Origin: Celeribacter indicus
Lineage (GTDB): Bacteria > Pseudomonadota > Alphaproteobacteria > Rhodobacterales > Rhodobacteraceae
Direction of reading: 5' to 3'
Length of the DNA: 64,000 nt
NCBI RefSeq assembly: GCF_000819565.1
Contig: NZ_CP004393.1
Coordinates: 1,364,001 to 1,428,000 of the forward strand
The notes under the pieces were generated by a model. It was not told where the DNA came from, searched no databases, and saw only the letters and a list, made by a program, of their open reading frames with translations. Below are positions 1 through 64,000 of the stretch, piece after piece (within the stretch, counting starts at the first letter, position 1; each line of letters starts with the position of its first letter). Position numbers and translations under genes: made by a program.

Positions 1-1
1 T

Positions 2-871
2 TCCGATGGCGAGGATGTCTCCGAGGCCTGGATTGTTTCCAAGATGACCGGCAAGGAGATGGATTTGAGCACGCTTTATCGTCCGCGCACGCCGCGTGGT
101 GATCGTGTGTTCCGGGTCGAGGGACTGTCTGGCCCTGGCTTCGAAGAGATTTCTTTCGATCTTTACGCCGGTGAGGTCCTCGGTTTTGCGGGTCTGGTGG
201 GCGCTGGGCGCTCCGAGGTTCTGCAAACACTCTTTGGGATGCGCAAGCCGACGGCGGGGCAGGCTTGGTTCGACGATGAGCCATGGGTGTTCAACAAGCC
301 GGCCCGCGCGATTTCCAAAGGGGTGATGTATCTTTCGGAGGAACGTAAGGCGCATGGGATTTTCCCGCATATGTCTGTGCGTCAAAACGTCGGAGCAGGT
401 CTGTTACGTGACGTGGCGCATCTGGGCGTGGTGTCAAACGCGCGTGAGGCAGAGGCCTCTGCCAAGATCATCGGCGACTATCGGGTCAAGACTGCCTCAT
501 CCGAGACAAAAATCATGAACCTCAGCGGTGGTAATCAGCAAAAGGTGCTGATCGGGCGCGGTCTTATGGCCAATCCGCGGGTGATGATTTTCGACGAACC
601 GACGCGCGGCATCGACGTCAATGCCAAGGACGAAATTTACCGCCTGATGCAACAGGTCGCTGAGGATCAACAAATCGCCGTGGTGCTGATCTCCTCGGAA
701 ATCGAAGAGCTTTTGAAGTGCAGCAACCGGGTTTTGAGCCTCTATGACGGACGGATCAATGCGGAGATCGCAGGGGAGGAACTGAGCGAAGAACGCTTGC
801 TGTCCTCGATTATCAACACGGGCGGCGCTTCTGATGCGACGGCCGCAAACAGGGAGGGTGCCCATGTCTGA
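2..871 (+). CDS. Sugar ABC transporter ATP-binding protein, C-terminal half (RbsA/XylG-type), 5' partial
   Basis: The reading frame is open from the left edge, so the N-terminal nucleotide-binding domain lies outside the window and only the second domain of a two-domain RbsA-type ATPase is seen. It has the degenerate Walker A of such second domains (GLVGAGRSE), a signature LSGGNQQKV and Walker B VMIFDEPTRGID. It would energise uptake of a monosaccharide or polyol by the permease that follows. Its stop codon lies inside the start of that permease gene, so the two are translationally coupled. The periplasmic binding protein of this transporter is not in the window. The substrate cannot be read from the sequence. 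Confidence 0.93.
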   Translation, partial: SDGEDVSEAWIVSKMTGKEMDLSTLYRPRTPRGDRVFRVEGLSGPGFEEISFDLYAGEVLGFAGLVGAGRSEVLQTLFGMRKPTAGQAWFDDEPWVFNKPARAISKGVMYLSEERKAHGIFPHMSVRQNVGAGLLRDVAHLGVVSNAREAEASAKIIGDYRVKTASSETKIMNLSGGNQQKVLIGRGLMANPRVMIFDEPTRGIDVNAKDEIYRLMQQVAEDQQIAVVLISSEIEELLKCSNRVLSLYDGRINAEIAGEELSEERLLSSIINTGGASDATAANREGAHV

Positions 872-1844
872 CGGGCTGGTGAACATGACGCAGAGACGAG
901 GTTTCAATCTGAAAGGCGGCGGTCAAATCGTCGGGGTTCTGATCGCTTTTGTGGTGATATGCGTGGTCGCGTCCCTGGTCGCGCCGCAATTCCTGACAAG
1001 CTACAACATGACGATCATTTCCCGCGATCTCGCTTTTATCGGCATCGTGGCCATCGCGCAGGGTATGTTGCTTTTGCTCGGGGACATTGACGTCTCCATC
1101 GGCGCAATCGCAGGGCTGTGCGGCATCGTTTGTACCAAGCTTCTGGTCGATGCGCAGCTCGATCCGGCGCTCGCCATTTCGGCGGGGTTGGCGGTCGGGG
1201 CCATTGCCGGCGCAGTGAATGGCACGATCATCACCATGTTCAACCTGAACTCACTGGTGGTGACCATCGGCATGCTCAGTGTCTATTCGGGTCTCAATCT
1301 CTGGATCACCAAGGGCCGCACCATCGTGGGCCTGCCGAAAGAGGTGACGGTTCTGGGCGGCGGCACGCTCATGGGGGTGCCGCCGCCGGTCTATATCATG
1401 GCGGGGGTGTTTCTCGTGATCCTGTTCCTAACCACGAAAACGGTCTACGGGCGCCGCCTTTATGCCGTGGGCAATAGTCGCGAGGCCGCCAAGATCATCG
1501 GCATCCACGAACAACGTGTCCGCATTACCGCCTATGCCGTGGCGGGCGCATTGGCCGGGCTGGCGGGGATGCTTTTGTGCTTCCGCCTTGTGTCGGCGCA
1601 GGCCTCGATGGGGCAATCCTGGCTTTTGCCGTCGATTGCCGCGCCTGTCATCGGCGGGATCGCCACCACGGGCGGCATCGGCACGATCTGGGGCGCTCTT
1701 CTGGGCGCGGCCATCATCGCGGTGATCGGCAATGTGATCGTGCTGGGCGGTGTCGACGTTTACCTGCAACAGGTGGTTACGGGTGCGATCGTGGTGATCG
1801 CCGTCGCTCTCGACGCCATCACACGCAAAATGGGCCGGGGGTAA
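864..1844 (+). CDS. Sugar ABC transporter permease (RbsC-type)
   Basis: This is a 326-residue polytopic inner-membrane protein with about nine to ten hydrophobic helices and the BPD_transp_2 pattern of RbsC/AraH permeases, including a GAxxGxxNGxxI segment in the first third and the cytoplasmic-loop motif NSREAAKIIGI. The start at 864 is chosen over an in-frame ATG at 834 because AGGGAGGG (851-858) sits correctly before it and the protein then begins MSDGLVNM. It overlaps the ATPase gene by 8 bases. It forms the channel of the carbohydrate importer whose ATPase precedes it. Confidence 0.93.
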   Translation: MSDGLVNMTQRRGFNLKGGGQIVGVLIAFVVICVVASLVAPQFLTSYNMTIISRDLAFIGIVAIAQGMLLLLGDIDVSIGAIAGLCGIVCTKLLVDAQLDPALAISAGLAVGAIAGAVNGTIITMFNLNSLVVTIGMLSVYSGLNLWITKGRTIVGLPKEVTVLGGGTLMGVPPPVYIMAGVFLVILFLTTKTVYGRRLYAVGNSREAAKIIGIHEQRVRITAYAVAGALAGLAGMLLCFRLVSAQASMGQSWLLPSIAAPVIGGIATTGGIGTIWGALLGAAIIAVIGNVIVLGGVDVYLQQVVTGAIVVIAVALDAITRKMGRG

Positions 1845-1883
1845 TCCCCCGCCCGCAAATTCATTCCAAAGGAGGAGATAGGA

Positions 1884-2372
1884 ATGTCCGAGGAAACCAA
1901 AATCACTCAGATCGGTGTCGTCGTGCGCGATCTCGATGCGACGATGAAAATGTATCACCAGCTTCTGGGCTGGGGGCCGTGGAATGTTTACGAACACACT
2001 GCTCCCGTGCTGCATGACACCCATCTGCACGGCAAGCCTGCCACCTATTCGATGCTCTGCGCCGAGGTGATGGTGGGTGACATGTGTTACGAGCTGATCC
2101 AGCCGCTTGAGGGCGACTCGATCTACAAGGAATGGCTCGAAGAACATGGCGAGGGCCTGCACCACGTTGCCGTGATGAAACACGGCCAGAACGCGGCCGA
2201 TCAGTTCAAGCAGGACATGGATGCGGCGGGTGCGAAGATGCTTATGGGGGGGCGCATCGGTGAGACCATCGAGTTCTATTACCTCGACAGCGAGCCGCAA
2301 CTAAAGGTGATCCTCGAATCCGGCACCGGCCATGCCATCGACCTGAAGCCGATCCGCACATACCCTGAGTGA
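1884..2372 (+). CDS. VOC (glyoxalase/methylmalonyl-CoA epimerase-like) family protein
   Basis: This 162-residue single-unit vicinal-oxygen-chelate protein has paired beta-alpha-beta modules (ITQIGVVVRDLD at the N-terminus, GLHHVAV and a final FYYLDSEPQLKVILE). It resembles methylmalonyl-CoA epimerases, but the first metal-binding His of those enzymes (HIGIAV) is Gln here (TQIGVVV). A retained HH and a terminal Glu could still bind a metal. GGAGGAG lies just before the start. It is the last gene of the RbsAC-type operon and is followed by a strong terminator, so it probably isomerises or splits an intermediate of the imported sugar. The exact reaction is unknown. Confidence 0.8.
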   Translation: MSEETKITQIGVVVRDLDATMKMYHQLLGWGPWNVYEHTAPVLHDTHLHGKPATYSMLCAEVMVGDMCYELIQPLEGDSIYKEWLEEHGEGLHHVAVMKHGQNAADQFKQDMDAAGAKMLMGGRIGETIEFYYLDSEPQLKVILESGTGHAIDLKPIRTYPE

Positions 2373-2392
2373 ACGATCCCGGTCCCAAGACA

Positions 2393-2419
2393 AAGCCCCC
2401 GCATTGCGGGGGCTTTTTT
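2393..2419. terminator. Bidirectional rho-independent terminator
   Basis: An AAGCCCCCGC stem, an ATT(G) loop and a GCGGGGGCTT stem are followed by a T-run on the plus strand. On the minus strand the A-tract before the first arm gives the matching T-run. It lies between two convergent genes and should end transcription from both sides. Confidence 0.9.
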
Positions 2420-2439
2420 AGGTCTCGCTTTGTGGCGCT

Positions 2440-3489
2440 TTAGGCCGCGATGCGCTGATCATCCTTGTCAAAGACCATGATATGTTCGGGCCGAATGCCA
2501 AGCGCGAGGGTCGCAGGGCGCTCCGTGTCGCTGCCTTGCCGGATCACCTCGATCTCACCGTCGCCAAGAGTGGCGAAATAGCTCGTCGAGGTGCCAACGA
2601 CCTGTTGAGTGGTGACATCGAGTGTCAGCCGGTTGGCCTCGGAGGTGCCGTCGAGGAAATGTTCGGGTCGGATGCCGAGGGTGACCGGGCCTGTCGCGGC
2701 GGTGGCGCTGGTCAGAACCGTGCCGTCGCTCAGTGTCATCTGATGCCCGTCGGCCTGCGCGGTGACAAAGCTCATCTGCGGCGAGCCGATGAACCCCGCG
2801 ACAAAGCGGGTTCTCGGCGCGGTGTAAAGCTCGGCCGGGCTGCCGACCTGTTCGATCCGCCCGTCCTTCATCACCACGATACGGTCCCCCATGGTCATTG
2901 CCTCGACCTGATCGTGGGTCACGTAGATCGAGGTCACGCCGATCCGCTGTTGCAGGGCGCGGATTTCCTTGCGCATCTGGACGCGGAGCTGGGCGTCGAG
3001 GTTCGACAGCGGTTCGTCGAACAGGAAGGCATTGGAATGTTTGACCATGGCGCGGCCCATGGCCACCCGTTGACGTTGCCCGCCTGACAAGGCGCGCGGG
3101 CGGCGGTCGAGATAGGGGGTGATCGCCAGAATGTCGGCAGCCCATTTCACCCGCTTTTCGATCTCCTCGGCGGCGGTCTTGCGCACCTTGAGGCCGAAGG
3201 CGAGATTTTGCGCCACCGTCAGATGCGGGTAGAGCGCATAGTTTTGAAACACCATCGACAGATCGCGCTCCTGCGGCGGCAGATGCCCGACTGGCGTGCC
3301 GTCGAATAGAATGTCGCCGCCCGAGATCGGGTTCAGCCCGGCCACACAGCGCAGCAGGGTCGACTTGCCACAGCCCGAGGGGCCGACGAGCACGATGAAT
3401 TCGCCATCGTCGATCTCAAGGTTCAGCCCGTGAAGTGCCTTCACCTTGCCGTAGTGTTTTTCGAGGTTCTGGATGTTGATTGAGACCAT
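2440..3489 (-). CDS. ABC transporter ATP-binding protein, MalK/UgpC-type
   Basis: This is a 349-residue ATPase with Walker A GPSGCGKST (about residues 36-44), signature LSGGQRQRV, Walker B FLFDEPLSNLD and a C-terminal OB/TOBE regulatory domain with two IRPEH repeats, as in MalK, UgpC and SmoK. The start at 3489 (MVSINIQN) is preferred to upstream in-frame ATGs because GGAGGAGAACC precedes it. It is the last gene of a minus-strand operon of binding protein, two permeases and ATPase, and energises uptake of a sugar, polyol or glycerol-phosphate-like solute. Confidence 0.95.
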   Translation of the reverse strand: MVSINIQNLEKHYGKVKALHGLNLEIDDGEFIVLVGPSGCGKSTLLRCVAGLNPISGGDILFDGTPVGHLPPQERDLSMVFQNYALYPHLTVAQNLAFGLKVRKTAAEEIEKRVKWAADILAITPYLDRRPRALSGGQRQRVAMGRAMVKHSNAFLFDEPLSNLDAQLRVQMRKEIRALQQRIGVTSIYVTHDQVEAMTMGDRIVVMKDGRIEQVGSPAELYTAPRTRFVAGFIGSPQMSFVTAQADGHQMTLSDGTVLTSATAATGPVTLGIRPEHFLDGTSEANRLTLDVTTQQVVGTSTSYFATLGDGEIEVIRQGSDTERPATLALGIRPEHIMVFDKDDQRIAA

Positions 3490-3529
3490 GGGTTCTCCTC
3501 CCAAGAATGGTGGCGTCGCAGGGCGCACG

Positions 3530-4360
3530 CTATTTGATGCTGCCCTGTGTCAGGCCGCCGACGAGATGTTTCTGAAACAAGAATGCGATGAGGTAGATCG
3601 GCACCATGCCGGTGAAGGAGGCCGCCGCCATCTGTCCGAAATTCACCAGTCGCTCGCCCTGAAAGAGCGACATGCCGACCGTGATCGTGCGGCTCGCTTC
3701 GCTGAATGTCAGGGCGGAGGCAAAAAGAAACTCGTTGTAAGACAAGATGATACAGATCAGCGCGGTGGCCAGAATGCCGGGAAAAATCAGCGGCAGGATC
3801 ACCGCGAAGAGCGTGTGCCAATAGCCCGCGCCGTCGATCCAGGCGGCTTCGTCGATCTCTGCCGGGATGTCGCTGACAAAACTCTTGAGCAACCAAAAAG
3901 CGACGGGCAGGTTCATCAGCCCGTGAACCAGCGCAAGGCCCGGAATGCTGTCCATCAGCTGTGCGGTTTGCAACAGATAGAACAGCGGGATCAGCGCGAT
4001 GATCGGGGGCGCGGCATAAGAGGCCAGCGTGATGTTGGGGACGGTCCTGCGAAAAGCGCCGAGTTTGATCGTGGCATAGGTCGCAGGCACCGCGATCACC
4101 AGGGTGATCACCCCGCTCAAAAGCGCCACGGCGACCGAGTTCCAAATCATGCGCAGAACCGGGACATGTGCGAAGGCATTGGGGTAATTCTTGAGCGTCG
4201 CGGCCTCTGGCAGGAGCCGACCTTGCAACACATCGTCGGGCGTTTTGAACGAGGTCGAGAACAGGTAGACGATGGGCAGCGCGAAAAAGATCAGCATCGC
4301 GGCCAGAAAGCCGAACCGGATCAGGCGATCCGTGCGGGTGTCCTGAACAGAGGCGGTCAT
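3530..4360 (-). CDS. ABC transporter permease, MalG-type
   Basis: A 276-residue inner-membrane permease with about six transmembrane helices and the EAA loop near residues 165-185 (EIDEAAWIDGAGYWHTLF), which docks the ATPase. It belongs to the CUT1 carbohydrate-uptake family. Its start overlaps the stop of the upstream permease gene by four bases, so the two are coupled. It pairs with that MalF-type permease to form the channel. Confidence 0.95.
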   Translation of the reverse strand: MTASVQDTRTDRLIRFGFLAAMLIFFALPIVYLFSTSFKTPDDVLQGRLLPEAATLKNYPNAFAHVPVLRMIWNSVAVALLSGVITLVIAVPATYATIKLGAFRRTVPNITLASYAAPPIIALIPLFYLLQTAQLMDSIPGLALVHGLMNLPVAFWLLKSFVSDIPAEIDEAAWIDGAGYWHTLFAVILPLIFPGILATALICIILSYNEFLFASALTFSEASRTITVGMSLFQGERLVNFGQMAAASFTGMVPIYLIAFLFQKHLVGGLTQGSIK

Positions 4361-5277
4361 CGACGTTTCTCCAGATGATTATGCAGCAAAACGATGGGCA
4401 GGGTGACGACAGAAACGGTGATCGCGAACATCAGCGTCTGGGCCGCGGCGAGGCCGACATCGAATTCCCGCAGCGCGGTTTTCCAGATCTCGAAAGTGGC
4501 GATGTTGGTGGCATTGCCGGGGCCGCCGAAAGTGAGCGTATAGACCAGATCGAAGGTCTTGAGCGCCATGATCACCCGCAGCAGGTAGACGGAGAGCAGC
4601 GCAGGCGCGATCATCGGCAGGGTGACGGTCCAGAAAATCCGTTTCGGATAGGCGCCATCGAGGGCGGCGGCCTCTTCGACGTCATGCGGCACGCCTTGCA
4701 GGATCGCAAAGCACAGGATCACGATCAGCGGTGTCCATTGCCATGTGTCCGCCAGCATGATCGCCGGAAAGGCGAGGTCATGGTTGCCGAAAAACGAAAT
4801 CGGAGCGTCGATCAGCCCGGTGCGCAGCAAGATGCCGTTCAGCCAGCCGCCTGACGGGTTGAGGATCAGCTTCCACGCGATCCCGACCATCACCGGCGGT
4901 GTCATCAGTGGCAAAAGCACGATGGTCCGAAGCCACCGCCCGCCACGCACGATCTTGCTCAGGATCACCGCAAGGTAGAGCCCAAGCGCCAGTTGCACCA
5001 AGGATACGATCAGAGCGAACAGGATGGCATGGCCCACGGAGCCCGAAAAATTCGTGCCGCTGAGCGCCCAGTCGAAATTCTCGAGGCCCACAAAGCCTTG
5101 AAACTGTTGACCGAGATCGGAGCGGGAAAAGGCCAGAAGCACGAGGTACACCAAAGGGTAGCCCGCGAAAATCGCAAGCCCGGCCATCAAGGGCAGGGTC
5201 ATGCTCCATTCCGCACGCTTGCGCTGGTTTGCGCCGCGATCTGATCCGAAAGAAGCTGCCGGTGGCGTCGCCATCAT
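4357..5277 (-). CDS. ABC transporter permease, MalF-type
   Basis: A 306-residue CUT1-family permease with six or more hydrophobic helices and an EAA loop (DVEEAAALDGAYPKRIFW) in the second half. The start at 5277 is preceded by GAGGAGGC; an ATG one codon later is possible. It is the first of the two permease genes after the binding-protein gene, separated from it by a 94-base gap that contains a stem-loop. Confidence 0.94.
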   Translation of the reverse strand: MMATPPAASFGSDRGANQRKRAEWSMTLPLMAGLAIFAGYPLVYLVLLAFSRSDLGQQFQGFVGLENFDWALSGTNFSGSVGHAILFALIVSLVQLALGLYLAVILSKIVRGGRWLRTIVLLPLMTPPVMVGIAWKLILNPSGGWLNGILLRTGLIDAPISFFGNHDLAFPAIMLADTWQWTPLIVILCFAILQGVPHDVEEAAALDGAYPKRIFWTVTLPMIAPALLSVYLLRVIMALKTFDLVYTLTFGGPGNATNIATFEIWKTALREFDVGLAAAQTLMFAITVSVVTLPIVLLHNHLEKRR

Positions 5278-5315
5278 GGGGCCTCCTCTGTGTTGTCATT
5301 TATGAAATTATACCC

Positions 5316-5347
5316 CTTGGGCGCGGCATCCGCGATGCGCGTCCAAG
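5316..5347. other. Stem-loop between binding-protein and permease genes
   Basis: CTTGGGCGCG and CGCGTCCAAG form a ten-pair stem (one G-U pair) around a 12-base loop. No T-run follows, so it is not a classical terminator. In MalE-type operons, hairpins at this position commonly protect the binding-protein mRNA and lower expression of the permeases; that role is inferred here. Confidence 0.6.
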
Positions 5348-5371
5348 AGGCAGGTCCTGTCCGCAGGGGAC

Positions 5372-6721
5372 TTAACGCAGCAGGCGTTCCCAGCTTTTCT
5401 GCGCCAGCTCCATCGCCTCTTCGGGCGTGCTTTCGCCGGAGATCATGATGGCGAGCTGTTCGGACAGGCTTTCGAGCATGCGCGGCGCTTGCGGTCCGGT
5501 GGGCCAGGCCATCGCCCCATTGAGCGAGGCGCTCGCGGCCCGTTGGCTTCGGGCGTTGAAGGCCTCGTACTCCGGGCTGGTCAGAGCGGAGATGCGGGTC
5601 GGATCGATGCCGGAGCCGGTGGTGGTCAGCAAATCGAGATGCATCTTCGCCGACGACGCCAGTTTGATGAACTCCCAGGCAAGATCTTTCTTGCTGCCAT
5701 AGGCCGCGATGCCAAGCGCCCATCCCGCGTTGAGCGGCGCGCGGCTTTCGGTCTGGCTGCCGCCGACCGGCAATTGCACCACGTCCCATTTTCCGGTGAT
5801 CTTCGAGGTCTCATTATCCTCGGAATAGGCGCCGAGGTCGATCCAGCCTTCTGTCATTGCGGCGCGTCCGCCGACAAAGGCGGTGAGCGCCTGATCAAAG
5901 CCGGTTTCCGCGGGTGTCGGCAAAGCCGAGGGCACCGTAGCGACAAGGTTCTGTGCCGCCATGAGCGCGGCGTCGCTGTCGAGCGCCGGACGCCCATCCG
6001 CATCGAGAAACTCGCCGCCATAGTTGGCAAGGCGGTTGGCAAAGACGGAAATGTTCTGAAGCGGGGCGCGAATGCCCATCAAGGCCATGCCATAGATGCC
6101 ATTGGCGCTTTCGGCCTTGGTGATGGCCTCGGATGTGGTGATGACCTCATCCCATGTTTTCGGGGCCGTCAGACCGTTTCGCTCGAAAATCTCGGTGTTG
6201 TAGAACAGCGCATGAGTGTCGCCATCGAAGGGCAGGGCGTAACGACGGTCATTATAGAGGCTGTAGGGATCGTAGACGGTCGCGATGAAATCCTCCGGCA
6301 TGATTTCGTCCGCGTCGGCTTCGATCCGGTCGGTGATGTCTTCGAGGACGCCGGTTTCGACCAGCGATCCTTTGGAGATATACCAATAGTCAAAGGCGTC
6401 GAATCGTTTCGCGCCGGATTGCAGATCGAGTGTGAGTTGCTGCTGAATCTGGTCGAGTGGGACGGGGACGATCTCCACCTTGACGCCGGTTTCCGCCTCG
6501 AAAGCGGCGGCGACAATGCGAGCACCGCCCACCTGAGGCTGGGACATCAGCACGGTGATGGTCTCGCCCGCCTGCGCATAGGCCCGCGCCGATAGCACGC
6601 CACTGCCCAAAGCGGCGCCGACCGCCAGTCCCATACCACCGCCCAAAACCTGGCGCCGCGATAGCGCGGTCCCCGTGCTTTGCGGTTTGGTCCGATTATT
6701 CGTCTGAGTTTTGCTGTTCAT
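5372..6721 (-). CDS. Extracellular solute-binding protein (family 1) with Tat signal
   Basis: A 449-residue periplasmic binding protein. The N-terminus carries a twin-arginine motif (SRRQVLGGG, residues 21-29), a hydrophobic stretch and a cleavage region near AYAQA (about residue 50), so it is probably exported folded through Tat. The mature part has the SBP_bac_1 layout, with NTEIFERNGLTAPKTWDE typical of sugar-binding members. It captures the solute for the two permeases and ATPase encoded downstream on the same strand. It is transcribed divergently from the 2-hydroxyacid dehydrogenase gene. Confidence 0.94.
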   Translation of the reverse strand: MNSKTQTNNRTKPQSTGTALSRRQVLGGGMGLAVGAALGSGVLSARAYAQAGETITVLMSQPQVGGARIVAAAFEAETGVKVEIVPVPLDQIQQQLTLDLQSGAKRFDAFDYWYISKGSLVETGVLEDITDRIEADADEIMPEDFIATVYDPYSLYNDRRYALPFDGDTHALFYNTEIFERNGLTAPKTWDEVITTSEAITKAESANGIYGMALMGIRAPLQNISVFANRLANYGGEFLDADGRPALDSDAALMAAQNLVATVPSALPTPAETGFDQALTAFVGGRAAMTEGWIDLGAYSEDNETSKITGKWDVVQLPVGGSQTESRAPLNAGWALGIAAYGSKKDLAWEFIKLASSAKMHLDLLTTTGSGIDPTRISALTSPEYEAFNARSQRAASASLNGAMAWPTGPQAPRMLESLSEQLAIMISGESTPEEAMELAQKSWERLLR

Positions 6722-6780
6722 ATTTTCCTCCCTTTGGGCTGGGCCCTGTTTCCTCCCGGACCGGCAGCCGCATAAATGAC

Positions 6781-6807
6781 CTTGACATGAAATTAATATC
6801 AGTCAAG
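6781..6807. promoter_or_regulatory. Candidate operator/promoter between divergent sugar operons
   Basis: An inverted repeat CTTGAC...GTCAAG (arms 6781-6786 and 6802-6807) encloses an AT-rich core between the divergent binding-protein and dehydrogenase genes. One arm includes a TTGACA -35-like hexamer (6782-6787). The SorC-family regulator at 10820-11776 is the obvious candidate to bind here. This is inference from symmetry and position only. Confidence 0.4.
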
Positions 6808-6847
6808 TTATTTATAACATCTGGAAGACATGGAATGGGAGGACGAC

Positions 6848-7891
6848 ATGGAAAAACTCAAGATTGCCGCCATCGGCGATCAATTCATCACCTCGGCGGT
6901 TTTTGAGACTGCGGTGCGCGATGCGATTGGCGCGGAATGCGAGGTGGTCACGCGTGATTTGCAATGGCCCGAGGTGCCGTTCTTTGCGCATGACGGACCG
7001 GCGGGAACGGAAATCAAGGAATACAGTGGCAACCCCAAGGATCTCGAAGCCATGCTGGCGGAGGCAGAGGTTCTGGTGACGCATTTGGCGCCTGTGACTG
7101 CAGAGCTTTTGGAAAAAGCACCGCGCCTCAAGTTCATCGGTGTGTCGCGAGGTGGCCCGACCAATATCAATATGGAGGCGGCCCGCACCCGCAATGTGAC
7201 CGTGTGCAATGTCCCCGGTCGCAACGCCTCCGCCGTGGCGGAGTTTACTGTCGGGGCGATCCTCGCCAATGTGCGCCGCATCACCCTGGGCCATGCCGGG
7301 CTGTCCCAAGGCATCTGGCGCGGCGATCTCTACCGTTACGACCGCACCGGCGACGAGCTGTCCGATCTGACGGTCGGGCTTTTGGGGTACAGCCATATCG
7401 GTCAGCGGGTGGTGCGTCTGCTCAAACCCTTCGGCTGCCGGATCTTGATCTGCGATCCCTATGCGAAACTGACCGTGCAGGATGCCATTGACGGCATCGA
7501 GCAGGTCGAAATCGACGATCTGATTGCGCAATCCGATATTCTGAGCCTCCATGCGCGGGTGACGCCAGAGACGATGGGTATCATCTCGGAGGAGCGGATC
7601 GCGAAAATGAAAAGAGGCGCGGTTCTGGTGAACTCGGCGCGGGGTGAACTGGTTGACCAACCAGCGCTTTGCGAGGCTTTGCTCAGCGGACATCTCGGCG
7701 GCGCGGCGCTTGATACTTTCGAGGTGGAGCCGCCTAAAAAAGATGATGAATTGTTGCGATTGCCCAATGTCACGCTGACCCCTCATATTGCCGGTGCATC
7801 GCGTCGCGTGGCGACATTCGCCGCCGAACAGATCGCAGAAGATCTGGCGCGCTTTCTGAAAGGGGAAAAACTCAGAAACCCATGTAACTGA
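6848..7891 (+). CDS. D-isomer-specific 2-hydroxyacid dehydrogenase (phosphoglycerate dehydrogenase-like)
   Basis: A 347-residue NAD(P)-dependent dehydrogenase. The Rossmann motif is LLGYSHIG, where the second Gly of the usual GxGxxG is Ser. The catalytic Arg (NSARGEL), Glu (FEVEPPKK) and His (TPHIAGAS) are all present. The start at 6848 is chosen because GGGAGGAC precedes it; an in-frame ATG at 6830 has no such site. It heads a plus-strand operon with a sugar kinase and a class II aldolase, so it probably interconverts a 2-keto and 2-hydroxy acid derived from the imported sugar. Its exact substrate is unknown. Confidence 0.9.
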   Translation: MEKLKIAAIGDQFITSAVFETAVRDAIGAECEVVTRDLQWPEVPFFAHDGPAGTEIKEYSGNPKDLEAMLAEAEVLVTHLAPVTAELLEKAPRLKFIGVSRGGPTNINMEAARTRNVTVCNVPGRNASAVAEFTVGAILANVRRITLGHAGLSQGIWRGDLYRYDRTGDELSDLTVGLLGYSHIGQRVVRLLKPFGCRILICDPYAKLTVQDAIDGIEQVEIDDLIAQSDILSLHARVTPETMGIISEERIAKMKRGAVLVNSARGELVDQPALCEALLSGHLGGAALDTFEVEPPKKDDELLRLPNVTLTPHIAGASRRVATFAAEQIAEDLARFLKGEKLRNPCN

Positions 7892-7944
7892 GGCAGAATG
7901 CGAGACATTTCGAGACGGTGCGGGGAGGCATCGTCAGGGAGGAC

Positions 7945-9516
7945 ATGATGAAGACAGCCTATGTGATGGCGGTCGATGCCGGCACTGGCAGCGGGCGCGC
8001 GATTATTTACAACACGCGAGGTGAGATTGTCGGAAGCGCCCAGGAGGAATGGGGGCATCCGGCGGTGGAAGGTGTCCCCGGCGGTCTGGATTTCACGACC
8101 GGGCCAAATGGTGCGCTGATTGACCGGGTGATTGCCCGGGCGATTGCCACCGCTGAGATCTCCGCCGGGGAGATCGCCGCTGTGTCGACGACCTCGATGC
8201 GTGAAGGGATCGTGCTTTACGACGATGCGGGCGAGGTGCTTTGGGCCTGTCCGAATGTCGATGGGCGCGCGCAGGTTCAGGCCGAGGCGCTGACCGAGGC
8301 GGGCATTTCGGATGAGATTTACCGGCGCGGTGGCGATTGGGTGTCGATCACGGCGCCTGCGCGGTTGCATTGGCTGCGTGACAATCGACCTGATGTGTTC
8401 GCGCGCGTGCATCGCCTCGGGATGATTTCCGACTGGATGGCGACCCGGCTGACCGGCGCCTATGTGACCGAACCCACTGCGGGCTCGTCGAGTGCGCTTT
8501 TCGATCTCTCTCAGCGCGGCTGGTCCGAAGAGTTGCTCGAATTGATCGGGCTGTCGTCAGAGATCGTGCCGCCGGTGGTCGAGGCCGGAACCAAGATTGG
8601 TGACGTCACCGCAGAGGCCGCCGCGCGCTGTGGTTTGACCCCCGGTACGCCGGTGGTCGCGGGCGGCGGCGACACGCAGCTTGCGCTTCTGGGGCTGGGC
8701 CGTCGGGCCGGTCAGGCGACATTGGTGGGCGGAAGCTTTTGGCAGATGACGATCCTGTCGGATCAGCCGCTGGTCGATCCGGCGTTCGGGCCGCGCACGC
8801 TGTGCCACGCGCGCCCGGAAGAATGGATGGTCGAAGGGATCGGCTTTCTGAGCGGCTTTGCGCTGCGTTGGGTTCGGGACGCGTTTTTTGAGCCTTTGTT
8901 AAAGCTTTCTGGTGGCGAGGGTGACGCCTTCGATCTGATCGAAAAGCTGGCGCAAGACACGCCTGCGGGCTCCGCTGGCGCGATTGCCGCCACGGCCTGT
9001 CCGATGCAGTCGGATGCGTGGAAACAGCCGCCGCTGAGTTTTCTGGGCCTTGATCTGAATGCGCCGGGACTGGCGCTTGGACAGGTGGCGCGCTCTGTGA
9101 TGGAGGCGGGGGCCTTCCTGGCCAATCACCACCTTGAGACGCTCGCAGCCCTGTCGGGGCAGCGCTACGACACGCTGCAATTCACGGGTGGATCGAGTCA
9201 GGGCACGCTTTGGCCGCAGATCATTGCGGACGTGACGGGTCGGGACATTGAGATCCCGGTGGTCAAGGAAACCACCGCGCTGGGGTGCGCCATGTTGGCG
9301 GCTGTGGGGGCGGGACTGTTTGCGACGCTGGACGAGGCGGTCGCGGCAATGGCCAGCCCGATCGAACGCCGCGTGGTGCCCGATCCGGACAACATGGCGC
9401 TCTATGCGCCGTTGAAAGCGCGTTGGTCTGAGGTGACTGACGGTGTGCGCGACCTTGGTGAGGCCTCCGGTTTGGAGCCGATCTGGCGTCCGGCGGGGGC
9501 GCGGGTGAAACAGTAA
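7945..9516 (+). CDS. FGGY-family carbohydrate kinase, LsrK (autoinducer-2 kinase)-like
   Basis: A 523-residue kinase of the FGGY family with an N-terminal phosphate-binding loop (DAGTGSGRA, about residues 11-19), and a second-domain GGGDTQLALLGLG and FTGGSSQGTLWPQI. Several stretches match what I recall of E. coli LsrK closely: SMREGIVLYDD, WACPNVDGRA and MISDWMA. It phosphorylates a sugar, polyol or AI-2-like dihydroxy-pentanedione before aldol cleavage. The start at 7945 follows CAGGGAGGAC. It lies in an operon with a class II aldolase and near a SorC-type regulator, the same families that serve the lsr system, but the neighbouring genes do not make it a true lsr operon. Confidence 0.88.
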   Translation: MMKTAYVMAVDAGTGSGRAIIYNTRGEIVGSAQEEWGHPAVEGVPGGLDFTTGPNGALIDRVIARAIATAEISAGEIAAVSTTSMREGIVLYDDAGEVLWACPNVDGRAQVQAEALTEAGISDEIYRRGGDWVSITAPARLHWLRDNRPDVFARVHRLGMISDWMATRLTGAYVTEPTAGSSSALFDLSQRGWSEELLELIGLSSEIVPPVVEAGTKIGDVTAEAAARCGLTPGTPVVAGGGDTQLALLGLGRRAGQATLVGGSFWQMTILSDQPLVDPAFGPRTLCHARPEEWMVEGIGFLSGFALRWVRDAFFEPLLKLSGGEGDAFDLIEKLAQDTPAGSAGAIAATACPMQSDAWKQPPLSFLGLDLNAPGLALGQVARSVMEAGAFLANHHLETLAALSGQRYDTLQFTGGSSQGTLWPQIIADVTGRDIEIPVVKETTALGCAMLAAVGAGLFATLDEAVAAMASPIERRVVPDPDNMALYAPLKARWSEVTDGVRDLGEASGLEPIWRPAGARVKQ

Positions 9517-9538
9517 TTATGGAAAAGGACATGTGATT

Positions 9539-10810
9539 ATGAAGTCTCTTTGGGACGAAGCGGAAGCGGAGCGTTTGCGTCGCGCGGCGGGGGATGACCC
9601 GGCGGAACAGGATCTTGCGATGCGGGTCTATACGTCGCAGCTGATCGGGCAGGAGCCGGATCTGGTGCTGCATGGTGGGGGCAACACCTCGGTCAAAACC
9701 CGGCGGCGCGACGAGAACGGCGCCGAACACGATGTCATCCATGTGAAGGGCTCCGGCTGGGATTTGGCGACCATCGAGGGGCCGGGTCTGCCCGCGATGT
9801 GGCTCGATCCGCTTCTGGAGGCCCGCAAGACGGCGACGATGTCGGACGAAGAGATGGTCGCTTTCCTGCGCCGCGAGATGTTGGACCAAAGCGGGCCGAA
9901 CCCGTCGGTGGAGGCGTTGCTGCACGCATTTTTACCGGCGAAATTCGTCGACCACACCCATTCCTGTGCGGCGCTGGCCATTGCCAATCAACCGGACGCC
10001 GCCGAGCGCGCCCGAGAGATTTTCGGCGATGAGCTGAGCATCGTGCCCTATGTCATGCCCGGTTTTAAACTCTCGCATGCGGCGGATCAAATCCATGTCC
10101 AAGAGGGCGCGGGAACGTCGGGGCAGTTTCTGGTGAACCACGGCCTGTTCTCCTTTGGCGACGATGCCCGCACCTCTTACGAGCGCATTCTGCGCTATAC
10201 GACGATGTGCGAAGAGTATCTTGCCGCGAAAGGCGCGGCTTTGTTGCCCGAAGAGGTCGGCACGAAGGCGCAGGACCCGGAGGCGCATACCTCGGTTGCG
10301 GCGCTGCGGGATGCTTTGAAAGAATGGGGATTTTTTGCGGACAGTCTGGCGCTCGATTTGCGTCTCAGCGATGCGAATGACCGTTTTCTGGCGCTGGAGG
10401 GACTGGCGGAGATCACCGGGCGCGGCACCGCGACGCCGGATCACGTCATCCGCATCAAGCCCCGTCCGGTCATCGGTGAGGCGACATTCGGTGTCGAAGA
10501 CTGGCGCGCGGCGATCAAAGATTTTGCGGCATGGTATGAGGCCTATTTCAACCGCAATGCGCCCCATGCCGACGAGCCGAAAACCATGCTCGATCCGTTG
10601 CCGCGTGTGGCGCTGATCCGGGGGCTTGGGATTGTCGGCATCGGGCGGACGCCCAAAGAGGCCGGTGTGGCCGCCGATCTGGCCGAACAAACCGCGCGGA
10701 TCGTTTTGGCCGCAGAAGGGATCGGGCGTTTCACGCCGCTCAACGAGCGTGATCTGTTCGACATGGAATATTGGTCGCTGGAACAGGCCAAGCTCAAGCC
10801 GAAAGCCTAA
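9539..10810 (+). CDS. Class II aldolase/adducin family protein (sugar-phosphate aldolase)
   Basis: A 423-residue protein with a class II aldolase domain: GGGNTSVK near residue 45, a zinc-binding VDHTHSCA and a third ligand in VNHGLFSFGDD. It resembles the aldolase half of bifunctional rhamnulose-phosphate aldolase/dehydrogenases (YuxG/RhaD-like); the C-terminal dehydrogenase half is missing. The ATG at 9539 is favoured over a GTG at 9533, which would sit too close to GGAAAAGGAC. It probably cleaves the sugar phosphate made by the preceding kinase into dihydroxyacetone phosphate or a similar C3 unit plus an aldehyde. Confidence 0.87.
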   Translation: MKSLWDEAEAERLRRAAGDDPAEQDLAMRVYTSQLIGQEPDLVLHGGGNTSVKTRRRDENGAEHDVIHVKGSGWDLATIEGPGLPAMWLDPLLEARKTATMSDEEMVAFLRREMLDQSGPNPSVEALLHAFLPAKFVDHTHSCAALAIANQPDAAERAREIFGDELSIVPYVMPGFKLSHAADQIHVQEGAGTSGQFLVNHGLFSFGDDARTSYERILRYTTMCEEYLAAKGAALLPEEVGTKAQDPEAHTSVAALRDALKEWGFFADSLALDLRLSDANDRFLALEGLAEITGRGTATPDHVIRIKPRPVIGEATFGVEDWRAAIKDFAAWYEAYFNRNAPHADEPKTMLDPLPRVALIRGLGIVGIGRTPKEAGVAADLAEQTARIVLAAEGIGRFTPLNERDLFDMEYWSLEQAKLKPKA

Positions 10811-10819
10811 AAGAGGCCG

Positions 10820-11776
10820 CTACTCGGCGTCCAGAATACGCTGGGCCACGCTATAGGATGAAATAAAGCCATTGAGCAGGCCCGAGCGCAGCGCCGCACG
10901 GGCCGCTTGCCATTTCTCGATCCCGGCGCAGACGGCGACGATTTCGCGGTCATGCATCAGGTCGCGCTCCATCCCCAACATGCGTTTTGCGATGCCGCTG
11001 TCGATAAAGGCGCCTGTATCGTCGATCAGATTGCCCGCAAGGTCGGCGGCCACGCCCTGGCGGATCATGTCGCCCTGTTCGGCTTCGGTGATCAGACCGA
11101 AAGAGCGAAAAAACGAGCCGGGGCCGACATGCCCGACACCTATCATGATCATGGAGGCGTCGCGCAACCGATCAAAGGATTCCCGGATACTGCGTTGACG
11201 CAGGAACAGGGTGCGGTCCGCTTCGCTGTCGACGATCAAGGGGGCGGTAAAGGCGTACCCTTTGCCTTCGGTCTTGTCGATCAGGGCGTGAATGACTTCG
11301 AAGGGGTTGGCGTCACTCAGGGCCGCGAAATCGCCAGTGACGGAAATGAACTCCGCTTTCTTGCGTTTGATCGCAGGCATGGCTTTGACAATCGCGGACA
11401 TGGTGCGCCCTGACCCGATGCCGAGGATCATCTGATCCGTGCTTTCCAACCGGCCATGCAGGAACCGCGCCCCGGCACTGGCGACGGCGGGCATCGAAAT
11501 ATCCATGGTCTGGAGTTCGTTCACATCCGGCACGATGGTGCAACTCGACAGACCGTAATCCTCGATCAGGCGGCTTTCGAGCTCCATGCAATTCGTCGGG
11601 ACATTGTTCACGAAAATCTTGACCAGCCCCTGTTCATGGGCGGCTTGCACGAAGCGATGGACTTTCATCTTGCTCAGACCGCGACGCGTGGCGATTTGCG
11701 CCTGAGTCAGGCCGCCAACGTAATGCATCCATGCGATTTCGCGTATCTGGTCTTGCGTGTCAGAGTTCGATCCCAT
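10820..11776 (-). CDS. SorC/DeoR-type sugar-binding transcriptional regulator
   Basis: A 318-residue regulator with an N-terminal helix-turn-helix (GLTQAQIATRRGLSKMKVHR, about residues 24-43) and a SorC-type sugar-phosphate-binding domain starting around residue 60, containing GIGSGRTM and GVGHVGPGSFF. The family, which includes LsrR and DeoR-like SorC proteins, binds phosphorylated sugars and acts mainly as a repressor. It ends nine bases from the convergent aldolase gene and most likely controls the kinase/aldolase operon and the two ABC transporters using the kinase product as inducer. Confidence 0.92.
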   Translation of the reverse strand: MGSNSDTQDQIREIAWMHYVGGLTQAQIATRRGLSKMKVHRFVQAAHEQGLVKIFVNNVPTNCMELESRLIEDYGLSSCTIVPDVNELQTMDISMPAVASAGARFLHGRLESTDQMILGIGSGRTMSAIVKAMPAIKRKKAEFISVTGDFAALSDANPFEVIHALIDKTEGKGYAFTAPLIVDSEADRTLFLRQRSIRESFDRLRDASMIMIGVGHVGPGSFFRSFGLITEAEQGDMIRQGVAADLAGNLIDDTGAFIDSGIAKRMLGMERDLMHDREIVAVCAGIEKWQAARAALRSGLLNGFISSYSVAQRILDAE

Positions 11777-12101
11777 GCGCTTTATGTCTTGATTCCGAAA
11801 TATACTGTCAGGTGCCGCATATGATAGTCATGTGATTGTACGTCGCAATAGTTGTCTATGATGTGCAATTCTGGAGAGGCCATCAAGGCTGGGACCTGTC
11901 GTTTCATCCGCTTGCACTCGGTTGAAAAGACCTTCCGGTTTTGCCAGAAATCGCCCTTTACACTTTTGCTTCACGTCAAAATAAGGCCTATTCGTCGACC
12001 GACGTGATCAACAAGCGATACAAGCGATAGAAGAATAGAAGATCCTCGGATAATATCGCGGTTGACTGCTAAAATAGCCTTTGGTTCTCAGAGAGATGCG
12101 A
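11777..12101. promoter_or_regulatory. Divergent intergenic region (SorC regulator / IclR regulator)
   Basis: This 325-base stretch separates two divergently transcribed regulator genes and is AT-richer than its surroundings. It must hold the promoters of both and possibly their own operators. I see no convincing ORF, RNA gene or terminator. Confidence 0.6.
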
Positions 12102-12872
12102 ATGAGAAAACCTACCAAGCCTGCCAATAGTCAGACCTTGCTTCGCGGCCTTTATGTTCTTGAATGTGTGGCACATATGCCGCGCAGCATTCCAGAGATT
12201 GCCGAAGAAGCAGGTATTTCCTATCAGACGGCGCATCGGATTGTCTCTGTTCTCACTGAAGTTCGATACCTGCGACAAGTCGATAGTAGACTGTACGGGT
12301 TAGGGCCGAAAGTTGTGGAGTTGGGTTTCGCGGGCTATCAACAAGCCGATGTCACCAAGATCGCAAAGCCTTGTCTTACAAAATTGGCGCAGGCGACCTC
12401 CGACACAGTGCATCTCGCCAGATTAGAGGATGGTGAGGTGATCTATCTGGACAAGTTGCAAAGCCGCCGCCCGATCGAGATCACATCGCGGATCGGAGGC
12501 AGAAAACCTGCCGTTTCAACGGGGGTTGGCAAGGCCTTGTTGCTGGACACTCCTGAAGAAGAGTTGCGGCAGCTGTTCAAGAGAGACCGCCACCTTATGA
12601 AGGTTAAGACATCTGAGGTCGAATGGTTCGAGCGGATGCGGGTCTATCAAGATGGTGGATATGCTTATGACCTTGGCGAGGACGAACACCAAATCCGTTG
12701 CGTTGCCGCGCCCCTGAGGGACGCGACTGGGCGTATTGTCGCTGCGATCAGTGTTTCTTCGACACTGGAATACATGCAGCAAGATCGCATGGAGGCCTTG
12801 ATCCCGGTGGTCAAGTCCACGGCCGCCGAAATCAGCCGTGGACTTGGTTTTGTGGACAGCAGGGACGTTTAA
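12102..12872 (+). CDS. IclR-family transcriptional regulator
   Basis: A 256-residue regulator with an N-terminal winged helix-turn-helix (SIPEIAEEAGISYQTAHRIV, about residues 28-47) and an IclR effector domain (TVHLARLEDGEVIYLDKL; ISVSSTLEYM near the end). The start at 12102 is chosen because GAGAG lies at suitable distance; ATG 12096 and TTG 12081 are in frame but poorly spaced. It is convergent with the FAD-linked dehydrogenase gene (3-base overlap of stops) and likely controls that gene and the TRAP/MhpFE operon beyond it. Confidence 0.92.
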   Translation: MRKPTKPANSQTLLRGLYVLECVAHMPRSIPEIAEEAGISYQTAHRIVSVLTEVRYLRQVDSRLYGLGPKVVELGFAGYQQADVTKIAKPCLTKLAQATSDTVHLARLEDGEVIYLDKLQSRRPIEITSRIGGRKPAVSTGVGKALLLDTPEEELRQLFKRDRHLMKVKTSEVEWFERMRVYQDGGYAYDLGEDEHQIRCVAAPLRDATGRIVAAISVSSTLEYMQQDRMEALIPVVKSTAAEISRGLGFVDSRDV

Positions 12873-14278
12873 AGCACCTTGCCGGGGTTGAGGATGCCCT
12901 TCGGATCAAGGGTTTGCTTCAACTCGCGCAGCAGGGTCAGTTCCTCATCGCTGCGGCTGTATTTAAGCCAAGGTTTCTTGTGCAACCCGATGCCATGCTC
13001 GGCGGAGACACTGCCGGAAAAGTTTCGAACGATTTCGTACACGAGGGACTCGATCCGGTGTTCGACATTTGGATCCGCAGGCAAGGGCCCCGTGACGAGG
13101 TGAATGTTGCTGTCGCCGATGTGTCCGAAGAAAAAGCGGTTCATCTCCGGGAAGTCGGCCTCAAGTGCTGCGCGCATGTGTGCGACACACTCACCGATTT
13201 TTGCAATGGGCACGGAAACGTCGAAATTGATCGTCGGGCGAGTGGTCATCAAAAGTTCGGTCACGCCATCGCGCAAGGCCCAGAGATCAAGCGCGTCTTT
13301 TTGCGATTGTGCCAGAGCTGCATCGAGCACCCAGCCTTGCTCCATCGCCTCAGCGAGCATGTCGTGAAACAGGTCGTTTTCCTTTTCCGGATCAGGCCCT
13401 TGCATGTCGATGAGGACGTAAAGCGGTGCCTTGGATTCAAGCGGGGCACGTAGGCTTGTCACATCGAGCACTGCATCGAAATAATCTGCCCACATCACTT
13501 CGAAGGCGCTTACGCGGTCGGAGAGCACGCGTCGAGCGTGTCCCAAAAGAGCAAGAGCAGAGTCAAAATCGGGAAGGGCGACCAGAGCTGTATTCGCACC
13601 GGCAATCCCCGGATGCAATTTCAGCACCGCTCGCGTGATGACCCCAAGTGTGCCTTCGCTGCCAATGAACAGGGGTTTCATGTCCAGTGCGGCGTTGTTC
13701 TTTGGCATCCGGTTGAGCATCGATAGGATACGCCCGTCCGCGAGCACCACCTCGAGCCCCAGCACCAAATCGCGGGTCATACCGTAGCGGATGACACGAT
13801 TGCCTCCCGCATTTGTCGAGATATTGCCCCCGATCTGGCAGGACCCACGCGGACCGAGGTCGAGGCCGAACATCATTCCCTCCGCCTCGGCAGCCTCCTG
13901 AATGGTTTGCAAGGGCGTTCCGGCAAGAACCGTCGCCGTGGCGGAGGCGGTGTCGATCTCTTCAATGTCACTCATGCGTGCGAGTGACAAAAGCAAAGCT
14001 CCATCGCTGGCCACCGCACCGCCGGCGAGCCCCGTACGCCCGCCCTGAGGCACAACCGGGATGCTGTGGCGATTGCACCGTGACAAAACCTCGGAGACCT
14101 CTTGAGTGCTGCGCGGCAGGGCGAGGCCGATCGGTTTCCCGGGAATCTCTGTGCTCCAGTCCTTGATATCCGTTTCCGAGACATCTGCGCCGCATATGAG
14201 GTCGTTTGGAGAGAGGCACTGAGCCAAGGCTTCCCAGAAGGCCTCAATATCCTGTTTTTCCAGAATTTGTGTCTGCAT
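12869..14278 (-). CDS. FAD-linked D-2-hydroxyacid dehydrogenase (GlcD/D-lactate dehydrogenase-like)
   Basis: A 469-residue flavoprotein of the FAD-binding-4/FAD-oxidase-C family. The FAD-binding half shows VPQGGRTGLAGGAV and GGNISTNAGGNRV; the C-terminal half has the metal-site motifs HIGDSNIH and EHGIGLHKK of glycolate, D-lactate and D-2-hydroxyglutarate dehydrogenases. The start at 14278 follows CGAGGAGGAAG; the long upstream extension of the frame reads through the promoter region and is rejected. It oxidises a D-2-hydroxy acid to a 2-oxo acid. Next to MhpE/MhpF it could supply a 4-hydroxy-2-oxo acid (inference). Confidence 0.9.
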   Translation of the reverse strand: MQTQILEKQDIEAFWEALAQCLSPNDLICGADVSETDIKDWSTEIPGKPIGLALPRSTQEVSEVLSRCNRHSIPVVPQGGRTGLAGGAVASDGALLLSLARMSDIEEIDTASATATVLAGTPLQTIQEAAEAEGMMFGLDLGPRGSCQIGGNISTNAGGNRVIRYGMTRDLVLGLEVVLADGRILSMLNRMPKNNAALDMKPLFIGSEGTLGVITRAVLKLHPGIAGANTALVALPDFDSALALLGHARRVLSDRVSAFEVMWADYFDAVLDVTSLRAPLESKAPLYVLIDMQGPDPEKENDLFHDMLAEAMEQGWVLDAALAQSQKDALDLWALRDGVTELLMTTRPTINFDVSVPIAKIGECVAHMRAALEADFPEMNRFFFGHIGDSNIHLVTGPLPADPNVEHRIESLVYEIVRNFSGSVSAEHGIGLHKKPWLKYSRSDEELTLLRELKQTLDPKGILNPGKVL

Positions 14279-14316
14279 GTCTTCCTCCTCGAAGTATAAA
14301 TCTCTCATATATTGAG

Positions 14317-14338
14317 ATGTCATTTCACTATTTGACAT
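14317..14338. promoter_or_regulatory. Inverted repeat, candidate IclR operator
   Basis: ATGTCA (14317-14322) and TGACAT (14333-14338) form a perfect inverted repeat with a 10-base spacer in the AT-rich 172-base region between the divergent dehydrogenase and TRAP genes. Its position fits an operator for the adjacent IclR regulator. The assignment rests on symmetry alone. Confidence 0.45.
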
Positions 14339-14450
14339 AAGATGATTTGAATCGTTAGAACGTTCAAGGGAAATGGCAGGGGTGTCCTGTTGTTGCCGGA
14401 GGAAACGGGCCCGCATGAGGGGCTCACATGACTGAACCTGGGAGGATTCC

Positions 14451-15464
14451 ATGATTCATTTCAACGCGGGCGTAAGCCTGCGCAAAACCGCTATTGCGAT
14501 TTGCCTTGTGGCGACGTCTTTGGGGGCGACCCAGGCGGTGGCCGAACCTGAGCTGACGATCAAAGCGGCACATGCTGCATCGGCCACCAACACCGGCCAC
14601 CTCGCACTTGAGTTTATCGACGAGCAAATGCGTGAAAGAACCGAAGGACGGATCGGGCTTGAGATTTTTCCGAACGGGCAGCTTGGTGGTGAACGCGAAT
14701 TGATCGAGAGCCTGCAACTCGGCAATCTGGATATGGCCTTTGTGTCCTCGGCGCCGCTTGGCAGTTTCAACAAAGAGTATTTCGCGCTCGATATTCCGTT
14801 CCTGTTCAAGGACCGCGAAAGCGTCTACCGCGTGCTGGACGGTGAGGTTGGTCAAGGCCTTCTCGACAGCCTTGAGCGCGTCGGCCTGCATGGCGTCGGC
14901 TATTGGGAAAACGGCTTCCGTCAGTTGACCAACAACGTGAAGCCGATCTACACGCCCGCCGATCTCGAGGGCATGAAAATGCGCACCATGGAAAACGAGG
15001 TGCATATCGCGGCGTGGCGTGAAGAAGGGGCAAACCCGGCGCCGTTGGCGTTTTCCGAGCTGTTCACGGCACTGCAACAGGGCACTTTCGATGCACAAGA
15101 AGGGCCGATCAACCTCTTCTATGACATGAAGTTCTTCGAAGTGCAGAAGTACATCACCAAGACGAACCACATCTATTCCCCGTTTGTGGTGCTGATGAAC
15201 CCGGAAGTGACGGCACGGATGTCGGATGAGGATCGTGCGATTTTCGAAGAGGTCTTCGCGGAGTCCAAAGCCTATCAGCGCAAACTCGCGCAGGAAGCCG
15301 ACGACAAGGCCGAAGCCGCGATGCCTGAGATTACCTTTGTCGAGCTCACGGCAGAACAGCAGGCCGAGTTCGCCGGTCGTATGGGCCCGGTCATCGAGAT
15401 GGTGAAAAAGAAAGTCGGTGCGGAGGCGGTGGACCGCATCATGGCCATTGCCAACGGCGAATAA
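14451..15464 (+). CDS. TRAP transporter substrate-binding protein (DctP family)
   Basis: A 337-residue periplasmic protein with a Sec signal peptide (hydrophobic to about residue 28, cleavage near AVA) and the DctP fold, including GQLGGERELIESLQLG and a carboxylate-binding region containing GMKMRTMENEVH, where the Arg of this type normally ligates the substrate carboxyl. GGGAGG precedes the ATG at the correct distance. It binds an organic acid for the DctQ/DctM pair encoded next. The neighbouring genes point to a short hydroxy acid as substrate. Confidence 0.94.
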   Translation: MIHFNAGVSLRKTAIAICLVATSLGATQAVAEPELTIKAAHAASATNTGHLALEFIDEQMRERTEGRIGLEIFPNGQLGGERELIESLQLGNLDMAFVSSAPLGSFNKEYFALDIPFLFKDRESVYRVLDGEVGQGLLDSLERVGLHGVGYWENGFRQLTNNVKPIYTPADLEGMKMRTMENEVHIAAWREEGANPAPLAFSELFTALQQGTFDAQEGPINLFYDMKFFEVQKYITKTNHIYSPFVVLMNPEVTARMSDEDRAIFEEVFAESKAYQRKLAQEADDKAEAAMPEITFVELTAEQQAEFAGRMGPVIEMVKKKVGAEAVDRIMAIANGE

Positions 15465-15472
15465 GTCAAACG

Positions 15473-15505
15473 GACGGAGCGCAACACTGTAGCGCGCGCT
15501 CCGTC
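15473..15505. other. Stem-loop between dctP-like and dctQ-like genes
   Basis: GACGGAGCGC and GCGCTCCGTC form a perfect ten-pair stem with a 13-base loop directly after the binding-protein gene. There is no T-run. It probably stabilises the binding-protein message or reduces read-through into the permease genes. Confidence 0.65.
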
Positions 15506-15536
15506 AGACCGACCTCCTATTGACTGGAGTATCCCC

Positions 15537-16025
15537 TTGAAATTCATCAACGAGAAACTCGAAGAGACGCTTCTGGTCGCTCTTCTTGCCTCAATGACTC
15601 TTCTCATCGGACTTCAGGTTTTCATGCGCTATGTGATGGAAGCCTCCCTGACCTGGTCAGAAGAATTGGCGCGTTATCTGTTCATCTGGGCAACCTACAT
15701 AGGGGTGAGCTACGGTGTTCGAAAACAGGCGCATATCCGCGTCACAGCTTTCAGCGATCTGCTGCCGGATCGTGGCCAGATCGTTGTGCGGATTTTGATC
15801 CATCTCGTGTTCGGCCTTTTTGCAGCTCTGGTGATTTGGGAAGGGACGAAACTCACCGCAAAAATCTATGGCTTCGGTCAGACCTCGTCTTCTCTGGGGG
15901 TCCCGATGGCCTATGTCTATGCCGCGCCGGTGGTGGGTTTTGGTCTCGTGGTGATCCGTCTTATTCAACACATCGTGCTCGATATCGCCCGGTTGAGTGG
16001 TCGCGCCCCGGAGGCTGAAGAATGA
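15537..16025 (+). CDS. TRAP transporter small permease (DctQ family)
   Basis: A 162-residue protein with four predicted transmembrane helices and the DctQ hallmark LTWSEELARYLFIWATYIG in helix 2. It starts with TTG at 15537, preceded by CTGGAG at good spacing; no ATG nearby fits the conserved N-terminus. Its end overlaps the next gene by four bases, coupling it to the large permease subunit. Confidence 0.93.
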   Translation: MKFINEKLEETLLVALLASMTLLIGLQVFMRYVMEASLTWSEELARYLFIWATYIGVSYGVRKQAHIRVTAFSDLLPDRGQIVVRILIHLVFGLFAALVIWEGTKLTAKIYGFGQTSSSLGVPMAYVYAAPVVGFGLVVIRLIQHIVLDIARLSGRAPEAEE

Positions 16026-17305
16026 TTTCCGCTCTGCTCTTTATTCCGTTCCTCGTTATGCTTCTGGTGTCGGTGCCGATCGGCATCGCCTTGGGGCTGG
16101 CTTCGACGCTGGCGCTGTTGGTCAGTGGCAAGGTGAGTTCGAGTTATATTGCACAGGGGCTTGTCACCTCGATTGACAGCTTTCCTCTGATGGCGGTGCC
16201 CTTCTTTGTGCTCGCGGGCGATCTCATGGGGCACGGTGGCCTGTCCAAACGGCTCTTGAAGGTCGGGCTTGTCCTCTTCGGGCGCTATTCCGGTGGCTTG
16301 GCGATCATCGCGGTTGTCACCTGTATGTTCTTTGCCGCGATCTCCGGTTCCGGTCCGGCCACCGTGGCCGCTGTTGGCGCGATCCTGATGCCCGCGATGG
16401 CCAAAGGGGGCTATCGCCCGCCCTTCACTGGCGGGCTTATCGCCTCTGCGGGGAGCCTCGGGGTCATCATCCCGCCGTCGATCCCGATGGTGATCTATGC
16501 CACGTCGGCCAATGTCTCCGTGACCAAAATGTTCATGGCCGGTGTCGTGCCGGGGGCTCTGATCGGCATTGCTCTTATCGTATATGCCTGGTTCCAAGCG
16601 CGCCGCGAAGGCATCGAACGCAGCACGGAACGCCATAGCTTCAATGACATCGTCGTCACCATCTGGGAGGCGAAATGGGCCCTCATGGTCCCCGTCCTGA
16701 TCTTAGGCGGCATCTATGGCGGTGTCTTCACGCCCACAGAGGCCTCCGCGATCGGCGTGATCTATGGCCTCATCGTTGGGCTTTTCGTCTATCGCGAATT
16801 GAAATTCTCGGACCTGCATCACATTTTTGCGTCCTCGGCGCTCACCTCGGCCACGATCATGCTGATCGTCGGGGCCGCCACGATTTTCGGGCGCGTTTTG
16901 GCGATCGAGCGCATCCCGGTGATGATGGCGGACTATATCACGCAACTGGTGAGCAACCCGCTGATGATCCTTATCCTGATTAACCTGCTGTTGCTGGTGG
17001 TGGGCACATTCATGGAGACGCTCGCCGCGATCATCATCCTCACCCCAATCCTGTTGCCGGTCGCCGCCGCGTCTGGGGTGGATCCTGTTCACTTCGGCAT
17101 CGTTATGATCGCCAACCTCGCGATCGGCATGGTGACGCCGCCTGTGGGTGTAAACCTCTTCGTCGCGTCGCGTGTGGGCAATATCCCGTTGGAAAGATTG
17201 ATGCGCTCCGCTGCGCCTTTCCTAGTGGTGATGCTCCTGATCCTCGCGTTGATCACCTATGTGCCCGCTCTGTCTCTCGGCCTGCCGGCCCTCTTCGGAA
17301 TGTAA
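16022..17305 (+). CDS. TRAP transporter large permease (DctM family)
   Basis: A 427-residue polytopic membrane protein with about 12 helices and typical DctM motifs: SFPLMAVPFFVLAGDLM, ISGSGPATVAAVGAI, and PPSIPMVIYA. It is the sodium-coupled translocation subunit working with the DctQ- and DctP-like proteins encoded just upstream (ATGA overlap with the former). Confidence 0.95.
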   Translation: MISALLFIPFLVMLLVSVPIGIALGLASTLALLVSGKVSSSYIAQGLVTSIDSFPLMAVPFFVLAGDLMGHGGLSKRLLKVGLVLFGRYSGGLAIIAVVTCMFFAAISGSGPATVAAVGAILMPAMAKGGYRPPFTGGLIASAGSLGVIIPPSIPMVIYATSANVSVTKMFMAGVVPGALIGIALIVYAWFQARREGIERSTERHSFNDIVVTIWEAKWALMVPVLILGGIYGGVFTPTEASAIGVIYGLIVGLFVYRELKFSDLHHIFASSALTSATIMLIVGAATIFGRVLAIERIPVMMADYITQLVSNPLMILILINLLLLVVGTFMETLAAIIILTPILLPVAAASGVDPVHFGIVMIANLAIGMVTPPVGVNLFVASRVGNIPLERLMRSAAPFLVVMLLILALITYVPALSLGLPALFGM

Positions 17306-17323
17306 ATTTAAAGGAATTGCACG

Positions 17324-18235
17324 ATGACAAAGAAACTGCGTGCCGTGATTATCGGTCCCGGCAATATCGGTACGGATCTGTTGATGAAAATGCAGCGGTC
17401 CGACTGGGTTGAGCCGGTTTGGATGGTTGGCATTGACCCGACCTCCGAAGGTCTCAAACGCGCGGCGGCCATGGGGATCAAGACCACGGCCGAAGGCGTG
17501 GACGGGATGCTGGACGCTGTAGAGGCTGATGACATCCGCATCGCTTTTGATGCGACCTCAGCCTATGTCCATGCCGAGAACAGCCGCAAGCTCAATGAGA
17601 AAGGCGTTCTCATGGTCGATCTGACACCCGCCGCCATCGGGCCTTATTGTGTGCCGCCGGTCAATCTTGCGGAACATGCCGCGAAGCTCGAAATGAACGT
17701 CAACATGGTGACCTGTGGCGGTCAGGCGACGATTCCCATGGTCGCCGCCGTCTCGCGCGTTCAGTCGGTCGCTTATGGCGAGATCGTGGCCTCTGTCGCC
17801 TCGCGATCTATCGGACCGGGCACGCGCAAAAACATCGACGAGTTCACCCAGACAACCGCCCGCGCCATCGAGAATGTTGGCGGCGCAAAGAAAGGCAAGG
17901 CGATCATCGTTGTGAATCCGGCTGAGCCGCCGCTTCTCATGCGCGACACCATTCATGTTCTGACCGAGGACACGCCCGACGAAGCCGCCATCACCGAATC
18001 TGTCAAGTCGATGGTCGAAGAGGTTCAGAAATATGTGCCGGGCTACAAGCTTGTGAACGGCCCGGTGTTTGATGGAAATCGCGTCTCGATCTTTGTCGAG
18101 GTCGAGGGGCTTGGGGATTTCCTGCCGAAATATGCGGGCAATCTCGACATCATGACCTCGGCCGCGCTGCGCACGGCTGAAATGTTCGCACAAGAAATCG
18201 CAGGCGGTGACATCGCCCTGCCCAAACGCGCTTGA
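17324..18235 (+). CDS. mhpF: Acetaldehyde dehydrogenase (acetylating), MhpF/DmpF-type
   Basis: A 303-residue enzyme converting acetaldehyde, NAD+ and CoA to acetyl-CoA. The N-terminal Rossmann motif is [10 protein letters not shown], and the catalytic Cys is in [10 protein letters not shown] (about residue 129), which matches MhpF/DmpF length and layout. AAAGGAATT precedes the start. It lies directly before the aldolase gene; the two enzymes of this family form a channelled complex that passes acetaldehyde directly. The usual upstream hydratase (MhpD) is missing from the operon. Confidence 0.94.
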
Positions 18236-18246
18236 AGGAGGCCAGA

Positions 18247-19272
18247 ATGAGCATCGAAGGCCGCAACGTCACATTGCACGAAATGAGCCTGCGCGATGGC
18301 ATGCATGCCAAGCGCCAGCAAATCTCCATCGAGGAGATGATCACCATCGCCAAGGCGCTCGACGCCGCAGGGATGCCCTGGATCGAAGTGACCCATGGGG
18401 ATGGTCTGGGCGGCAACTCCGTCAACTACGGTTTCGCCCCGGCCACGGACGATGAATATCTCGCCGCCGTGATCCCGCATATTAAGAACGCGAAAGTCTC
18501 TGCGCTGCTGCTTCCCGGCATCGGCATTCTGGACGATCTCAAACGTGCAATGGATCTCGGGATTTCCGGTGTTCGGATCGCCACGCATTGCACCGAGGCG
18601 GATGTCGCCGAACAGCATATCAAATTTGCCGCCCAGACCGATCTCGATACGGTCGGTTTCCTGATGATGTCGCATCGCAACAGCCCCGAAGGGTTGGTGG
18701 AAGAAGCGCTGAAGATGGAAAGCTATGGCGCCAACTGCATCTATTGCACCGACTCCGCAGGTTATATGCTACCCGACGACGTAAGAGCGCGGATCACTGC
18801 GCTGCGCGAGGCGCTGTCGCCGGAGACGGAACTCGGATTCCATGGTCACCATAACTTGGGTATGGGGATTGCCAATTCCGTCGCTGCCGTTGAATGCGGG
18901 GCCAACCGCATCGATGGGGCTGCCGCCGGTCTCGGTGCCGGTGCGGGCAATGCGCCGATGGAGCTGCTCGTTGCGGTTTTCAACCGTATGAGCGTGCAGA
19001 CCGGGGTCGACCTGTTCGGTATTATGGATGTCGCCGAAGATCTTGTCGTGCCGATGATGGACCATTTTGTCCGGGTGGACCGCAACTCTCTGACCATTGG
19101 TTACGCAGGTGTCTACAGCTCCTTCCTGCTCTTCGCGAAGCGGGCGGAGGAACGCTACGGCATCCCGGCGCGCGAATTGCTTATGGAATTGGGCAAGCGA
19201 GGTATGGTCGGTGGTCAGGAGGATATGATCGAAGATCTCGCACTGACCTGGCGGCGCGAGCGTCGTACGTAA
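18247..19272 (+). CDS. mhpE: 4-hydroxy-2-oxovalerate aldolase, MhpE/DmpG-type
   Basis: A 341-residue class II, metal-dependent HMGL-like aldolase. The N-terminal [10 protein letters not shown] holds the conserved Arg-Asp pair; [13 protein letters not shown] supplies the metal-binding His residues. It splits 4-hydroxy-2-oxo acids into pyruvate and an aldehyde, here acetaldehyde handed to the MhpF-type dehydrogenase. The start at 18247 follows GAAGGAGG; a TTG at 18232 is in frame but lies before that site. It is the last gene of the TRAP operon. Confidence 0.94.
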
Positions 19273-19281
19273 ATAAATGAA

Positions 19282-19308
19282 ATCCCCGGCCTGATGCAGT
19301 CCGGGGAT
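19282..19308 (+). terminator. Stem-loop after the mhpFE operon (possible terminator)
   Basis: ATCCCCGG and CCGGGGAT form a perfect eight-pair stem with an 11-base loop ten bases after the aldolase stop. No T-run follows. A second smaller hairpin (CCGAACC/GGTTCGG, 19399-19417) lies before the convergent small gene. Either may end transcription. Confidence 0.5.
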
Positions 19309-19424
19309 CCATAGGTTGGGGATTGCGGGCCATGTGGCTGTTGCAAAATTTTGTGTGTTACCAACCTCATGTTGGGGAAATGAAGGTGAGTGATTAGCCG
19401 AACCGTAGAGGTTCGGGTCGACTT

Positions 19425-19667
19425 TTACTCATTGAGCGACCCGCGCCGGTTCCCTCTCTTAATCGTCATTGCCCATTTCTGTTCAGGATCCTTCTGTTTC
19501 GAAAGTCTTATGACAAATGTATCGGACTTGCTGCGTAGGCGTCGGGCGATATGAGCGTTTTCGAGCTGGAGGTCTGCAGCGGAGATCTCGCCATTTGCCA
19601 GATGTTCTTCGTCGTGGGCCCGGGCAGCCGCCTTTTGCTTGGCACGTTCTTCTGGTGAGTATGCCAT
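19425..19667 (-). CDS. Small hypothetical protein, 80 aa
   Basis: An 80-residue, highly charged, probably helical protein (AYSPEERAKQKAAARAHDEE at the start) with a basic C-terminus (IKRGNRRG). AGGA lies seven bases before the ATG. I recognise no family. It is the first gene after the MhpFE operon on the opposite strand and begins the block of orphan genes that looks like a mobile element. A second short frame on the same strand overlaps it but lacks a start signal. Confidence 0.5.
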   Translation of the reverse strand: MAYSPEERAKQKAAARAHDEEHLANGEISAADLQLENAHIARRLRSKSDTFVIRLSKQKDPEQKWAMTIKRGNRRGSLNE

Positions 19668-20256
19668 ATGGGGGTCCTGACCCTGCTGCTTATCATCTGA
19701 AGCTATGACAACATTGAGACCGCCTCAAAGCAAGGGCAACGTGAAGCGGCGATCCGGTGGACGGCGTACAATTGGACAAGCGTTCGAAACGGAGCCGATC
19801 GGCGACAGAAGCATGGGGCGGACTTTGCTTGCCTGCGTCGCGAAAGAGGTCTCTCCCACGGCCTTCTGATGGAAGCCGAAGGTCCTTGCGGCGTTTCATG
19901 AGCGGCTCCAAAATGATCAAAATACGGGAGATCGTGCGTTTGCGAAAACCCATACTTCGCAACTGTCGTTGCCATGATTTTGTCAATTGCGACAGGCATT
20001 TCCCCGAATGGAAAGGTCTTGCGAAAAAAAGGCCGTCAAACGATGCGAAAAAAATGCGAAGTAGTAAATTCGCAAGCATTATCAAAAGCCTATTGGGCTG
20101 CTCTGGATGCAATCGCCTTCCACTTTCATCACGTTCTTGGTATGTTCCTTGTGGGGCCGCGGTAACGACGACTTTCTGCTGAAACATCACTTAATGGGCC
20201 GATCGAAAGCATGCTTTTGCGTGAGCGGTGCCCCTTTGCTTGGAGGAACCCTGACC
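19668..20256. other. Region without a convincing gene
   Basis: Several overlapping short frames exist on both strands, none with a good ribosome-binding site or recognisable protein. A plus-strand frame from 19704 could encode 54 residues rich in Arg and Gly. The stretch 20025-20080 is unusually A-rich. It may be decayed coding sequence of a mobile element or regulatory DNA. Confidence 0.4.
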
Positions 20257-20385
20257 ATGTCTAAGAACCATCATACGCCAGATTGGAAAGTCATGGCCTA
20301 TGGCAAGCTCCGCGAATACGTGGCTGCTGAAGCAGTTGATGAGGCTGCAAATGAACTTGTGTTGTCCATGAAGAAGCCAGGTTAG
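20257..20385 (+). CDS. Small hypothetical protein, 42 aa
   Basis: A 42-residue frame, MSKNHHTPDWKVMAYG at its start, with TGGAGGAA (20241-20248) at ideal distance before the ATG. The composition is that of a soluble, mostly helical peptide. No family is recognised. The strong ribosome-binding site is the main reason to call it. Confidence 0.5.
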   Translation: MSKNHHTPDWKVMAYGKLREYVAAEAVDEAANELVLSMKKPG

Positions 20386-20459
20386 GGGATCATGGATTTT
20401 GGTGCTTTTTACGGGACGAAGTGTTGATTTCCCACAAAGCGAATAACAACCTGAGTTTT

Positions 20460-20747
20460 TTAATCCATGGCCAAGGGGGCTATGGTGACGGATACGAGAT
20501 CGCGTGGGGGGGCTGGAGGGGTGCAAGGCGTCGCGCAGTCACTGCCAGACCAATCGTCCTGCCCCGCACGCTGGCGCACGATTGCATGGGCGCGAGAGAG
20601 CGTGTCCTGTTTTTTTACCAGTGCTTCACGCTCTGCAAGCAGGCGCTCGAAGAGCGGCATGTAACGGCCGTCCCCGACAACCAACTGCGCGGCATCGGCG
20701 ATCGCCGCATCGAGACGCTCCACAGTGATCGAAGGCCGCGCACGCAT
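20460..20747 (-). CDS. Hypothetical protein, 95 aa
   Basis: A 95-residue protein with a helical, coiled-coil-like middle (RLDAAIADAAQLVVGDG and LFERLLAEREALVKKQD) and a Pro/Cys-containing tail. The start at 20747 is chosen because AGGAG precedes it by eight bases; the frame is open a little further upstream. No family recognised. It is on the same strand as the next small gene at 20878 and may share a transcript. Confidence 0.5.
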   Translation of the reverse strand: MRARPSITVERLDAAIADAAQLVVGDGRYMPLFERLLAEREALVKKQDTLSRAHAIVRQRAGQDDWSGSDCATPCTPPAPPRDLVSVTIAPLAMD

Positions 20748-20877
20748 CACAACATCTCCTGTCTCAGGAGGCAAGCACAGCAAAGGTGCGGTGATGTCGG
20801 GCGGAGGGTAATCATAGGATTAAGTGCGTCTCGATGAGTGGCGTCGGAATAAGCTATCCGTGCTGATGAAATCCTTG

Positions 20878-21231
20878 TTACAGGTCTTCCTGTAGTTCTT
20901 CTTTCGCGCGCTCGAAGACCAAGAGAAATACCTCCTCCAAACCTCCATTGATTTCGATGCCGCAGGCCTGGGCCGCATGCTCACTGCGGGCGGCCATACT
21001 CTGCGCCATGCGCATCCACTGCTGCTCATCAAGCACCTGCTCATCTTCAAAACCGGACATCTGTACGATCTCGAGATCGGTCGCCAGAGCATCGTAGACC
21101 CATTCCTTTGCGTATTTGACGTGAGGGCGTGCGTCACCCACATATGCATGAGCATTGGCGGTATCATTGGCTGCCGTGTTCGGGTCGATCTGGCGCCATT
21201 CGGAGGCCTTGTTCAGTCCAAATTTTTGCAT
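20878..21231 (-). CDS. Hypothetical protein, 117 aa
   Basis: A 117-residue acidic protein (MQKFGLNKASEWRQ start, acidic helical C-terminus ending in KEELQEDL). AAAGGA precedes the ATG at 21231, which decides against the longer frame starting at 21288. I do not recognise the family. It sits in the orphan-gene block upstream of the divergently oriented AAA+ ATPase. Confidence 0.55.
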   Translation of the reverse strand: MQKFGLNKASEWRQIDPNTAANDTANAHAYVGDARPHVKYAKEWVYDALATDLEIVQMSGFEDEQVLDEQQWMRMAQSMAARSEHAAQACGIEINGGLEEVFLLVFERAKEELQEDL

Positions 21232-21595
21232 AACAGTTCCTTTCTTTACTTTGCATTTGGGAAATACGCGTAAATTATAAAAGCGCAAATTTTTTCTATA
21301 TTATTATTTATATTCAATATCTTAATGGGTTCCCATTTGAGACTGGTTCGAACAATTCCAGAGAGAAATCGCATCCTCCTCTTGACCAGAACGACGTAGA
21401 TGCCCACGTTCCTTGTCATGATGACCAAAGTCACGATCCACACGATACGCTGAGCATTTTGTTCAGTTCTGCCCCCGCTGAGATATCGGGCGGCAGATCA
21501 CGTGTGATCGGGCTCTTCTCCCGCACAACTTTTGACCAGATGAGCGCCAACGCTGTCTAGGAGCGTTGCGCTGATATTCGGACGGGAATGTCACC
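21232..21595. promoter_or_regulatory. AT-rich divergent intergenic region
   Basis: A 364-base gap between the minus-strand hypothetical gene and the plus-strand small ORF/AAA+ gene. The segment 21270-21330 is strikingly AT-rich compared with the surroundings and probably contains promoters for both directions. No RNA gene or terminator was recognised. Confidence 0.5.
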
Positions 21596-21739
21596 ATGAC
21601 GACTTCAAACAATGCGATGCGCAGCGCGCGCAACTTTCATCTCCTCGCGATTACCATGGCGAACCTGATCGTTCTCGCGGATGATTTTATCGGGATCATG
21701 TTCGACGCCATGTCATTGATCATCTCGGCGATCGGATAG
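21596..21739 (+). CDS. Small hydrophobic ORF upstream of the AAA+ ATPase, 47 aa
   Basis: This frame encodes 47 residues, with a polar N-terminus and a long hydrophobic stretch (HLLAITMANLIVLADDFIGI and MSLIISAIG), so it could be a small membrane peptide. It ends four bases before the ATPase start, consistent with coupled translation or a leader peptide. The ribosome-binding site (GACGGGA) is modest. No family recognised. Confidence 0.45.
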   Translation: MTTSNNAMRSARNFHLLAITMANLIVLADDFIGIMFDAMSLIISAIG

Positions 21740-21743
21740 AGCG

Positions 21744-22982
21744 ATGAAGAAGTCGGCTTACATGATCCGCGAGACGCGCGAGGAGGCAAAGACCCGCGTT
21801 TGGAAGAAGATTCTCCGCGCCACGCGCAAACGCGCCTACATGCGCCTCAAATCGGATGCCGGCGATCTCGGCATTCCGTTCGAGGAGGTATTTGATGTCG
21901 ATATTGACGAAGAAAGCTATGAAGTCCGCGTGTTTCAAAACCACGATGTTGAGTTTGAGCACTTCCGCATCCCGATCACGCAGCTTGCGTCTCTGGCGTC
22001 TCCGGAGACAATCCGCGCCCAGTACGACTTATCGTATCACCGCACCTGTGCGATCATTGAAGATGCTATCAATCAATCGACCGCGCAGAAGAAACGCATT
22101 GAGGCTCGGGCCACGCGATACGCGCGGCGCTTCCCCGTGTCCCGTCAGATCTCCGCAAGAACCGATGGGGAGACGCTCCAACTGCTCAAATCCGCATCGG
22201 GGCCGCTGGCATATGCGGGGCCGCGTACGGTACATGAGGTCGATGAACTTGTCGCCAAGCTCTTCGCTGACGCGCCGTGGTTGCAGACCCCGTTGAGCGT
22301 GATCTGGACTTCTCTGAAAGTGCGGATGGCGGAGGATCAATTTTTCGGGCTGACGCCTACCCTTCTCGTCGGCGCGCATGGCACAGGGAAATCAACACTG
22401 GCGAGGCATATCGCAAAAAATGCCGGCATCCACCACGTCGAGATTGACGCCGGTGCAGGCACCTCCGCGATGCGTATCGCGGGCGTCGAGGCGGGCTGGG
22501 CATCGCGCCAGATCGGCGAGGTTTTCCGTTCGGTGATCGACAGCCGGTCACCGAACCCCATGATCATCATCAATGAGATCGACAAAATCGGCTCCGGTCA
22601 ACAATCGAGCGGCGGCTATCGCACCTCTATGTCTGATGCGCTGTTGCCGCTCCTCGAACGTTCCACCGCCCAGCATTTTCGCTGCCCCGCCACGGGGGTG
22701 ACGGTTGACCTTGGCGACGTCAGTTTCGTTTTGACTGCGAACAACATCGAAGCAATTGACCCAGTTCTCCTGTCGCGCATGCGTGTCATTCATATCCCGC
22801 GCCTGACGATTGATGATGTGATGTCGTACATCGAGACGCACCATGGGGATCTCGACCAACGGACCTTGTTCGACCTGCAGATGGCCATCATCCGTGGATG
22901 GTCGCGCGCTGTTACACTGAGGCATATCGAGCGCATCATCTCGGAGTTGAAATCCGAAAACGCGCGCCCTCTGCTTCACTAA
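21744..22982 (+). CDS. AAA+ family ATPase
   Basis: A 412-residue ATPase. Residues 1-195 form a basic, helical N-terminal region without a recognised domain. The AAA+ core has Walker A GAHGTGKST (about 210-218), Walker B MIIINEIDK (273-281), sensor-1 LTANN and an Arg-containing LSRMRVIHIPRL characteristic of Lon/MoxR-like remodelling ATPases, but no protease or other effector domain follows. It faces the helicase/primase genes convergently across a repeat-bearing gap, which suggests a role in replication, packaging or defence of the same element. Confidence 0.8.
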   Translation: MKKSAYMIRETREEAKTRVWKKILRATRKRAYMRLKSDAGDLGIPFEEVFDVDIDEESYEVRVFQNHDVEFEHFRIPITQLASLASPETIRAQYDLSYHRTCAIIEDAINQSTAQKKRIEARATRYARRFPVSRQISARTDGETLQLLKSASGPLAYAGPRTVHEVDELVAKLFADAPWLQTPLSVIWTSLKVRMAEDQFFGLTPTLLVGAHGTGKSTLARHIAKNAGIHHVEIDAGAGTSAMRIAGVEAGWASRQIGEVFRSVIDSRSPNPMIIINEIDKIGSGQQSSGGYRTSMSDALLPLLERSTAQHFRCPATGVTVDLGDVSFVLTANNIEAIDPVLLSRMRVIHIPRLTIDDVMSYIETHHGDLDQRTLFDLQMAIIRGWSRAVTLRHIERIISELKSENARPLLH

Positions 22983-22987
22983 TTCCA

Positions 22988-23060
22988 TGATCGTTAAACA
23001 ACCGTGGTGGATGCCAGTTGGTTATTAAACGATCAGCAGCCCCATGTTTAACGATCAGCA
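22988..23060. repeat. Iteron-like repeats between AAA+ and helicase genes
   Basis: The motif TTAAACGATCA, or near copies, occurs three times: inverted as TGATCGTTAAAC (22988-22999), then direct at 23025-23035 and 23047-23057 (TTTAACGATCA), the latter two both followed by GCA. Such spaced short repeats next to replication genes resemble iterons or operators. The surrounding gap (22983-23262) has no gene. Confidence 0.5.
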
Positions 23061-23262
23061 ACGAGGACTGTTCACGCCCTATCCACGTCATCAGAATTTC
23101 CTCGCGGTTTCCGTCATCATCGCAACTGTCGGTTTCGGGGGAGAGGTTCTGAAAAACTGGGGCGGATGATCGGATTTACTTCCTGCTTTTGGGGCAAGGT
23201 CGCGATACGTTGCGAACAATTATGGCCTTGCCGATCTTTAATTTTGGCGTCCTCAGGCACTC

Positions 23263-25206
23263 TCACTCGATACCCTCGATTTTCCACAGGTTGCGTCCTG
23301 CGCGTTTCTTTGACGTGAGCCTGACGCCACCAAGGTCAAGGCCACGCAGCTTGCCGAGAATGGCCGCGACGCTGCGGTTGGTCAGGGTCGGATCAGAGTC
23401 CGAGATTTCGCGGATTAACTCGCCGAGTTCAGTGCTCCCGATGATCGCCGAGCGGGCATCGTTGGCTTCGAAGTCCCCGCCCCCAATAACGTTATAGAGC
23501 GCCTCAAGGAAGGTCCGATATGTCTCATCATCAAACGCGTTTTTCATTGCATCATTGAACAAATCGAGCGGATCACAGAGATTGAGTTCCGGCACCTCCT
23601 TCATGAGCCGGATAATCGGATCACGGACAAGTCGCGTCCAGGTTTCAAACGATCCCAGAGTGCCGTTGAATGGCTTGTCGGGCTGTGCTGCAATGGCGAT
23701 GCTCAACGCCGCGGCGACGATCTCCGGACGGTGAAGCCTCGCCTCACCCTGTGGCGTGAACCCGAAATCCGCTGTGATGTGGTTCTCACAAGGAGGCCGC
23801 AGGTCGATGAGCAGGTAACGGCGGCTCATGCCCCGCGGAAAAGACATGTTGACCCCGTTTGTGACGAGGAGCGCCGTGTTGCGGATACTGCCGCCCGTGC
23901 GGCTCTCACCGAGCACACGGTCCGACCAGACCGGTGTCGTGATAAATGACGTGAGAACTTCATTGCGGAACGTGCCGTCCATATTATCATAGACCATCAC
24001 AGGGTTCTGTTCGAGCAGATCCGCAAAAAGCATTTTGCGCATTTCTGACGAACTGGACCGTTCGACAGATTTCATTTTCGGCAGGTCGCCTGTGGCAATG
24101 ACACCAAGCGCCTGCGCGATGAACGACTTTCCCACGCCGATTTCAGGGCTCGTCACGGCGATCATCGGCGCCGTTTCCATCGCAGGGCGCAGAACCGCCG
24201 TCAGAACCGCGGCAAGCGTGGCCGTACGGCCTTTGATGTGGTCCGCGTAGTTGTACCGGCGAAACGGCCTAACGCAGGTCTCTACGAGGTCTTTGATGCC
24301 CTCAGGATCGAACTCTGTTGCGATTTCCGGAAAACGCGCGACTCCGTTCCGAACATAAATCCCCGTTGCTGCATCATATCCCGCCTGCGCGATCAACGTC
24401 CCGTCGGGACGTAGCACGGGGTGATCCACGACCGCTGAGAGCTTGGGCAGGTGATCTACCAGAAGCTCGTGAATCTGGTTGAGCGTCCTCGGCGGCAGTT
24501 GGACCGGTTTCCGCGCCTCCTGGCCCTTCTTTGCAACAGTCTCGACTGGCGCCACGATTTTTGACAGTTCGTAGTCAAGGCGATTAATAGTCAGGCACCG
24601 CGCCGTACCATTACGCATCACGAAAGGTGTATCACCAGACATGAAATATGCACCGGTTTCGGCCAACGCGACGACGCAACTATCCACTGTGGATGCGGGA
24701 TCCACACGAGAAACAAGAACCTCACGACGTGGTATTTCGATATCGTCGATGTGCTTGAACAGCTGATACCTTTTGCTGCTGCTGGAGTAGCTGTCCAGAT
24801 GTGGCTCATCACCTTTCAGGCGAAGCTTGCCGACGACCCCCGCCTCCGTGGGATCCGTCCCCATCGGATCGAATGCATCCCAACCATCGAACACTGCCTT
24901 GTTCATCAAAATTTCGGACACGGAATGTCTCCGCAGAGATCCGGTCCGCGGGCACCTCAAGGACAGCAAGAACGCACCAGAGAGCACCTTATCATCGATG
25001 GCACGCTTCAGCGCCTCCCGCGCTACCGCCTCGGGTAACTCAGTCATGTCCTCGGCACGCTCCACGATCCATACCTCCCGCTTTTCATCTGCGGCAGCCT
25101 GAACGGCCTTGATCGCTTCCTCCCTTTTTTGCTGGGCGAGGGCCAAGGTTTCCTCGTCCACAGTGACTGTTTCAGCATCGAGGAATTTCTCTGACATATC
25201 CATCAT
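23263..25206 (-). CDS. D5-like primase-helicase ATPase of a mobile element
   Basis: A 647-residue protein. After an N-terminal region of roughly 340 residues with no recognised motif comes a P-loop ATPase: Walker A SPEIGVGKS (353-361), Walker B NPVMVYDNMDG, and an Arg-rich PRGMSRRYLLIDL that resembles the arginine-finger region of superfamily-3/D5 helicases of phages and plasmids. The C-terminus looks like a small winged helix (LGGVRLTSKKRAGRNLWKI). It overlaps the primase gene by four bases, so the two form a replication module that unwinds DNA and primes synthesis. Confidence 0.78.
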   Translation of the reverse strand: MMDMSEKFLDAETVTVDEETLALAQQKREEAIKAVQAAADEKREVWIVERAEDMTELPEAVAREALKRAIDDKVLSGAFLLSLRCPRTGSLRRHSVSEILMNKAVFDGWDAFDPMGTDPTEAGVVGKLRLKGDEPHLDSYSSSSKRYQLFKHIDDIEIPRREVLVSRVDPASTVDSCVVALAETGAYFMSGDTPFVMRNGTARCLTINRLDYELSKIVAPVETVAKKGQEARKPVQLPPRTLNQIHELLVDHLPKLSAVVDHPVLRPDGTLIAQAGYDAATGIYVRNGVARFPEIATEFDPEGIKDLVETCVRPFRRYNYADHIKGRTATLAAVLTAVLRPAMETAPMIAVTSPEIGVGKSFIAQALGVIATGDLPKMKSVERSSSSEMRKMLFADLLEQNPVMVYDNMDGTFRNEVLTSFITTPVWSDRVLGESRTGGSIRNTALLVTNGVNMSFPRGMSRRYLLIDLRPPCENHITADFGFTPQGEARLHRPEIVAAALSIAIAAQPDKPFNGTLGSFETWTRLVRDPIIRLMKEVPELNLCDPLDLFNDAMKNAFDDETYRTFLEALYNVIGGGDFEANDARSAIIGSTELGELIREISDSDPTLTNRSVAAILGKLRGLDLGGVRLTSKKRAGRNLWKIEGIE

Positions 25207-25943
25207 ACCAACTCCGGAAGGCCGCGTTTCTGAATGATGCCTTGGCCAGTACTGGCACCTGCCGCGAAATCGAGGCGAGAGGGCTGATAAACGCTCTTGT
25301 CAAAGAAGGCCCGCTTGAGGATCTGGCCAGCTTTGCTCACCATGATCGACCCATGTCCTGCTGCCCATGCCCTGTCCCAGAGCGCGTTTGCAAGGTCGGG
25401 AATTCTCCGTGCATTGGAAACAGGAATGTAAAGGCGCTGCCCCCGCAGACCGCGAAGTTCGCGGCCATCATCTGCGTAAATGTAGCTGCTCGAAGAGGGA
25501 TACCAAATCATCAGCACATCACTCAGTTCTGGTGCGACCCTGCGCACAATCGCTATGGCTTCTTCTTTGGAAAGTGCGGGCCCATCTTTCGGCGGGTCGA
25601 TATCAATCATAAAAATACCGGGGCCATCGGACCATTCGAAATGATCGTTGGTCCGTGCGATATGTCCCTCGCGCTTGTTTTCGGGCATTGCCGCGAGTTT
25701 GGATTTTGTCACAACAACCCCAGCGGCAGGGCCTTTGGGCACGCCGTAGACCAGAGCTTCATTGGTGCGCAGCGCCCCCAACATCTCCGCGAACTCAGCA
25801 AGCGTGTCAAACGCGCGCACAGCATAGGTGCCGCGCAACAAATGACCGCCAGACTCGGTCATGAGGTCCTCGCCCTGCAGTGTGATGCGTTTCGTCAAAC
25901 GGCGCGGCTCATCACTCGAAATAACCGTTACCATAATCGCCAT
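25203..25943 (-). CDS. Archaeo-eukaryotic-type primase (AEP/Prim-Pol) domain protein
   Basis: A 246-residue protein with AEP features: a DxD metal site in IFMIDIDPP (D114, D116) and a third acidic residue in PSRLDFAAG (about D225), preceded by WAAGHGSIMVSKAG. At motif II, where sxH is expected, I read RGQRLYI (168-173), so the canonical His appears to be replaced. The start is well supported by GAGGAAG. It is coupled to the D5-like helicase gene, the usual partner in plasmid and phage replication modules. Priming activity is inferred from the family. Confidence 0.72.
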   Translation of the reverse strand: MAIMVTVISSDEPRRLTKRITLQGEDLMTESGGHLLRGTYAVRAFDTLAEFAEMLGALRTNEALVYGVPKGPAAGVVVTKSKLAAMPENKREGHIARTNDHFEWSDGPGIFMIDIDPPKDGPALSKEEAIAIVRRVAPELSDVLMIWYPSSSSYIYADDGRELRGLRGQRLYIPVSNARRIPDLANALWDRAWAAGHGSIMVSKAGQILKRAFFDKSVYQPSRLDFAAGASTGQGIIQKRGLPELV

Positions 25944-26268
25944 ATGCTCTTCCTCAATTTGTTCTCAACAACAAAGGAAGGAGGTCAGGCTGCATCCCGC
26001 AAGCACTTTTATCACCCGAAAAATCGGAAGTTTAGGACAAAAAATATCAGCTTTTTGAACTCACTACAGTTTTTCAGATGGGTCGTCCGAAGTTTTTTGC
26101 TTCTCCGACACAGGGCGCGACGAAGCCGAATTCTAGGCAAAATCATTTCCTAAAATGTAGGTGTAGTAATGCAGTGATTTACTGTTCTGAGGGGAGAGAG
26201 AGTAAGCATGGGACGAATGGTGTGGAAATGGGGCGGGTTTCACTGCATTAGATCCTCAATCGACCTTC
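25944..26268. promoter_or_regulatory. Promoter region of primase-helicase genes with an 11-bp inverted repeat
   Basis: This 325-base AT-rich gap precedes the primase gene. TAATGCAGTGA (26167-26177) recurs inverted as TCACTGCATTA (26240-26250), a perfect 11-base inverted repeat 62 bases apart. It lies where the orphan block meets the LysR gene, so it may be an element end, origin or operator. No gene is apparent. Confidence 0.5.
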
Positions 26269-27441
26269 TCAAGTTTTCGAAAACATCTCGGCAATGCCAT
26301 TCGACCCGATCAGTTTCGCCAGCCTGCGCCCTTTCGGAGTTCGGCGCCATGTCAGGAATATGATTTGGTCAAACGTGCTGGGGAGGGGCATGATGCGATG
26401 ATTTTCGACAGCTGTCGCGTGGAGCGGCAAAATGCTGTTTGCCGTCCCGGAATGCGCCATGTTCACAATAATCGGCAGAGAGTCGATTTCGACGAGGGAT
26501 GTCAGGCTGCGCCAATCCGGCCCGGCATAGGTGTCGAGAAACTGTTCTGCCCGTTGGCGCAGGCCACTGCGCCTGGATTGCAAGACCAGAGGCTGACGTT
26601 TCAAAGCCCGCCGTAGCTCTGCCTGATTGCGGTAATCTTCGGGCAAATGAAGACCGGCCATGGCAACGCTGCCACGCAACACCGGCGATTGCGCATAGGT
26701 CGGATCATTCAGCGCGGCATCCAGAAGAATGCAATCGAAGCGCCCGGTATCGAGGCCGATCAAAAGATCCTCTGCAAGCGTCGAGGCGATAGAGACCCGA
26801 AACCCCTGCCGATTGTGCATCTCCGTATTGAGTCCGGCCAAAAGCGTGGACAGCTCCCCGAAGGGTGTGGCGGGAATGATCGAGCCCAAACTGTAGCGCC
26901 GGGACACCTGACTATGCTGTGGCTCCGACACTTGGGACAAGGCCCGCCATTCGGCTTCGAGCTGACCGGTCAGGTTGACCAGCCTGAGGCCTTCGGGCGT
27001 CGGGTCGATGCCCTTGGGGCCACGCAGGATAAGCTTTGTGTCGAGGGTGCGCTCCAGGAGGCTGATTTGCCGCGTCAGTTGCGGTTGTGCCAGATTCATC
27101 TGTTCGGCCGCACGGCGGATGGAGCCGACACGCAGCGCTTCGGACAGGCGAAACAGAGCCGCGAAACTGATGGATTTATCTGGCACGCGCTCGGCTTCGC
27201 AGCTGAGAATCTGACGGCAGAGAGCGGCGAGGCGCGCGATGGCGGGGGTCCTGCGCTGCGCGTCGATCGTTAGCGAAATACCGTCTTCGCCGCGACGCAC
27301 CAGAGGAAACCCCAGATCGTCCTCAAGCCGCGTCAGGGCGGCTCCGATGCTGGACACCGGCTGGCCACAGGCGCGGGACGCGGCGCGTATGCCGCCGTGC
27401 CGCAACGCGAGATCCGCCATAATGATCGTGGAACTTCTCAT
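26269..27441 (-). CDS. LysR-family regulator with two tandem N-terminal HTH domains
   Basis: A 390-residue regulator. Residues 3-60 form one LysR-type winged HTH (ASRACGQPVSSIGAALTRLE), and residues 90-152 form a second (RAAEQMNLAQPQLTRQISLLE with TPEG). A periplasmic-binding-like effector domain follows. Standard LysR proteins of about 300 residues have only one HTH. The start at 27441 gives a complete first HTH; ATG 27474 is possible but has no ribosome-binding site. It is divergent from the amidohydrolase gene and so most likely controls the catabolic operon at 27.6-39.1 kb. Confidence 0.88.
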   Translation of the reverse strand: MRSSTIIMADLALRHGGIRAASRACGQPVSSIGAALTRLEDDLGFPLVRRGEDGISLTIDAQRRTPAIARLAALCRQILSCEAERVPDKSISFAALFRLSEALRVGSIRRAAEQMNLAQPQLTRQISLLERTLDTKLILRGPKGIDPTPEGLRLVNLTGQLEAEWRALSQVSEPQHSQVSRRYSLGSIIPATPFGELSTLLAGLNTEMHNRQGFRVSIASTLAEDLLIGLDTGRFDCILLDAALNDPTYAQSPVLRGSVAMAGLHLPEDYRNQAELRRALKRQPLVLQSRRSGLRQRAEQFLDTYAGPDWRSLTSLVEIDSLPIIVNMAHSGTANSILPLHATAVENHRIMPLPSTFDQIIFLTWRRTPKGRRLAKLIGSNGIAEMFSKT

Positions 27442-27579
27442 GCCTTTGCGTATCCCGTGTCCATATTTTGGCATATGCCATAAAAAAATATCCGATGCTA
27501 TGCTGATCGAAAGAAAAGACAGGGACGGGGCCGGAATCGGCGTGTCATAGGCGGCGGCCCCTCGGTGAAAGGAGACATT

Positions 27580-28965
27580 ATGTCGGATTTCGATTTGGTT
27601 CTGACCGGGCATGTCGTTTTGTGCGACCGCGAAGTGGAAAACGGCTTCGTCGCCGTCCGCGCGGGCAAAATCGCGCTTTTGGGCGAAGGCGCGGCGCCTT
27701 CTGCGCGGGAACGTCACGATCTCGGGGCGGCTATGATCCTGCCCGGCGCCGTCGATGCCCAGGTGCATTCCCTGTCGCAAAAAGGCGCTGAAGGCTTTGC
27801 CGCATCGACGGCCGCAGCCGCGGCGGGCGGGGTCACGACCATCGTGGATATGCCCTATGACGAGGGCAATCTCGTCTGCTCCGCCGAGGCCGTTCGCATC
27901 AAAGCCCAAGAGGCCGAGGCAGAGGCCCGCGTGGATGTGGCGCTCTACGGCACGATTGACCCGACAGAGGGCGCGGCGCGGATCGCGGAACAGGCCGAAG
28001 CCGGTGTCTGCGCTTTCAAATTCTCGACCTTCGGCACCGATCCCAAACGTTTCCCCCGCATTTCCCCGGCGCTGCTGATGGCCTGTTTCAAAGAGGTCGC
28101 GAAAACTGGGCTGGCCGCCGGGGTCCACAACGAGGACGACGCCTTCGTGCGCGAGGCGATCGCCGCCGTCGAGGCCGCAGGTATCACCGATTGGCGCGCC
28201 CATGGCCTGTCGCGCCCGCCCATGACGGAAATTCTGGCGGCACTTCAAATCTATGAAACCGGCGCAGCCACCGGATGCCCGGCGCATGTGGTGCATTGCT
28301 CGCTCGGGCGCGGCTATGAAATAGCCAAACACTATCGCGACGAAGGGCATCACGCCACGGTTGAATGCTGTATCCATTACCTGACGCTTGATGAGGAAAA
28401 CGATGTCGCCCGGCTGGGTGGCAAGGCCAAGATCAACCCCCCGATCCGGCCGCGTGAAGAGGTGGAGCGGCTCTGGCGACACGTTGCGGCGGGCAATGTC
28501 TCCATGGTCTCGACCGATCATGTGAGCTGGTCCGAGGACCGGAAAACCGATCCGGAGATGTTGAAAAACGCCTCCGGGGTGCCGGGGCTGGAAGTGATGA
28601 TCCCGCTCTTTGTCAAAGGCGCGCTGGCGCGGGGAATTCCCCTGACCTGGGCCGCGCGGCTTTTGGCCGAGAACCCGGCACGACATTTTCGCATCGACCA
28701 TGCCAAGGGTGGTCTCGCTGTGGGACGAGATGCTGACCTGACCGTCTTGGAGCCGGTTGCGAAAACCTATGACGCAGGTGCCAGCACGGTCTCGGTTGCG
28801 GGCTGGTCGCCCTATGACGGAATGGAGCTGCCGTGGACGACGGCGGGCACATGGCTGCGCGGAGCGCAGGTGTTCGACGGCACGACGGTTCTGGCAGCGC
28901 CCGGAAATGGAGCCTTCCTGCGTCCCGAGCGTCCGCTGGGCCTGCGCAAGGCGGTGCGCGCATGA
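27580..28965 (+). CDS. Dihydroorotase/hydantoinase-like cyclic amidohydrolase
   Basis: A 461-residue metal-dependent amidohydrolase. The first metal motif reads VDAQVHS, with Gln in place of the first His of HxH as in some dihydroorotases. The carbamylated-Lys candidate is in CAFKFSTFG, further His ligands in VVHCSLGRG, and the catalytic Asp in STDHVSW. The family hydrolyses cyclic amides such as hydantoins, allantoin or dihydroorotate. Followed by a carbamoyl-amino-acid hydrolase and a DUF917 protein, it most likely opens a hydantoin ring. AAAGGAGA precedes the ATG. The stop overlaps the next start. Confidence 0.87.
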   Translation: MSDFDLVLTGHVVLCDREVENGFVAVRAGKIALLGEGAAPSARERHDLGAAMILPGAVDAQVHSLSQKGAEGFAASTAAAAAGGVTTIVDMPYDEGNLVCSAEAVRIKAQEAEAEARVDVALYGTIDPTEGAARIAEQAEAGVCAFKFSTFGTDPKRFPRISPALLMACFKEVAKTGLAAGVHNEDDAFVREAIAAVEAAGITDWRAHGLSRPPMTEILAALQIYETGAATGCPAHVVHCSLGRGYEIAKHYRDEGHHATVECCIHYLTLDEENDVARLGGKAKINPPIRPREEVERLWRHVAAGNVSMVSTDHVSWSEDRKTDPEMLKNASGVPGLEVMIPLFVKGALARGIPLTWAARLLAENPARHFRIDHAKGGLAVGRDADLTVLEPVAKTYDAGASTVSVAGWSPYDGMELPWTTAGTWLRGAQVFDGTTVLAAPGNGAFLRPERPLGLRKAVRA

Positions 28966-30185
28966 GCAATCTACGCGTTCGCACCGACCGGATCGCCGCC
29001 GATCTGACGGCGCTGTCAAAGATCACCGACCCGGATCGCCCCTGGACACGTCGCGCCTTTTCGCCATGTTTCGACGAAGGCCGCAATTGGTTGGCCGCGC
29101 GTTTCGCGGAGGCCGGGCTTGCGGTCACGACGGATGCCGGGGGCAACCTGATCGGGACGCGGAAGGGCACAGAAAGCCTTGGCACCATCATGCTGGGATC
29201 GCATTCCGACACAGTGCCGGACGGCGGCCGGTTTGATGGCGTGGCCGGTGTCATTGTGGCGCTGGAAGTGGCCCGGAGCCTGGCGGAACGCGGGATCGAG
29301 CTGCGGCACGATCTGGCGGTGACGGATTTTCTGGCGGAGGAGGTTTCGGTCTTTGGCGTCTCATGTATCGGATCGCGCGCCATGGCAGGGGTCTTGCCCG
29401 ACAGCTGGATGCCGTTGCAGCATGAGGGCCGGTCGCTCGACCAGGCGATGCGCGATGTCGGTGGCGACCCGGCTTCGATGACGGCACGTAGCGACATCCG
29501 TGCCTTTCTCGAACTGCACATCGAGCAAGGGCCGGTGCTGGAAAGCTCCGGCACGGAAATAGGACTAGTCACCACGATTGCCGGCATCACCCGTGTGGAG
29601 GTGATCCTCACGGGTCGCCCGGATCACGCTGGGACGACCCCGATGGGGCATCGCGCGGATGCGCTCGTGGCGGCCTCCGATCTGATCAGCGCGATTGATG
29701 CTGAAGCCACTGCACGCAGCGAACAGGGATCGCATTTCACAGCGACCGTGGGCGAATTCTCGATTGAACCGGGCGCGGCGAATGTGGTGCCCGGGCGGGT
29801 GCGGATGTTGATTGATGCGCGCTCTGAAGAGCGGGCGCAGATGCTCGCGTTCCTCGATTGGCTGGAGGCACGAACCCAGAGCCTGCCGATGGGCATCTCA
29901 GCCGAATTGACCCGCCTCTCCGACAATTTTCCGACACAGATGGATGGGGGGCTTGTCGATCATCTCGAAAGCGCTTCGGCGCGGGTCGGTGCCTCTGCCA
30001 CGCGCATGGTGTCGGGTGCCGGGCACGATGCGGCTTTCATGGCGCGGATTGCGCCTGCGGCCATGGTGTTCGTGCCCTGTCTCGGCGGGCGCTCGCATTG
30101 CCCCGAAGAATGGGCGGAGGCGACGGATATCGCCCTTGGGGCAGAGGTCCTGGTGGAAACCGTCATTGCCGTGGATCAGACTTAA
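28962..30185 (+). CDS. M20-family N-carbamoyl-L-amino acid hydrolase / allantoate amidohydrolase
   Basis: A 407-residue zinc hydrolase of the M20 ureidohydrolase branch. Ligands are visible in order: GSHSDTVPDGGRFDG (His, Asp), FLAEEVSVFG (Glu pair), LELHIEQGPVLE (His) and SGAGHDAAFMA (His). Enzymes of this type cut N-carbamoyl amino acids to amino acid, CO2 and ammonia. The ATG overlaps the stop of the preceding hydantoinase-like gene, so the ring-opening and decarbamoylation steps are made together. The predicted product here is L-glutamate if the substrate is N-carbamoyl-glutamate (inference). Confidence 0.9.
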   Translation: MSNLRVRTDRIAADLTALSKITDPDRPWTRRAFSPCFDEGRNWLAARFAEAGLAVTTDAGGNLIGTRKGTESLGTIMLGSHSDTVPDGGRFDGVAGVIVALEVARSLAERGIELRHDLAVTDFLAEEVSVFGVSCIGSRAMAGVLPDSWMPLQHEGRSLDQAMRDVGGDPASMTARSDIRAFLELHIEQGPVLESSGTEIGLVTTIAGITRVEVILTGRPDHAGTTPMGHRADALVAASDLISAIDAEATARSEQGSHFTATVGEFSIEPGAANVVPGRVRMLIDARSEERAQMLAFLDWLEARTQSLPMGISAELTRLSDNFPTQMDGGLVDHLESASARVGASATRMVSGAGHDAAFMARIAPAAMVFVPCLGGRSHCPEEWAEATDIALGAEVLVETVIAVDQT

Positions 30186-30199
30186 AGGAAGGAGCAGAA

Positions 30200-31292
30200 A
30201 TGCGTCGTATTTTGACAGAAAAAGACGTCGAACCCGCCGTGCGCGGTGGTTCGGTCTATGCCGCCGGGGGCGGTGGCTGGGCCGATCACGGGCGCCAGCT
30301 GGGCTATGCCGCCGTCGGGGCAGGGCAACCGGAACTCGTCAGCATCGATGAGTTGAACGAAGAGGATTGGGTCGCGACCGCCGCCGCCATCGGTGCGCCG
30401 GCCTCGACCACGCCCTGGGAAATGCGCGGTGTGGATTACATCAAGGCGGTTGAATTGTTGAACGAGGCTTTGGGCACGCCCGTGGCCGGGCTGATGGTTG
30501 GGCAGAACGGCAAAAGCTCCACCTTGAATGGCTGGCTTCCGGCCTCCATTCTCGGGTGCAAGGTGATCGACGCCGTGGGCGACATCCGGGCGCATCCGAC
30601 GGGCGACATGGGCTCCATCGGCATGGCCGGATCGGACGAGCAGATGATCCAGACCGCCGTCGGCGGCAACCGTGATCAGAACCGTTACATCGAGCTGGTC
30701 ACCCGGGGCGCGACGGCCAAGGTCTCGCCGATCCTGCGTACGGCTTCCGATATGTCGGGCGGCTTTATCGCCTCGGCGCGCAACCCTCTGCGGGCGAGCT
30801 ATGTGGCGCGCAACGCGGCGCTGGGCGGGATCTCGATGGCGCTCGATCTCGGGCACGCGATCCTGGCCGCCGAACCTAAAGGCGCGACCGCCGTCATCGA
30901 CGCCATCGTCGAAAAGACGAAGGGCACGATCCTGATCGAGGGCAAGATCACCGCCAAGGATGTGCGCTACACGAATGAGGCCTTCGACATCGGCACCGTC
31001 ACGGTGGGGCAGGGCGATCATGCGATGACGCTGCATGTGATGAACGAATATATGGCCGTCGACGATGCAGGAGGGGCGCGTCAGGCCAGTTTCCCGGATG
31101 TGATCACCACGCTGTCGAGCGAGGCCGAGCCGCTCTCCGTCGGTCAATTGGAGGTGGGCATGACGGTGCATGTGCTGCATGTCTCGCGCCAGGTGATCCC
31201 GTTGGGCGCCGGGGTGTTGGACCCGGCCGTTTATCCGCCGGTCGAACGGGCCATGGGGATCGAATTGGCGCGCTATGTTCTGGAGGGCCACA

Positions 31293-31300
<8 letters not shown>
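30200..31300 (+). CDS. DUF917-family protein (S-methyl-thiohydantoin desulfurase family)
   Basis: A 366-residue protein of the DUF917 family: an N-terminal VYAAGGGGWADHGRQLG glycine-rich segment, a central DAVGDIRAHPTGDMGS and a C-terminal VPL-type lobe. Members are annotated as hydantoinase/oxoprolinase-related, and characterised ones remove sulfur from (S-methyl)thiohydantoin in ergothioneine degradation. AAGGAAGGAG precedes the ATG at 30200. It sits between the carbamoylase and a urocanate-hydratase homologue, exactly the company expected for a thiohydantoin desulfurase. Activity is inferred. Confidence 0.85.
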
Positions 31301-32951
<1,651 letters not shown>

Positions 32952-32960
32952 CCGATCCTG

Positions 32961-32988
32961 CCGGGAGCGACTGCTGCGTGGCTCCCGG
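32961..32988. other. Intergenic stem-loop
   Basis: CCGGGAGC and GCTCCCGG form a perfect eight-pair stem with a 12-base loop between the hydratase and TRAP binding-protein genes. An A-rich tract follows rather than a T-run, so it is at most a partial terminator on the plus strand. Confidence 0.5.
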
Positions 32989-33033
32989 TCCTATAAAAAA
33001 CTTTAAAGACCTCTCAACAACAGGGAAACCATC

Positions 33034-34029
33034 ATGAGACAACTTAAATCATTTCTGGCTGCGACCGTCTTGCTGGCTGCTCCGGCCTTTGCTCAGGAGA
33101 GCGTGACGCTGAAGTACTCGTCCTTCCTTCCTGCGACGACGGTCAACAACGCCTTGTCGGCACCCGCTTTGGCGGCACGTCTGGACGAGTTAACGGAGGG
33201 TGCATTGAAAATCGAACTTTACCCCGGCGGTTCTTTGGTGTCCGGCGGTGAGGTCCAGATGAAACTGGTGCTTGACGGTGTAGCCGATATCGCGGAGATC
33301 CCGCTGCCCTATACGCCGGGCCGTGTCTCCGGGCTCGATGTTTTCGAACTGCCGAACATGGCGCAGAGCAATTCCGACGGCGCGCTGGCGAGCATCGCGT
33401 TGATCGACCAAGGATTGATCGGCGGCATGGGCGATCTGATCGCCCTGGGCATGTTGCAATCCGGGCCATACTACATCCACACCAAAGATGAGATCGGCAG
33501 CCTGGACGATCTACGCGGCAAGAAACTGCGCGTTTCGGGTCAGACACAGGCCCAGATCGTCAGCCGTCTCGGCGCCGTGCCTGTGTCCAACATTCCGGCC
33601 ACTGCGATGGCTGAAAACGTCAGCCGAGGCCTGATCGACGGCGCTTTGGTCGACACCGGGAACCTCTATAACTTCGGGGTCGGCGATCTTTTGACCTATC
33701 ACGTCACCAACCTGCCGCTTGGCTCCTTCGCCGTGCTCTTCGGTCTGTCCAAAGCGAAATACGACACGCTCCCGCCTGAATCTCAAGACGCTATCGATAG
33801 CGTGAAGGGCGATTGGTACACCACCGTTCTGGGCGGCAACATGGACAAGCAGACCCAAGATGTCGTGGCCCGGCTGGAGGCCTCCGAGGTACATCATTTC
33901 GTCACACTGAGCGACGACGATCTGGCGCGTGCCGATAGGGTCTTGTCGCAGGTCACCGAGAAATGGGTCGCGAAAGCCCCGGAAAACGCCGCCATTCTCG
34001 AAGCTGCGCGTACGGCGCTTGGCCAGTAG
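33034..34029 (+). CDS. TRAP transporter substrate-binding protein (DctP family)
   Basis: A 331-residue periplasmic protein with a Sec signal peptide (cleavage near AFA at about residue 20) and the DctP pattern, including LYPGGSLVSGGEVQMKLVLDG and the substrate-contacting region GKKLRVSGQTQAQIVSRL. CAGGGA precedes the start. It begins the transport half of the operon; its substrate is probably the carboxylic acid that the flanking enzymes degrade. Confidence 0.93.
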   Translation: MRQLKSFLAATVLLAAPAFAQESVTLKYSSFLPATTVNNALSAPALAARLDELTEGALKIELYPGGSLVSGGEVQMKLVLDGVADIAEIPLPYTPGRVSGLDVFELPNMAQSNSDGALASIALIDQGLIGGMGDLIALGMLQSGPYYIHTKDEIGSLDDLRGKKLRVSGQTQAQIVSRLGAVPVSNIPATAMAENVSRGLIDGALVDTGNLYNFGVGDLLTYHVTNLPLGSFAVLFGLSKAKYDTLPPESQDAIDSVKGDWYTTVLGGNMDKQTQDVVARLEASEVHHFVTLSDDDLARADRVLSQVTEKWVAKAPENAAILEAARTALGQ

Positions 34030-34047
34030 ATCACAAGAGGTGAGGTC

Positions 34048-34605
34048 ATGTTGAAACTGGCAAATTCAATTGCCATCATCGGCCTCACCGCCTTGCTGGC
34101 GGTGACGGGGCTGGTGTTGTTCGAAGTGGCGCTGCGCTCCGAAGCCATGCTGGCGCTCAGGGGTGTCTGGCCTTGGCTGGACGACGTCTTATTCGGTCTC
34201 GGCGTGGATGGGATCAGCGATCTCTACGCTCCTCTTGGCATCGTGGCCGTCGCCGCCTGTTTTCCGGCGATGGTCGCGACCCGCTCGGCTATCACCGTGC
34301 GTTTTGTCACGAAAACCCTGCCCTGGCGTTTGCGTGAAGGCTTCGAAGCTATGGGGTCTCTCTGTCTGTCCGCCATGTTCGCGCTCATGGCCTGGTGGGT
34401 AACGAGCTACACGCTCGATCTCTGGCGCAGCGGTGAAACCACCTGGCTTATGGAGCTGCCGCGCTGGCATGCGTGGGCCGTGGCCTGCCTCTGTCTTTGG
34501 GTGGCCGTGGGCATTCAGGCAGTCGTCAGTCTCAAACAGCTTCTGCGCGCCTGCGCCCGCCATGAACCCGAGCCCCTCCCGCAACCCATTTCTGATCTGG
34601 AGTAA
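34048..34605 (+). CDS. TRAP transporter small permease (DctQ family)
   Basis: A 185-residue protein with four hydrophobic helices. It is a diverged DctQ subunit: the typical WxEExxR helix is not obvious, but size, topology and position between DctP- and DctM-type genes identify it. AAGAGGTGAGG precedes the ATG. Confidence 0.85.
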   Translation: MLKLANSIAIIGLTALLAVTGLVLFEVALRSEAMLALRGVWPWLDDVLFGLGVDGISDLYAPLGIVAVAACFPAMVATRSAITVRFVTKTLPWRLREGFEAMGSLCLSAMFALMAWWVTSYTLDLWRSGETTWLMELPRWHAWAVACLCLWVAVGIQAVVSLKQLLRACARHEPEPLPQPISDLE

Positions 34606-34608
34606 GTC

Positions 34609-35901
34609 ATGTCCCCCATTCTCATTGGAGGTCTCGGACTTCTGTGCCTTCTCGGCGTGATCCTTCTCAATGTACCGATCGCGGCCGCCATGGCGCTTGT
34701 CGGTGTCATCGGCACGCTGGTGCTCGACCCGCTGGCCTCGGTGTTTTCGCTTTTCGGCACCTCGACCGTGCAAGCCCTGTCTTCTCAGGATCTGATCGTC
34801 ATTCCGCTGTTCATTCTTATGGGCGGTTTCGCCATCGTCTCCGGCCTTTCGACTGAAATCTACCGGCTGGCCCATGCCTGGGGCGGTCATCTGCGCGGTG
34901 GTCTGGCGATCACGACCGTGGGGACCAGCGCGATCTTTGGTGCAATCTGCGGCTCCTCCGTGGCGACCACCGCAACCATGGTGCAGGTGGCACTGCCGGA
35001 GATGCGCCGCCGCGGCTATTCCGATGCGCTCATCGCCGGCTCCATCGCCGGGGGCGGCACATTGGGCTCGCTCATCCCGCCTTCTGTGATCATGGTCGTC
35101 TACGCGATCCTGACCCAGCAAAGCGTGCTAGATCTGTTTCGTGCGGCGGTCATTCCCGGTCTGGTCGCGATTGCGCTCTATTTTCTCGCCATCCGGCTGT
35201 TTCTGATGCGTCACCCGGGCGATGGCCAACCAGCGCCGCGCGCCAATTGGGGCGAACGGGTGCGCGCCACGACGCAGGCGCGGCTGACCCTGCTTGTCGC
35301 CGGTGTCATGCTGGGCGGGATTTACAGCGGCATCTTTACCGTCACGGAAGGGGCGGCCATCGGCGTCCTTCTGGTGCTGGCGGCGAGCCTGTTGCGCAAA
35401 AAACTGACGCGGGAAAACTTTGCTGCGACCCTTATTCGGGCGGCGTCGAATATCGGCATGATCTACCTGATCCTGATCGGCGCCGAAATCTACAAGAGCT
35501 TCCTGACGCTGTCCGGTCTGCCAGCGGCCACCGTGGCTTGGGTCGGCGGGCTCGATCTTCCGCCGATGGTGATCATTTCGGTGGTGATCCTGCTCTATCT
35601 CGCTTTGGGCTGCGTGTTCGATGCCATGGCGGCGATGATCCTGACGATGCCTTTCGTTTTCCCGCTCGTGGTCAGCCAGCTCGGGTTCGATCCGGTGTGG
35701 TGGGGCATCATGAACGTGATGATCATCGAGATCGGCATGATCACACCGCCTGTCGGGATCAATATTTTCGTACTGAACGGCATGCGGCCGGACCTCGCGA
35801 TCAAGGATATCTATCGCGGCATCACGCCCTTCGTGGCGGTCGATCTGATCCGCATCCTGATCTTTTTGCTGTTCCCCGGGCTGATGCTGGTTCTGGTGTA
35901 A
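34609..35901 (+). CDS. TRAP transporter large permease (DctM family)
   Basis: A 430-residue polytopic protein with DctM motifs (LIVIPLFILMGGFAIVSGL, CGSSVATTATMVQVALP, GSLIPPSVIMVVYAIL). It forms the translocation subunit with the DctQ-like protein three bases upstream. It is followed after a short spacer by the CoA-transferase gene. Confidence 0.94.
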   Translation: MSPILIGGLGLLCLLGVILLNVPIAAAMALVGVIGTLVLDPLASVFSLFGTSTVQALSSQDLIVIPLFILMGGFAIVSGLSTEIYRLAHAWGGHLRGGLAITTVGTSAIFGAICGSSVATTATMVQVALPEMRRRGYSDALIAGSIAGGGTLGSLIPPSVIMVVYAILTQQSVLDLFRAAVIPGLVAIALYFLAIRLFLMRHPGDGQPAPRANWGERVRATTQARLTLLVAGVMLGGIYSGIFTVTEGAAIGVLLVLAASLLRKKLTRENFAATLIRAASNIGMIYLILIGAEIYKSFLTLSGLPAATVAWVGGLDLPPMVIISVVILLYLALGCVFDAMAAMILTMPFVFPLVVSQLGFDPVWWGIMNVMIIEIGMITPPVGINIFVLNGMRPDLAIKDIYRGITPFVAVDLIRILIFLLFPGLMLVLV

Positions 35902-35912
35902 AGGAGAGTGTG

Positions 35913-37061
35913 ATGACACAGACGATCAACCGCCCGCTGGAGGGGGTCCGCATCCTCGATTTCACCCGTGTGCTTTCCGGGCCGTTCTGCACCGCCATGC
36001 TGGCCGACATCGGCGCCGAGGTGATTAAGATCGAAAGCCCGACCGGCGACGATCAACGCCATATGGGGGCGATGCGGCATGGGCAATCCGTCAGTTTCGA
36101 ACTGATCAACCGCAACAAGAAAAGCCTCTGCCTCGATCTGAAATCCCCGGAGGCCAAAGAGGTTATTCTTGACCTCGTGGCATCCTGCGATGTGGTGGTC
36201 GAAAATTTCCGTCCCGGCGTCGCGGCACGTCTGGGTGTGGATTACGACACATTGCGCAGGGTGCGCCCGGATTTGATCCATTGCGCGATTTCCGGCTTCG
36301 GGCAGGAGGGTCCCCTGACCAAACGCCCGGCCTATGATGTGGTGGCGCAGGCAATGAGCGGGTTCATGAGCCTCACCGGCGAGCCGGGGCGCCCGCCGGT
36401 TCTGGCCGGCGACTCGATTGGCGACACGGTGCCCGGCATCTATGCCGCCTGGGCAATCTGCGCGGCGCTGTTCCGGCGCGAGCGCACGGGGCAGGGGGGG
36501 GAGATCGACGTCGCGATGTTCGACTGTCTGTTTTCGCTTTTGCCGACCGCTCTGGCGCAGTTCCAGACCACCGGCACAGCGCCAGAGCGCACCGGATCGA
36601 CGCATCCTTTGTCGGCCCCCTTCGGTGCGTTTCAGGCGCAGGACGGGCATTTCGTGCTGGCCGTCGCCAATGCGCCGCTCTTCGCGCGGTTGTCCGAGGC
36701 GATGGGGCTGGCCGATCTGCCCTCCGATCCGCGATTTGTCGACGACCAGAAACGCCGCGCACATGAGGACGATCTGCGCGCCATCATCGAAGGCTGGAGC
36801 GCTGACAAGCCGGTCGCAGAGGTGATCGATCTGTTTGAGGCCAAGGGCATTCCTGCCGCGCCGATCTGGAACATGGCGGAGGCCGCCGCCAGCCCGCAGG
36901 TTGCGGTGCGCGATTTGCTCTCACGTCAGGTTGAGACGGCGGCCGGGCCGCTCGATTTGCCGGAGCAACCGGTGCAATTCGTCGGCTGCCTCCGTGGGGG
37001 GCAAAAAGCGGCACCGCGTCTTGGAGCGGATGAGGCGCTCCGGGCCGCTCTGGATATTTGA
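35913..37061 (+). CDS. Class III (CaiB/BaiF-type) CoA-transferase
   Basis: A 382-residue formyl-CoA/CaiB-family CoA-transferase. LEGVRILDFTRVLSGPFC opens the protein, and the catalytic Asp is in KRPAYDVVAQAMSG (D142), which forms the aspartyl-CoA intermediate in this family. AAGGAGA precedes the ATG at 35913; the much longer frame upstream is a shadow of the TRAP permease gene. Next to two acyl-CoA dehydrogenase genes, it probably activates the imported acid as a CoA thioester. Confidence 0.92.
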   Translation: MTQTINRPLEGVRILDFTRVLSGPFCTAMLADIGAEVIKIESPTGDDQRHMGAMRHGQSVSFELINRNKKSLCLDLKSPEAKEVILDLVASCDVVVENFRPGVAARLGVDYDTLRRVRPDLIHCAISGFGQEGPLTKRPAYDVVAQAMSGFMSLTGEPGRPPVLAGDSIGDTVPGIYAAWAICAALFRRERTGQGGEIDVAMFDCLFSLLPTALAQFQTTGTAPERTGSTHPLSAPFGAFQAQDGHFVLAVANAPLFARLSEAMGLADLPSDPRFVDDQKRRAHEDDLRAIIEGWSADKPVAEVIDLFEAKGIPAAPIWNMAEAAASPQVAVRDLLSRQVETAAGPLDLPEQPVQFVGCLRGGQKAAPRLGADEALRAALDI

Positions 37062-37082
37062 ATTACCCATCAGGAGACTTCC

Positions 37083-38198
37083 ATGAATCTTGACTTTTCC
37101 CCCGAGGACCGGGCTTTTTTCGCGCGCGTAAAGGACAGGCTGTCGAGCGCTCTGCCCGAAGATATCGCGGCCACTATCCGCACCAACCAGCCGCCCTCGA
37201 AAGAGGAGATGCTGCGCTGGCAGGACGTGCTGGCGGCAGAGAACTGGCTGGCGGCCGGATGGCCTGCCGAACATGGCGGCCCCGGGCTGACCCCGACCCA
37301 GCGCTATCTGTTCGAACAGGCCTACGGGGCGCTCTATGCGCCGCCGCCTGTGCAATTCGGCATCACGATGGTCGGCCCGATCCTCTACACCTATGGCTCG
37401 GATGAGCAGAAACAGCGGTTCCTGCCTCGGATCCGCGAAAACCGGACCTGGTGGTGTCAGGGCTATTCCGAGCCGGGCGCGGGCTCCGATCTGGCCAGCC
37501 TGCGCACCACGGCGGTGCTGGACGGCGACAGCTATGTCGTCAACGGTCAGAAAACATGGACGACCTGGGCGCAATGGGCGGACTGGATGTTTTGTCTGGT
37601 GAAAACCGACCTGACGGTCAAGCCGCAGGCGGGCATCAGCTTTCTGTTGATCGACATGAAAACCCCCGGCATCACGGTGCGCCCGATCCGCACCATCGAC
37701 GGTGATACGGAAATCAACGAGGTGTTTCTGGACAATGTGCGGGTGCCTGTCGAGAACCGTATCGGCGGTGAAGGACAGGGGTGGACCTATGCCAAGGTGC
37801 TTCTTGAACACGAACGTTTCATCATGTCGGGCGCGGCACGGTCGCGGCGGGACCTGACGGCGCTTCAGGCGCTGGATCAGGGCAGGTTTGCGGCACGGAT
37901 TGAGGCGCTCGATACGGAACTTCTGGCGCTCGAATATCTGGAATTGCGTTTGCTGTCGGCGATGAATGCCGGGGGCAATCCGGGGCCACGCACATCGGCG
38001 CTGAAAATTCGCGGCACCGAGATCACCCAAGCGATTTCCAAACTTCGCCTCGATATGGCGCGCGATTGGAGCGGCGAGAAACCGGAGGTTTTGCAAAACG
38101 CCGAGAGCAGTTGGCTCAACCTGCGCAAGCTCACCATCTGGGGTGGTTCGAACGAGATTCAGCGCAATGTGATGGCCAAGGTCGTTTTGGGGATTTGA
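37083..38198 (+). CDS. Acyl-CoA dehydrogenase, large subunit-like
   Basis: A 371-residue flavoprotein of the acyl-CoA dehydrogenase family with CQGYSEPGAGSDLASLRTTA (FAD/substrate loop) and a C-terminal IWGGSNEIQRN. At the position of the medium-chain-type catalytic Glu (YEGTS) there is Gly (G354), as in subunits of heteromeric dehydrogenases such as the ChsE type. It probably works with the smaller homologue encoded ten bases downstream to desaturate the CoA ester made by the transferase. Confidence 0.9.
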   Translation: MNLDFSPEDRAFFARVKDRLSSALPEDIAATIRTNQPPSKEEMLRWQDVLAAENWLAAGWPAEHGGPGLTPTQRYLFEQAYGALYAPPPVQFGITMVGPILYTYGSDEQKQRFLPRIRENRTWWCQGYSEPGAGSDLASLRTTAVLDGDSYVVNGQKTWTTWAQWADWMFCLVKTDLTVKPQAGISFLLIDMKTPGITVRPIRTIDGDTEINEVFLDNVRVPVENRIGGEGQGWTYAKVLLEHERFIMSGAARSRRDLTALQALDQGRFAARIEALDTELLALEYLELRLLSAMNAGGNPGPRTSALKIRGTEITQAISKLRLDMARDWSGEKPEVLQNAESSWLNLRKLTIWGGSNEIQRNVMAKVVLGI

Positions 38199-38207
38199 AG
38201 GGATAGG

Positions 38208-39143
38208 ATGATGGATTTTGAACTGAATGACACCGAGCGCATGCTGTCCGACACGCTGGATCGTTTTGCCCTGAGCGCAGCCACAGAGACCGGCGCGCAT
38301 TGGCAACATTGTCTCGACATGGGCTGGCATATTGCCTCCGTATCCGAAGAGCTGGGGGGCTTCGGTCTCGGGCTAAACGGGCCGGTTCTCGTGGCGCGTA
38401 GCCTTGGTGGGCTTTTGTCACCGCTGGACTGGGCGCGGGATGCGCTTCTGCCGGCTATACTTCTTGCTGGCTTGTCGCCGGATGATCCGCGTGCCGCGCA
38501 GGCGCTCGATGATTTTCTGGCAGGGACGTTGAAACCCGTGGTCGCAGCCGCCGATGCGGAAAACCGAGTTTCCCTGCCCAAGACCGTGAATCTGGCGCTG
38601 GCTCTGACAGATGGGGGGACCCGGCTGATCTGGATGGAACAGCCAGAGCTGACAGGTGCGGAGACGATTTCGGTCGCCGGCGAAGAGACGGTGTCGATCC
38701 CCTTGCCTGACGCGCCGGGGCTGGCCTTGTCCAAAGACCTCACTGATCGTCTGCGGACTGCCGCCCATGTGGTCGCCGCGGCGGATCGTTTGGGGGCGAT
38801 GGAGAAAGCTTTTGCCATGACGCTGGACTATTGCCGGACGCGGCATCAGTTCGGGCGGCCTTTGAGCGGGTTTCAGGCGCTGCAACATCGTCTCGTCGAT
38901 ATGTCCATCGCTTGCGACGAGACGGAGGCGCTTGTCCTGGCCGCTGCCATGGCGGCGACCGGCGATCGGCCTGACGCGATGCGATTGGCGACGGCGGCCT
39001 GGGCCCGCGCAAGCGATTTGGGACAGCGCTTGGGCGAGGAGGCGATCCAGCTCCACGGTGGCATCGGCATGACCGAGGAATGCGAGGTTGGATGCTATGT
39101 GAAACGCATGATGGCACGACAGCCCATTGTGAGTACCCCATAA
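38208..39143 (+). CDS. Acyl-CoA dehydrogenase, small subunit-like, probably 3'-truncated
   Basis: A 311-residue, diverged acyl-CoA dehydrogenase homologue. The C-terminal half retains the family pattern (RTRHQFGRPLSGFQALQHRL and LHGGIGMTEECEVG), while the N-terminal half is weak, as usual for the partner subunit of heteromeric enzymes. After YVKRMMA the protein ends in RQPIVSTP, where relatives run on for a further 15-20 residues. The 254 bases to the IS3 element hold no continuation in any frame that I can see, so the end was probably replaced by rearrangement. Confidence 0.82.
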   Translation: MMDFELNDTERMLSDTLDRFALSAATETGAHWQHCLDMGWHIASVSEELGGFGLGLNGPVLVARSLGGLLSPLDWARDALLPAILLAGLSPDDPRAAQALDDFLAGTLKPVVAAADAENRVSLPKTVNLALALTDGGTRLIWMEQPELTGAETISVAGEETVSIPLPDAPGLALSKDLTDRLRTAAHVVAAADRLGAMEKAFAMTLDYCRTRHQFGRPLSGFQALQHRLVDMSIACDETEALVLAAAMAATGDRPDAMRLATAAWARASDLGQRLGEEAIQLHGGIGMTEECEVGCYVKRMMARQPIVSTP

Positions 39144-39397
39144 AGTGGGCATTGGCTCAAGCGACACTTTGCCTGCGGGATGAATAAAAGAGGGCAGGGA
39201 AAATGGCCTGCGGCGTATTGCTCTCGGAACACGCGGCGTCTGCGTCACGATGCTCGGAAAGGCTTGGCTTGGGGGCGGACAAGAGGCTTTCCTTTGCTTC
39301 ACGTCGTTTCAGACATAAGTGAACTCGCCCTATATTGGGGCGGCATCACGCGCCTGTCATTTCATTGCCTGCTCTACGATTGCAGGAACAGTAACAG

Positions 39398-39424
39398 TGA
39401 ACCGCTCCGGGTTTGCCGGAGGCT
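39398..39424 (+). repeat. IS3 left terminal inverted repeat
   Basis: Twenty-seven bases starting TGAACCGCTCC, identical to the reverse complement of 40686-40712. Confidence 0.95.
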
Positions 39425-39450
39425 CCAACTCTTGAGTAGGATGGAGCATC

Positions 39451-39777
39451 ATGAGCAAGACAACGAACAAATATTCCCCTGAAGTGCGCGAGCGAGCGGT
39501 TCGTATGGTTTTGGACAACGCCGGTCAGCATGAGAGCCGCTGGCAAGCGATCGTATCGATCTCGGCGAAGATAGGCTGTTCGACGAACACGCTGAATGAC
39601 TGGGTCAAAAAGGCAGAGATTGATCGTGGCGACCGTGCTGGGGTCAGTACCGAGATGGCCGAGAAGATGAAGGCGCTGGAGCGCGAGAACCGCGAACTCA
39701 AGCAGGCGAATGAGATCCTGCGGAAGGCGTCGGCGTATTTTGCGATGGCGGAGCTCGACCGCCGACCGAAGTCATGA
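39451..39777 (+). CDS. IS3-family transposase OrfA
   Basis: A 108-residue DNA-binding subunit with an HTH ([19 protein letters not shown]) and a C-terminal leucine-zipper-like coil ([18 protein letters not shown]). It belongs to the IS3 OrfA family. The stop overlaps the OrfB start (ATGA), and OrfB is in the -1 frame, so a fusion by frameshifting or coupled translation is possible. I see no obvious slippery A-tract at the overlap. Confidence 0.95.
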
Positions 39778-40673
39778 TCGCCTTTATCGACGATTATCGT
39801 GGAGAGCTCGGGGTCGAGCCGATCTGCAAGCACCTGCCGATTGCCCCGTCCACATACTACGATCATCTGGCCAAACGGGCCGACCCTGATCTGCGCTCGG
39901 ATCGGTTCAAGCGCGACGACGAGCTTCGCCCCGAGATCGAGCGCGTGTTCGATGAGAATTACAAGGTCTATGGCGTGCGCAAAGTCTGGCGCCAGATGCG
40001 GCGGGAAGGATTTGATGTGGCCCGATGCACGATAGCCCGGTTGATGAAGGATTTGGGCCTGCAGGGCGTCATCCGGGGCAAGCCGCATAAAACGACGATC
40101 CCTGACAAGAAGCAGCCGTGCCCGATGGACAAGGTAAACCGGCAATTCCGGGTGCCGGCACCGAACATGCTCTGGGTCAGCGATTTCACCTATGTCGCCA
40201 CCTGGCAAGGGTTCGTTTATGTGGCATTCGTGATCGACACGTTCGCGCGCCGGATCGTTGGGTGGCGCGTCAGCCGCACGGCTCACACAGGCTTCGTTCT
40301 CGACGCTTTGGAACAGGCTGTTCATCAGCGGCAGCCTGGTGTGGGACTGATCCATCACTCAGACCGCGGATCGCAATACCTGGCGATAAAATACACCGAA
40401 CGCTTGGCCGAGGCAGGAATCGAACCCTCGGTCGGCAGCGTCGGTGACAGCTATGACAACGCTTTGGCCGAGACAATCAATGGTCTCTTCAAGGCGGAGG
40501 TCATCCACCGCCGTGGCCCGTGGCGCAGTCTGGACGCCGTGGAATACGCCACTCTGGAATGGGTCGACTGGTTCAACAATCGCCGCCTCCTCGAGCCCAT
40601 CGGGAACATCCCACCAGCGGAAGCAGAGGCAAACTTCTACGCAGCTCTGGTAACTAAGACCATAGCCGCATAA
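39774..40673 (+). CDS. IS3-family transposase OrfB (DDE integrase)
   Basis: A 299-residue rve-type catalytic subunit with an HTH_21 region ([20 protein letters not shown]) and the DDE triad in [17 protein letters not shown] and the Glu of [14 protein letters not shown]. Complete by length and motifs, hence probably functional. It catalyses cut-out and circle-mediated integration of the element with OrfA. Confidence 0.96.
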
Positions 40674-40685
40674 CTTAAACCAAAC

Positions 40686-40712
40686 AGCCTCCGGCAAACC
40701 CGGAGCGGTTCA
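40686..40712 (+). repeat. IS3 right terminal inverted repeat
   Basis: Twenty-seven bases ending CGGAGCGGTTCA, the exact reverse complement of the left end at 39398-39424. Confidence 0.95.
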
Positions 40713-40910
40713 CCCGAGCGCTTCGTTCGGAATGAAAGTTGGATCTGTCAGGATGAACTCAAGCTCTTTGACACTTTCCAATTCATCACGCAGCGCTTCA
40801 TATGCAAAGATTGAGAAGCAACTGGCCGCCACCCGGATTTTCGCGCCAGCTTCGAATCCGGCCTTCAGCTCATCCCCCAAGAGGACAGAAATGTTGTCGA
40901 TGATTTTCAA
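40713..40910 (-). pseudogene. N-terminal fragment of a PLD-like/SNF2-type helicase gene, cut by the IS3 element
   Basis: On the minus strand a frame starts MKIIDNISVLLGDELKAGF and runs 66 residues to PNEALG, where it enters the IS3 end and stops. This sequence resembles the start of large helicase proteins with an N-terminal phospholipase-D-like domain that are common in bacterial defence islands (from memory). The remaining part of the gene is not found left of the IS. The fragment is therefore a remnant, and the lack of a continuation indicates a deletion or recombination at the IS. Confidence 0.65.
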
Positions 40911-41521
40911 AAGATTGCCCTGAATTCGAATGGTTTTTCCTGAACGTAACGCTTAACGGTCCGTGTTCACAGATCAAATTCTATCTGTGTAGGCGGATTG
41001 TCCACCAGCGCCCAAAAGCATGGTCCCGATAGACCTGAGGTCGACCATGCACTAACATTTACGCCGGACTACTCGATGGGGGCAGGCAACTGGAGGCAGC
41101 AGGAGTTTCTGAGGATGTTCGCCATGTGCGAAATCATCTTTCTCGCCTAATTTGCTACACATTCTGCTACACTCATCCTGAGTTGGGGATCATATAATAT
41201 TTTGTTTTAATTTAATAATATTCTGGATTTATGGGCAGTGTGGCAGACTTCGTCTCCGCCACCAACGCACCTGTTTTCCACCATCAGAGTTGCGCATTCT
41301 CCGCTGCACGCGAGACGTGATGGCCGGTCAATACATCAAATCACAGGCAATGCGGTTTCCGGGTGTAGTCTCAGGCACCGAACTGGCTTTCCCTGGCGTG
41401 GACGCTGACGCGCCTGCTCAACGGTCTTTTGATCAGGAGGCCTCCTTGCGGCCCGGTTCGTCCGGTGTTTCCCAGGTGACGGTCCGGTGGCTCCGGAAGC
41501 CTGTCCTGACCGGCTTCGAGG
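40911..41521. other. Gene-free region right of the IS3 junction
   Basis: About 610 bases with no convincing gene. The left part (to roughly 41240) is AT-rich with a run of A/T around 41190-41225; the right part is GC-rich like the following genes. TGCTACAC occurs twice in direct orientation (41153-41160, 41165-41172). It carried the promoter of the truncated helicase gene and the end of the next operon. Confidence 0.4.
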
Positions 41522-42178
41522 CTATCCTCTCGACGCCTTGCCCGTAAACACTGCCAGTTGCGCGGCGAAGGCGCGCTTGTAGGCGGGGCGGGCTTCACCG
41601 CGTGCGACATAGGCGGCGAGGTTCGGGACGTCGTTCAGCATCGGTGAGGAATGGCGTAACCTGAGCAGCACGGAGACCATCATCAGATCGCCGGCGCTGA
41701 ACGCCCCGTCGAGCCACACGGCATCGCCGAGATGGGCGGAAAGCTGGCTGAGGCGGGGGCGGATGCGCGCTTCGGTGAGGCGCAGGCGCTCTGGGCCCCA
41801 GCTCCTGTCGCCCTCGAAGAGCCTGGTGGTTTCCCGGTCGAGGATCGGCGGTTCGACCGTGTCGAGCGCGGCGAACATCCAGGTGATCGCCCGTGCCCGT
41901 GCATTGGCGTCCTCGGGCAGCAGGCCCGCGTGGTGCCGGGCGAGGTGGAGGACGATCGACCCGGTCTCGAACAGGGCGAGATCGCCTTCTTCATAGGTCG
42001 GAATTTGCCCGAACGGGTGCAGCGCCAGATGCGCCGGCTCCTGCATCTCCTTGAACGAGACAAGGCGCACGTCATAGGGCCGGCCAACCTCCTCGAGGGC
42101 CCAGCGCACGCGCATGTCGCGCGCCAGCCCCGCGCCGCGGTCGGGTGAGTTTTCGAATGCGGTGATGATCGGGAGCAT
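41522..42178 (-). CDS. Glutathione S-transferase family protein
   Basis: A 218-residue GST with an N-terminal thioredoxin-like domain (EVGRPYDVRLVSFKEMQEP; glutathione-binding QIPTYEEGDLALFETGSIVLHLA) and an all-helical C-terminal domain (WLDGAFSAGDLMMVSVLLRL). The start at 42178 follows GAGGA; the longer frame upstream overlaps the next gene and is rejected. It ends the minus-strand cluster that includes an ECF sigma factor, so it may belong to that regulon. Confidence 0.92.
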   Translation of the reverse strand: MLPIITAFENSPDRGAGLARDMRVRWALEEVGRPYDVRLVSFKEMQEPAHLALHPFGQIPTYEEGDLALFETGSIVLHLARHHAGLLPEDANARARAITWMFAALDTVEPPILDRETTRLFEGDRSWGPERLRLTEARIRPRLSQLSAHLGDAVWLDGAFSAGDLMMVSVLLRLRHSSPMLNDVPNLAAYVARGEARPAYKRAFAAQLAVFTGKASRG

Positions 42179-42255
42179 GTCAATCCTCGATTGCGTCGTG
42201 TCCAAGGCGTTCGGGGTCCTCAAGCTGGTCCGTCTTCGGCCTGTGTCTCCTCCGG

Positions 42256-42741
42256 TCATGGGGTGTCCGAGGCGGCCGCCTCGAGTGTGGCGATGTCGAT
42301 CTTGCGCATGGTCATCATCGCCTCGAAGGCGCGTTTGGCCCGAGCAGGGTCGGGATCGGTGGTCAGTTCCATCAGGCGCTTCGGCGTGATCTGCCAGGAG
42401 TGACCCCAGCGGTCCTTGCACCAGCCGCAGGCGCTTTCGGTGCCGCCGCTGCCGACGACGGCGGTCCAGTAGCGGTCGGTTTCCTCCTGGTCTTCCGTGA
42501 TGACCATGAACGAAACGGCCTCGTTGGGTGTGAAGATCGGCCCGCCGTTGAGGCCGAGGAACCGTCTGCCGAGCACGGTGAATTCCACGGTCAGCTCGTC
42601 GCCTTCCTTTCCGCCCGGATAGTCCGATGCGGCGGCGTTCACCCGGTCGACATGGCTGTCGGGAAACGTGGCGGCATAGAATTCGGCCGCCTTCCTGGCT
42701 TCGCCGTGGTCATACCACAGGCAGGTTACGAGATCGGTCAT
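42256..42741 (-). CDS. PhnB-like VOC family protein
   Basis: A 161-residue protein of the PhnB/3-demethylubiquinone-methyltransferase-like VOC family ([57 protein letters not shown]). Members are metal-lacking or unknown-function homologues of glyoxalases often found with YCII, SRPBCC and ECF sigma genes. AAGGAGA precedes the ATG. A predicted ECF-type promoter lies 100 bases upstream, making it a likely target of the sigma factor encoded beside it. Confidence 0.9.
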
Positions 42742-42841
42742 TTCAGGTCTCCTTCGGTTCTGGACGTGCGCGTGCGGGCTCTTCGTCGGCTCGGCGGGCG
42801 CCCCGTCACGCCGCCGCGTCGTCGGTGCTTCATATCCGGAG

Positions 42842-42885
42842 GACGAACCGCGGTGCCCTTTTCCGACAGGCCAGCAGATTTTTTT
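42842..42885 (-). promoter_or_regulatory. Predicted ECF42-type promoter upstream of the PhnB-like gene
   Basis: Read on the minus strand: AAAAAAAT (42885-42878), nine bases, TGTCGG (42868-42863), seventeen bases, CGTC (42845-42842). The same four-part layout with identical spacings recurs at 45644-45687. TGTCG at -35 and CG(A/T)C at -10 is what I recall for ECF42 targets. Confidence 0.75.
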
Positions 42886-42990
42886 GCACCGGGCCCACCC
42901 CGCATGTCCGGTGGCGGGGCCGTATCCTCGGGCACACCCGCCGAAGGCGGGGACATGCCGGCCCGTCGCGGCCTTGCCCGCTCCGCCGCT

Positions 42991-44253
42991 CTAGCCCTCG
43001 AGCCGGTCGAGATGCTGGCGGATATGCGCGGCTTCTGCCGGCGTGGTGGCGAGCGCGATGGCGCGGACGAAGGCATCGCGCGCCTCGCTGCCGCGGCCCA
43101 GCTGTTCCAGCAGGTTGCCGCGCACGCCGTGGAAGTAGAAATAGCCGTCCAGCGGCCCGGCAAGCGGTGCGATCATCTCCAGCGCCGCCTTGGCGCCGTG
43201 AAGTTTCCAGATGGCCACGGACCGGTTGAGCGTGACGACGGGGGAGGGGGCATGACGTTCCAGCGCCTGATACAGCGCGTCTATGCCGGCCCAGTCCGTG
43301 TCCTCCGGCCGTTCTGCCCGTGCGTGCAGCGCGGCGATCGCTGCCTGGATCTGATAGGGGCCGGGCCGGCGGTGCAGCATGGCCTTGTCGATCATCGCGA
43401 ATGCCTCGGCGATCTGGCGCCGGTTCCAGAGCGTCCGGTCCTGATCCTCCAGCAGGATCGGCGCACCCGCCTCGTCGAAACGTGCGTTCCGGCGGGACTG
43501 CTGAAGCAGCATCAGCGCCAGCAATCCCATCATCTCGGGCTCGGCGGGAAAGAGGCGCAGCATCAGGCGCGCCAGTCGGATCGCCTCGTCGCAGAGCCTG
43601 GTCCGCTCGCTCTTTGGGGTGGCGTCGGTATATCCCTCGTTGAAGACGAGATAGATCATCGCGGAGACCGCGGCGAAACGTTCCGCCCGCTCTTTCGGTC
43701 CCGGCGTCTCGAACGGAATATCGGCTTTCGCTATGCGGGCCTTGGCGCGCGTGATGCGCTGTTCCATCGCCCGGTCTCCGACCAGGAAGGCCGCGGCGAT
43801 CCGGGGAACGGGCAGGCCGGCGACGATCCTGAGGGCCAGCGCGATCTGCTGCGTGGCGGGCAGGTCGGGATGGCAGCAGACGAAGAGGAGACGCAGGATG
43901 TCGTCACGATACTCGGTGGCGTCCAGCCGCTCGACCAGGTCCGCCTCGGTATCCTCGCGGTCCGATATCGCCGCTTCCTCGGGCAGGGCCGTCAGCCGGG
44001 CCTGCCGGCGCTTGTGATCAATCGCGGCATTGCGCCCGACCATGATCAGCCAGCCTGCGGCATTCCGCGGCGGGCCGTTCTCCGGCCAGGATCTGAGCGC
44101 GCGGAGACAGGCCTCCTGAAACGCCTCCTCGGCGAGATCGAGATCGCGGAAATAGCGCAGGAGCGCGGCGACCGCCTGCGGCCGCGCGCCGACCAGCCGC
44201 CTCTCGATCCAGTCGGGTTCAGGGGGCTGGGGCATCTTCGATGGCCTCTCCAT
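42991..44253 (-). CDS. ECF sigma factor with C-terminal TPR-like extension (ECF42/DUF6596 type)
   Basis: A 420-residue sigma factor: region 2 (YFRDLDLAEEAFQEACLRAL; WLIMVGRNAAIDHKRR), region 4 (QQIALALRIVAGLPVPRIAAAF) and a C-terminal extension of over 200 residues with helical repeats (ALERHAPSPVVTLNRSVAI and later), which marks the ECF42 group. Such sigma factors have no anti-sigma gene and usually pair with a DGPF/YCII protein, found here just upstream. The start at 44253 lies inside the end of that YCII gene. It likely activates the two promoters of matching sequence in this cluster. Confidence 0.93.
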   Translation of the reverse strand: MERPSKMPQPPEPDWIERRLVGARPQAVAALLRYFRDLDLAEEAFQEACLRALRSWPENGPPRNAAGWLIMVGRNAAIDHKRRQARLTALPEEAAISDREDTEADLVERLDATEYRDDILRLLFVCCHPDLPATQQIALALRIVAGLPVPRIAAAFLVGDRAMEQRITRAKARIAKADIPFETPGPKERAERFAAVSAMIYLVFNEGYTDATPKSERTRLCDEAIRLARLMLRLFPAEPEMMGLLALMLLQQSRRNARFDEAGAPILLEDQDRTLWNRRQIAEAFAMIDKAMLHRRPGPYQIQAAIAALHARAERPEDTDWAGIDALYQALERHAPSPVVTLNRSVAIWKLHGAKAALEMIAPLAGPLDGYFYFHGVRGNLLEQLGRGSEARDAFVRAIALATTPAEAAHIRQHLDRLEG

Positions 44254-44596
44254 CGGGGTAGTAGAGCGCAATTGGGCGAAGTTCGTATGCTCCGCCCGGA
44301 TTGGCCTCGGCCATCTCGCGCGCGATCCGGATGGCCACGTCGAGGCTTTCGACATCGAGCACATAGAAGCCGAGCAACTGCTCCTTGGTCTCGGCAAAGG
44401 GGCCGTCCGTCACGATATTCTCGGACTTGCGCAGCGTCGTCGCCGCGCTTGTCGGCATCAGCCGGGCGATGGGGCCGAAACTCTTTGCCCATTTGCGGTT
44501 CACCGCCTTGAGCTTGTCGATCACCTCGGCGTCCTCCTCCTCGGTCCAGGCCGAGGTGATGTCCTCGTTGTGATAGCAAAGGATCGTGTAGCGCAT
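44219..44596 (-). CDS. YCII-family (DGPF domain) protein
   Basis: A 125-residue protein of the YCII fold, with the hallmark TDGPFAETKEQLLGFYVLDV. DGPF proteins are the standard neighbours of ECF42 sigma factors and may act as part of their signalling, although the mechanism is not known. CGGAGA precedes the ATG at 44596. Its last 35 bases overlap the sigma-factor start, so the two are translationally coupled. Confidence 0.92.
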   Translation of the reverse strand: MRYTILCYHNEDITSAWTEEEDAEVIDKLKAVNRKWAKSFGPIARLMPTSAATTLRKSENIVTDGPFAETKEQLLGFYVLDVESLDVAIRIAREMAEANPGGAYELRPIALYYPDGEAIEDAPAP

Positions 44597-44652
44597 GGCT
44601 CGCATCTCCGTTCTCGTGACAGTGTCAGTCTGCACGATCCCGCCAAGGCCTG

Positions 44653-45063
44653 TCACCGGTCCACATGGCGCCTGAAACGGTCGAGGATCGCCTGCCAGCC
44701 GGCGCGCTGCTGCTCCACCGGGGTCCCGGTTTCCGCATCGAAGGTGACGCGCAGGCGCAGGCGGCCGTCTTCGGGCAGGAAGTCCACCGCGGCATGGCGG
44801 CCGCCGAATTCGTATTCGATCCGCCGGTGCGGCTCGATCCGCGTGTAGGTTCCGGCAAAGTCGAATCCCGTGCTGCCGTCTTTCGCCTCCATCGGCGCGC
44901 AAAAGGCGCCGCCCTCGCGCAGATCGACCGACGCGGCGGGTGTATGCCAGTCGTCGGAAGCCGCGTTCCACTGCATGATGTCTTCGGGGCGGGTGTAGGC
45001 GTCCCAGACCCTTGCGACGGGCGCCGCAACCGCAACTTCGACGGTAATCTCCTGGCGTGTCAT
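44653..45063 (-). CDS. SRPBCC (AHSA1/START-like) family protein
   Basis: A 136-residue helix-grip protein (VEVAVAAPVARVWDAYTRPE; RIEYEFGGRHAAVDFLPE; ending GWQAILDRFRRHVDR), the fold that binds hydrophobic ligands. GGAGG lies before the ATG. It shares an operon with a second SRPBCC gene upstream and the YCII and sigma genes downstream. Ligand unknown. Confidence 0.9.
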   Translation of the reverse strand: MTRQEITVEVAVAAPVARVWDAYTRPEDIMQWNAASDDWHTPAASVDLREGGAFCAPMEAKDGSTGFDFAGTYTRIEPHRRIEYEFGGRHAAVDFLPEDGRLRLRVTFDAETGTPVEQQRAGWQAILDRFRRHVDR

Positions 45064-45111
45064 CGGATGACCTCCTCCGGTGGGATCAGGGGCGTTCCGG
45101 CGAGATGCCGG

Positions 45112-45555
45112 TTACTGGCTGATCTCCGGTTCCACGAGCGTCGCCAGCTTTCGCAGGCTCTCCTGCCAGCCGAGATAGCAGGCTTCCAGCGGGATCACGT
45201 CGGGAACGCCCTCCTGCACGATGGACATGTCGGTGCCGACCGAAACCGCCTTCAGCACCACGGTCACCTTCATTTCGCCGGGCAGGTTCGGATCGTCGAA
45301 CCGATCCGTGTAGACAAGCCGCTCGCCCGGAACGAGGTCCCTGTATTCGCCGCCGAAGGACTGGCTGTCGCCGGTCGTGAAGTTGCGGAACGACATCCTG
45401 TGCCTGCCGCCGACTTCGGGGTCCAGTTCGTGCACGGTGCAGAGAAAGCCGTAGGGCGGCAGCCAGCTCGCCACGGCATCGGGTTCGATGAACGCGCGAT
45501 AGACCTTCTCGGACCTGGCGGCGATGACGCGGTGCAGGCGGACGGTATTGGGCAT
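45112..45555 (-). CDS. SRPBCC (AHSA1-like) family protein
   Basis: A 147-residue helix-grip protein (RLHRVIAARSEKVYRAFIEP; FRNFTTGDSQSFGGEYRDL; ending WQESLRKLATLVEPEISQ). AAAGGAAA precedes the ATG. It is the first gene after the predicted ECF promoter at 45644-45687 and so heads the sigma-factor operon. Its relation to its neighbour suggests a duplication of this fold within the cluster. Confidence 0.91.
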   Translation of the reverse strand: MPNTVRLHRVIAARSEKVYRAFIEPDAVASWLPPYGFLCTVHELDPEVGGRHRMSFRNFTTGDSQSFGGEYRDLVPGERLVYTDRFDDPNLPGEMKVTVVLKAVSVGTDMSIVQEGVPDVIPLEACYLGWQESLRKLATLVEPEISQ

Positions 45556-45643
45556 GATCGTTTTCCTTTCGGGCCGATCTGGCCGTGTTCCGGTTGTGCT
45601 GAACGGCGTCTGCGGCCAGAGTTCGGCGCCGTTCCATCTTTAA

Positions 45644-45687
45644 GACGTCCCGCCGAAGGGTGGTCCGACAGCACGAGAAATTTTTTT
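45644..45687 (-). promoter_or_regulatory. Predicted ECF42-type promoter upstream of the SRPBCC/YCII/sigma operon
   Basis: Read on the minus strand: AAAAAAAT (45687-45680), nine bases, TGTCGG (45670-45665), seventeen bases, CGTC (45647-45644), 88 bases before the SRPBCC start. Spacings match the promoter at 42842-42885 exactly, implying autoregulation of the sigma operon. The remaining 45688-46003 has no gene that I can support. Confidence 0.75.
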
Positions 45688-46003
45688 GGCGTGCGGGCCC
45701 GTCGCGGCGGGAGTGCCGTTCAGACAAGTTGCTCCGCGCTTACGGGTTGGCCTCCAGGTGCCGGGAAGGGGCCGCACTCCACCATGCGCGTCACGCCCCT
45801 GGAACGCCGCGCATTTATTCCGCCGGGCAGAGGCCGTTCGCTGCGGGGGCTTTCTGGCTGTGCTCCATTTCCATGGCTGCCAGGGGTTCGGTCCCGGCAT
45901 CGGGGCAATGGCGTCGCCGAAGTGACACTTTTCGAGCGCGGCCGTCCGCATGGTCAGCGCAGCATTCCCTGTTGGACCCGATGTCGAGGTGTCGGAATCA
46001 GGG

Positions 46004-46063
46004 TTGAAACCCCGGCGAGGCGGATATAGATAGCAGGCTAACAGGTAGCAAGCTATCTATATC
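46004..46063 (+). promoter_or_regulatory. Promoter and palindromic operator of the MarR–efflux operon
   Basis: TTGAAA (46004-46009) is followed after 17 bases by TAGATA (46027-46032). A perfect 12-base inverted repeat, GATATAGATAGC (46023-46034) and GCTATCTATATC (46052-46063), overlaps the -10 region and lies just before the MarR start. It is the natural binding site for the MarR repressor encoded next, which would block its own operon. Confidence 0.75.
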
Positions 46064-46078
46064 ATCGGACTCCGGATC

Positions 46079-46522
46079 ATGCTCTACGCCAACCCCAACA
46101 CGGAATTCGTGCGGAAATTCACGACGGCGAATCGCAAGCTGCGCGTGCTCTTCGATGCGCGCACGGGAGAATACGGGCTGACGCAGGCGCGGGCCCGCGT
46201 GCTTCTGCTGCTCGCGCGCAACGCGCCCATGACGCAGGCCGAACTGGCCGACGCGCTGGATGTCGAGCGGCCGACGATGGCGCGTCTGATCGACGCCATG
46301 GAAGGAAGCGGGCTCTTGCGGCGGGAGACCTGTTTCGAGGATCGCCGGCAACGCAACATCTCCCTCACCGAGGCGGCCGAGGGCGAGGCCCAGGCGGTGC
46401 TCACCCTGACAAGCCGGCTCAGCGACGATGTGCTCGCGGGGATTTCCGAGGCGGATCTCGCGGTTCTCGACCGCGTCCTCAGCCGGATGCTTGAAAATAT
46501 CGAAGGCGCGGGACCGAAATGA
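46079..46522 (+). CDS. MarR-family transcriptional regulator
   Basis: A 147-residue winged-helix regulator (MTQAELADALDVERPTMARLIDAME with a wing RRETCFEDRRQRNISLTEA). Such proteins repress efflux genes and let go of DNA when they bind a toxic phenolic or drug. Its last four bases overlap the MFS gene start. The palindrome at 46023-46063 is its likely operator. Confidence 0.94.
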   Translation: MLYANPNTEFVRKFTTANRKLRVLFDARTGEYGLTQARARVLLLLARNAPMTQAELADALDVERPTMARLIDAMEGSGLLRRETCFEDRRQRNISLTEAAEGEAQAVLTLTSRLSDDVLAGISEADLAVLDRVLSRMLENIEGAGPK

Positions 46523-48246
46523 GCGAAGAGGGCGAACCGAACCGGGACACGGCCGCGGGGCAGCGCGCCGGCACGGCACCGCAGGCACCCGATGCCGCCG
46601 CCGGGAGCTGGCTCACGATGCCGGCCACGCGCGCCTGTTTCTATTTCGCGACCGCCGCCATCCTGGCCGTCGCGCAGGGCTTCGGGCAGAGCATGGTCTC
46701 TGCCAACAGCCAGCAGCTTCAGGGCAGCTTCGGGACGACAGAGGCGGAAACCGTCTGGCTCACCGCCGCCTATATGGCGCCCAATGCCTCCCTCACGCTG
46801 GCGCTGATCAAGCTGCGCGGCCAGTTCGGGCTGCGCCGCTTCGCGGAGGTGGCGATCCTCGTATTCCTTGCCTCCGGCCTGCTCAGCTATGTCGCGGATG
46901 ATTTCTGGTCCAACATCGCCGTCCGGTTCTTTGCCGGCTGTGCCGCCGCGCCGACGGCGTCGCTCGCCTTCCTCTACATCCTCGAGCCGCTTGCGCCGCA
47001 GCGGAAGATGAACGTGGGTCTCTCCGCCGCGCTCACCCTGATTTTCATGGGCTCGTCGCTGACCCGGCTGATCTCCCCGCATCTGCTCGAGATGGGGGGA
47101 TGGCACGGGCTCACGGCGCTGGACGCGGCGCTTGCGGCCACGAGCTGTGGGCTGATCTACCTCTTTCCGCTCCTCAGCCCGGCCCAGCCGATGAAGATCG
47201 AGGCGGGCGACGTGATCTCCTTCCTCTTCATCGCGGTGGGCTTCGGCTGCCTTTCCGTCGCGGCGCTCACGGGGCCGGTCTACTGGTGGATGGAGCGCGG
47301 CTGGATGGGGGTCGTGCTGGCCACCGGTGTCGCAACGCTCGCGATCGCCGCCGTCATCGAGCTCAACCGGGAGCATCCGCTGCTGGATATCCGCTGGCTG
47401 ATGAGCCCGGCCATCCTGCACTTCGCCGGGACGCTGCTGCTGTTCCGGCTGGTGCTGAGCGAACAGACGGCGGGGGCGGGCGGGCTGTTCCGCGCGCTCG
47501 GCCTGCTCAACGAGCAGACGCAGGGCCTTTGGTTCGTCGTGCTGGCGGTGACCATCCTCGGCGGCGTCATCTGCGCGATCTTCCTCAAGCCCGGCCGGGT
47601 GGCGGAATTCCATGTCGTCGCCCTGCTGCTGCTGATCGGCGGATCGCTTCTGGACGCCCGCTCCACGGTGCTGACCGGGCCGGGCGATATGTACCTGTCG
47701 CAGGCGATGATCGCACTCGCCTCGGCGCTTTTCCTGCCACCGGCGCTGCTCACGGGGCTGATGTCGGCGCTCGCGAAGGGACCGAACTACATCCTGACCT
47801 TCATCATCGTGTTCCTGACCACGCAGAAGATCGGCGGCCTGATCGGCAGCGCGGTATTTTCCACCTTCGTCACCGTCCGCCAGTCCGTTCACACCCAGCA
47901 CCTTCACGAGGCGCTGTCGGTCACCGATCCGCTCGTCACCGAACGCATTTCCACCTATGCCGGCGCGCTGTCCGGCACGATCACGGATGCCGGGATCCTG
48001 AATGCCGAGGCCGCGGCGCAGCTCGCCACCGATCTCGGCAGGCGGGCCGCCGTCATGGCCTATGATGACGCCTTCCTCTCGGTCGCCGCCGTCTCGGGCG
48101 TGGCGCTGGTCCTGCTGATCGGCCATACCGCCTTCCGCCAATGGCAGGCCCTGACCGGGCAGACTGCCGCCGCAGACGGTCCCGAAGACCCGCAACCCAA
48201 CCCCGGGACAGGGCCTGCCGCCGCGGCGCCGGCGCAGCCTGCCTGA
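46519..48246 (+). CDS. MFS efflux transporter (DHA2/EmrB-like)
   Basis: A 575-residue membrane protein with about 14 transmembrane helices after a polar N-terminal segment of some 35 residues. It resembles EmrB-type multidrug exporters but has diverged, with GQSMVSANSQQLQGSFG in helix 1 and ETVWLTAAYMAPNASLTLAL in helix 2. It is coupled to the MarR gene upstream and followed by an EmrA-like periplasmic adaptor, making a MarR-EmrB-EmrA-type export operon. Confidence 0.9.
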   Translation: MSEEGEPNRDTAAGQRAGTAPQAPDAAAGSWLTMPATRACFYFATAAILAVAQGFGQSMVSANSQQLQGSFGTTEAETVWLTAAYMAPNASLTLALIKLRGQFGLRRFAEVAILVFLASGLLSYVADDFWSNIAVRFFAGCAAAPTASLAFLYILEPLAPQRKMNVGLSAALTLIFMGSSLTRLISPHLLEMGGWHGLTALDAALAATSCGLIYLFPLLSPAQPMKIEAGDVISFLFIAVGFGCLSVAALTGPVYWWMERGWMGVVLATGVATLAIAAVIELNREHPLLDIRWLMSPAILHFAGTLLLFRLVLSEQTAGAGGLFRALGLLNEQTQGLWFVVLAVTILGGVICAIFLKPGRVAEFHVVALLLLIGGSLLDARSTVLTGPGDMYLSQAMIALASALFLPPALLTGLMSALAKGPNYILTFIIVFLTTQKIGGLIGSAVFSTFVTVRQSVHTQHLHEALSVTDPLVTERISTYAGALSGTITDAGILNAEAAAQLATDLGRRAAVMAYDDAFLSVAAVSGVALVLLIGHTAFRQWQALTGQTAAADGPEDPQPNPGTGPAAAAPAQPA

Positions 48247-48259
48247 AACGAGACGCAAG

Positions 48260-49300
48260 ATGATTTCGAAATACACCCGCCACATTGCCACCACCCTCGC
48301 GATCCTCGTCGGCGTCCTGGGCGTCCTGGGCGTCCTGTTCGCCTGGGGCCTGCCGCCGTTCCGCTCCGACACGCGGATGACCGAGGACGCCTATGTGCGC
48401 GGCCAGGTGACCACCCTCGCCCCGCAGATCTCCGGCGTGGTCGCAGAGGTCGCGGTGCAGGATTTCGAGCGCGTGTCGAGGGGCGACGTGCTGATCCGGC
48501 TCGACGATGCCACCTATGCCCAGCAGCTCGCCCAGGTCGAGGCGCAGCTCGACGCCGCCGAGGCGGCGCTCGACACGGCGAGGCAGGACCGCCGCTCTGC
48601 CGAGGCCGGTGTCGCCTCTGCCGAGGCCAGCGTGGACTCCGCGCGCGCGGCGCTGAAGGTGGCCGAGGCCGATCTCGACCGCAGCCGCGAATTGCTCGCC
48701 CGCGGGGTCACCACCGAACGCGAGGGCCAGAGGCAGCAGCTCGTCTACGACCAGGCCCGCACCACGCTGCGCAAGGCCGAGGCGGAGGCCGAGACCGCCC
48801 GCCAGACGCTCGCCTCCGTCGCCGCCGAGCGCCAGGGCCGCGTCGCTGCGGTCGAGGAGGCGAAGGCCGCGGTCGAACTGGCCCGGATCAATCTGCGCAA
48901 CACGGTGATCACGGCGCCGGTCGACGGCCGCCTCGGCGACGTCTCCGCGCGGGTGGGGCAATATGTCGGCGCGGGCACGCGGCTCGTCTCCCTCGTGCCC
49001 GACCAGGTCTGGGTGATCGCGAATTTCAAGGAAACCCAGCTCGCCGGGATGGACGTGGGGCAGAAGGTCAGTTTCGCCGTGGACGCCTTCGGCGGCAAAC
49101 GGCTGAACGGCCATATCGAACGCTTCGCGCCGGCCACCGGCTCCGAATTCAGCGTGCTCGGCGCTGCCAATGCGACCGGCAACTTCATCAAGGTCGTCCA
49201 GCGCCTCCCGGTCCGGATCGGCGTCGACCCCGGCCAGCCCGAGGCCGACAAGCTCACGCCGGGCATGTCCGTGGTGGTGGAGGTCGATACGGGAAGCTGA
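48260..49300 (+). CDS. HlyD-family secretion protein (EmrA-like adaptor)
   Basis: A 346-residue membrane-fusion protein with one N-terminal transmembrane helix (about residues 10-32), a biotinyl-lipoyl-like half-motif (VRGQVTTLAPQISGVVAEV), a long alpha-hairpin coiled coil rich in Ala, Glu and Arg (residues 85-200) and the closing ITAPVDGRLGDVSARVGQYV. It links the MFS exporter to the periplasm or an outer-membrane channel. It is the last gene of the operon. Confidence 0.94.
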   Translation: MISKYTRHIATTLAILVGVLGVLGVLFAWGLPPFRSDTRMTEDAYVRGQVTTLAPQISGVVAEVAVQDFERVSRGDVLIRLDDATYAQQLAQVEAQLDAAEAALDTARQDRRSAEAGVASAEASVDSARAALKVAEADLDRSRELLARGVTTEREGQRQQLVYDQARTTLRKAEAEAETARQTLASVAAERQGRVAAVEEAKAAVELARINLRNTVITAPVDGRLGDVSARVGQYVGAGTRLVSLVPDQVWVIANFKETQLAGMDVGQKVSFAVDAFGGKRLNGHIERFAPATGSEFSVLGAANATGNFIKVVQRLPVRIGVDPGQPEADKLTPGMSVVVEVDTGS

Positions 49301-49680
49301 CGGCCACGCCGGTGTCCCGCCCGAGCCCCGCGCGGCATGCGGCCCCGGCAGCCTTGGCCGCGCGTCACCCGCCGGACGGAGCAGGACAGCGGCCCCGGAC
49401 GAACGCGTCGACCTGACGGCGGTGGATGGTTTGTCCGGAAGCCTCCGGGCCCTGCCGGTCGCGGCACATGGAACCCGGCGCGATGCACGTCAAAGGGCCG
49501 TCGGCGGCGGGTTTTGGACGCTTGACGAAAAGAGGTTCGGGAAAGCGGCGGCAAAGGCCGATCTCGCGGCAGGAGCCCGGAGGCGCCCGGCCCCCCGCGA
49601 CCGATGGAAACGCCGGACAGCGGAGATGGTCCCATCCTGAAAGGCTCGGGTGCGACAGGCGCAATATCAGGTGATTTAAG
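49301..49680. other. GC-rich gene-free region
   Basis: A 380-base stretch between the HlyD gene and tRNA-Phe. Short frames exist but without ribosome-binding sites or recognisable products. It must contain the end of both converging transcripts; I see no clear terminator with a T-run. Confidence 0.4.
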
Positions 49681-49755
49681 TGGTGCCCGGGGGCGGAATC
49701 GAACCACCGACACGAGGATTTTCAATCCACTGCTCTACCCCTGAGCTACCCGGGC
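49681..49755 (-). tRNA. tRNA-Phe (GAA)
   Basis: Read on the minus strand, GCCCGGG and CCCGGGC form the acceptor stem, GGATT-GAA-AATCC the anticodon arm with anticodon GAA, and GGTTCGATTCC the T arm. The 3' CCA is encoded (49681-49683). Total 75 bases including CCA. It follows yacG in the order infA-maf-rng-yacG-tRNA-Phe common in Rhodobacterales. Confidence 0.97.
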
Positions 49756-49834
49756 ACGGGTGAACGCGCGTTGCGTTCGGGTAGCGGGTTTCTAGTCGGG
49801 GGGCGCGGGACTGTCCAGAGGGAAATTGCAGTTT

Positions 49835-50041
49835 TCAGTGAGGTTTTTTCGGCGTCGCGTCGGGATCCTCGCGCAGCGCTTCCTCGAGCGCCTCGGCGAT
49901 CTCTTCGGGGTCTTCCTCGCGCAGGCTCGGCACCGCGTAGGAGCCGTTCATCCACCGCGCAAGGTCGAGATCGGCGCAGCGTTTCGAGCAGAAGGGACGG
50001 TATTTCTTCACCGTTGGATTGCCGCAGATCGGACAGCTCAT
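49835..50041 (-). CDS. yacG: DNA gyrase inhibitor YacG
   Basis: A 68-residue zinc-binding protein with CPIC near the N-terminus and CSKRC about 16 residues later, the Cys4 site of YacG, followed by DLARWMNGSYAVP. YacG binds GyrB and inhibits gyrase in E. coli. The acidic C-terminal tail is longer than in enterobacteria. The start overlaps the rng stop by four bases. Confidence 0.95.
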   Translation of the reverse strand: MSCPICGNPTVKKYRPFCSKRCADLDLARWMNGSYAVPSLREEDPEEIAEALEEALREDPDATPKKPH

Positions 50042-51078
50042 GACAAGGCCTCCGCGAGCGGCAGGCGGGTGCGCTTCTTCTGGATCTCGTAATTGCCGAG
50101 CGGGGTCCAGCCGGCGAGCACCACGTCGCCGCCTTCGGGGCGGAACGCGGCCTTGAGGCTCTGCTCGAACTGGCGGCGGTCCTTCTTGGCCATCGGCGCG
50201 AGGTCGAGAAAGATCTGGCCGGCGAGGCCGCGCAGGCGCAGCTGGCGCGGCAGGTCGCGGGCGAGGGCAATGTTCGCCTTGAGCCCGGCCGCGGGGGAAA
50301 ACTCGCCGCCGGTGTTCACGTCGACCGCGACACAGGCGCGGGTCGGTTCGATGAAGGCGGTGCCCGTCCCCTTGAGCGGCACGCGCGGGGAAAGGGCGGC
50401 CTCGATCATCTCGTGGATGCCGTGGTTGTCGAACGCATCGGCGCCATCGTCGAAGATGTCGGGCTCCGGCCAGTCGCGCCAGGCGGCTTCCCAGGCGTCG
50501 GGACCGGCCACGAGCAGCTCCGGCTCGCCCTTCTCATCGGCGAGCACCGCTTCGGCCAGGGCGCGGGTGGCGGCGATGTCCTCGGCGATCACCTCCGCGG
50601 CGATCCCCTCGCAGGCGGAGCGCAGGATCAGGCCGAGCGCCTCGCCGGCGCCCTCCATGCCCTCCTCGGCCAGATCGTGCAGGCGGATGAGCTCCTCCTC
50701 GCCGGTGATCCGGCGGGAGATGTTGAGGCCGGGCGCGCCGGGGGTGATAATGGCGTATTTCGACTTGAACAGGAGGCGCGTGGTCACCGGTACGGCCTTT
50801 CCGTCCTCGGCCAGATGGGTCACCTGCACGAGCATCGGCGCGCCGGGTTTCAGCCCCTTGTTGCCGCGCAGATAGGCCTGTTCCCCGTCCGGCAGGTCGA
50901 GCAGGGCGCCGCCCATGCCCTTGAGGCTGCGGCCGCCCTTCGCGCGGTAGATCGCGCCCGGCGCGGCGGGGGCGTCCTCGCCCGCATCCACCAGCAGGTC
51001 GTCGAGCTGCCCGTCGCGGACCATGGCGGCGGCGCGGCGGCCGCGGATTTCGCCCAATGCGATGACTGTGCCCTTCAT
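50038..51078 (-). CDS. rng: Ribonuclease E/G family protein, short (RNase G-like)
   Basis: A 346-residue endoribonuclease-like protein. The catalytic core shows [12 protein letters not shown] and [10 protein letters not shown], holding the two metal-binding Asp residues of RNase E/G. The N-terminal S1-like part is divergent, and the zinc-link CPxC of full RNase E is absent, as in other short alphaproteobacterial members. The start at 51078 (MKGTVIALG) overlaps the maf stop. It probably acts in rRNA/mRNA processing; a full-length RNase E should be encoded elsewhere. Confidence 0.9.
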
Positions 51079-51653
51079 TCTCTCTCTCCGTAGACCGGGT
51101 AGCCCGCGCTGGCGAGCAGTTTCGCGGTCTCCGCGACCGGCAGGCCCATGACCGCTGAATAGCTGCCCTGGATCCACGGGATGAAGGCGCCGGCAATCCC
51201 CTGGATGCCGTAGCCGCCTGCCTTCCCGCGCCAGTCGCCGCTCATCAGATAGGCGTTGAGCTCCACGTCGGACAGTCGTTTCATCTTCACATCCGTGACC
51301 ACGTCGGCCTCCCAGAGGCGCGTGCCGCGGGCGACCGCGATGGCGGTGATGACCTTGTGCCGGCGGCCGGACATGGCGAGCAGGAACGCCGCCGCCTCCT
51401 TTTCGTCGGCGGGCTTGCCCATGATGCGCCGCCCGAGCGCCACGGTCGTGTCGGCGCAGAGCACGATCTCGTCCTCCGCGCGCGGCACGGCCATCGCCTT
51501 TTCCCGCGCCATGCGGGCGCAATAGGGGCGGGGCAGCTCGCCCTTCCGCGGATCTTCGTCGATGTCGGGGGAGCGGATGTCGTCGGGCACGAGCCCGAGC
51601 TGCGCCAGAAGCTCCTTCCGGCGCGGGCTGCCTGAACCGAGGATCAGTTTCAT
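51075..51653 (-). CDS. maf: Maf-family nucleotide pyrophosphatase
   Basis: A 192-residue Maf/YhdE protein ([14 protein letters not shown] at the N-terminus; [28 protein letters not shown]). The family hydrolyses dTTP, UTP or modified nucleotides as house-cleaning enzymes and influences cell division. It is coupled to the next gene and lies 16 bases after infA. Confidence 0.95.
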
Positions 51654-51669
51654 GAAGATGCTTGCCGCC

Positions 51670-51888
51670 TCAGCGGAAGCGATAGTTGATCCGACCCTTC
51701 GTCAGATCGTAGGGGGTCATTTCGACCTGCACCTTGTCGCCTGCGAGGACGCGGATGCGGTTCTTGCGCATCTTTCCCGCCGTATGCGCGATGATCTCAT
51801 GGCCGTTTTCCAGCTCGACCCGAAATGTCGCGTTAGGCAGGAGTTCCTTCACGACACCGGGAAATTCGAGCATTTCTTCCTTGGCCAT
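51670..51888 (-). CDS. infA: Translation initiation factor IF-1
   Basis: A 72-residue OB-fold protein that matches IF-1 throughout ([19 protein letters not shown] start; [28 protein letters not shown] end). AAGGAG precedes the ATG at 51888. It binds the ribosomal A site during initiation. Confidence 0.98.
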
Positions 51889-51968
51889 GTTTACTCCTTG
51901 GTTACCTTCGCCCATCACTCTGTGGGCGGCTAGTAAATGCGCCTTTGCCGCCGCTTTTTCAAGATGTT

Positions 51969-52838
51969 TTAGCGCAAAATCGTTCGGGGAAACGCGCGGG
52001 GGCCGGTCTCGGTTTCGGTCCAGTGCCCCCGGACGCCGACCTGTCCGCCTTTGCGCGCCCGCTCACGCTCGGCCTCCAGGCCGTTCAGAATCGCAAAGCC
52101 GGGTGCGTTGCGCGGTCCTGCGGCGAGCGTGCCGTCGGGCGGCAGGCCCGTGTCGGGCGGACAGAAGACGGCGGCGCGGCCGAGATTCACGTCCACCACC
52201 TCGCACTCCGGCACCTCTCCGACGAGCGGGGCCATGGCGACGAGCATCTGCCCCTCGAGTGCGCGGGCGCGGCAGCCGATCTCGACGCGGGAGGCGCCCT
52301 GCTCGGTGTCGGTGCAGGAGGGGACGAGCAGGATCTCCGCTCCGGCTTCGGCATAGCTGCGGGCGATCAGGGGGAATTCGCTGTCGTAGCAGATGATCGC
52401 CGCGAGCGCGCCGAAGCGCGTCTCGATCAGCGGGGCAGGGCGGCCGGGGCGCAGGCCGAGGGTGCGCTCGTAGGGCGTGGGCATCCGCTTCTCGACGGCG
52501 ACCTCGCCCTCGGGCGCGCAGAAGAGCGCGCGATTGACGATCCCCTCGCCGTCCCGCGCAAAGCCGGATCCACCCAGAATCGTGGCGCCGGTCTCCGACA
52601 CGAGGGTGCGGATGCCATCGCAATAGCTGTCGAACGACGCCGCGCCGCGCGCCATCCACTCCGCGGCGGACCCGCCTCCGGCGCCGTGAAAGGCGGCTTC
52701 CAGCGCGGCATATTCGGGAAAGACCACGAGCGTGTCGCGATCCGCCCGGATCTGCGCCAGCGCGCTGCGGTAGCGGTCGAGCCATGCGCCGGGACGGTCG
52801 TGCCAGACGGGGGCCCATGTGGCCGCGGCGAGCCTCAC
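51969..52838 (-). CDS. Carbon-nitrogen hydrolase (nitrilase superfamily)
   Basis: A 289-residue nitrilase-superfamily amidase with the Glu-Lys-Cys triad in [21 protein letters not shown] and [10 protein letters not shown]. Its substrate is unknown; relatives hydrolyse amides such as omega-amides. The gene overlaps the GNAT gene upstream by four bases, and together with the SnoaL-like gene these form a three-gene insert between the phosphatase and infA. Confidence 0.93.
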
Positions 52839-53422
52839 AGGCGGCGTCCCCAGAACTGGAGCGATTTGCGCGTGGCCTCGGTCTCGTCCACGTCCTTCCA
52901 GCGGAACCGCGCCACGACGCCGGCAAGCGGCGCATAGCCGCGCCCGCGCCAGAAGGCGTCATGGCTGCGCGCGCCCTCGGGGCGCAGCGGGTGGTCGTCG
53001 GGGCGGATCACGGAACAGAAGGCGCTGTAGCCCAGACCCAGCGCGCGGGCATGGGATTCGCGCGCGTCGAAGAAGGCATGGCCGGCGCCCCGGCCGCGAT
53101 ACTCCGGCAGAAGGACGGATTCGGCGCAGTAGAAGACCTCTTCCATCGGCCAGGGATGTCCCTCGAACGCTTCCGCGAAATCCGCGGCATGTCCGGCGAG
53201 GGGCGATCCGGTGGCCGCGCCGACGAGCCTGTCGCCGTCGAAGGCCGCGACGAGCACCGCCGCATCGTTGCCGGCATAGCTCGACATGTAGCGGCGTTCA
53301 TAGGCGAGATCGCCGTCGTAGATATAGGGCCATTCGCGGAAGACGGTGATGCGCAGCCGCGCGAGATCGTCGAGCGCGCTGTCCACCTCGGCGCCCCGCA
53401 GGATCCGGAACCCGAGGCTCAT
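52835..53422 (-). CDS. GNAT-family N-acetyltransferase
   Basis: A 195-residue acetyltransferase with an acetyl-CoA-binding VLLPEYRGRGAGHAFFDARE. Substrate unknown. It is coupled by four-base overlaps to the SnoaL-like gene upstream and the nitrilase-type gene downstream. Confidence 0.91.
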   Translation of the reverse strand: MSLGFRILRGAEVDSALDDLARLRITVFREWPYIYDGDLAYERRYMSSYAGNDAAVLVAAFDGDRLVGAATGSPLAGHAADFAEAFEGHPWPMEEVFYCAESVLLPEYRGRGAGHAFFDARESHARALGLGYSAFCSVIRPDDHPLRPEGARSHDAFWRGRGYAPLAGVVARFRWKDVDETEATRKSLQFWGRRL

Positions 53423-53832
53423 GAGACCTGCGCGACCCAGTCGGCCGCGTTGTAGAAGACGGAGACGCGCGCGATCCGCCCGTCGCGGATCTCGAAGAAG
53501 GCGCCGGCGGGCAGGTCGTAGCGCTGTCCCCGCGCCTCGGGACAGCCCTCGGCGGTTTCGAGATATCGGCCAAGCACCCGGAATTCGGCGGCCGCACGCG
53601 TGCCGTCGTCGGAGGCAAACAGCACCATCTCGGTGAGCGTCTCCTCATAGGCGCGGTCCATCGCGGCCATGAAGGCGGCGAAGGCCTGCTTGCCCCGTTC
53701 GACCGCGCCCTGGTTGATGCGGTGTTCCACCTCCTCGTCGAGGCAGGCGAGCATGCCGGCATGGTCATGGGCGGCGAAGGCGTCGTAATAGCGCTTCAGA
53801 AGGGAAAGGCTGTCCTGTCGCGGGTCGTTCAT
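53419..53832 (-). CDS. SnoaL/NTF2-like (ketosteroid isomerase-related) protein
   Basis: A 137-residue cone-fold protein (LLKRYYDAFAAHDHAGMLA at the start; GAFFEIRDGRIARVSVFYNA near the end), the pattern of the NTF2/SnoaL isomerase-related family. Function unknown. It is translationally coupled on both sides. Confidence 0.9.
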   Translation of the reverse strand: MNDPRQDSLSLLKRYYDAFAAHDHAGMLACLDEEVEHRINQGAVERGKQAFAAFMAAMDRAYEETLTEMVLFASDDGTRAAAEFRVLGRYLETAEGCPEARGQRYDLPAGAFFEIRDGRIARVSVFYNAADWVAQVS

Positions 53833-54299
53833 CTGGATCCTTCGTTGGTCTTTGCGGCGCCGAAGCGGTGTGTCATGCGGTCGATGATCTGATCGCGCGC
53901 CTTGCGGTAGGCGTCAAGCTTCGCGTCGCGCGTCTCGCCGATGCCGGAGGGATCCATGATCGGCCAGTATTCGACGTCCAGGTGATAGAACCGGGTCAGC
54001 TCGAGGGCCTGCCTCTGGGAGGCGGGAGAGAGCGCCACGATCAGGTCATAGGAGGAAATGTCGTCGCCCCATTCCTTCAGGTCGTCGAAGGAGCGCGTCT
54101 GGTGCCGGTCGAGTTCGACGCCCATCTCGCCGCAGACCGCGACCGCGAACCCGTCCACGTCCATTTCCGAATGCACGCCCGCCGATTGCACATAGACCTC
54201 GGTGCCGTAGAATTTCTTCATCAGCCCTTCGGCCATGGGCGAGCGCACCGAATTGTGGTCACAGCAGAACAGAACCGAATGGGGAAGATCCGCCGCCAC
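53829..54299 (-). CDS. Low-molecular-weight protein-tyrosine phosphatase-like protein
   Basis: A 156-residue protein with the P-loop CDHNSVRSPMAEG (C-x5-R) close to the N-terminus and a C-terminal DPSGIGE with the general-acid Asp. This is the LMW-PTP/ArsC fold; either a tyrosine phosphatase or an arsenate-reductase-like enzyme. The gene follows UPF0262 by four bases, an order typical of Rhodobacterales. Confidence 0.92.
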   Translation of the reverse strand: MAADLPHSVLFCCDHNSVRSPMAEGLMKKFYGTEVYVQSAGVHSEMDVDGFAVAVCGEMGVELDRHQTRSFDDLKEWGDDISSYDLIVALSPASQRQALELTRFYHLDVEYWPIMDPSGIGETRDAKLDAYRKARDQIIDRMTHRFGAAKTNEGSR

Positions 54300-54303
54300 C
54301 CTG

Positions 54304-54783
54304 TCAGCCTCCCCAGTGCAGCACGCAGATCAGGGTGAAGAGGCGGCGGGCGGTGTCGATGTCGATCTCGGCCTTGCCCTCGAGCCGCTCCTGCAACACG
54401 CGCGCGCCCTCGTTGTGGATGCCGCGCCGGGCCATGTCGATCGCCTCGATCTGCGAGGGGGGCATCGTCTTCACCGCCTCGAAATAGCTTTCGCAGATCT
54501 GGAAATAGTCCTTCACCACCTGCCGGAACGGCCCGAGCGAGAGGTGGAATTCGGCGGCCTTGGACTTGTCCTCGTTGGAGAGATCGAACACCAGCCGCCG
54601 GTCGCGGATCGCGAGGAGCAGGTTGAACGGTCCTTTCGCGACATCCCGCCCCTCGCGGGCGGGAAGGGAAAAGGAATTGTCCTCGAGCAGGTCGAAGATC
54701 GCCACGCGGCGCTCCTGTTCGATCTCGGGCGTCGTGGGGGGAAGGCCCGTGTCGTCAATCTCGATGGCCAGAAGTTTGCTCAT
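54304..54783 (-). CDS. UPF0262 family protein
   Basis: A 159-residue conserved alphaproteobacterial protein of unknown function (IEIDDTGLPPTTPEIEQERR at the start; FHLSLGPFRQVVKDYFQICE; MARRGIHNEGARVLQERLEG). It matches the UPF0262 family along its whole length and sits downstream of hisD as usual in this order. Confidence 0.94.
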   Translation of the reverse strand: MSKLLAIEIDDTGLPPTTPEIEQERRVAIFDLLEDNSFSLPAREGRDVAKGPFNLLLAIRDRRLVFDLSNEDKSKAAEFHLSLGPFRQVVKDYFQICESYFEAVKTMPPSQIEAIDMARRGIHNEGARVLQERLEGKAEIDIDTARRLFTLICVLHWGG

Positions 54784-54807
54784 GTCGCGCTCGAACGCTC
54801 CGAAAGG

Positions 54808-55488
54808 TCACGTATCCGTGGTGATGTGGTCCCAGTCCCGACCGGACGAGCCGATCAGCCAATTGAACGCATAATGGCGTTCGCAGACAACCCCCGGATC
54901 GAGATTCGAGGGGGCGGTGCGGCGGTTGGTCCGTGCGTTGGCACAGGCCCAGCGATAGCGCGCGGTCAGGTCCGCGGCGTCGAGGATCTCCGCGAGCGGC
55001 CGCAGCCGCGCCTCCGCCACCAGCCCGTCGCGGCCGAGCCGGCTCATGATCTGTCCCATCGCGGGCACAGGGGCGAGCCCGGCGGGGTAGGGCAGCGCGT
55101 CGAGGAGCCGCACCGCCCAGAGCAGGACCTGGACCTCTTCCGAGCGCCAGACGAAGGTCGTGCAGTCCTCCTGCGACGGGGCGGGATCGTCGATGAAGGC
55201 GCGCTCCAGCGGGGTGAAGACGTCCTCCGCGCGATATTGCGCGATCACCTTCGCGATGAACCCGTCGTCGCGGGTCTCGGCCTTCACCGCGGCGATCATC
55301 GCGCCGAGCGCGCGTTCGACCACTTCCGCCTCCGGGCGTGCGAGCGCGGTCACCCCGTCCCCGACCGGCGGCAGATGCGGATTGACCGGCACGCCCTCCT
55401 CGCGCAACCGCGCCTCCGACCGTGCCTTGCGCGCGGCGGCGGGGGCCGTGGCGGTCCTGCGACCGAAGAGGAAAGAGCCGAGCCCCAT
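54808..55488 (-). CDS. DUF4272 domain protein
   Basis: A 226-residue protein of the DUF4272 type (RSEARLREEGVPVNPHLPPV; WRSEEVQVLLWAVRLLDALP; ending YAFNWLIGSSGRDWDH). Function unknown. The ATG at 55488 is chosen; a GTG at 55515 that overlaps the hisD stop is an equally plausible coupled start and adds nine residues. Confidence 0.88.
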   Translation of the reverse strand: MGLGSFLFGRRTATAPAAARKARSEARLREEGVPVNPHLPPVGDGVTALARPEAEVVERALGAMIAAVKAETRDDGFIAKVIAQYRAEDVFTPLERAFIDDPAPSQEDCTTFVWRSEEVQVLLWAVRLLDALPYPAGLAPVPAMGQIMSRLGRDGLVAEARLRPLAEILDAADLTARYRWACANARTNRRTAPSNLDPGVVCERHYAFNWLIGSSGRDWDHITTDT

Positions 55489-55511
55489 CGCCTGACCGCC
55501 CCGCGCCGCGA

Positions 55512-56816
55512 TCACCGGGCGTTCAGCCGGTCGAGCCGGGCGCGCACGGACAGGCCATGCGCCTCGAGGCTCTCGGACCGCGCAAGGCGTTCCGCCGCCG
55601 GGCCGATGGCGGCGAGCGCGGCAGGCGACATCTTCGCAAGCGTGGTGCGCTTGAGGAAATCGAGCACGGACAGGCCCGAGGAAAAGCGCGCCGACCGTGC
55701 CGTGGGCAGGACGTGGTTCGGCCCCCCGACATAGTCGCCGATCGCCTCCGGCGTCCAGTTGCCGAGGAAGATCGCGCCGGCATGGGTGATCTTTGCCGAA
55801 AGCGCCTCCGGGGCCTCGACGCAGAGTTCGAGATGTTCGGGCGCGAACCGGTCCGACAGCGTGGCCGCCTCGTGGAGATCGCGCACGGTGAGGATCACGC
55901 CGAACGCCTCCCAGCTCCGCTTTGCGATGGCGCGGCGTTCCAGCGTCTCGAGGCGGGTTTCCACCGCCCGCGCGACCGCCTCGCCGAAGGCCGCGTCGTC
56001 GGTGATCAGGATCGCCTGCGCGCTCTCGTCATGTTCGGCTTGGCTCATCAGGTCGACCGCGATCCAGTCGGGATCGTTGTGCCGGTCTGCGATCACGAGG
56101 ATTTCCGACGGGCCGGCGATCATGTCGATCCCCACCTTGCCGAAGACGCGCCGTTTGGCGGCGGCGACGAAGGCGTTGCCGGGCCCGGTGATCTTGTCCA
56201 CGGGCGCGACGGTTTCCGTCCCGTAGGCGAGCGCGGCGATGGCCTGGGCGCCGCCGATACGGTAGATTTCGTCCACTCCGGCGATGCGCGCGGCCATCAG
56301 CACGAGCGGGTTCGCCACCCCGTCGGGCGTCGGCACGGTGATCGCGAGGCGCGGCACGCCCGCGACCTTCGCCGGGATCGCGTTCATCAGCACCGAGGAC
56401 GGATAGGAGGCAAGGCCGCCCGGCACATAGAGCCCCGCCGCCGAAACCGGCGTCCAGCGCCAGCCGAGCGTCGCCCCGTCCGGATCGGTCCAGAGCGCAT
56501 CTTCCGGCATCTGGCGGACGTGATAGGCGCGGATGCGCTGGGCCGCGAGTTCGAGCGCCTCGCGTTCCTCCGCGGAAACCTGCGCGCAGAGCGCGTCGAC
56601 CTCCTCCCCGGAAAAGCGCAGCCCCTCCGGGGTGAGCGCGAGCCGGTCGAATTTTTCCGTGAGCTCGAGCACCGCCGCATCGCCGCGCGCGCGCACATCC
56701 GCGATGATCGCCGCCACCGCCTCGTCCACATCCGGGCTGTCCTCGCGCTTCATCGTCAGGAGCTGCGCGAAACGGCGTTCGAAATCGGGGTCGGTGGTGG
56801 ACAGGACATGGGGCAT
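55512..56816 (-). CDS. hisD: Histidinol dehydrogenase
   Basis: A 434-residue zinc enzyme for the last two steps of histidine synthesis. It shows AGLYVPGGLASYPSSVLMNA, the zinc/active-site region MSQAEHDESAQAILIT, and RFAPEHLELCVE with the catalytic Glu-His pair. GAAGGAGAC precedes the ATG at 56816; the in-frame extension upstream is non-coding sequence. It follows DUF2948, its usual neighbour. Confidence 0.97.
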   Translation of the reverse strand: MPHVLSTTDPDFERRFAQLLTMKREDSPDVDEAVAAIIADVRARGDAAVLELTEKFDRLALTPEGLRFSGEEVDALCAQVSAEEREALELAAQRIRAYHVRQMPEDALWTDPDGATLGWRWTPVSAAGLYVPGGLASYPSSVLMNAIPAKVAGVPRLAITVPTPDGVANPLVLMAARIAGVDEIYRIGGAQAIAALAYGTETVAPVDKITGPGNAFVAAAKRRVFGKVGIDMIAGPSEILVIADRHNDPDWIAVDLMSQAEHDESAQAILITDDAAFGEAVARAVETRLETLERRAIAKRSWEAFGVILTVRDLHEAATLSDRFAPEHLELCVEAPEALSAKITHAGAIFLGNWTPEAIGDYVGGPNHVLPTARSARFSSGLSVLDFLKRTTLAKMSPAALAAIGPAAERLARSESLEAHGLSVRARLDRLNAR

Positions 56817-56944
56817 GGCGGTCTCCTTCAGCACGGGCATACCTTGGCTTTTGCCCGCGCTCAAGCGCCGGAACATGTCTTTCGCCCGTGGGATGCGGCA
56901 GGAGCGTCCCGCGGGCGAGGGGATGCGCCGCGCCGGCCAGCCTG

Positions 56945-57427
56945 TCAGTCGAGATCGTGGGCCGGCCTGTGCCGCGACGGGGCGAGATAGGGCCGGGTGA
57001 CGTCCCGCAGCGTCACGTCGAGCGCCTCGACCTCCAGCGCGATGACGCCGTCTCCGGCGAGGGTGATCTCGATCCGGCCCATGCCGTCGTCGGTGGGCAG
57101 GAAGGCCACGGAGAGGATCGACAGCACGATGTCCTTGTCCCCGCTCGGCACATCGAGCGAGCGGGCCGCGGTCACGTCGTCGAAACAGAGCACCGCCTGG
57201 ACCCGCTCGACCGGACGGCCGCGCCGTTCCGCGGCTTCGAGGTCTTCCCAGCGGAAGCGGTTGATCAGCATCGCGAAGCGCCGCTCGCTCGCCTTGAAGG
57301 AGATCTCTCCCATCGGCACCACCGCGTCCTGGCAGAGCGCCGAGAGCACGGTCAGATCCTCCGCGTCCAGCGCCTTCAGTCGCAGCGGGCGATCCCCGCC
57401 ATCCTCGAACCGAGCATCTTCCACCAT
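56945..57427 (-). CDS. DUF2948 family protein
   Basis: A 160-residue conserved alphaproteobacterial protein (LRLKALDAEDLTVLSALCQD; RFAMLINRFRWED; ending ALDVTLRDVTRPYLAPSRHR). Function unknown. It overlaps the murA stop by one base and precedes hisD, the family's regular position. Confidence 0.94.
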   Translation of the reverse strand: MVEDARFEDGGDRPLRLKALDAEDLTVLSALCQDAVVPMGEISFKASERRFAMLINRFRWEDLEAAERRGRPVERVQAVLCFDDVTAARSLDVPSGDKDIVLSILSVAFLPTDDGMGRIEITLAGDGVIALEVEALDVTLRDVTRPYLAPSRHRPAHDLD

Positions 57428-58692
57428 CAGGCCTTGATCCTTTCGATATGTGCGCCGATGCCAGATAGTTTCTTTTCGACGAATTCATAGCCCCGGTCGA
57501 GGTGATAGACCCGGCTGACCACGGTTTCGCCCTCTGCCGCGAGCCCCGCGAGGATGAGCGACACCGAGGCGCGCAGGTCGGTCGCCATCACCGGCGCCCC
57601 CTTCAGCCGCTCGACGCCGTGCACCGTGGCGTGCCCGCCATGAACCTCGATCCGCGCGCCCATCCGCATCAGTTCGGGGGCATGCATGAAGCGGTTCTCG
57701 AAAATCGTCTCCTCGAGCACCGAAGTTCCCTCCGCAAGGCAGAGAAGCGCCATCATCTGTGCCTGGAGATCGGTCGGAAATCCGGGGAAGGGTTCGGTCG
57801 TCACGTCGACTGCGCGCACCCGGTCGCCCGTGCGCCGCACCGTCAGGCCCCGGTCGCTTTCCGTGACCTCGATCCCGGCCTCCGCGAGCTTTCCGACGAA
57901 GCTCTCGACCAGGCCGATCTTGCCGCCGAGGCAGGTCACCTCGCCGCCGCAGATCGCCGGGGCAAGCATGAAGGTGCCGAGCTCGATGCGATCAGTCACG
58001 ACGGGGTGGGTCGCGCCGTGCAGCCGGTCGACGCCCTGGATCTCGATCCGCGGCGTGCCCTCGCCCTCGATCTGTGCGCCCATCTTCCTCAGGCAGGCGA
58101 CGAGATCGACGATTTCCGGCTCGCGCGCGGCGTTCTCGAGCACCGATGTGCCCTTGGCGAGGCTCGCCGCCATGACGAAATTCTCCGTCGCCCCCACCGA
58201 GGGAAAGCGCATCCGATGCACCGCGCCCCTCAGCCCGCCCGGCGCCTTCGCGTGAAGATAGCCGTCCCGGAGGTCGATCTGCGCCCCGAGCGCCTCCAGC
58301 GCCGTGGTGTGCAGGTCCATCGGCCGCGCGCCGATGGCGCAGCCGCCCGGAAGCGACACCACGGCATGGCCGAGCCGTGCGAGAAGCGGTCCGAGCACGA
58401 GGTTGGAGGCGCGCATCTTGCGCACGATGTCGTAATCCGCGACGGGGGTGATCTCCCCGTGGCAGGACATCGCCTGCACCTTGCCGTCCTGAAGCGCGGT
58501 GACCTCGGCCCCGAGCGAGGCGAGAAGGGCCGTCATCGTCTTGATGTCCGACAGGCGCGGCGCATTGGTCAGCGTCAGCGGCTCATCCGACAGGAGCGTG
58601 GCGGGCATCAGCGTCAGACAGGCGTTCTTCGCCCCCGCGATCTCGATATCGCCACGAAGCGGCCCGTTGCCGCGCACAAGGATCGAATCCAT
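57427..58692 (-). CDS. murA: UDP-N-acetylglucosamine 1-carboxyvinyltransferase
   Basis: A 421-residue MurA with the phosphoenolpyruvate-reacting Cys in [15 protein letters not shown] and the two EPSP-synthase-like halves ([39 protein letters not shown]). It catalyses the first committed step of peptidoglycan synthesis and is the target of fosfomycin. Confidence 0.98.
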
Positions 58693-58701
58693 CCGCTTGC
58701 C

Positions 58702-58860
58702 TCACTCGTCCTCTTTCCCGCTCTCCCCGGCCGCCTGGCGGGCACGCGCCTGCGCCTTGCGGCGTTGCAGGTTCGCCTTCAGCGCCGCCTTGAGCCGCGC
58801 CTCGCGTCCGCCTGCCGCCGCCTTCGCCGCCTTGCGGGAGGGATCGGGTTTCTTGTCCAT
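58702..58860 (-). CDS. Small Lys/Arg/Ala-rich protein upstream of murA, 52 aa
   Basis: A 52-residue basic peptide (MDKKPDPSRKAAKAAAGGRE at the start, then LKANLQRRKAQARARQAAGE), with GGGAG two bases before the ATG. It ends nine bases before murA. Small proteins of this character are found before murA in related bacteria (from memory). Function unknown. Confidence 0.75.
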   Translation of the reverse strand: MDKKPDPSRKAAKAAAGGREARLKAALKANLQRRKAQARARQAAGESGKEDE

Positions 58861-59013
58861 GGCTCCCATGTAGCCAAAGCGCCCGGTTCCGTCCAGCCTC
58901 CGCAGGGCTTTCGCCGCGGCCCGCGCAGGCCCCCGCCCGCCCCGCTCCGGCGGCCTCGCTCCCGGCCCTGCCGGAAAGTTCCGGACGGGACGAGATTTTT
59001 CTCAAAAAGGCGC

Positions 59014-59042
59014 TTGCACCATGCGGCGATCACGTCTAATTA
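59014..59042 (+). promoter_or_regulatory. Probable tRNA-Thr promoter
   Basis: TTGCAC (59014-59019) and TAATTA (59037-59042) are separated by exactly 17 bases. It lies 40 bases before the broken tRNA-Thr copy, at the usual distance for the native gene, and may now drive the intact copy further on. Confidence 0.65.
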
Positions 59043-59081
59043 GCCGCCCACGGCGACGGTGATCGAGATCACCCGCAGGGC

Positions 59082-59121
<40 letters not shown>

Positions 59122-59180
59122 GGAGCTCTGAGCGGCGAAGGCGCTGAAACTAAAGGGTTCCTCCAGAGCCCGCTTGCATT

Positions 59181-59362
<182 letters not shown>

Positions 59363-59409
59363 TGCTGGAATCATCCCCATCCCAACCAGCCATTCCCGGT
59401 GGAGGCACC

Positions 59410-60162
59410 CTATCTCCTCTCCAAGTCATGGCCGACGATGGATCGCAAGAGTTCATACACTTCGACACGACTGGAACTCGCAGATGCAGAGCGAAGCAGC
59501 TTGTCAAAATTTACCAGCAAGGCGGAGTTCCTGCGGGGATTCAGCAGCAGACAATCAGACCACACGTCCAGCTCGCCTTCGATGGACGAGGCATACTTCA
59601 GGACCCAGTACATCAGGACCTGCCGGAAGTCGCCCGAAACAAAGTTCCGGTCCGTATGTTTCACCTCGATCAGAATGCTTCCTAGGGAGAAATCCGCCGC
59701 CCCGGTTGCGATCCACCCCATCCCCGGGATCGCCGGGCTGGCCTCCAGCTTGAATTTGGGGTGCTGCTCCTGCACACCCCGCAGCATCACGACAAGGTTT
59801 TGAGCCGAGTGCTCTGCAACCTGCTTGTCACATTCAGCTATAGCCGCCGGCACCTTGGCATCATAGTGCCTGCCCTGCCGCTTCGCTGCGACCCGCAAAC
59901 AGTCGTCCCAATCAGGTTCCGGCTTCCCGGAAAGGAGGCGCTCCGCACGGACGATGGCCAATTCAAACAGCATCGCCTTCTGAAGGGCGCTCTGCGCGAC
60001 CAGCTCGTCAGGAACAGCAGCTAAGCCTTCAAATGTGAAAGCTCTCCGGTTGAGGGATGCCACGAGCCCGCCGCTCAGGCGTGGGAACAGCACATCCAGA
60101 ACCCCAGGGATGTCCCGCGCAACGGTTCGTGGGTCCCGAAAAGGGAGCCGCCTAAGCGCCAT
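59410..60162 (-). CDS. PD-(D/E)XK nuclease-like protein, partner of the reverse transcriptase
   Basis: A 250-residue protein. Residues 150-190 carry a PD-(D/E)XK-type nuclease core: D157 in GAADFSLG, then E166-V-K168 in ILIEVKHT, and a following helix with Gln (DFRQVLMYW). The rest is helical with no recognised domain. Its ATG overlaps the end of the reverse-transcriptase gene by 11 bases, so the two proteins are made together and probably act together. No close family is recognised. The pairing with an RT suggests an effector of an anti-phage system; this is inference. Confidence 0.75.
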   Translation of the reverse strand: MALRRLPFRDPRTVARDIPGVLDVLFPRLSGGLVASLNRRAFTFEGLAAVPDELVAQSALQKAMLFELAIVRAERLLSGKPEPDWDDCLRVAAKRQGRHYDAKVPAAIAECDKQVAEHSAQNLVVMLRGVQEQHPKFKLEASPAIPGMGWIATGAADFSLGSILIEVKHTDRNFVSGDFRQVLMYWVLKYASSIEGELDVWSDCLLLNPRRNSALLVNFDKLLRSASASSSRVEVYELLRSIVGHDLERR

Positions 60163-61780
60163 TTTCTGACCACTTCACAAAACAGCCTGCGAACGTAGGC
60201 CCGTTGTTAGGTTCAAAGCCAAGACGCCATGCTTGTCCGAGCGAACGGCGAAGCTGATACCTTGTCTTCTCACCTTCCTCACCGAAATCTCCCGCCGCCA
60301 ACCAAAACATGCGCTGTTCATCTGGGCTCAGGTTCTGCCACTGGTTTCTCAGGCGGTTAAAGCTCGCCCTGTCGGGCCATTGGCGCCAGCAATCAATGCA
60401 AGCGCGCTTTACAGCAGGAGAAGAACTGTTGTCGAATACGCGCCGGACATATGCCCCCCTCGCATCTGTTCGTGCAAAGCGTATCGCGCGCAGATAGTGC
60501 AAGTTGTTCGCCTCTGGCATCAGGAGGTGCGGTGCTGACTGCGGCACTTGGTCAAGAAGATCGTCAATCTGCTTGAACACGGCTGCAAAATCAGCGTTCG
60601 CTCGAACCGAGTAGACACCACGCATTATCTTGGACCACGAGGCCCGGAATGAATCCAAGTTCTTTGGATCCAGCAGTGTGGCACACAATTGAGCAGCGAC
60701 CTTTGGCTCTTGGAACTTCAAGGCGCGACCGATCTGCGCAAGAACGAAACTGTCAGGCTGCGACTTCTCCTTTTCAAGGTCGAGCAGGAACTGGACATCT
60801 ATGTCATCAAATGACTTCTTTAACTGTTCATACTCCGTGTTAGCCGCATCCGAGTAAGGATCGAAGTGCAAATCAAGTTCGCGCAGGGCAACGCTCGCGT
60901 CCTCACCATCCCCCAACTGTGCAGCCACATAGTCCGAGTAGTGCTTGGCACTCAAAATGGTCGTCTTGGTTCTATTCAGCGAAAGTCCATAGTCAGCAAG
61001 CGCGTGGGACAGGACCGAAAGCGCCTTGTATGCATCGTGCTGGGAACTGCATATCAAAGTGAAGTCGTCAACGTAACGATGCCATACGATGCCAGCGTCT
61101 GAAAGCGACCTGTCAATTGGCGTCATCATCACTTCTGCCAAGATACGCGCGCATTGGCCGCCGACAGGAAGTCCGAAGGACCGGCCAGCCGCAAGTTTGC
61201 TTAGGATGCGGTCAACCTGCACCGCAACCGTCGAGTTTGCAGCGCCTAGATCGCGGATGACATTCTCAAGCCGGTGATGGTAGATGTGTTCATAGAAGCT
61301 CGAAATGTCTGTCTGCACTACAACAGTGCCAGCCGCTTTCAGTGCTTCCTCCGCAAGCGTGGCCTCTTTGTAGGTTCGCCAAGACCTTGTTCTGTCGAAG
61401 TAGGAGAGAGCTTCTCCACCCAGCCTGTAGGAGTGTGCCCTCGGACTGCGGTTCGGCTCGTTTGCCTCAGCAATAGCAATGCCGAGTCCATTCAAATAAA
61501 GATTCCAAAAAGGGTGAATTCTTGTGGTTATCCTAAATCCATGGGAACCCGAGGGAGTCAGCAAGCGCTCAGATCCAATCGTCAGCTCATTCACATAAGC
61601 AGCCGCATTTTTCTGATTTTTCGCATTTATTGCTTCAAACAGACTAAAGCAAATAACTGAGAAATCTTCGGCCCGATCTCGAATGAAGGCGGCGTCAATA
61701 TCGTAAGGTAAGGTATCGTTCTCGCCGCTCTGCCCTATTTCCAGTGCGGCTCGTCTAAAGTGATCTTGGGAAACGTGCAA
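60152..61780 (-). CDS. Reverse transcriptase of the defence-associated (Abi/UG-like) type
   Basis: A 542-residue protein. The RT core is at about residues 85-280: motif A VVVQTDISSFYEHIYHH (D158), GLPVGGQCARILAE (203-216), and the catalytic YVDD (236-239) followed by LNRTKTTIL. There is no maturase, integrase or endonuclease domain as in group II intron proteins. The C-terminal 250 residues are helical, as in Abi-type and DRT reverse transcriptases. Its nearest relatives by eye are the unknown-group RTs of defence islands. It is followed by an overlapping nuclease-like gene and preceded by a 536-base non-coding region. Confidence 0.85.
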   Translation of the reverse strand: MHVSQDHFRRAALEIGQSGENDTLPYDIDAAFIRDRAEDFSVICFSLFEAINAKNQKNAAAYVNELTIGSERLLTPSGSHGFRITTRIHPFWNLYLNGLGIAIAEANEPNRSPRAHSYRLGGEALSYFDRTRSWRTYKEATLAEEALKAAGTVVVQTDISSFYEHIYHHRLENVIRDLGAANSTVAVQVDRILSKLAAGRSFGLPVGGQCARILAEVMMTPIDRSLSDAGIVWHRYVDDFTLICSSQHDAYKALSVLSHALADYGLSLNRTKTTILSAKHYSDYVAAQLGDGEDASVALRELDLHFDPYSDAANTEYEQLKKSFDDIDVQFLLDLEKEKSQPDSFVLAQIGRALKFQEPKVAAQLCATLLDPKNLDSFRASWSKIMRGVYSVRANADFAAVFKQIDDLLDQVPQSAPHLLMPEANNLHYLRAIRFARTDARGAYVRRVFDNSSSPAVKRACIDCWRQWPDRASFNRLRNQWQNLSPDEQRMFWLAAGDFGEEGEKTRYQLRRSLGQAWRLGFEPNNGPTFAGCFVKWSENGA

Positions 61781-62316
61781 AGCATTGCCCTCATTGCTGC
61801 ATCAGAACTTGCAGCCTACGCAGCAGCGTGTTCTTTCCGCAATCATTGCAAGAGTATAGGGAGAAAGTCTAGAGTGACGGCCTGCGCGAAGCCGCGATCT
61901 TGACCGCCGGGCTGCCTGTGACCTCCCCACAATATTTCATACCCCGAAAGGGCTTTTCGAGTGTCCCAAAGGGGGGCCCAAGGAAACTGGGCTCACGATC
62001 AGATCAGGAATGCCCCCCGTTTCCGGTCGATTTCGGGGTAGCCTCCTATCCCATTTGCTCAAGACACTGGCGTAGAGTAGGGTTCGCCTAGGGCTGACGA
62101 AAGCGTTGGTCCTGGGGCGTCGTAACCCCGCCGCAAGCGGCTGGTGCTGGCCGCAACAAGCACCTCCTCAGCCTATGGCCGGGGAGGCTGCGACGTATGT
62201 CCAGGGCTCCGGCCTAAAGGTCGTGGCGGTCGTCTTGCGGCGGCTTACGAACTCCCCGGTCACCAGAGCAATGCTTTGGTGACCATTTCGGGTCAATATC
62301 TCTGGGGAGTAATCAA
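61781..62316. ncRNA. Structured non-coding region upstream of the RT gene (candidate ncRNA/promoter)
   Basis: A 536-base gap without a supported gene, rich in inverted repeats. The clearest is GGTCACCAGAGC/GCTTTGGTGACC (62258-62284), a 12-pair stem with an AAT loop and a following T-containing stretch. Others lie at about 62125-62200. Defence RTs of some classes use an RNA encoded directly beside the RT gene as template, so an RNA here is plausible. The region also has to hold the promoters of both divergent flanking genes. No RNA family is recognised. Confidence 0.35.
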
Positions 62317-62880
62317 ATGGTCATCATCACTAATATTCTTGCGGCTCTTACGATTGCCGCGTTCGTCGGGCTGTTCTTCAAACGCATTCGGAAGCGAGCT
62401 GCGCTTGTGCTCGCGGTTTCGTTCGTGGCTGGCGCAGTCGCTCAGGGTATCGAGACCGCCAGATTGGACAAAGAAGCACAGGCGGCAGGCTTCATGGACC
62501 ACAAAGATTTCTTAGCAGCCGAAGATGCCGATGTGGAATCGCCCGAGGAATGGCAGACAGTGCGGTCCGAGCGGGACGCGGAGGAACATAGTCGTGCTGA
62601 ACAGGCGCGCTTGGCGGAAGAATGTAGCGACCGTCATTCGGCGGAAGCCTTCGTGATGTCACAACGCCCCGTCAAGGCGGCCCTGCGGGCTCCCGCGACG
62701 GCAGATTTTCCAAGCATCAACACGGTTACGGTCACGCGGGCAGAGGGCTGCCGCTACGTCGTCAACGGCTATGTCGACGCCCAGAACGGCTTCGGCGCTC
62801 AAATCAGGACCAGCTACCGGGCGGTTATGCAGCGCGATCCTGACAACGGTTCTTGGAGCGTCGTCGAACTCGACATGTAG
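62317..62880 (+). CDS. Hypothetical membrane protein, 187 aa
   Basis: A 187-residue protein with two hydrophobic N-terminal segments (ILAALTIAAFVGLFF, residues 7-21, and ALVLAVSFVAGAVAQ, 29-43), a charged helical middle (RSERDAEEHSRAEQARLAEE) and a C-terminal domain with predicted beta strands (VTRAEGCRYVVNGYVDAQN). GGGGAG precedes the ATG. Small phage and island proteins of this layout are common; no family is recognised. Confidence 0.7.
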   Translation: MVIITNILAALTIAAFVGLFFKRIRKRAALVLAVSFVAGAVAQGIETARLDKEAQAAGFMDHKDFLAAEDADVESPEEWQTVRSERDAEEHSRAEQARLAEECSDRHSAEAFVMSQRPVKAALRAPATADFPSINTVTVTRAEGCRYVVNGYVDAQNGFGAQIRTSYRAVMQRDPDNGSWSVVELDM

Positions 62881-62885
62881 TGCTC

Positions 62886-63266
62886 CTAGTGCAAGACCGG
62901 CTCGCGCAGGCGCAGCCAGCCTAGGTCGGTCGTGGCGCAGAACCAGCCGAAGGCCCGGACCACCTTGTGGTCGTGCTGGCGGATCAGGTGCGGCGTGGCC
63001 GCGTCGGGATCGCGCACGGCATCGACCCAGACGGCGCGGCGGTCGCATCCGACCTGCCGGGACAGCATCCCGACCAAGCCCCCGAGGGTGCCGCGCGGCA
63101 CACCGTAGAGGCGCGCGAAGCGCTCCACATCCGAGGGTGTGGGCCAGCCGTCAGGGTTGGCCTCCTCCGCCCGGGAGACAAGCGCCGCGTGGGCCTGCCG
63201 GAGGCGGCGCGGGAACAGCGCCGGGTAGGCGTCTGCGATCCGCTGCGACCAGACCAGATCCATCAC
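62886..63266 (-). CDS. Hypothetical protein, 126 aa
   Basis: A 126-residue soluble protein (SQRIADAYPALFPRRLRQAH near the start; PSDVERFARLYGVPRGTLGG; ending DLGWLRLREPVLH). No family is recognised. The start overlaps the stop of the next upstream gene on the minus strand by four bases, so they form an operon. Confidence 0.65.
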   Translation of the reverse strand: MMDLVWSQRIADAYPALFPRRLRQAHAALVSRAEEANPDGWPTPSDVERFARLYGVPRGTLGGLVGMLSRQVGCDRRAVWVDAVRDPDAATPHLIRQHDHKVVRAFGWFCATTDLGWLRLREPVLH

Positions 63267-64000
63267 ACCCCCTCCACCGGCTCGCGCGCGTTCTTCGCAA
63301 TGTCACGCTCGGCCAGAGCCTGCGAAATGCGCGCCGTGGCGTTGCGGCGGCCCGATGCGAACTCGCGGTCGGCATTCAGGGCGCGCTGCTGCGCCTGCTT
63401 CACCGAGGCAATGGCCGCACGGGCCTGCCGCACATCGTCACCGATCAGACGCTCGGCCAGCTCCCCGGGCGAGACGGCGCGGCCCTTGTGCGGCATCCGG
63501 TCAAGGAGCGCGGCCACGGCAGCGCCAAGCACCCGGTCTTCGGTCGCCACGGCCAGCACTGCCGCCGTCTTCAGCTCCGCCGGGCCAGCGCCAGAGAGCT
63601 GCGCCATGTGGTTCGTGCGCTTGTCGCTGCCGATCCCGGCGCGGGCAAGGGCGACCACGGGCGAGGTCCACAGCGCCTCCGAAGCAGAGAGGCCCGAGGC
63701 CAGCGCGTCGAGCTGACGCAGGATCGCCCAGCGGTCATCGTCGGACAGCTTGCGCACGTCATTGCGTGCCTTCACGCCCATCTTGCGTCCGGCGTTCTCG
63801 GCATCGAGCTTGTCGAACCCTGCGCGGCGGGCGCTGTCGGCGGCGTCCTGTACCTGCTTCTGGATCGCGGCTTCCAGCCGGTCGATCAGGGCGCGGTGCT
63901 TCTCCTCAAGGCGGGTCGCGGTTGCGACGGCCTCGGCCAGCTCGGGCAGGCCAAAGAGGGTGCCTGCCGGCGGCAGGGTCGGAGGATTGTCGTCTCGGGA
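63263..64000 (-). CDS. Hypothetical protein, 5' end outside the window
   Basis: The frame is open to the right edge; 245 residues are visible. It is helix-rich with heptad-like Ala, Arg and Glu patterns (LEEKHRALIDRLEAAIQKQV; RKLSDDDRWAILRQLDALAS; RQARAAIASVKQAQQRALNA). An in-frame ATG at 63781 is an internal Met, because the upstream codons continue in the same style. No family is recognised. It is coupled to the following 126-residue gene. Confidence 0.7.
   Translation of the reverse strand, partial: SRDDNPPTLPPAGTLFGLPELAEAVATATRLEEKHRALIDRLEAAIQKQVQDAADSARRAGFDKLDAENAGRKMGVKARNDVRKLSDDDRWAILRQLDALASGLSASEALWTSPVVALARAGIGSDKRTNHMAQLSGAGPAELKTAAVLAVATEDRVLGAAVAALLDRMPHKGRAVSPGELAERLIGDDVRQARAAIASVKQAQQRALNADREFASGRRNATARISQALAERDIAKNAREPVEGV

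Follow-up and report, generated by a model that had tools for sequence, protein, structure and literature searches.

A reverse transcriptase gene overlapping a nuclease gene

Within the window (the whole 64,000-nucleotide stretch of Celeribacter indicus DNA analysed here), the minus strand carries a reverse transcriptase (RT) gene at 60152–61780, encoding 542 amino acids from a predicted TTG start, followed by a gene at 59410–60162 for an RT-associated PD-(D/E)XK nuclease of 250 amino acids with an ATG start. The initial annotation had described an 11-base overlap between the RT stop and the nuclease start; this was confirmed at 60152–60162 (minus strand), and it suggests that the two genes would be read from one shared transcript. 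An intact tRNA-Thr (GGT; 59218–59292, plus strand) lies tail to tail with the operon.

The RT is intact and contains the TDISSFYEH, GLPVGGQ and YVDD motifs first noticed in it. Its RT core, with D158, D238 and D239, leads through a linker bearing FDPYS (residues 306–310) and Y317 into a C-terminal all-helical region. The three catalytic aspartates were invariant in all 53 aligned RTs (the window protein and those of 52 of the 76 loci described below), as were Y309 and Y317 of the FDPYS...Y linker motif, with FDPYS itself exact in 46 of the 53. Pfam (E ≤ 1) returned RVT_1 for the RT at 65.6 bits, together with a sub-threshold HEAT_2 match (13.3 bits against a cut-off of 27.7), and no family for the nuclease partner.

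The D-x8-EVK nuclease core claimed for the partner is present as D157-x8-E166-V-K168. D157, E166, K168, Q181 and Y185 were invariant in all 52 aligned nucleases (the window protein and those of 51 of the 76 loci), and no cysteine was found among the invariant columns of this 52-row alignment. Cut, split and frame-broken copies were left out of both alignments, as were several intact near relatives (for example, L046, L067, L070, L077, L079 and L083).

The gene pair belongs to DRT8

PADLOC assigned the RT to its Drt8 model with 503 bits over model positions 2–491 of 493 (runner-up UG21, 112 bits) and the partner to RTasPDDEXK with 240 bits over positions 2–223 of 226, and on these scores a new DRT class was rejected. 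The Drt8 model matched all 53 aligned RTs at E ≤ 1e-3, the ranking of models having been seen for the window protein only. By profile scores and predicted fold, on which the class placement of the RT rests, we identify the gene pair as a DRT8 defence operon and an intact member of a class that has already been described. The initial annotation had proposed a candidate new RT–nuclease defence system: the pairing of a defence-type RT with a nuclease is borne out, but the novelty falls with the assignment to DRT8. The annotation had itself said that its proposal would fail if the RT fell into a DRT class already described with this kind of partner, and Drt8 with RTasPDDEXK is what we found.

The original survey is reportedly that of Mestre et al. 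2022. The introduction of PMC12596737 characterises DRT8 by its PD-(D/E)XK domain, and Cap17, with PNP and SLOG-type domains, is also given for DRT8 in a listing in PMC10952713, so DRT8 may have been reported with partners besides the PD-(D/E)XK protein. Statements in PMC13213688 and PMC13314766 credit DRT8 with antiphage activity at the family level and list its mechanism as unresolved. Compared with DRT8 as modelled in PADLOC, the window has the same RT and the same PD-(D/E)XK partner, and we found no difference in kind; what sets it apart is its host and the mobile element around it.

We also considered whether the RT comes from another class, such as a group II intron or a retron, with the nuclease as an incidental neighbour. 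The general RVT_1 domain is present, and group II intron RT cores lie near in predicted fold, but the group II intron model TIGR04416 reached 66 bits where its cut-off is 300, in line with the lack of intron parts noted earlier, and the retron model NF038233 (St85) scored 45.9 against 235. Neither intron nor retron RNA appeared among the Rfam matches, and 66 of the 76 related loci keep the nuclease partner; we regard the probability of such an origin as negligible. On their curated cut-offs, two further retron models (NF042941, 19 bits against 600; NF038237, 11.5 against 450) and the DRT4 model NF041749 (83.8 bits against 450) were likewise rejected, and the NCBIfam Drt3a, Drt3b, Drt5 and Drt2 models were all far under their cut-offs for the window RT.

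Conservation of the pair across loci

The initial annotation had suggested a search for conserved RT–nuclease neighbourhoods. Scanning a single genome from each species yielded 76 homologous loci, in 66 of which the nuclease gene follows the RT gene on the same strand; the absence of conserved pairing, which the annotation had named as grounds for refutation, is thus not what we saw. Among the other ten, the contig breaks off partway through the RT in seven (L094, L096, L097, L101, L107, L111 and L112), while three (L105, L106 and L109) are N-terminal RT fragments without a nuclease on contigs that continue, and are apparently decayed DRT8 copies. Of the 66 loci with both genes, 63 showed an overlap of 4–38 nt under our start-choice rule (exactly 11 nt in 30), and the three without overlap (L059, L068 and L090) have split or frame-broken RTs. 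By our reading, the nuclease frame is short in five of the 66 (L039, L049, L059, L090 and L099). The RT of L068 is split by ~2.5 kb after residue 371 (L068:1426–3885), probably through insertion of a mobile element.

Even in L003, a Drt8-model match only 28% identical to the window RT, an adjacent open reading frame with EVK, RQLLTY and NPRR was read by eye, overlapping by 4 nt. RT homologues numbered 1,068 at E ≤ 1e-40 among 7,997 scored candidates and nuclease homologues 841 at E ≤ 1e-3 among 3,665, so the gene pair is not a product of chance.

Predicted folds of the two proteins

Folding of both proteins, another check that had been proposed for this locus, gave full-length alignments of the predicted RT structure to DRT6, DRT4, Abi-P2 and AbiK, at 13–17% identity for DRT6 and DRT4. 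The model is all-helical from about residue 290 onward, as expected of the AbiK/Abi-P2 type, in which an alpha-helical repeat domain follows the RT, and we infer a class 1-type UG/Abi enzyme. DRT6 and DRT4 are described in PMC13213688 as single-gene systems, whereas the window RT is paired with a nuclease.

The predicted fold of the nuclease showed a moderate likeness to the AddAB/AdnAB, MGME1 and Cas4 nuclease domains. Identity to the domains of AddAB/AdnAB, Cas4, MGME1 and Dna2 was ~9–14%, and the window protein differs from these in being a stand-alone protein of 250 amino acids. A PDB sequence search with the nuclease alignment gave best matches of only E 0.35 and 0.62.

DRT8 as cargo of an element at tRNA-Thr

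The operon had been described as lying right behind a tRNA-Thr scar. A broken copy does exist, comprising the 5' half of the tRNA (59077–59128, plus strand), but it continues the host flank of same-genus relatives, and it is the intact copy at 59218–59292 that is found at the inserted element's left end, or inside that end. In the relatives, the flank to the left of the partial tRNA runs straight into one whole tRNA-Thr, the 3' half of which matches the far end. An exact 48-bp repeat of the 3' half of the intact copy (59247–59294) occurs at genome C1 1434728–1434775, just past an integrase gene and beyond the window. Coordinates placed an uninterrupted tRNA-Thr site in seven same-genus genomes (G394, G395, G396, G397, G399, G403 and G404), and the site in G397 was read directly (L131); in G260, G398 and G400–G402, by contrast, it was the intact copy to which the tRNA aligned. 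Together, the 48-bp repeat and the uninterrupted sites in relatives identify an integrated element of ~11.5 kb at a host tRNA-Thr, with DRT8 as cargo beside its left end.

Two readings of the tRNA arrangement may be offered. The element may have entered the host gene at 59111–59128, bringing a complete tRNA-Thr with it, or the tRNA may have been duplicated first, with the element then entering the second copy in the usual way and restoring it.

Within ~9 kb beyond the RT lie genes for a terminase-small-like protein, a resolvase/invertase, a primase-polymerase-like protein and the integrase, and the element is perhaps phage-satellite-like. The region read as L116:4320–19255 (genome C1 1426320–1441255) holds the element genes, including a Prim-Pol/phage primase, and past the element are luciferase-like monooxygenases and an ABC transporter.

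A locus with 95% RT identity to the window (L037) has a tRNA-Thr/nuclease/RT block beside a murA-like gene (named by eye). The locus is homologous to the window across the gene pair and somewhat beyond, starting 172 bases ahead of the RT and ending 193 bases after the nuclease, and no repeat marking a second attachment site was found there. A general association between DRT8 and tRNA genes was considered and rejected, as ARAGORN predicted a tRNA in only 8 of 60 scanned loci. By coordinates, four loci (L037, L048, L088 and L093) have a tRNA no more than 1 kb from the pair, and only that of L037 is tRNA-Thr (GGT).

An element upstream of the RT in some alphaproteobacteria

Upstream of the operon, 92 nt before the RT start codon, we found the element CTAGACT-N15-TGCAA (61846–61872, minus strand; genome C1 1425846–1425872). 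The pattern CTRGAC(W)-N15-TGCAA, 72–96 nt 5' of the RT start, is common to some alphaproteobacterial members, and CTRGAC was near-invariant in 21 upstream regions that were aligned by hand, several of them chosen by eye. When 77 upstream regions (including those of the window and of plasmid loci L033–L035) were scored, CTAGACA-N15-TGCAA was matched at 10 or more of its 12 positions in 13, all of them alphaproteobacterial, against 0.6 expected from shuffles; these statistics are optimistic because the consensus was drawn from the same sequences and because L034 and L050, and the window and L037, are pairs of close relatives. No beta- or gammaproteobacterial locus reached 10 positions, and many alphaproteobacterial loci also fell below this (for example, L040, L042, L045–L048, L052, L063, L072 and L074). 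The 5.0-Mb genome contains two sites with the motif pattern, that of the window included, compared with one for the reversed control, and an ordinary genome-wide promoter is therefore unlikely.

Such an element could form part of an RNA if DRT8, like DRT2, DRT3 and DRT9, relied on a non-coding RNA template that has escaped detection; a structured non-coding RNA nearby is a mark of class 2 UG RTs of the DRT2 and DRT9 type. The excess of motif matches over shuffles and the scarcity of the pattern in the genome would fit this, but of the 14 motif-aligned upstream stretches (out of 21) that were folded, two were clearly more stable than their shuffles (z of −2.35 and −3.10), the other 12 ranging from −0.92 to +2.14, and no shared RNA structure was apparent among them. 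Rfam found no family at the operon or its upstream region, the restricted distribution of the motif also speaks against this reading, and the full-length predicted fold of the RT resembles class 1 enzymes; an RNA template thus seems to us quite improbable. Since the folded stretches share no stable structure, we favour a control site over a non-coding RNA. The CTRGAC-N16-TGCAA element is possibly a new detail of these operons.

A proposed mechanism for DRT8

We think it reasonably likely that this DRT8 operon, carried as element cargo, combines a self-primed RT with an end-nuclease effector and acts through abortive infection. The class 1-type RT would prime DNA synthesis from a residue within its own chain, for which Y309 and Y317 in the linker are the candidates, and would make DNA without a nucleic-acid template; the FDPYS...Y motif is accordingly put forward as a candidate priming site, a detail that is possibly new. 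The partner would be a DNA-end nuclease of the AddAB/AdnAB/Cas4 kind, working with the RT product. During infection, this RT–DNA product would recruit or release the nuclease, which would then degrade phage DNA, host DNA or both, leading to abortive infection. The explanation draws on family membership, intact active-site residues, the conserved overlapping pair and the predicted folds.

DRT1 offers a parallel. It is described in PMC13275509 as a class 3 system that makes template-free, self-primed DNA and has an enzymatic effector, as we propose for DRT8; the effector of DRT1, however, is a nitrilase domain within the same protein (PMC13275509), whereas the window encodes a separate nuclease.

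The nuclease might instead be a safety device, degrading toxic DNA made by the RT in healthy cells, so that interference by a phage would let the DNA build up and stop growth. PMC13174585 reports synthetic lethality when DRT3 is combined with a lack of RecBCD, or DRT9 with a lack of ExoI, meaning that host nucleases restrain the RT products, and a comparable restraint could by analogy be built into DRT8. The AddA/AdnA/Cas4-like predicted fold of the partner and the conservation of the overlapping pair are consistent with such a role. Against it, the nuclease partners of other RT defence systems, some retrons among them, act as effectors, and we hold the safety-device explanation to be possible but doubtful.

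A bolder version, which we put forward only as a speculation and judge unlikely in its entirety, would make DRT8 a 'write and erase' module. Tyrosine-primed, untemplated DNA synthesis from the FDPYS...Y motif would be joined to the module's own AddAB/Cas4-like end nuclease, which would fill the role that the host's RecBCD or ExoI plays for DRT3 and DRT9; phage attack on DNA-end nucleases would trip the system, and in some alphaproteobacteria the module would have its own upstream control element.

Whether the nuclease acts as the effector that we prefer or as a restraint, a clean, intact DRT8 member, 76 related loci and the predicted folds point to specific residues and a nuclease type for a DRT whose mechanism is listed as unresolved. 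The locus also provides a case of DRT8 carried by a small element that sits at a host tRNA-Thr.

Distribution of DRT8 and other features of the window

The distribution of DRT8 is patchy. Of the 394 genomes sampled from the family, 3 gave strong Drt8 matches (E below 1e-140), one of them being the genome that holds the window; at E ≤ 1e-3 there were 82, all but the 3 strong ones at 6e-47 or weaker. Within the genus, 3 of 20 genomes (again counting the window's own) matched Drt8 at E ≤ 1e-3, at full length in the window's own genome only. Phage records gave four RT matches covering 22% of the query and no full-length match, and 93 plasmid records had an RT match, with coverage of at least 80% of the query in three (H1–H3).

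The sole locus from the IMG/VR viral collection is on contig L113, which carries a DRT8 RT relative with 49% identity. In Rhizobium sp. C104 (L034:887–4935), neighbours of the DRT8 pair carry the annotations ABC-three component system and AAA ATPase, and may represent another defence system.

Elsewhere in the window, ARAGORN predicted a selenocysteine tRNA at 16390–16485, which was absent from the Rfam matches at gathering score. Rfam placed an ALIL pseudoknot (RF01497, 108.7 bits) at 39732–39848; this is a programmed-frameshift element known from insertion sequences.
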